From a virus: a stretch of 22,885 nucleotides of DNA. Positions 1 through 22,885 of the stretch are shown here, one piece after another. Under the pieces are notes generated by a model. It searched no databases. It was not told the origin of the DNA and saw nothing but the letters and a program-made list of their open reading frames with translations. A program made the translations under genes and the position numbers. Numbering within the stretch: position 1 is the first letter of the stretch; each line of letters opens with the position of its first letter. Where the stretch lies: IMG/VR virus record IMGVR_UViG_3300042474_001335, positions 1 to 22,885 of that record, one strand, 5' to 3'.

Positions 1-3000
1 CAGAAAGCGTCCGTATCACTTCTGCTGGTAATGTTGGTATTGGTACAACGAGTCCTGGTTCAAAACTTGATGTAAAAGGAACACTTCGTTTATCTGGATC
101 CAATACTGGTTATGTAGGAATCACGACCGCTGCGGATGCAGGATCAACAACATATACATTACCTTCTACTGATGGCACTAATGGCTATGTTTTATCTACA
201 AACGGTTCAGGAACATTAAGTTGGGTATCGGCAGCTGGAGCTTCAAGTTATTGGGTTCAAACTGGAAATGATATTTACTATACCACTGGTAGCGTTGGAA
301 TCGGTACAACATCGCCTGCTGCGAAAATGCATGTTGAAGACGGAGATATTATTTTAGGTAATTGGGGAACATATCCTGGTAGTGGAGGTTCTTCAAATAG
401 CACCAGCTCAACAACTGGTAAAATAAAATTTGCATTAACATACAATGATACTACCTATGATCCAGCAATAGAATTATTTAGAAGAAATGATTGGTCAGCA
501 AGTATAGGAATACTTCCTAACAAATTTGTTCTAGCATCTGGACACAGTTTTAGTTTTAGAACCGGAGCCACTAATGCGAGTCCGGGAGGCACTGAAAGAA
601 TAGTTATTGGTAATGATGGTGGTATGTCTTTCGGGACAGGTGTTATAGACAATAAAATTTATTTGTATGATAACAGTACAGACAAATATGGTTTTGGTGT
701 TAGATCAAGTCAATTTTTGATTTATAGTGGAGCACAAGGGGATCCAACTGGAGGTATAACTTTTGGTAAATTTGATGGCACAACATTCACAGAATCGGTA
801 AGAATTACAAATTCTGGTAATGTTGGTATTGGTACGACAACATTACAGAATGACACTGGTTATAAAACCCTTTCTATCAGCGGCAGCACTGGTGGACAGA
901 TAGCTTTACAAAATGCAGGAACAACTAGAGCCTGGATATATCATAACTCCACTGATCTTTATATGACCAATATCTCTAATGGTCCATTAGTTCTAGGAAC
1001 AAATAACGGCGAACGAATGAGGATCACTGGTGCTGGTGATGTTGGCATTGGAACGAATGCTCCGTCTTTGACAGGTCTTGCAATCTTGTCTGGTGGGCAA
1101 GGCAAAGGTGTGTTGGTAGCGCGAAATGCGACCGGCTCTCCTACCTCCGGGCAATCACTTGGTTCGTATGCTTTTAAAGGCATAATGGATGGGGTTAATT
1201 CGAATGTCGCTGCGGAAGCAATGATTGAAGCGGTTGCAGCGGAAAATCAATCTGGCTTTACGGCAGCGACTAATCTGCTGTTTTATACAAAGCCAAGCGG
1301 AACGGGTCCGGGGTCATCGCCAACATTACGCATGACCCTCGACTCCTCCGGCAACCTCGGGATTGGGACGAGTTCGCCGGCAGGCGTTTTGAACATTAAA
1401 ACCAGCAACGGTCAGTTTCTAGTGCAAAACGGCACTTCCGCCGCTCAGATGCGGATTAGTGCGTTTAACAATGCTGGGAACGCTAATGCAGCGTTGATCT
1501 TTGAAGGCTATGCAATTGAATACGGTAGGTTCGACGCCTCCGGCAACCTCGGCATTGGGACGACTTCGCCGGGGGCAAAGTTAGAAGTTGCGGTAAGCGG
1601 TTCAAGCCAACAGCTTCGATTGGTGTCAACAGGAAATTCTATATTCCGCACTCGATGGATTGACGCCACTGCTGGCTTTGCACTGGAGTCAAACGACACC
1701 ACTGAAACTGCGTACTACCCGTTTACGCTTACAGGGTCGGTTTTTCGTTTTAATACAGGAGCCGGCAACCTTGCAGCCACCCTCGACTCCTCCGGCAACC
1801 TCGGGATTGGGACGAGTTCGCCTGTTGGAAAGTTACAGGTATCAGGCGCTAACGATTCTAGAGTAGCACTAATTAATGGAGCGACAAAAGGCGTTCGTTT
1901 TAATATCGGTTCTTCTGGGTCATCCATTGAGGGGGTTGACAATACTGGTGCTGCGTCATTTCAGCCACTAACAATTGGCGGTTCAACTATAACCTTTTCT
2001 ATTTCTGGTGGCGATAAGGCATTGCTCGACTCCTCCGGCAACCTCGGTCTGGGGGTGACGCCTAAAACAGATTGGTCAACTGACTACAAGGCAATGCAGT
2101 TTGGAGCGTCAGGCGCTCTTTCCAGTCTTACATCGACCTCTCTAAACTTTACGGTTCTAGCAACCAATCAATACATCAATAGTGCCGGAACTTCCAAGTT
2201 TATCAACGACGGTTACGCCCCGAGATACCTGCTTCGTGGAGACACGGGCGAGCACTATTGGTACACAACCAATACCAGCACAGCAGGTCAGAATGTTACC
2301 AACACCCAAGCAATGACGCTGGATGCTAGTGGGAATTTGGGGGTGGGGACGACATTACAAAACGAACGGCTGAGACTTAACAGTTCTAGTAATAGTCAAG
2401 CGAGAATGAGCATATCGTATGCAGACAGTACGATTGCTTTTTTCGGCAGCTATTCTGGAATTGTTGGTTCTGGGAACGCAACTGATGTAATGTTGTCTGC
2501 AACTAATGTATTGGCTTTTGGAGCAGGAGGAACCACCGAACGCGCCCGTATCACCAGCGGTGGGGATTTGTTGGTGGGGGCTACTTCTGTTCCTTCCCCT
2601 GTCGCTAACTACAGGTCGCTTGTCGTTGGTGGCAGTACTGGCGGCATCGTAGATATTGGCACAACCAGCACATCGTATGGTCGCGTATCCGCAGACTCGG
2701 TGGGCTTGAATGTCGAATCGCTCGGTGCTACTACGACTATTTTCAGAACCGACGCCACCGAACGCGCCCGTATCACCAGCGGTGGGTTCTTTGGTATTGG
2801 AACAACGAGTCCTACCAAGCGTCTTGAGGTTAAAGGCACAACTACTGGTTCGGCTATTCGTGCAAGTGTTACTGACGGTCAAGGATCTTCGAGTTTTGGT
2901 TACGGTTTTTATATTGATAATACTCAACATGAAATAGCACAAATACTTGGAAATTATGTTTCTTCTGCTAGTTCCGGTTATGGTGGTCTTACATTTAATG

Positions 3001-5147
3001 TTGCGAATAATGGTTTATTCTCAGCAATGACTATAGAGTATACTGGTAAAGTAGGTATAGGAACTACATTACCATCAACTAAATTACACATAAGTGGCGA
3101 TAGTGTTGCGAATGAAGGATTATTGAAAGTAGAGAATATCTATGCATCGGGTAACACATATTATCCAACTGCTAGGTTTATAAACACTAGAGGTAATCAT
3201 AGTTATGGAGTTGTAGCAGAATTTATAACAAATACAGCAGCAGATACCGATAGACCAAGTATTTTATTTTATGGTGCACAAGCAGCACACAGTTGGCAAG
3301 TCGGAATGGGACAAGCTAACACCAACGATTTTCATATTGGATATAGAGCTTCAAATACTCCAAGTAGTTTTAGTGCTTGGCCAACATCATACTTAACTGT
3401 CTTAACAGGAGGAAATGTTGGTATTGGAACAACGAGTCCTTCTGAAAAACTTCAAGTAAACGGTAATATTAAAATTCCAACTGGAGGTGTACTTTATGTA
3501 GAAAATCCAGCAGGAGGTAGATTAGGTTATTTAACAACCAATTCTACTGGAACATTATTATCAGCACATAATGATGCTGGCGAACCTCTTCTATTAAGTG
3601 CCCCGGCATCTACGGCATATATGAGTTTCTCTATTGCAGGATCAGAACGTGCCCGTATCACAAGTGGTGGTAATGTAGGTATTGGAAGTTCGACTCCACA
3701 ATACAAATTGGATGTTAATAGTGGATTAAACTCTAATTCATTTTCTGCAAGTTTTGGTTCAACTCACGGTATCGGAGTTTGGTCTGGTATACATTTTGGT
3801 TATTTGGAAACAGGAAACACTAATTATAGAAAATCCGCTTTAATCTTTGAAAGACAGGATAACGCAGCCCGAGGAAAAATTCATATTCTTAATAACGGTG
3901 CTGATAGCGGTGCCAGTGCAACATTAGCAGATGCGAGATTGACCATATTATATGACGGCAAGATCGGTATAGCAACAACATCACCTTCCGAAACTTTACA
4001 TGTTTCTGGTACAATAAGAGTTGATGGCACTACTAATGGTATAAGAATCTTTCAAAATGGAAGTAATTCGACTAATAGTCATTTATATTTGGCGAATGCT
4101 GCAAATGATAGAGCATACAATTGGCAATTAAATTCCACTGGTTCCGGATTAGATTTTTGGGCTTATGGTGGTTCTGCTTGGATGCGTCATCATACATTTT
4201 TAGCGAATGGTGATGTTGGAATTGGAACGACAAGTCCGTCATCAAGATTGCATTTATATAACACATCAGGAGATGTTGAACTTCGAATGACTGCTGATAG
4301 TTCATATGATCCCATCTTTAGGATGACTGGTGAAAATAATGGAACAAGTGAAGGATTTACGATATCATATGATAATAGTGTTGGTGATGTTTATTTCAAT
4401 AGTATATACGGTGTTTCAACATATGCATATCATTTTCAGAAAGGAGCTTGGGGCAGTGGAACATCATTAATGGTTATACAAAATGATGGAAAAATTGGTA
4501 TTGGAACAGCTTCTCCAGGTAAAAAACTAACTATTTCAAGAGCATCTGAAACAACATCAGAACAATTAGAATTAAGAAGTGAAGGTGGCATTTCAACAGG
4601 AAATTATGATGGTATTGTTTGGACTCAAGGTGCATCAGGAGGAACTACACTAGCTTCTATCAGAGTTGCATACAATAGTTCTGGTACTCCAGATATGGTG
4701 TTTAATTTAAGAAACGACAACAATGTCATTTTCTTAAAAAATGGTGGTAATGTTGGTATAGGAACTAATAATCCAGGATATAAGCTGGAAGTTAACGGCT
4801 CTTTCGCTGCAACAACAAAATCGTTCGTTATAGATCATCCAACAAAAGAAGGAATGAAGTTACGATATGGTTCATTAGAAGGACCAGAGAATGGTGTATA
4901 TATTCGTGGAAGATTAAAAAATAATAATACAATAGAACTTCCAGAATATTGGACTAAACTTGTAGATGCTGATACAATAACAGTTCAATTAACACCGATT
5001 GGAAAAAATCAAGAACTATATGTGGAAGATATATTAAATAATAAAGTAATTATCGCAGGATCAGAAAACATTAATTGTTTTTATATGATATTAGCTGAAC
5101 GAATCGATGTAGAAAAATTAACCGTAGAATATAAAGAGGAAAATTAA
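1..5147 (+). CDS. Giant repeat-built tail fibre protein, 5' partial
   Basis: The frame is open from the first full codon at position 3, so the true start lies upstream; 1714 residues are visible. At least 18 copies of a G-x-(V/L/I)-GIGT-(T/S)-(S)-P motif recur every 60-120 residues, usually followed by a K/R-L-x-V type strand (for example near 33, 292, 817, 1037, 1350, 1541, 1792, 2784, 3045, 3412, 4210 and 4744). Several are preceded by ERARITSGG. Such repeats are known from trimeric, beta-rich phage fibres. The last ~110 residues form a separate domain with KSFVIDHP and SLEGPENGVYIRGR, a C-terminal module common in phage fibres; it is not peptidase S74. The middle, about 1020-2880, is much GC-richer than the rest. 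The likely role is host receptor binding as a long fibre; which fibre position it fills cannot be told. Confidence 0.85.
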   Translation, partial: ESVRITSAGNVGIGTTSPGSKLDVKGTLRLSGSNTGYVGITTAADAGSTTYTLPSTDGTNGYVLSTNGSGTLSWVSAAGASSYWVQTGNDIYYTTGSVGIGTTSPAAKMHVEDGDIILGNWGTYPGSGGSSNSTSSTTGKIKFALTYNDTTYDPAIELFRRNDWSASIGILPNKFVLASGHSFSFRTGATNASPGGTERIVIGNDGGMSFGTGVIDNKIYLYDNSTDKYGFGVRSSQFLIYSGAQGDPTGGITFGKFDGTTFTESVRITNSGNVGIGTTTLQNDTGYKTLSISGSTGGQIALQNAGTTRAWIYHNSTDLYMTNISNGPLVLGTNNGERMRITGAGDVGIGTNAPSLTGLAILSGGQGKGVLVARNATGSPTSGQSLGSYAFKGIMDGVNSNVAAEAMIEAVAAENQSGFTAATNLLFYTKPSGTGPGSSPTLRMTLDSSGNLGIGTSSPAGVLNIKTSNGQFLVQNGTSAAQMRISAFNNAGNANAALIFEGYAIEYGRFDASGNLGIGTTSPGAKLEVAVSGSSQQLRLVSTGNSIFRTRWIDATAGFALESNDTTETAYYPFTLTGSVFRFNTGAGNLAATLDSSGNLGIGTSSPVGKLQVSGANDSRVALINGATKGVRFNIGSSGSSIEGVDNTGAASFQPLTIGGSTITFSISGGDKALLDSSGNLGLGVTPKTDWSTDYKAMQFGASGALSSLTSTSLNFTVLATNQYINSAGTSKFINDGYAPRYLLRGDTGEHYWYTTNTSTAGQNVTNTQAMTLDASGNLGVGTTLQNERLRLNSSSNSQARMSISYADSTIAFFGSYSGIVGSGNATDVMLSATNVLAFGAGGTTERARITSGGDLLVGATSVPSPVANYRSLVVGGSTGGIVDIGTTSTSYGRVSADSVGLNVESLGATTTIFRTDATERARITSGGFFGIGTTSPTKRLEVKGTTTGSAIRASVTDGQGSSSFGYGFYIDNTQHEIAQILGNYVSSASSGYGGLTFNVANNGLFSAMTIEYTGKVGIGTTLPSTKLHISGDSVANEGLLKVENIYASGNTYYPTARFINTRGNHSYGVVAEFITNTAADTDRPSILFYGAQAAHSWQVGMGQANTNDFHIGYRASNTPSSFSAWPTSYLTVLTGGNVGIGTTSPSEKLQVNGNIKIPTGGVLYVENPAGGRLGYLTTNSTGTLLSAHNDAGEPLLLSAPASTAYMSFSIAGSERARITSGGNVGIGSSTPQYKLDVNSGLNSNSFSASFGSTHGIGVWSGIHFGYLETGNTNYRKSALIFERQDNAARGKIHILNNGADSGASATLADARLTILYDGKIGIATTSPSETLHVSGTIRVDGTTNGIRIFQNGSNSTNSHLYLANAANDRAYNWQLNSTGSGLDFWAYGGSAWMRHHTFLANGDVGIGTTSPSSRLHLYNTSGDVELRMTADSSYDPIFRMTGENNGTSEGFTISYDNSVGDVYFNSIYGVSTYAYHFQKGAWGSGTSLMVIQNDGKIGIGTASPGKKLTISRASETTSEQLELRSEGGISTGNYDGIVWTQGASGGTTLASIRVAYNSSGTPDMVFNLRNDNNVIFLKNGGNVGIGTNNPGYKLEVNGSFAATTKSFVIDHPTKEGMKLRYGSLEGPENGVYIRGRLKNNNTIELPEYWTKLVDADTITVQLTPIGKNQELYVEDILNNKVIIAGSENINCFYMILAERIDVEKLTVEYKEEN
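1335..1378 (+). repeat. 44-bp direct repeat, copy 1
   Basis: This stretch is identical to 1779-1822, 444 bases (148 codons) downstream and in the same frame. It encodes TLDSSGNLGIGTSSP. Partial copies lie near 1532-1570 and at 2025-2047. The identity at the nucleotide level, including synonymous sites, points to recent duplication or recombination within the GC-rich segment. Confidence 0.9.
1779..1822 (+). repeat. 44-bp direct repeat, copy 2
   Basis: This is the second exact copy of the 44-bp unit at 1335-1378. The bases just outside differ on both sides, so the repeat ends are real. Confidence 0.9.
2533..2564 (+). repeat. 32-bp direct repeat, copy 1 (TERARITSGG unit)
   Basis: This stretch is identical to 2755-2786, 222 bases (74 codons) away and in frame. 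It encodes the TERARITSGG lead-in to a GIGT-type motif. A diverged, AT-richer version encoding SERARITSGG occurs near 3645-3671. Confidence 0.9.
2755..2786 (+). repeat. 32-bp direct repeat, copy 2 (TERARITSGG unit)
   Basis: This is the second exact copy of 2533-2564. It lies just before the right edge of the GC-rich segment. It is followed by a 23-bp stretch (2791-2813) that recurs exactly at 3418-3440 in the AT-rich part of the gene. Confidence 0.9.
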
Positions 5148-5492
5148 ATGATCGAATATAAATGGTATGTTTCAAATTTAGAAGTTAGACCTTTGCTCGA
5201 AGGAAAAGAGAATGTAGTCCATACTGTTCACTGGAGAGTAAGAGGAGAAGAGACTGTAAATAATAAGACTTATGTGGCTGATATGTATGGGGCATTATCA
5301 GTAGAGCTTAATGCTGAAGGAGATTTCATCGAATTCGCAGATTTGACAGAAGAAGATGTTGTTGCATGGGTCAAAGCTCATCAGGATGTTGAATCTTGTG
5401 AAAACTCTATTGCAACACAAATAGAATTACAAAAAAATCCTGTAAGTATTTCTCCTCCACTTCCATGGAACATTCAAAACACTGATGTTTAA
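5148..5492 (+). CDS. Small fibre-associated protein (paralogue of the 15760 gene)
   Basis: This 114-residue protein starts directly after the fibre stop codon, with a good ribosome site (AAAGAGGA, 5133-5140) seven bases upstream, so it is probably co-translated with the fibre. It shares a pattern with the gene at 15760-16098: an N-terminal (I)EYxW strand, a middle F-(I/E)-x-F-x-x-LTEE motif followed by a V-x-x-W-(I/V)-K helix, and a C-terminal tail with NPxxxxPPxPW or NPPxxxxFPW. Related small proteins occur beside tail genes in marine T4-like phages. Its function is unknown; a small virion subunit or a fibre assembly helper are both possible. There is no signal peptide or membrane segment. 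Confidence 0.8.
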   Translation: MIEYKWYVSNLEVRPLLEGKENVVHTVHWRVRGEETVNNKTYVADMYGALSVELNAEGDFIEFADLTEEDVVAWVKAHQDVESCENSIATQIELQKNPVSISPPLPWNIQNTDV

Positions 5493-5514
5493 ATGGATAA
5501 TCGTCAATTAAAAA

Positions 5515-6048
5515 ATGAGTATATCTTACGGACCAAAATGGAACATTGTTGAGTCATATAATGCCACGGTCACAACTCCTAATCCTTTATTAAAAATATC
5601 CATAAGTTCTGGAGGTGGTGATATAGGAGGAACTTGGGATCACACAATTTCCTCTAGGGGCACACAATTGTATTATGGTTCCATAATCAGGTCTTATGTA
5701 GCCAGCACTTATAGAATGAATTCTGCAACTGGTGTTTTTGCTAATATTGCCAGTACGAGATTGGATGTATATGGAAGCACTACTGATGCTGCTGCTATGA
5801 ACACGTTTTTAACGAATGTGGTTTCAGGCGATCTTCTAGTGATAACCACTTGGGATGAACCTAACAATAATAAAAATTATTTTAGTCAAAATTTGATTGA
5901 TAATTTCGGTAGTAGATTAATCGGAAACAGTTGGGAATTCAGATCGGAATATTTATTAGTTGCGGTTAAAGGTAAAAAATTGCCCATCTATGAACGATAT
6001 GGTGCACGATATCAACAATCAATTTCTGCAACCTTGTGGCTAAGTTAA
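5515..6048 (+). CDS. GG/ILEI-domain virion protein (hinge-like)
   Basis: This 177-residue protein matches the GG (ILEI) domain pattern. It has a glycine-rich entry (GGGDIGGTWD, from about residue 33), a strand ending in LDVYGS (84-88), a helix AAAMNTFL, then GDLLVITTWDEP (105-116), NLIDNFGSRLI, and a last strand with W-x-F-R-S-E-Y-LLVAVKG. The GG domain is known from phage long-tail-fibre apparatus proteins, including T4 gp35, and from animal FAM3 and POMGnT1 proteins. A part in the fibre hinge or in sugar binding is inferred. The start at 5515 has a weak ribosome site; an ATG at 5493 in another frame gives only a 19-codon reading. The call rests on visual motif recognition. Confidence 0.7.
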   Translation: MSISYGPKWNIVESYNATVTTPNPLLKISISSGGGDIGGTWDHTISSRGTQLYYGSIIRSYVASTYRMNSATGVFANIASTRLDVYGSTTDAAAMNTFLTNVVSGDLLVITTWDEPNNNKNYFSQNLIDNFGSRLIGNSWEFRSEYLLVAVKGKKLPIYERYGARYQQSISATLWLS

Positions 6049-6049
6049 A

Positions 6050-7255
6050 ATGTCAATCAATCATTCATCACAAATAACAACAAATGGTTTGGTGTTTTAC
6101 TATGATATGAAAAACTATAAATCATTTTGGGGTGAACCAACGACGAATCTTAGTTATAATAATGGACAAGGTGGAAGTGAATATCTTGCAGCATCATATA
6201 CATGGACAAATAGTGGAACTTGGACATTGATCACTGATGAAACAGATGTGTCTCCTCCTGCAATTTCATATTCACAATATTTACCAAAAAATCTGAGAAT
6301 TATTAGTGGAATGACTCTAACGGTAGGAAGTCAACATTTTGGTTGTGGATTCACTACAATAAGTCCCAGTACACAATACACATTTTCGGTATGGTTTATG
6401 CAAAATCGTGCGGGATGTAGTGCTCCATATTTAAGAACAAATGTTAATAATAACTCACTAGGAAATTTTGCATACAATGGAAATACAGATTCTAGTACAT
6501 GGCCTGTAAATCAATGGATTAGAATATCTTGTACTGGCACTACACAAGCAAACGAAAATGGATTATATTTAAGTAATTATATTGGTTATAGCATTGGCGA
6601 CAAGATTTGGTATTATGGGCATCAACTTGAAGCGAAATCGTATCCCACATCTCTAGTCGCTGGAACAAGATCGAATACTCAGGCAATACTAGATTTAACT
6701 AATAATAACACAATTACTGCGACTAGTTTAACGTATGTCAGTGACAGCACTTTTAGTTTTAACGGCAGTAGTGGAAATATTACTAGTTCTTCTTTTACAG
6801 GACATCAAACTATCTCCGGGACAATAATGGGATGGGCATATCCAACTTCTACAAGTGGAGATTTGTACCTTGTGGCCGCAGGCGGAACTAATACCTACGG
6901 AGCTAGTCGTGCAATTAGAATTAATTCAGGATCTTGGTGCGCTGTGAATTATGGAAGCTCTACTGAAGATTGGAACGGAATCGTTGGTGCAATTATAAAC
7001 ACCTGGCAACACATCGCTTATGTATGGAGCGGAACAACAATTAGATTTTATTTCAATGGTGTCGAGTATACTAATACACGATCCGGAATGGTTATTCCAT
7101 TAGGATCCGTACTAACTATTGGAGCCACAGCATGGTCTCCAGTTTACGGGTATTTCCCTGGGAAAATAAACTCAATACAAGCATATAGTCGAGCACTATC
7201 ATCTCCCGAAGTTTTACAAAATTTTAATGCACAAAGAGGAATTTACGGAATATGA
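6050..7255 (+). CDS. LamG/concanavalin-like lectin-fold protein
   Basis: The 401-residue protein opens with ITTNGLVFYYDMKNYKSF, a lead-in common in phage LamG-like proteins. A first beta-sandwich follows at about 60-205 (YTFSVWF near 108, then HQLEAKSYPTSLV). A second, LamG-like jelly-roll covers about 250-395, with GTIMGWAYP, NTWQHIAYVW, IRFYFNGVEY, LTIGA and PGKINSIQAYSRALS. The fold is typical of carbohydrate-binding virion proteins, so surface-glycan binding is inferred. It starts one base after the previous stop, without a clear ribosome site, suggesting coupling to the gene before it. It resembles the product of 7462-8796 in layout. No catalytic residues are evident, so a glycosidase is not claimed. 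Confidence 0.75.
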   Translation: MSINHSSQITTNGLVFYYDMKNYKSFWGEPTTNLSYNNGQGGSEYLAASYTWTNSGTWTLITDETDVSPPAISYSQYLPKNLRIISGMTLTVGSQHFGCGFTTISPSTQYTFSVWFMQNRAGCSAPYLRTNVNNNSLGNFAYNGNTDSSTWPVNQWIRISCTGTTQANENGLYLSNYIGYSIGDKIWYYGHQLEAKSYPTSLVAGTRSNTQAILDLTNNNTITATSLTYVSDSTFSFNGSSGNITSSSFTGHQTISGTIMGWAYPTSTSGDLYLVAAGGTNTYGASRAIRINSGSWCAVNYGSSTEDWNGIVGAIINTWQHIAYVWSGTTIRFYFNGVEYTNTRSGMVIPLGSVLTIGATAWSPVYGYFPGKINSIQAYSRALSSPEVLQNFNAQRGIYGI

Positions 7256-7452
7256 TATATCAAATTTATTCTAAAGATTTATCTAAAGTTGTTAGTCGAA
7301 ATGGCAGCATATTAATTATTTCTGCTGATTCATCACAAGCATTAGTCAAAGATATAACAAATTTTGAGGATATAGAAATTATAGATGAGCATGAGGACAC
7401 TTTACATTTATTATCCGATAGTTTTTGGATACAACCTTGTACCAATTGCTAA
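7252..7452 (+). CDS. Hypothetical 66-residue protein
   Basis: This short gene overlaps the end of the lectin-fold gene by the ATGA arrangement, which favours real coupled translation. The sequence is acidic in its second half (DITNFEDIEIIDEHEDTL) and ends in CTNC. No family is recognised, and there is no membrane segment or signal peptide. It sits between the two lectin-fold genes, so a small partner or chaperone is possible but unsupported. The CTNC end could bind a metal or form a disulphide; this is speculation. Confidence 0.6.
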   Translation: MIYQIYSKDLSKVVSRNGSILIISADSSQALVKDITNFEDIEIIDEHEDTLHLLSDSFWIQPCTNC

Positions 7453-7461
7453 GGAAATAAA

Positions 7462-8796
7462 ATGGGTGTTTCTGTTGGTCCAAATATAATCACAAATGGT
7501 TTAATATCCACTATTGATCCTAACAATAGAAAGTCAACTATTTGGGCAGCACCTAAAGGTCTTATCAATACTGATGCATGGGCATCCGGGCAAACTAGTA
7601 GTGTTTCTGGTTACAGTGCGAATGAGACAACAAGCACAGAAAACGCCAGAGTCGCTGCGACAGATCCTTGGGGTGATACTTCTGTCGTTTGGGAATCCAG
7701 GGCTTCTGGTGATGGCAACGGTGATGGTGGTTGGAATACAGACTACTATAATGTAGATAGAACAAAGCTGTACCGTTTTTCAGTATGGATGCGTAGAACA
7801 TCATCAACAGCAGGTGGAACATTTTATTTTGGATTATATGGAACAGGTGGAACTTGGGGAGTTGCTCGATTAGATAATGGAACAATTGAAGGTAATCCCT
7901 ATTGGGAATGTGCTGGCACTGGTGCATATACTCAAAACCAATGGTACCTATACATAGGGCATTGTTATCCATATGGAACAACCTATACTGGAAGACACCC
8001 CGATTCCGGCTATTATCTTCCTAGTGGTACAAAATATAGTTGGGGAGGATGTAATATAGGTAATGATGTTAAAATGTTATCGGACACAACACAACTTTTA
8101 CATAGAACATATCATTATTATTGTGGCGATAATACAACAAGACTTCAGTTTGCATATCCGAGAATAGACTTATGTGATGGCAATGAACCTAGTTTACAGG
8201 AGTTATTAAATGGAAGATCGAAAACAATAAAAAATTTAATTGGTTCTACATATCATTTCACAATGGGTAGACAAGGCGTTGATGTTAAAAATTCTTCAAC
8301 ATCTATAATTCCAAAAATTTATGCTTCCGATGGAACGTCTTCCACCGTTATGACTTCTTCAGATTTTAATCTTTCTTCTTCCACATATACAATTATAGGT
8401 ATATCTCGTTATGCAGGAGGAGCAAGTCAAAGAATTATATCTGGATTAAGTAATAATTGGTTGATGGGACATTGGGGAGGCACTACAGAAAATCATTACG
8501 CTGAAGGTTGGGTTTCTTCTGTTTCTGCGGGTCCAGGTGATAATAATTGGAGAGTATACGCTGCAACATGGAATGCATCAACAGATTCAGCATCTCTTTT
8601 TGTGAATGGCGTAAGAACCGCAGGACCTAATACTGCAGCAAGCGCAGGTCCAAATAATTTTTCTATAGGGGCCCAGCAAGCCATTTATGAACTTACGAAT
8701 GGTGAGTTTGCTTGTTTGTATGTTTACAATAGAGTATTAACAGATGAGGAAATCGTTCAGATGTATAATGCTTTACGATACAAATATAATCTATAA
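7462..8796 (+). CDS. LamG/concanavalin-like lectin-fold protein, second copy
   Basis: The 444-residue protein begins with ITNGLISTIDPNNRKS, matching the lead-in of the gene at 6050. A first jelly-roll-like region lies at about 60-250, with YRFSVWMRR near 105, GTGAYTQNQWYLYIGH, and TRLQFAYPRIDLCDG. A C-terminal LamG-like domain follows at about 310-440, with WRVYAATWN, ASLFVNGVR, NFSIGAQQ and ACLYVYNRVLTDEEI, ending in a short helix. The ribosome site AAGGA (7453-7457) is well placed. It probably binds a glycan at the cell surface as a fibre tip or decoration. It differs much from the 6050 product in the middle, as expected for host-range proteins. Confidence 0.75.
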   Translation: MGVSVGPNIITNGLISTIDPNNRKSTIWAAPKGLINTDAWASGQTSSVSGYSANETTSTENARVAATDPWGDTSVVWESRASGDGNGDGGWNTDYYNVDRTKLYRFSVWMRRTSSTAGGTFYFGLYGTGGTWGVARLDNGTIEGNPYWECAGTGAYTQNQWYLYIGHCYPYGTTYTGRHPDSGYYLPSGTKYSWGGCNIGNDVKMLSDTTQLLHRTYHYYCGDNTTRLQFAYPRIDLCDGNEPSLQELLNGRSKTIKNLIGSTYHFTMGRQGVDVKNSSTSIIPKIYASDGTSSTVMTSSDFNLSSSTYTIIGISRYAGGASQRIISGLSNNWLMGHWGGTTENHYAEGWVSSVSAGPGDNNWRVYAATWNASTDSASLFVNGVRTAGPNTAASAGPNNFSIGAQQAIYELTNGEFACLYVYNRVLTDEEIVQMYNALRYKYNL

Positions 8797-8801
8797 TTTA
8801 A

Positions 8802-8809
8802 AATAAATA
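8802..8809 (+). promoter_or_regulatory. Candidate T4-type late promoter (7/8)
   Basis: AATAAATA differs from the T4 late consensus TATAAATA at the first base. It lies in the 36-base gap before the tandem propeller-like genes, 23 bases upstream of the first start codon, as expected for a late leader. The call is weak because the gap is very AT-rich. Confidence 0.4.
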
Positions 8810-8832
8810 TATTATCTTAAAGAGATTAATTA

Positions 8833-9885
8833 ATGGCATACGATTTTCCAAGTTCACCTTCTGCTGGAACAGAGTTTGTAGCTTCTACAGGTAGAGTATA
8901 TTTGTATGATAACAGCGGTTCCTGGACAACTAAAGGTGACACACAAACAACTAATCCATTCACAAATGCTTTTAAATATAGGACAATTTATACGAGAGGA
9001 TATACAGGAGGAGGTTATAAAAATTCCACTCCTTGGCGAAATGTAAATAGGACTCAACATGCTTCAGATACAACTTCGAATTTAGGTGATATATTGGACA
9101 GATCATCTGGTTATATAGATGGTGGTTGGAGTGATTATTATGGCTATCTTTACGTTATGAACAATGCAATAAATCAATCTTGGGGTGGAGGAAGTGTATC
9201 AACGTATGTAACATCTTATAATATGACAACGGAAGTAGGAAGAACAAACGACTCAAATTGGAATTTAAAAACAAGTAGATGGGAACCTGGAGTAATTATA
9301 AATGGCAATCTAACGATTGCATGGATCACGGGAGGAGGTTCTACTTCAACAGATAAACATAATTATGTTACAGAGACGATGTATGAATCTGGCAGCGCAC
9401 CCGCTAATCCATTTACGTCAGACCAAACATGTGCTACACTTTTTGGGCAGTTTAGGGGATGGTTAGCTGCGTACGGTGTCGCATCTCTTGAATTTGCAAC
9501 AGAAACATGGATCTCTGGAGGTATGGCATTCACAGGCACAGATGGACATTCAAAGGCTTTAGGTAGTAAACATGGTTATGGTTATGGAAAAAATGCAACA
9601 AATACTGCTACCACACAAGTACATAAGTGGAATGATACTACAGGTAGTACGATTAGAAATGATCTTTACACACCAGATGGTTCAGGAGAAGAAAATTTCC
9701 AACAGGGTCAAAATTGGGGATATTGCGTAGGAAATTACAATGGAGCGCAAAACAACAATACTTATAAAGTTAACTATTTAACTGATAGTATTACTGCAAT
9801 GGGATCAGATACACAACCTAAAGGTCATGATGGTGCCAGTTCCGCAGGATGCTCATCAGCCAGTGCAATGTTATTAGGCGGATAA
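8833..9885 (+). CDS. Tandem virion protein A (beta-propeller-like)
   Basis: This is the first of three neighbouring paralogues. The 350 residues start with MAYDFPSSPSAGTEF, a phage virion N-terminal module followed by a YLYDNSGSW strand. A conserved block KYRTIYTRGYTGGGYKNSTPWRNVNRTQH comes next (split here: KYRTIYTRGY, then PWRNVNRTQH). Later segments repeat a Gly/Trp/Tyr-rich strand pattern with ATETW, KALGSKHGYGYGK, GQNWGYCVGNYNG and QPKGHDG. The periodic strands suggest a small beta-propeller; that fold is inferred. The C-terminus is SSASAMLLGG. The ribosome site is a modest AAAGAGA. Related proteins are widespread beside tail fibres in marine T4-like phages. No enzyme motif is seen. Confidence 0.75.
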   Translation: MAYDFPSSPSAGTEFVASTGRVYLYDNSGSWTTKGDTQTTNPFTNAFKYRTIYTRGYTGGGYKNSTPWRNVNRTQHASDTTSNLGDILDRSSGYIDGGWSDYYGYLYVMNNAINQSWGGGSVSTYVTSYNMTTEVGRTNDSNWNLKTSRWEPGVIINGNLTIAWITGGGSTSTDKHNYVTETMYESGSAPANPFTSDQTCATLFGQFRGWLAAYGVASLEFATETWISGGMAFTGTDGHSKALGSKHGYGYGKNATNTATTQVHKWNDTTGSTIRNDLYTPDGSGEENFQQGQNWGYCVGNYNGAQNNNTYKVNYLTDSITAMGSDTQPKGHDGASSAGCSSASAMLLGG

Positions 9886-9893
9886 TATGGCAT
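9862..9893 (+). repeat. 32-bp junction repeat, copy 1
   Basis: This stretch covers the last codons of protein A, the stop, and the start of protein B. It is identical to 10907-10938 at the B/C junction. It carries the ribosome site, stop and start of the coupled junction. Confidence 0.9.
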
Positions 9894-10930
9894 ATGATTT
9901 TCCAAGTTCACCCGTTGCTAGTACACTATTTGTAGCACCTGTTGGTGTTGTATATGCATATGATAATAGTAGCTCTTGGACAACTAAAGGCGATACACTA
10001 ACTTCAAATCCTTTTACAAATGCTTTTAAATATAGAACGATCTATACACGAGGTTATGTCTCAGCAGGGTATAAAAACGGTAGCCCTTGGCGTAATGTTA
10101 ACAAAACTCAACACACGACGGATGTGACAACTAATTTAGGTGATATGTTGGATGCAAACGCATCCTACATTGGCGGTGGATTTAGTGATTATTATCACTA
10201 CGTATACGGAATGTCAGGCGCAGTAAATGGCTCATCCACAACAACATCATCTGTTAATATGTCTACAGATTCCGGTAGAACACAGAATTCTGCTTGGAAC
10301 ACAAAAACTTCAAGAGGCGATTGTGAAGCATTGATGAATTCGAATTTGACTATTGCTTATATTACCGCAGGAGGTTCTTCGGCCACAGATAAACACAATT
10401 ATGTTACGGAGACAATGATGAATGCTGGAAGCGCACCTGCTAATCCATTGACTTCTGGTGGTACCGCTGGCGGAATTGCAAGTATGTTTGGTGAGTTTAG
10501 AGGATGGATAGGAGTTAACACAAGCGGAGCATACATAGAATGGGCAACTGAAACATGGACTTCAGCAGGGTGGACTACTGACGCCGATGGGCAACCAAAA
10601 GGTTTATCAAGTAAACATGGTTATGGTTATTGTGCTCAAGGCAGTTATAATGGTTCCGCAACATACAGGAAGTTTAATGATTATACAGGAGGAGGTGCTG
10701 TAACTAGTTTTTCTCGCCCAGATACTTGTGGAGAAGAAAACCATCAAATTGGTCAAAACTGGGGATACAGTCTAGGGTCGTACAACGGCAATCAAACTAA
10801 CAACACACAAAAAATTAATTATCTTACGGATACCTCTACTGCTATGGGTTCAGATACGCAACCTAAAGGTCATGATGGAATGAGTTCAGGTTGTTGTGGA
10901 ACAGCAAGTGCAATGTTATTAGGCGGATAA
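9887..10930 (+). CDS. Tandem virion protein B (beta-propeller-like)
   Basis: The second paralogue, 347 residues, starts one base after the stop of A. Its ribosome site (AGGCGG) lies inside the last codons of A, so the two are translationally coupled. It keeps MAYDFPSSP, KYRTIYTRGY, PWRNVNKTQH, TDKHNYVTETM, SKHGYGY, GEENHQIGQNWGY and QPKGHDG, and ends in GTASAMLLGG. Near the end it has SSGCCGTA where A has SSAGCSSA and C has SSAATSSA. The role is presumably the same as A; the three may form a hetero-oligomer or act as alternative host-binding modules. Confidence 0.75.
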   Translation: MAYDFPSSPVASTLFVAPVGVVYAYDNSSSWTTKGDTLTSNPFTNAFKYRTIYTRGYVSAGYKNGSPWRNVNKTQHTTDVTTNLGDMLDANASYIGGGFSDYYHYVYGMSGAVNGSSTTTSSVNMSTDSGRTQNSAWNTKTSRGDCEALMNSNLTIAYITAGGSSATDKHNYVTETMMNAGSAPANPLTSGGTAGGIASMFGEFRGWIGVNTSGAYIEWATETWTSAGWTTDADGQPKGLSSKHGYGYCAQGSYNGSATYRKFNDYTGGGAVTSFSRPDTCGEENHQIGQNWGYSLGSYNGNQTNNTQKINYLTDTSTAMGSDTQPKGHDGMSSGCCGTASAMLLGG

Positions 10931-10938
10931 TATGGCAT
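10907..10938 (+). repeat. 32-bp junction repeat, copy 2
   Basis: This is the exact copy of 9862-9893 at the junction of proteins B and C. The protein-coding bodies on either side are much less alike than this junction. Confidence 0.9.
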
Positions 10939-11981
10939 TTGATTTTCCTTCTTCACCAACCTCAGGAACACAATTCTTAAATATATCTGGAATATATCTT
11001 TATGATAATAGCGGATCTTGGACAACGATAGGTGATACACTCACATCAAATCCTTTTGGATTAAATCCTTTTAAATACAGATCAATTTACACAAGAGGAT
11101 ATGTATCTGGCGGTTATAAGGACGCTTCTCCTTGGCGTAATGTGAATAGAACTGTTCATTATACAGATACAACAACAAATCTTGGTGATTTAATGGATCA
11201 AGCTGCCGCATATACAGACGGTAGTTTTAATGATTATTACCAATACATCTATGCAAGTAGTCCTTCTTGGCCAGGGACAGGCTCTTATACATCATCTATA
11301 AACATGCAAACAGAAGTTGGAAGAACACATTCAAGTTCATGGGATTTAACTCAGAACATGACTCAATATGGTGATGTTGGTGTTGTTATTAATAGCAATT
11401 TAACGATGGCTTGGATTATTGGAAATCAAACATTATTTGATAAACACAATTTAGTAACCGAAATAATGTATTCGGCTGGTACAGGTGGAAGTGGTGGAAC
11501 TGCTGGAGATTTCGTTGCTGCTTGGTATGGAGAACGTTATGGTTGGATTAAACATTCTTATGAAGGTAACAGAAATTTGAAATTAGAGTTCTCAACAGAA
11601 ACATGGTCATCAGGTGGACTTACTGTGGGCACTGATGGATGGGGTAAAGCTTTGCCAACCAAAGATGGATATGCCTATGTAAAAAATGGTGGAAATATCG
11701 TGAACGGAATATATAAAGTGAATGATACAACAGGATCAAACATTCGTACTGATTTGACTGCTCCAGATGGAAATGCTGGAGAAGAGAATTACCAAACAGG
11801 ACAAAATTGGGGTTACTGTTTAGGACACTATAACGGCGCGCAAAACAATAATACATATAAAGTCACCCATGCAACGGATGCTTTAGTTAGTTTGGGTGCA
11901 ACATCTCAACCAAAAGGACATGATGGTATGAGTTCGGCAGCGACATCATCAGCGAGTTCTCAGTTTTTAGGAGGTTTTTAA
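10932..11981 (+). CDS. Tandem virion protein C (beta-propeller-like)
   Basis: The third paralogue, 349 residues, is the most diverged. It keeps MAFDFPSSP, KYRSIYTRGY, PWRNVNRTVH, NLGDLMD, STETW, DGYAYVKNGG, GEENYQTGQNWGY, NYNG-like HYNGAQNNNTYK and QPKGHDGMSS. It lacks the C-terminal cysteines of A and B and ends in SSQFLGGF. It starts one base after the stop of B. Its own end carries a strong ribosome site (AGGAGG, 11969-11974) for the next gene, whose ATG overlaps its stop by one base. The role is virion structure or host recognition, inferred from the paralogues and position. Confidence 0.75.
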   Translation: MAFDFPSSPTSGTQFLNISGIYLYDNSGSWTTIGDTLTSNPFGLNPFKYRSIYTRGYVSGGYKDASPWRNVNRTVHYTDTTTNLGDLMDQAAAYTDGSFNDYYQYIYASSPSWPGTGSYTSSINMQTEVGRTHSSSWDLTQNMTQYGDVGVVINSNLTMAWIIGNQTLFDKHNLVTEIMYSAGTGGSGGTAGDFVAAWYGERYGWIKHSYEGNRNLKLEFSTETWSSGGLTVGTDGWGKALPTKDGYAYVKNGGNIVNGIYKVNDTTGSNIRTDLTAPDGNAGEENYQTGQNWGYCLGHYNGAQNNNTYKVTHATDALVSLGATSQPKGHDGMSSAATSSASSQFLGGF

Positions 11982-12520
11982 TGTCTTTTTATATCGCTAA
12001 ATTTAAAAGATATATTCCACAAAATATTAAAGTAATAGCGTCGTTCGATGGATATTCTGTAATAGAATGCACAGACTATTCGTTATTGACTGATATACAA
12101 CATGAAGAAATTACTGAACATGAAGCAACTGTTGCTTGGAAATTTTATGGTGAGGCTAGACCATATAGATCAGCATACTCTGATGTTGAAGGACTTGAAC
12201 CTGATCCCGATCAATTAGCAAAAGGAAAAAGAAAAACAAAAGTTTATTTTACGATGGAAATATATCAATCCACTGTACTATTAATGAAGAGAATTTTTAA
12301 AAGAAACGTTCAAGATATCTTTTCTGAAAGAGAAGATAAAACATTAGAAAGTGAAATACTTTCTTTCATTGATTCCCTAGAAACTATTAGAGATATTTCA
12401 TATCATCGCGAAAGACTTTTGGGAACAGAAATGTCCAAATCTCAATTAAAAGAATTGTTTTTATGGGATGATGAAACAAACTCCAGAATAGGAAGACATC
12501 AATTTACTTTAGGATTTTAA
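11981..12520 (+). CDS. Hypothetical 179-residue protein
   Basis: The protein is not recognised. The N-terminal ~50 residues look like a small alpha/beta unit (SFYIAKFKRYIP, then VIASFDGYSVIECTDYSLL). A charged linker (LEPDPDQLAKGKRKTK, about 74-89) follows, then a mainly helical C-terminal half with MEIYQSTVLLMKRIFKRN and EILSFIDSLETIRDISYHRE. There is no membrane segment and no catalytic motif. The start overlaps the stop of the previous gene by one base and is served by a strong AGGAGG site, so it is well translated. It and the next gene could form a pair of accessory virion or assembly proteins. Confidence 0.7.
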   Translation: MSFYIAKFKRYIPQNIKVIASFDGYSVIECTDYSLLTDIQHEEITEHEATVAWKFYGEARPYRSAYSDVEGLEPDPDQLAKGKRKTKVYFTMEIYQSTVLLMKRIFKRNVQDIFSEREDKTLESEILSFIDSLETIRDISYHRERLLGTEMSKSQLKELFLWDDETNSRIGRHQFTLGF

Positions 12521-12521
12521 A

Positions 12522-13226
12522 ATGACAAATAATGAAATTTATGATTTAGTTGAATCGCATGGTTCATGGTCGATGAGCGACTTTCAATCTAGATATTTTG
12601 TGGTAAATTCTCAAGTTACAAATTACAGAAGAGTTAGACAGGCTCTTTTAGAGATAGAAACTAGAATTGCTGCAAAAAAACAAATTGAAAGAAACGTTAA
12701 GAAAACTGAAATACAAAAGCAAATACATGAAAGATCATATAATAATGAGAAAGATGAATTGACCAAAGAGATGATTCTAGTTGATATTGATCAATGTAAT
12801 TATGATCTATCTGTTTATCGAAAAAAATATAAAGTGTGCTTAGAAGAACTGGAAAATTTTGCAAAGGTAGTCAGAGACATTGTTCCAGATATTGAAACTC
12901 TCGAAAATTATAAAGAACACAATGAAATTGAGGAAAGAAATTACTGGATAGCAAGAATGGCTAAACAAGCAACCATGGATCTAATGACAATAGGTAGAAT
13001 TGGTTCTGGTAATTTGGATTCGATTGCAATGATGCCACTAGAAGATCAGCAGGAAACGATTAAAGCTGCTCTTAAATATAATACTCTTTTAAATAAAGGT
13101 ATTCAAGTAATAGAAAAACAAGCACAAGAAGAACTTGCAAAATTACCTTCCGGAATGAATTACATCGATGAGATTGTTAACAATCAATTGAAACTTGAGA
13201 GCAAGGTGTCAGGTGAAGATATTTAG
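12522..13226 (+). CDS. Hypothetical coiled-coil protein, 234 residues
   Basis: The protein is not assigned to a function. After an N-terminal helix region, residues about 40-120 are rich in K, E, R, Q and I with heptad-like spacing (EIETRIAAKKQIERNVKKTE and onward), suggesting a long coiled coil. The second half holds NYWIARMAKQATMDLMTIGR and IGSGNLDSIAMMPLEDQ, a pattern I associate with conserved hypothetical proteins of marine T4-like phages. Two bases separate it from the gene before, with AGGA as ribosome site. The following gene starts inside its 3' end. Confidence 0.7.
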   Translation: MTNNEIYDLVESHGSWSMSDFQSRYFVVNSQVTNYRRVRQALLEIETRIAAKKQIERNVKKTEIQKQIHERSYNNEKDELTKEMILVDIDQCNYDLSVYRKKYKVCLEELENFAKVVRDIVPDIETLENYKEHNEIEERNYWIARMAKQATMDLMTIGRIGSGNLDSIAMMPLEDQQETIKAALKYNTLLNKGIQVIEKQAQEELAKLPSGMNYIDEIVNNQLKLESKVSGEDI

Positions 13227-14850
13227 TATTCCATTGAATCCAAAATTAAATGAAAAGCAGAGCATAGATTTCATAAATTTTTGTAGAGATTATAACGAGT
13301 ATATTTACGACATATATTTCACATGTCGTATACCTCCGTTTTTACAAGATGCAATGGGTGATATATTCATTCAAACAGAAGATAATCTTCTAGCAATAGA
13401 TAATGCATTATATATTTCTCAGCAGACAAAAATACCTTTATCAGCTACATTTAATAACATTGAAGTACGACCAACACAAAAAAATCTCGATCTATGGATA
13501 AAAAATTTTCGTAAGCTATATGATAGCGGAATTCGTTCAATAACAATACCACATACTCATTGGATTTTAACTGGTCAAATACAATCAGAATTTCCTGGTG
13601 TTTTTATTAAAAATACTATCTTAAGAAATGTCAGAGAAGCAAATGAAGTTGCTAATTTAGCTAAAGCAGGATTTCATTATGTTAATCTTGATAGAGATTT
13701 AATGAGAGATCATGATAGATTAAAACAAATAAAAAAAGTTAAAGACAAATATAATATTAAACTATCTTTACTAGGAAATGAAGGTTGTTTAGGTGGTTGT
13801 CCCGTAATGGACGAACACTTTCAATTTAATAATGGTCGAACAGATGGACCGCAATATTTTAATGATGCTATTAGTAGAGTTAGTTGTCCGAAATGGGATT
13901 ATACCGATTCGGCCATTCATTTAAAAACTGCAAATTTTCCACCATGGAGAGAAGATTGGATTGAATTTTTAGATTTAGGAATTGATGTTTTTAAAATGCA
14001 TGGTAGAGAGAGTGTTGAAAGACTATATCAGACATTTGATATAATTAAAAGATTTGCAAAAGGTGATGAGATACTTTTCGACAATTTTAATGACTATTTG
14101 AAAGAAACGAATCTCAAAGATAAACCGATTAATATTTGGCGAAATAAGATAAAGACATGTAAATTCGATTGTTGGGATTGTAATTATTGTGATAAAGTCT
14201 GGTTAGCAAAAGGAAATAAAGTCGATGAGAAAATTTCTTTGGTCGCTCAAGCTATAGTTGATTCAGTTAATGAGAATGTGTCTAATAATATAGAAGGTCT
14301 TACTAGTGATAGAACAAAAAAGTTATTGAATTCATTAGGAAAACTTAGTACAAGTTATTTGGAAATAGGTGTTTTAAATGGAGCAACATTTTGTAGTGTA
14401 TTGAAGGATAATACACTAAACGCATATGCAGTGGATGATTGGAATCATATTGTACAAGCGGCAAATGGAACAACAAATATACAGTCAAATAAAGAAAAGT
14501 TTATTAGTAATGTAAAAAAATTTAAAGGTAACAACAAGATAAAACTTTTTGATTCACATTTTTTGAACGTAGATAAATCAACTATAGATTATATTGACTT
14601 TATGTTTTATGATGCTGATCACTCAGAAGAGTTGACTAGAGCCTCTGTAACTTACTTCTCAGATAAGTTCACTAATAATGCAATACTTATTTTCGATGAT
14701 GCCAACTTTGATGGTGTTGTTTCAGGCGCATTAAAGGGTATTGAAGACTCTGGTCTAAAGGTGTTGTACCAAAAAATCATACTGAATGATATTGAAGATG
14801 CAGAGCAATGGTGGAATGGTTTATTAATTGTCGTTATAGGGAGAGATTAA
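13213..14850 (+). CDS. U32-like barrel fused to SAM methyltransferase
   Basis: I chose the GTG at 13213 (545 residues): it has AAGG six bases upstream and gives a natural MKIFSIPLN start; a TTG at 13195 is also open. Residues ~1-330 resemble the peptidase-U32/UbiU-UbiV type barrel, with alternating strands and helices, GNEGCLGGCP (C192, C196), SCP (C225) and a cluster C316-C320-C323-C326. Members of that group bind iron-sulphur clusters through cysteines, so metal binding is inferred. Residues ~380-545 form a class I methyltransferase: YLEIGVLNGA (E384, G386, G390), DADHS (467-471) and ILIFDDAN (D495, D496). The gene overlaps the previous one by 14 bases. The substrate is unknown; RNA, a small molecule or a glycan are possible. 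Confidence 0.7.
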   Translation: MKIFSIPLNPKLNEKQSIDFINFCRDYNEYIYDIYFTCRIPPFLQDAMGDIFIQTEDNLLAIDNALYISQQTKIPLSATFNNIEVRPTQKNLDLWIKNFRKLYDSGIRSITIPHTHWILTGQIQSEFPGVFIKNTILRNVREANEVANLAKAGFHYVNLDRDLMRDHDRLKQIKKVKDKYNIKLSLLGNEGCLGGCPVMDEHFQFNNGRTDGPQYFNDAISRVSCPKWDYTDSAIHLKTANFPPWREDWIEFLDLGIDVFKMHGRESVERLYQTFDIIKRFAKGDEILFDNFNDYLKETNLKDKPINIWRNKIKTCKFDCWDCNYCDKVWLAKGNKVDEKISLVAQAIVDSVNENVSNNIEGLTSDRTKKLLNSLGKLSTSYLEIGVLNGATFCSVLKDNTLNAYAVDDWNHIVQAANGTTNIQSNKEKFISNVKKFKGNNKIKLFDSHFLNVDKSTIDYIDFMFYDADHSEELTRASVTYFSDKFTNNAILIFDDANFDGVVSGALKGIEDSGLKVLYQKIILNDIEDAEQWWNGLLIVVIGRD

Positions 14851-14851
14851 A

Positions 14852-15733
14852 ATGGAATATTTGTTTAAAGGGCTTTGGTACGTAGCATTTTTAGCATTGG
14901 TAATGTTATTGGCAGCATGGGCTAAAAGAACTAACATCTTTATGCCTTTATACAGATGGATAGCTTTGAATGTTAAATCCAAACGTGCCGTTGTCGCAAT
15001 TATCAGTGCTATTTCTGGAATTTTACCAATTGAAGGTAGAGTTACTGTGTCAGCGGGGTTTTTAGATACGATAGCACCTAATGATAACAGAAAAAGAATA
15101 TATGGTATCATTGATTATCTAAGCACACACCATTACTATTTCTGGTCACCATTGGAAAAGACTGTCATACTACCAATGGCTGTATTGTCACTTAGTTATT
15201 TTGACTTTTTGATTTTAGTTTGGCCACTCATTGCAACATGTCTGATTGTTGGGTTGTTCTATATATTTTTTGTTCTTAAAGAAGAAGATATTGCAATTGA
15301 TTTGGATAAAAAGCAAACTTGTGAACATCACTCGCATGAACAACCTTGGATTCAATGGAAAGTTTTAGCAGCCGTAGCTGGTGTAATTATTCTAGGTAAT
15401 TTTATAAAGAGCTTTGATACACAAATGTATGAGATCGTGAAGAATAATGGATCGATTGCATTTGCTACACTATTAAGTTTTCTGTTCAGCTTTGCAATGG
15501 GAAGTTCAAGTAAATATGCGGGATTTGTTTCCATTCTATCTACAATATTTGGCGCACAATACTTACCGTTATTTTTAGCTGTTGATTATGCCGGTTATAT
15601 GCTTTCACCAACACATAAATGTTTTGCTGTAGGAAAAACATATTTCGACACACCGATTAGCGATTTTTATAAGGCTATTGGTTTTCTTTGTGGCTCTCTA
15701 ATTTTAGTTTCTCTAATAATGATATTACTATAA
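14852..15733 (+). CDS. Multi-pass membrane protein, DUF401-like transporter
   Basis: The 293 residues contain about seven or eight hydrophobic segments (near 5-24, 45-62, 105-118, 120-142, 168-183, 198-215, 220-247 and 271-291). GILPIEGRVTVSAG (from 56) and YMLSPTHKCFAVGKTYF (from 249) resemble the two signature regions of DUF401-type permeases, distant relatives of the gluconate/citrate ion-transporter group, which are usually nearer 400 residues; this copy is shorter. A loop at 154-163 reads KQTCEHHSHE, a possible metal-binding site. It follows the U32-methyltransferase gene by one base, with a GGGAGA ribosome site. In the infected cell it would sit in the host inner membrane. Substrate unknown; assignment is by motif memory and moderate. 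Confidence 0.65.
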   Translation: MEYLFKGLWYVAFLALVMLLAAWAKRTNIFMPLYRWIALNVKSKRAVVAIISAISGILPIEGRVTVSAGFLDTIAPNDNRKRIYGIIDYLSTHHYYFWSPLEKTVILPMAVLSLSYFDFLILVWPLIATCLIVGLFYIFFVLKEEDIAIDLDKKQTCEHHSHEQPWIQWKVLAAVAGVIILGNFIKSFDTQMYEIVKNNGSIAFATLLSFLFSFAMGSSSKYAGFVSILSTIFGAQYLPLFLAVDYAGYMLSPTHKCFAVGKTYFDTPISDFYKAIGFLCGSLILVSLIMILL

Positions 15734-15736
15734 ATA
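15729..15736 (+). promoter_or_regulatory. T4-type late promoter (exact TATAAATA)
   Basis: The octamer is an exact match to the T4 late-promoter -10 element. It overlaps the stop of the membrane-protein gene and lies 24 bases before the next start codon. It would start a late transcript for the small protein, the S74 fibre and possibly the neck genes. In T4 such promoters need gp55, gp33 and the gp45 clamp. Confidence 0.75.
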
Positions 15737-15759
15737 AACAATAAGCATAGGAGAATTGT

Positions 15760-16098
15760 ATGAGTATCGAATATACTTGGAAAGTTACAGGTATTAAAAC
15801 AAAAACTGAAGGAACAAGGGAAAAATCTGTCGTTCAAACTTATTGGTCTAAAATCGGCACAAATGAAGATGGTATTACAGGAACGTATAATGGAGCAACA
15901 CCATTCACTTCAATCGATTTAGCGGATGAAGAATTTATTCCTTTTGAAAATCTAACTGAAGAAATCGTTTTAGATTGGATTAAATCTATCGTTGTCAACG
16001 ATTTTGAACAGCATATTAATAATTCTATATCAAAACAAATAGAAGAAAAAATTAATCCTCCTGTTGATGCTAGATTTCCTTGGGATCCTTTGGAATAA
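15760..16098 (+). CDS. Small fibre-associated protein (paralogue of the 5148 gene)
   Basis: This 112-residue protein is a diverged copy of the one at 5148-5492: SIEYTWKVTGI at the start, FIPFENLTEEIVLDWIK in the middle, then INNSISKQIEEKINPP and FPWDP near the end. It has a clear ribosome site (AGGAG, 15749-15753) and its own late promoter. It stands directly before a long fibre gene, whereas its paralogue stands directly after one, so each long fibre has one partner gene. A fibre-linked structural or assembly role is inferred; the function is not known. Confidence 0.8.
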   Translation: MSIEYTWKVTGIKTKTEGTREKSVVQTYWSKIGTNEDGITGTYNGATPFTSIDLADEEFIPFENLTEEIVLDWIKSIVVNDFEQHINNSISKQIEEKINPPVDARFPWDPLE

Positions 16099-16115
16099 TA
16101 GTTTATAATGTTGCT

Positions 16116-16123
16116 TGTAAATA
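16116..16123 (+). promoter_or_regulatory. Possible weak late promoter (7/8)
   Basis: TGTAAATA differs from TATAAATA at one base. It sits in the 48-base gap before the S74 fibre gene, 23 bases upstream of its ATG. An exact promoter stands 390 bases upstream, so this one is not needed to explain expression. Confidence 0.3.
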
Positions 16124-16146
16124 ACAATAACAGAGCAATTTAACAA

Positions 16147-19100
16147 ATGGCAAATTCAGATAAAGATATCATCATTACTCCAAATAGAGGACAAAGTGAT
16201 GATCCAAAAATAGAGTTTAGAGGTGCGAACACATCCGTTGGTGCACAGACTATTAGTGCTAGAGTGTATCCCACAAGTAATGGAACACTTTCATTCGAAG
16301 GTACCGCGGGACAACTTTTCTCAATAACTAATTCTTTATCTGGTACCATTTTCTCAGTTAATGATGTATCTGGTATTCCTAGTATAGAAGTCTTGGATTC
16401 TGGAATATTGAAATTCGGACAATATAGTGGAAACGTTTTAATTGGAACAGCAACAGACAACGGTAATAAATTAAGAGTAGCTGGTACCGCTCATATCACA
16501 CAACTTGGAGTAGGATCAAATAATAATCAATCATTTGATTTTTACAATAGCGGCACAAGTTATTTTAATGGTACAGCATTTTTTGATAAAGTGGTTACTT
16601 TTGCAGGAAATTCTGGTTCTCAAGGATGGAGCAATATTGTCATTGATGCTTCAACTCCGTCCAATGGTGCTTATATAAGAGCGAATAGGGCATCATCGGG
16701 GGCGGGAGAAGTCGGATATGCTTGGGGAACTGGCGGAACAAATCAGTGGATAAACTTTTTACCAACCGATTCAACGACTCTCAGTTGGTATCAAGGATCG
16801 TCTACTGTTATGACTTTGACAACAACTGGAGCACTTCAATTAAATTCGACAACAGATGGAATGTTTACTCTATCGAAAAGTGGAACTAATTGGAATTATA
16901 TTAATTTTAATACATCAGGTGCAAGAAAATTTTATTTCGGAGTAAATGCTTCAAATGAACCAGAACTGGGCGTTGATAATAATGGAACTTTTCGCCTAGT
17001 CGGTTCACCAGGAATGACAATTAGTGGTAATACTGTGTATCACGGTGGCAATATACCAACGTGGAATCAAAATACAACAGGTACAGCAGCTGGTATTAAT
17101 ACATCTGCACCAACTCTTGCAATAGCAACCGAAGCCAATTCTATCTATGTGAGTGCTCCTTCATATAGCACAGGTCAGATAGTAAAACAATTAAATTTTG
17201 ATTGGTATGGAAATTATTGGGCAATCGGAAACATACGAAGTGGAGCAACTCCTTCAGATGGATTTGGTGTTGCTTATGGAAATAATACACCTTTATTTAT
17301 ATTTTCAAATACTGGTAATGGATTTCAAGCAGGAAACGCATTCACTTATGACAACTCTGGTGGATGGGGAGCAAATTTAGTAGCTGCTGGATCATCTCAT
17401 GCGAGGGTCAGACTTCGCGCAACATCTTATAATGGTAGCGGAGACAGAGAAACTTATATGTGGTTGGACAATACTACTAGTCCAGCTACTGGAATATATT
17501 CAACTGCTCCAACTTTTAATTTCGTAGGAAGTATTACCACAGTTCAAGTTGCAGGTAATACGGTCCTTCATGCAGGCAACTACACTTCTTATGCTGCAAC
17601 CAGTGGACACAATCACACATATAATGTTAACAATGACTGGTTAAGAGATAATGGTGACGATAATCAATTCAAAATTTATGGTAATAGTAGAACTATAATT
17701 TATCGTACAGATGGTAATACTAATGAACACGGTGGAGGTAATTACGCGCACATATTCTATTATGGTGGTAGTGCTGATGGTAATAGAGTTTTTATAATTA
17801 ATACGGATGGTAGATTGTGGTCGCCTTATCACGGCTGGCTCGACACGATGAGTGTTTCATATGCTTCTTCTGCTGGTACTGCGGATAATATTGATGGATG
17901 GGGTTTCGTAAACACTGGAAACAATAGCGCAGTTAATGCAAACACAATTGACAGTAATGGTATTAGCTATTATCAATCGGGTGTAGACAACTTTTCGCTA
18001 AATTCCACTGATGGTGCACTTTATTCACAAAGATATTCTAGCGATTGGCAACACCAAATTGCTGGTGATTATCGTGAAGGTAATATAGCAGTTCGTGGAA
18101 AAAATGGCGGAACTTGGGCACGATGGAAACCAATTCCTACATTAACTATAAGCGATACTGCTCCTGGTAATGAAACAGTAGGAGATATGTGGTGGGAGTC
18201 GGATACTGGTAAATTAAAAATTTATTATTATGACGGTAATACTTCTCAATGGGTCGATGCAATGCCCATTCCTGATACATCAACATTTTTTAGTAAGGCT
18301 GGTGGTTCTATTACAGGTGCAGTAACGATAAACAGTTCATTAACGGTAACAGGAAGAATTTATGCTGATGCTGGTATTAGAGTAGCACAAAATAGTTCTT
18401 CAGGATTAGCTAGTGGCATAGATATCACTAACACAGATATTAGAAGTAATGCTGTCAGTGCTTGGACAGGAAACCCAGGCGCGCAAGGAAAAATTCAATA
18501 TCATAGCTATCGTTGGTATATTGTTTCAGATAGTTCTTCTGATCGTATTGTACAATTTAGAAGAGATGGTAGTGATGTATCATATATTGATAATAGTGGA
18601 AACTATGTTGGTAATGTGAGCGGTAACGCAACAACAGCCACTACCGCTAGTGCTGTTGCAGCATCCGCTATCACAGGTCAAACAGGTATGTGGACAAGTT
18701 CTGCTCGACCAGGACCATATCGATTATACCGCCGCGATGACAACAGCGACTACAGTGTGCAAACCCACTGGACTGGTAGTTATTGGAGATTATATGGTTA
18801 TGCCGGAGATACGGCACACGCGGATACACATGTTGGATATGCAGACAGTGCTGGAAATGGTGGCGTCACATCAGTAAATGGACAAACTGGTGCGGTTACT
18901 ATTTCGGGTGGTGCATCACTCTCAAATGATACATCAACAAATAATAATTTGTTTTATCCTACGATGGCGTATAATGCCACATCTGGAACACTTTCAACCG
19001 CATATGTTTCATCAACTAAATTATACTTTAATCCATCGACAGGAACATTAAGTGCAACGGTAATGACATCCATATCGGATAGAAATGTCAAAGAAAATAT

Positions 19101-19362
19101 AGTAACTATAGAAAACGCACTATCAAAAACACTTTCTCTTCGTGGAGTTAATTATACACTCAAAGACACTCAACAAAAATCTATAGGTGTTATAGCGCAA
19201 GAAGTTGAAGAAATTTTACCGGAAGTTGTTAATACATCCGACGACGGAACAAAAAGTGTTCAATATGGAAATATGATAGGACTTCTAATAGAAGCTATCA
19301 AAGAACAGCAGTCCGAAATAGAAGAACTCAAAACATTAGTCAAAAAAATGCTGGAAAAATGA
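16147..19362 (+). CDS. Long tail fibre with C-terminal peptidase S74 chaperone
   Basis: The 1071-residue protein has an N-terminal region with ITPNRGQSDDPKIEFRG, a GNVLIGTATDNGNKL repeat, then fibre signatures: TVYHGGN (about 297-302), TVLHAGN (about 473-478) and SGHNHTYN (486-493), followed by Tyr/Trp/Gly-rich strands and TSVNGQTGAV. The last ~95 residues are an intramolecular chaperone of the peptidase S74 type: SDRNVKENI (from S977), GVIAQEVEEILPEVV, then YGNMIGLLIEAIKEQQSEIEEL as a final coiled coil (split: YGNMIGLLIEAIKE, QQSEIEEL). S977 and K982 have the Ser/+5 Lys spacing of the known self-cleaving dyad, so release of the chaperone after trimer folding is expected. It probably is a host-recognition fibre. 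The ribosome site is weak. Confidence 0.9.
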   Translation: MANSDKDIIITPNRGQSDDPKIEFRGANTSVGAQTISARVYPTSNGTLSFEGTAGQLFSITNSLSGTIFSVNDVSGIPSIEVLDSGILKFGQYSGNVLIGTATDNGNKLRVAGTAHITQLGVGSNNNQSFDFYNSGTSYFNGTAFFDKVVTFAGNSGSQGWSNIVIDASTPSNGAYIRANRASSGAGEVGYAWGTGGTNQWINFLPTDSTTLSWYQGSSTVMTLTTTGALQLNSTTDGMFTLSKSGTNWNYINFNTSGARKFYFGVNASNEPELGVDNNGTFRLVGSPGMTISGNTVYHGGNIPTWNQNTTGTAAGINTSAPTLAIATEANSIYVSAPSYSTGQIVKQLNFDWYGNYWAIGNIRSGATPSDGFGVAYGNNTPLFIFSNTGNGFQAGNAFTYDNSGGWGANLVAAGSSHARVRLRATSYNGSGDRETYMWLDNTTSPATGIYSTAPTFNFVGSITTVQVAGNTVLHAGNYTSYAATSGHNHTYNVNNDWLRDNGDDNQFKIYGNSRTIIYRTDGNTNEHGGGNYAHIFYYGGSADGNRVFIINTDGRLWSPYHGWLDTMSVSYASSAGTADNIDGWGFVNTGNNSAVNANTIDSNGISYYQSGVDNFSLNSTDGALYSQRYSSDWQHQIAGDYREGNIAVRGKNGGTWARWKPIPTLTISDTAPGNETVGDMWWESDTGKLKIYYYDGNTSQWVDAMPIPDTSTFFSKAGGSITGAVTINSSLTVTGRIYADAGIRVAQNSSSGLASGIDITNTDIRSNAVSAWTGNPGAQGKIQYHSYRWYIVSDSSSDRIVQFRRDGSDVSYIDNSGNYVGNVSGNATTATTASAVAASAITGQTGMWTSSARPGPYRLYRRDDNSDYSVQTHWTGSYWRLYGYAGDTAHADTHVGYADSAGNGGVTSVNGQTGAVTISGGASLSNDTSTNNNLFYPTMAYNATSGTLSTAYVSSTKLYFNPSTGTLSATVMTSISDRNVKENIVTIENALSKTLSLRGVNYTLKDTQQKSIGVIAQEVEEILPEVVNTSDDGTKSVQYGNMIGLLIEAIKEQQSEIEELKTLVKKMLEK

Positions 19363-19410
19363 ATATATATACTTGTATTGGTCTTAGATCATTATTAATT
19401 GGAGATTTAA

Positions 19411-19611
19411 ATGAATAAATTTAGTTTAACTGATTTGTCGATTGAAGAAGTGAATGTCATCATCGCTGGTTTGCTCGAACTTCCTGGAAAAGTCGGCTTA
19501 AATGTTTTTGCTAAAGTGAAACAACAAGCTGAGGAACAAGCTAGACAAATGCCTCAAGCGCAGGAAACTAACGTTCCAGAAGGACCACTTAGTGATAAAG
19601 TGATGAATTAA
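19411..19611 (+). CDS. Hypothetical 66-residue protein
   Basis: This short protein has a helical N-terminal part, LSIEEVNVIIAGLLELPGKV, then an amphipathic helix VFAKVKQQAEEQARQ and a Pro/Gln/Glu-rich tail. Small proteins of this type (a short hydrophobic helix-loop with GLxxLPxxxxxNVxxKxxQQ) are common in phage structural regions, but I know no function. It has a clear ribosome site (GGAGA). It lies between the S74 fibre and the gp13 regulatory hairpin, in a 48-base and a 53-base setting with no terminator visible. Confidence 0.7.
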   Translation: MNKFSLTDLSIEEVNVIIAGLLELPGKVGLNVFAKVKQQAEEQARQMPQAQETNVPEGPLSDKVMN

Positions 19612-19614
19612 AAT

Positions 19615-19671
19615 CTGCCATTTATCATCATTATAAATAAATTATAATATCTAAAGGATGATAAATGGCAG
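19615..19671 (+). promoter_or_regulatory. Inverted repeat hiding the gp13 start codon
   Basis: The left arm 19615-19629 and right arm 19657-19671 are perfect 15-bp reverse complements with a 27-base loop. The gp13 ATG (19665-19667) lies in the right arm and the end of its AAAGG ribosome site (19653-19657) touches the stem. The loop contains the exact late promoter. No run of T follows, so it is not an intrinsic terminator. RNA read from upstream should fold and block gp13; RNA started at the late promoter lacks the left arm. Confidence 0.75.
19632..19639 (+). promoter_or_regulatory. T4-type late promoter (exact TATAAATA)
   Basis: This exact late octamer lies inside the loop of the inverted repeat. 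A start site some 5-8 bases downstream would be at about 19644-19648, after the left arm and before the ribosome site. It serves the gp13-gp14-gp15-gp16 group. Confidence 0.8.
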
Positions 19672-20615
19672 CTCCTTCAACTAGAAAAGAATTCAAAGAT
19701 TATTGTCTCCGTAAACTGGGACATCCTGTAATTCAAATTAATGTTGATGATGATCAAGTAGAGGATCGAATAGACGATGCTCTACAGTTTTTCCACGACT
19801 ATCACTTCGATGGCGTGGAAAAACTCTTTATGAAACATAGAATTACGCAAGAAGATATTGACAGAGGATGGATTTATGTTCCTGAGGCTGTCATATTTGT
19901 CACTGGTGTAATGCCTTTCGATCAATCAAATTCTTCTGTAAATATGTTTGATTTGAGATATCAACTCAGATTGCATGATTTATATGATTTTACCTCAGTT
20001 TCATATGTCTCTTATGAAATAACCATGCAGCATATTAGGACTTTGAACCTTTTGTTCTCAGGAACACCACAGTTTAGATTTAATCGCCATCAAGATAAAT
20101 TGTTTTTGGACATAGATTGGAGTGGTGATCTAAATGTAGGTGAATATGTTGTTGTGGAGTGTTATAGAAAATTGGATCCAGATACAATTTCTTTATCTGG
20201 AACAGCAGCAATAAGCATATCTTCTACTACTGTCACAGGAACAGGAACTAAGTTTGATCAAGATATTGTTCCTGGCGATTTCATTAGTTTTGGTGATGAA
20301 TTAAAGAGAGTCAAGGCTATTATTTCTCCAACAGAATTAACAGTTGATACCGTGTTTGGTTCTAATGCATCAGTCAGTATGACTAAATCTGGCGTATCAG
20401 ACGTTTGGAATGATAGATTTTTAAAACGTTATGCAACAGCACTTATCAAAAAACAGTGGGGCGAAAATCTTAAAAAGTTCGCAGGCATTCAAATGCCAGG
20501 TGGTGTAACATTAAATGGTAAAGAAATTTGGGATGAAGCCGTTGAAGAAATCAATAAGGTTGAAGAAGAATTGATAAACACTAATGTATTACCAAGCGAA
20601 ATGTTTATTGGTTAA
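19665..20615 (+). CDS. gp13: Neck protein gp13 (head completion)
   Basis: The 316-residue protein has the order of T4-type gp13: an N-terminal helix region TRKEFKDYCLRKLGHPVI and DDALQFFHDYHFDGVE, a strand VTGVMPFDQS, FDLRYQLRLHDLYDF, FRFNRHQDKLFLDIDW, YRKLDPDT, and WNDRFLKRYATALIKKQWG with MPGGVTLNGKEIWDEA. In T4, gp13 and gp14 form the neck that closes the filled head before tail joining. A beta-rich module at about 175-245 (VTGTGTKF, VPGDFISFG, SPTELTVD) sits between LDPDT and VWNDRF and looks like an insertion. T4 gp13 has 309 residues, so overall length is similar. Translation is probably limited by the hairpin at its start. The assignment is supported by gp14-gp15-gp16 downstream. Confidence 0.9.
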   Translation: MAAPSTRKEFKDYCLRKLGHPVIQINVDDDQVEDRIDDALQFFHDYHFDGVEKLFMKHRITQEDIDRGWIYVPEAVIFVTGVMPFDQSNSSVNMFDLRYQLRLHDLYDFTSVSYVSYEITMQHIRTLNLLFSGTPQFRFNRHQDKLFLDIDWSGDLNVGEYVVVECYRKLDPDTISLSGTAAISISSTTVTGTGTKFDQDIVPGDFISFGDELKRVKAIISPTELTVDTVFGSNASVSMTKSGVSDVWNDRFLKRYATALIKKQWGENLKKFAGIQMPGGVTLNGKEIWDEAVEEINKVEEELINTNVLPSEMFIG

Positions 20616-20617
20616 TT

Positions 20618-21511
20618 ATGTCCACAAATTTCTATTTCAATAATTTTCCCCAACACCAAATAACAAGTGAGCAGTTACTCGTTGAAGATTTGGTGATTGA
20701 AGCAATGCAGATCCATGGCATGGACGTTTTTTATTTACCACGTTCAACAAGAGATGAAGTCGATTATCTATACGGTGAAGACACACTCAAAGAGTATCGA
20801 AATGCATATAGTATAGAAATGTATCTTGAAAATGTTACAGGAATGGATGGTGAAGGTGATTTCATTTCAAAATTTGGCTTAGAAGTCAGAGATGAAATAA
20901 CTTTACTTGTATCGAGAAGAAGATTCGGATACACTGTTCCACAAAAGAGACCTAATGAAGGCGATTTGATTTACATTCCTCTTATAAGAAATTTCTTTGA
21001 GGTCACTTTCGTCGAACATGAAAATGATCAAGCGATGTTTTATACATTAGGTAGAGGACGAGGCGGTAATGTATATGTCTATGCTCTTAAATTAAAACAA
21101 TTTGTCTTCTCGGAAGAAATTATTTCAACTGGTGTTCAAGAAATCGATAAAGAAGCAGAATCTTCTTATAAGAGAATTCGTCTACCTTTAGCAAATACTG
21201 GTACAGGAAGTTATGTTCCAGGTGAAATTGTATATCAAGGCACTTCTTTAGCCAATTCCACTGCTCAAGCCATTGTTTATTCATACACTCCTCATAGTGA
21301 ATTGACTGTAATCCGTGTAATTGGTCAATTCACAAGTAGCGCAAATGCAATAGGAAATACAAGTGGTGCATTAAGAACACCAGTCACAGTTGATGAACTT
21401 GATTCCGTCGGAAATAATGTATTCGAAGATATCACAGATAATAAGAGGATCGAACAAGAAGCTGATGACATCTTAGACTTTACTGAAACTAATCCATTTG
21501 GAGAACCATAA
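20618..21511 (+). CDS. gp14: Neck protein gp14
   Basis: The 297-residue protein begins with STNFYFNNFPQHQITSEQLL and continues with EAMQIHGMDVFYLPR, DEVDYLYGED, AYSIEMYLENV, GDFISKFGLEVRDE, SRRRFGY and RPNEGDLIYIPL, all typical of T4-type gp14. With gp13 it forms the neck at the head portal. Residues ~199-252 (YVPGEIVYQG, AQAIVYSY, ELTVIRVIGQF, GNTSGAL) form a small beta module like one in the gp15 product. The C-terminus NKRIEQEADDILDFTETNPFGEP is a conserved gp14 ending. It starts two bases after gp13 without a strong ribosome site, so translation is probably coupled. Confidence 0.92.
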   Translation: MSTNFYFNNFPQHQITSEQLLVEDLVIEAMQIHGMDVFYLPRSTRDEVDYLYGEDTLKEYRNAYSIEMYLENVTGMDGEGDFISKFGLEVRDEITLLVSRRRFGYTVPQKRPNEGDLIYIPLIRNFFEVTFVEHENDQAMFYTLGRGRGGNVYVYALKLKQFVFSEEIISTGVQEIDKEAESSYKRIRLPLANTGTGSYVPGEIVYQGTSLANSTAQAIVYSYTPHSELTVIRVIGQFTSSANAIGNTSGALRTPVTVDELDSVGNNVFEDITDNKRIEQEADDILDFTETNPFGEP

Positions 21512-22515
21512 TGCTCAGTAAAGGACACTTTTACAATAGAACATTAAGAAAAATTGTTGTCGCTTTCGGTACAGTTTTTAATAACATAACGATGATCCGT
21601 TATGATAAAGACATGACAAAAGAATATGAAAGAATAAAAGTGCCTCTTTCATACGGTCCAAAAGAAAAGTACATCACTAGGTTAGCATCTGATCCAGATT
21701 TAACTAGGTCAATGTCTGTACATTTACCAAGAATTTCTTTTGAGATGACAGCAATCACATATGATTCATCAAGAAAAACAAACTCTCTGATTAAAAATTA
21801 TTCCTTTGACTCATCGAAAAATCAAGTCAAATCTCAAGCATCTCCTATACCATACAATTTTGATTTTAGTGTTTCAATTTATGTTAGAAACATAGAAGAT
21901 GGCACACAAATACTTGAACAGATTCTTCCATTTTTTACTCCGGACTATACCGTAACTGTCAATTTGGTTCCTGAAATGGGATTAAAATATGATCTTCCTA
22001 TTCTATTGGAATCAGTAAATACAACTACTGATTATGAAGGCGACTTTCTCAGTACACGAATGATTATTTGGGATTTAACTTTTAGTGTAAAAGGTTATAT
22101 ATTTCCTCAAGTAAGTGCAACAGGAAACGGTTTCATCTCAAAATCAACAACCAACATCTACACTAATTTTGGTGATAAAGAATCACAAAAAGTTTATGTC
22201 GATTCAGCAAATGGTGTTGGTGTTTTTGTTACAGGAGAGATTGTTCGTGAAACTAAAAAAGGAAAATCAGGAAAAGTATTATACTTCGCAAATAACAACA
22301 CTGGCACATTAGTATTAACTGAACTGACAGATTTAATGGATGAAAATGATGTTATTGTGGGTGACTATTCAAATGCAACATATACAATAGATACTGTTGA
22401 TTTGGATCCACTTAAAGATGTGATAATAAAAATAGAACCTAATCCTGTAAATGCTAATGCAAACTCATTGTATGGATACACAGAAACTATATTGGAATTC
22501 CCGGATACACTATGA
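21511..22515 (+). CDS. gp15: Tail sheath stabiliser / connector gp15
   Basis: The 334-residue protein starts on the last base of the gp14 stop. GHFYNRTLRKIVVAFGTVFN, VPLSYGPKEKYITRL, VHLPRISFEMT, PYNFDFSVSIYVRN and ILPFFTPDYTVTVN are clear gp15 features. In T4, gp15 caps the tail at its head-proximal end and joins it to the neck. It is longer than T4 gp15 (272 residues) owing to a C-terminal addition; residues ~238-293 (VFVTGEIVRE, SGKVLYF, VIVGDYSNATY) form a beta module like that in gp14. The gene ends in an ATGA overlap with gp16. Confidence 0.92.
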   Translation: MLSKGHFYNRTLRKIVVAFGTVFNNITMIRYDKDMTKEYERIKVPLSYGPKEKYITRLASDPDLTRSMSVHLPRISFEMTAITYDSSRKTNSLIKNYSFDSSKNQVKSQASPIPYNFDFSVSIYVRNIEDGTQILEQILPFFTPDYTVTVNLVPEMGLKYDLPILLESVNTTTDYEGDFLSTRMIIWDLTFSVKGYIFPQVSATGNGFISKSTTNIYTNFGDKESQKVYVDSANGVGVFVTGEIVRETKKGKSGKVLYFANNNTGTLVLTELTDLMDENDVIVGDYSNATYTIDTVDLDPLKDVIIKIEPNPVNANANSLYGYTETILEFPDTL

Positions 22516-22885
22516 ATATGGATAAAAAATTGTCGGACATTTTTGATATAAAGCCAGCGGAAATTATTCCAGAAACTTTTGAAGTTGTTGAAACATCGAA
22601 TGATGATGATGCTGATTTTGAATTCGCTAGAAGAAACATAAAAGATTTGGCTGAAAAAGGAAAAATTGCTGTTGATAATATTCTAGAAGTGGCGCGAGCT
22701 ACGGATCATCCTAGAGCATATGAAGTTGCTGCTACTCTAATAAAAAGTGTTGGAGATTTAAATAAAGATTTAATGGATCTTAGAAAGAAAAGAAAACTGT
22801 TAATGGATAATATGAGCACTTCTTCTCCAGAGATAAATGTGAATCAAGCAGTTTTTGTTGGATCAACAGCAGAATTAATTAAAGC
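22512..22885 (+). CDS. gp16: Small terminase subunit gp16, 3' partial
   Basis: The first 124 codons are visible and the gene runs off the window. The start ATG overlaps the gp15 stop (ATGA); a second in-frame ATG lies two codons later at 22518. The sequence has KLSDIFDI, an acidic stretch with a DDDAD run, then FEFARRNIKDLAEKG, ARATDHPRAYEVAATLIKS and LMDLRKKRKLL, typical of T4-type gp16. The small subunit forms a ring that recognises phage DNA and regulates the gp17 packaging motor, whose gene is expected just downstream. The order 13-14-15-16 matches T4. Confidence 0.88.
   Translation, partial: MNMDKKLSDIFDIKPAEIIPETFEVVETSNDDDADFEFARRNIKDLAEKGKIAVDNILEVARATDHPRAYEVAATLIKSVGDLNKDLMDLRKKRKLLMDNMSTSSPEINVNQAVFVGSTAELIK

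Follow-up and report, generated by a model that had tools for sequence, protein, structure and literature searches.

A probable translational gate formed by RNA over the start of the neck protein gene gp13 in a T4-like phage fragment

Why should the start codon of a phage neck protein gene lie in one arm of a perfect inverted repeat, with a late promoter box between the arms? The question is raised by a 22,885-base fragment of a T4-like phage (the whole stretch of DNA analysed, hereafter the window), in which tail-fibre and baseplate genes are followed by gp13, gp14 and gp15, the last two encoding Hc2 and the tail sheath stabilizer downstream of the gp13 product Ad2. A DNA similarity search with the window returned no close cultured relative. 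A sequence-only reading of this DNA had described a 15-bp perfect inverted repeat spanning the gp13 start, with an exact late promoter box in its 27-base loop, and had held such a pairing to be very unlikely by chance. All of this was borne out. Fifteen of 15 positions pair across a loop of 27 nt, the box TATAAATA lies within that loop, and the gp13 AUG (19665) is contained entirely in the right arm (Table 1). The window holds no other perfect arm of at least 13 bp with a loop of at most 60 nt. A 15-bp repeat arose in 1 of 100 windows shuffled with a first-order Markov control and in 1 of 250 shuffled with a second-order one; the analytic expectation for independent bases is 2e-3 per window and falls to 3e-5 for a repeat required to span any of the 19 gene starts. 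Overall, the chance expectation of the repeat is about 0.002-0.01 per window.

Table 1 Features around the gp13 start and the upstream late promoter in the window.
Feature	Position	Strand	Remark
66-aa gene, no assigned function	19411..19611	+	stop 3 nt ahead of left arm
Hairpin left arm CTGCCATTTATCATC	19615..19629	+	carried only by read-through RNA
Inner AT helix, 7 bp (19630-19636/19642-19648), 5-nt loop	19630..19648	+	fold prediction
T4-type late promoter box TATAAATA (-13..-6)	19632..19639	+	in loop; exact match; kept in L088/L089
Predicted late start (+1), leader 20 nt	19645..19645	+	inferred from T4 late box position (PMC1524935)
gp13 Shine-Dalgarno AAAGGA	19653..19658	+	only last two bases within stem
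Hairpin right arm GATGATAAATGGCAG	19657..19671	+	contains SD end and gp13 AUG
gp13, neck / head-tail adaptor Ad2, 316 aa	19665..20615	+	PHROG 211, E 1.1e-43
Upstream late promoter box TATAAATA	15729..15736	+	can feed read-through RNA into gp13

A stable stem located between genes might be taken for an intrinsic terminator or attenuator separating the tail-fibre from the neck genes. This stem, however, is AT-rich, its right arm reaches into gp13 and no U-run follows it, and a scan of the + strand from 15500 to 20700 found no terminator. Such a function, dismissed by the sequence-only reading for want of a T-run, is rejected here also, and we give it practically no weight.

Whether the box in the loop is a promoter cannot be read from its frequency, as TATAAATA is not enriched in the window (3 found, 3.5 expected). 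Its position is more telling. All three ATAAATA motifs on the + strand of the window stand a short distance ahead of a gene start, 30 nt before the genes at 8833 and 15760 and 32 nt before gp13, so that an exact TATAAATA precedes this late gene at a short and fixed distance. Homologues of the late sigma factor gp55 were detected in 9 of the 13 records searched, which comprised relatives and reference phages, the window itself being a 22.9-kb fragment, and NATAAATA serves as a late promoter in cyanophages (PMC2984593). Position, gp55 in relatives and cyanophage usage together indicate that the box at 19632-19639 is likely a real late promoter. Since the T4 late promoter box occupies -13 to -6 (PMC1524935), transcription would be expected to start near 19645.

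The sequence-only reading had suggested that this geometry permits a switch, in which the start site would be accessible or not depending on where the RNA begins, and had named the two segments whose folding should reveal it. The segment 19600-19700 folds with -24.1 kcal/mol (z -4.5 against shuffled sequences) and the segment 19645-19700 with only -4.3 kcal/mol (z +0.5). In the longer fold, the inner 7-bp AT helix is predicted to stack atop the 15-bp stem. We quantified accessibility as an opening cost, i.e., the free energy needed to unpair positions -12 to +5 of a gene start, in read-through RNA and in late RNA, the latter modelled as starting 6 nt past the promoter box. For gp13, this cost amounts to 18.3 kcal/mol on read-through RNA and to 4.3 kcal/mol on late RNA from 19645 (23.4 and 6.5 at 20 °C), in agreement with the suggested switch. 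Computed in long contexts, the probability of being unpaired is at most 0.002 for the bases of the AUG, while the arm pairs form with a probability of 0.99. When the 5' end is moved along the sequence, the gp13 start becomes free once the RNA begins at or after about 19624; the left arm ends at 19629, and late RNA beginning at the predicted +1 would lack this 5' strand of the helix. The two other late promoters of the window show no hairpin effect on opening cost.

The hairpin, in our view, probably acts in cis as an RNA gate of the T4 gene e type, which would block translation of gp13 on read-through RNA. According to this model, RNA begun further upstream (at the 15729 box, for instance, no terminator having been found between it and gp13) would carry both arms; the 15-bp stem and the inner helix would then bury the start codon, and such RNA would be translated poorly for gp13. 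RNA begun at the TATAAATA in the loop would start near 19645 without the left arm and leave the ribosome site open, so that most gp13 synthesis would depend on the late promoter of the gene itself. We infer the true 5' end of the late RNA, the repression itself and the purpose, which may be to uncouple synthesis of the neck protein from the tail-fibre transcript or from any early transcript.

As a calibration, the same calculation was applied to 28 promoter-gene pairs across the whole T4 genome. The top-ranking genes were e, I-TevII, 26, segB and 49, all of which are listed as hairpin-regulated in reviews (PMC3014915, PMC2988022); for e, the computed costs are 15.0 on read-through and 4.6 kcal/mol on late RNA. 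A scan for differences in opening cost thus recovers known T4 cases from sequence alone, which makes it possible to catalogue such gates in T4-like phages and to probe them with reporters. In seven long records of relatives or reference phages, most of the 69 genes with a late promoter cost 4-6 kcal/mol, and 10% of them reach at least 10 kcal/mol compared with 2.1% in a swap null. The opening cost of gp13 in the window exceeds that of all 69. The best match among them, an HNH endonuclease gene (L266:17452-17904; 17.8 versus 4.6 kcal/mol), belongs to a class already known to be gated and has the layout of T4 segB and Aeh1 mobE. Two PHROG 1462 genes without assigned function from different phages (L299:723-1844 and L274:2134-3318) have in common a hairpin over the start with the promoter in one arm, GATAAATACTCCA...TGGAG(T), with 13.6 and 10.0 kcal/mol, respectively.

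The sequence-only reading had also noted that T4 e and some other T4 genes use such hairpins, and the two reviews agree. The gp13 hairpin of the window resembles that of T4 e: in both, AUG and SD lie in a stem on read-through RNA, initiation at the late promoter removes the left arm, and the stop codon of the upstream gene abuts that arm. They differ in that TATAAATA is part of the left arm in T4 e, whereas the box of the window is located within the loop, with a left arm that is wholly upstream of it; moreover, e is a lysis gene behind early genes, while gp13 of the window is a structural gene behind tail-fibre genes. In T4 segB, I-TevI/II/III and Aeh1 mobE, the SD or AUG is likewise hidden on the long RNA and freed on the late one (PMC2988022), but these are mobile-element genes for homing endonucleases. 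T4 soc, 49 and 26 are late genes like gp13, some of them for virion proteins, with a structured start on the longer RNA (PMC3014915, PMC2988022); they differ from the window as to gene and sequence.

The close spacing of the 66-aa gene and the hairpin allows a different role for upstream translation. The stop codon (19609-19611) is separated by 3 nt from the left arm, half of which might be opened by a ribosome that halts there. Partial translational coupling is therefore conceivable: ribosomes finishing the 66-aa gene would melt the stem, gp13 synthesis from read-through RNA would be proportional to that of the 66-aa protein, and the late promoter would be an additional source. In keeping with this, the 66-aa gene has a good SD of its own (GGAG) and a stop that abuts the left arm, and a ribosome edge placed near 19621-19622 lowers the computed cost from about 17 to about 6-7 kcal/mol. 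T4 e, however, has the same layout, the nudE stop preceding the left arm by 1 nt, and its read-through RNA is nevertheless repressed about 100-fold (PMC3014915). The gp13 SD lies about 45 nt past the stop, so that re-formation of the stem should win after ribosome release, and the other lineages with a gp13 hairpin have different genes upstream. Partial coupling is the main rival to the gate, and we judge it unlikely.

The 66-aa gene recurs in seven viral contigs (L083-L089), all of which keep both arms and the box, with the arms unchanged. In L088 and L089, whose 66-aa protein is 81% identical to that of the window, two loop bases differ and the cost stays at 20.5 kcal/mol; in the close relative L003 (20.5 versus 4.3 kcal/mol), the inner helix is rearranged into another inner helix. 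The sequence-only reading had looked to related phages for compensating changes in the arms. Within the clade, arms and box are conserved, and as no base of the arms varies in L083-L089, the absence of compensatory changes there speaks neither for nor against the stem. Arms identical among close relatives, in a sequence restricted to one clade, are also what would be expected of a young feature, such as a chance repeat or the roleless relic of a recent template switch that copied one arm. Against this stand the chance expectation at a gene start (about 3e-5), the persistence of arms and promoter in L088/L089 despite the divergence of the adjacent protein, the loop changes there that leave the cost high, and the recurrence of similar devices in other lineages. 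We regard chance or a relic as very improbable.

These other lineages place the gate of the window in a wider context. In relatives with about 70-75% identical gp13, the upstream DNA differs from that of the window. One lineage among the other gp13 genes, with sub-groups around L012/L014/L063, around L017/L026/L143-L147 and L021, has gates of 10-18 kcal/mol. As in the window, the start of the same gene is hidden on read-through RNA, with the late promoter 26-29 nt upstream in L012/L014/L063 and L017/L021/L143. Unlike in the window, but as in T4 e, the left arm there is formed by the promoter box, which pairs with the start codon (for example, GGCATAAATAGTCC with GGACTATTATGCC); the arms are not homologous to those of the window. 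Most other gp13 lineages have a promoter without a gate or no promoter at all. The sequence-only reading had regarded related phages that keep the promoter but lose the pairing without compensation as the case that would speak against it; there are many lineages with a late promoter and no hairpin. Promoters 11-14 nt ahead of gp13, as found in many relatives, were left out of this hairpin test because almost no leader remains. Among 22 gp13 clusters, the excess of hairpins is modest but present (Fisher p 0.0015). On the gp13 tree, the hairpin state requires 4-6 changes, and the clade of the window is separate from the other hairpin clade. No strong gate occurs in the gp13 leaders of 21 isolates including T4; S-SM2 reaches 7.6 and Mosig 7.3 kcal/mol, both weak values, and no TATAAATA precedes T4 gene 13. 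The hairpin is a feature of lineages and not a rule of the gp13 family.

Loss within the other lineage bears on yet another explanation, namely that the stem serves the upstream RNA, as a stabiliser of its 3' end or as an RNase processing site, the hiding of the AUG being a by-product. The length and perfection of the stem and its place right behind the final stop codon of the upstream genes fit such a role. It leaves unexplained, however, why the late promoter occupies precisely the space between the arms in the window and the left arm in the other hairpin lineages, and also why L016 and L136-L140, the nearest relatives of L021, lack the late promoter together with the left arm and keep the right-arm sequence GGACTATTATGGCC. 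A function for the upstream RNA therefore appears highly unlikely to us as the main explanation.

Left and right parts were also exchanged between lineages. In their own combinations, they give 19.4 kcal/mol for the window, 13.2, 15.3 and 18.0 kcal/mol for three others and 15.0 kcal/mol for T4 e, while the arms of the window and of T4 e in foreign combinations reach only 4-8 kcal/mol. Swapping the left parts among lineages mostly removes the gate, and none of 42 left arms from other lineages reaches the opening cost of the window when joined to its gp13 start. A case outside gp13 came from a pattern search over viral contigs for GCCATTTAT..ATAAATGGC, which was blind to gp13. It returned 44 places; seven of these are the clade of the window and most others are short chance matches. 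The sole other 15-bp case is L095, where, on the reverse strand, a perfect 15-bp stem covers the start codon of an ORF for 98 aa without assigned function (5315-5611), with TATAAATA inside the left arm. L095 is an unrelated T4-like contig with a T4-type DNA polymerase, and the 98-aa gene adjoins an exonuclease gene near replication genes.

What, then, would the gate in the window achieve? Gates of this type are known from a few T4 genes, namely those for lysozyme and homing endonucleases as well as soc and 49. The known cases share transcripts with early or middle genes (PMC2988022), and the explanation given is that late products are thereby not made from early RNA. Upstream of gp13, the genes visible in the window are tail-fibre genes, late-type and provided with their own late box at 15729. 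Because these upstream genes are themselves late-type, the scheme of early silent and late on may instead be one of upstream promoter silent and own promoter on. Here the gate would guard a core virion gene of uncultured phages; it takes two or more unrelated forms and would act on RNA that is apparently already late. This suggests that such a device also determines the late promoter to which a gene responds. A further-reaching version, which we put forward tentatively and hold to be less probable than the gate as such, is a late-on-late gate that would keep an essential neck protein off the tail-fibre late transcript, would leave its dosage to its own promoter only, and would have evolved at gp13 on no fewer than two occasions among uncultured T4-like phages, each time with other arms and another geometry. 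Beyond the T4 cases, a literature search largely limited to freely accessible papers brought up no report of hairpin and late-promoter control for gp13 or neck genes, in line, within that scope, with the sequence-only reading, which knew of no description for the neck operon. The device is of a known kind. What is new is that it concerns a neck protein gene, that it occurs in uncultured phages, that the box is placed in the loop with a left arm entirely upstream, and that the arrangement is apparently late-on-late.

Several further structures were noted around gp13. In L005, L011, L173 and L192, gp13 is preceded by a CTAAATA promoter and a TTGACT/AGTCAA hairpin (AGTCAAGAGG on its right side) with 8-15 kcal/mol, possibly a further gp13 gate with an Aeh1-like promoter; since CTAAATA is known as a late promoter only from Aeh1 (PMC1524935), these cases were not counted as gates. 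L256, at the T4 wac-13 junction, carries a GC hairpin, GGGGCCGCAAGGCCCC, directly ahead of an open SD, and in L309 (S-RIM32) a small ORF and gp13 are separated by a hairpin that, with its T-run, resembles a terminator and includes GATAAATA in its loop region. A perfect 12-bp inverted repeat lies within the gp13 coding sequence of the window (19786-19825). It is kept in the close relative L003, retains 11 of 12 pairs in L166 and 7-10 of 12 in most others, and thus decays with distance from the window. Elsewhere in the window, three consecutive ORFs for 347-350 aa (8833-11981), with the starts MAYDFPS, MAYDFPS and MAFDFPS, resemble tandem paralogues.
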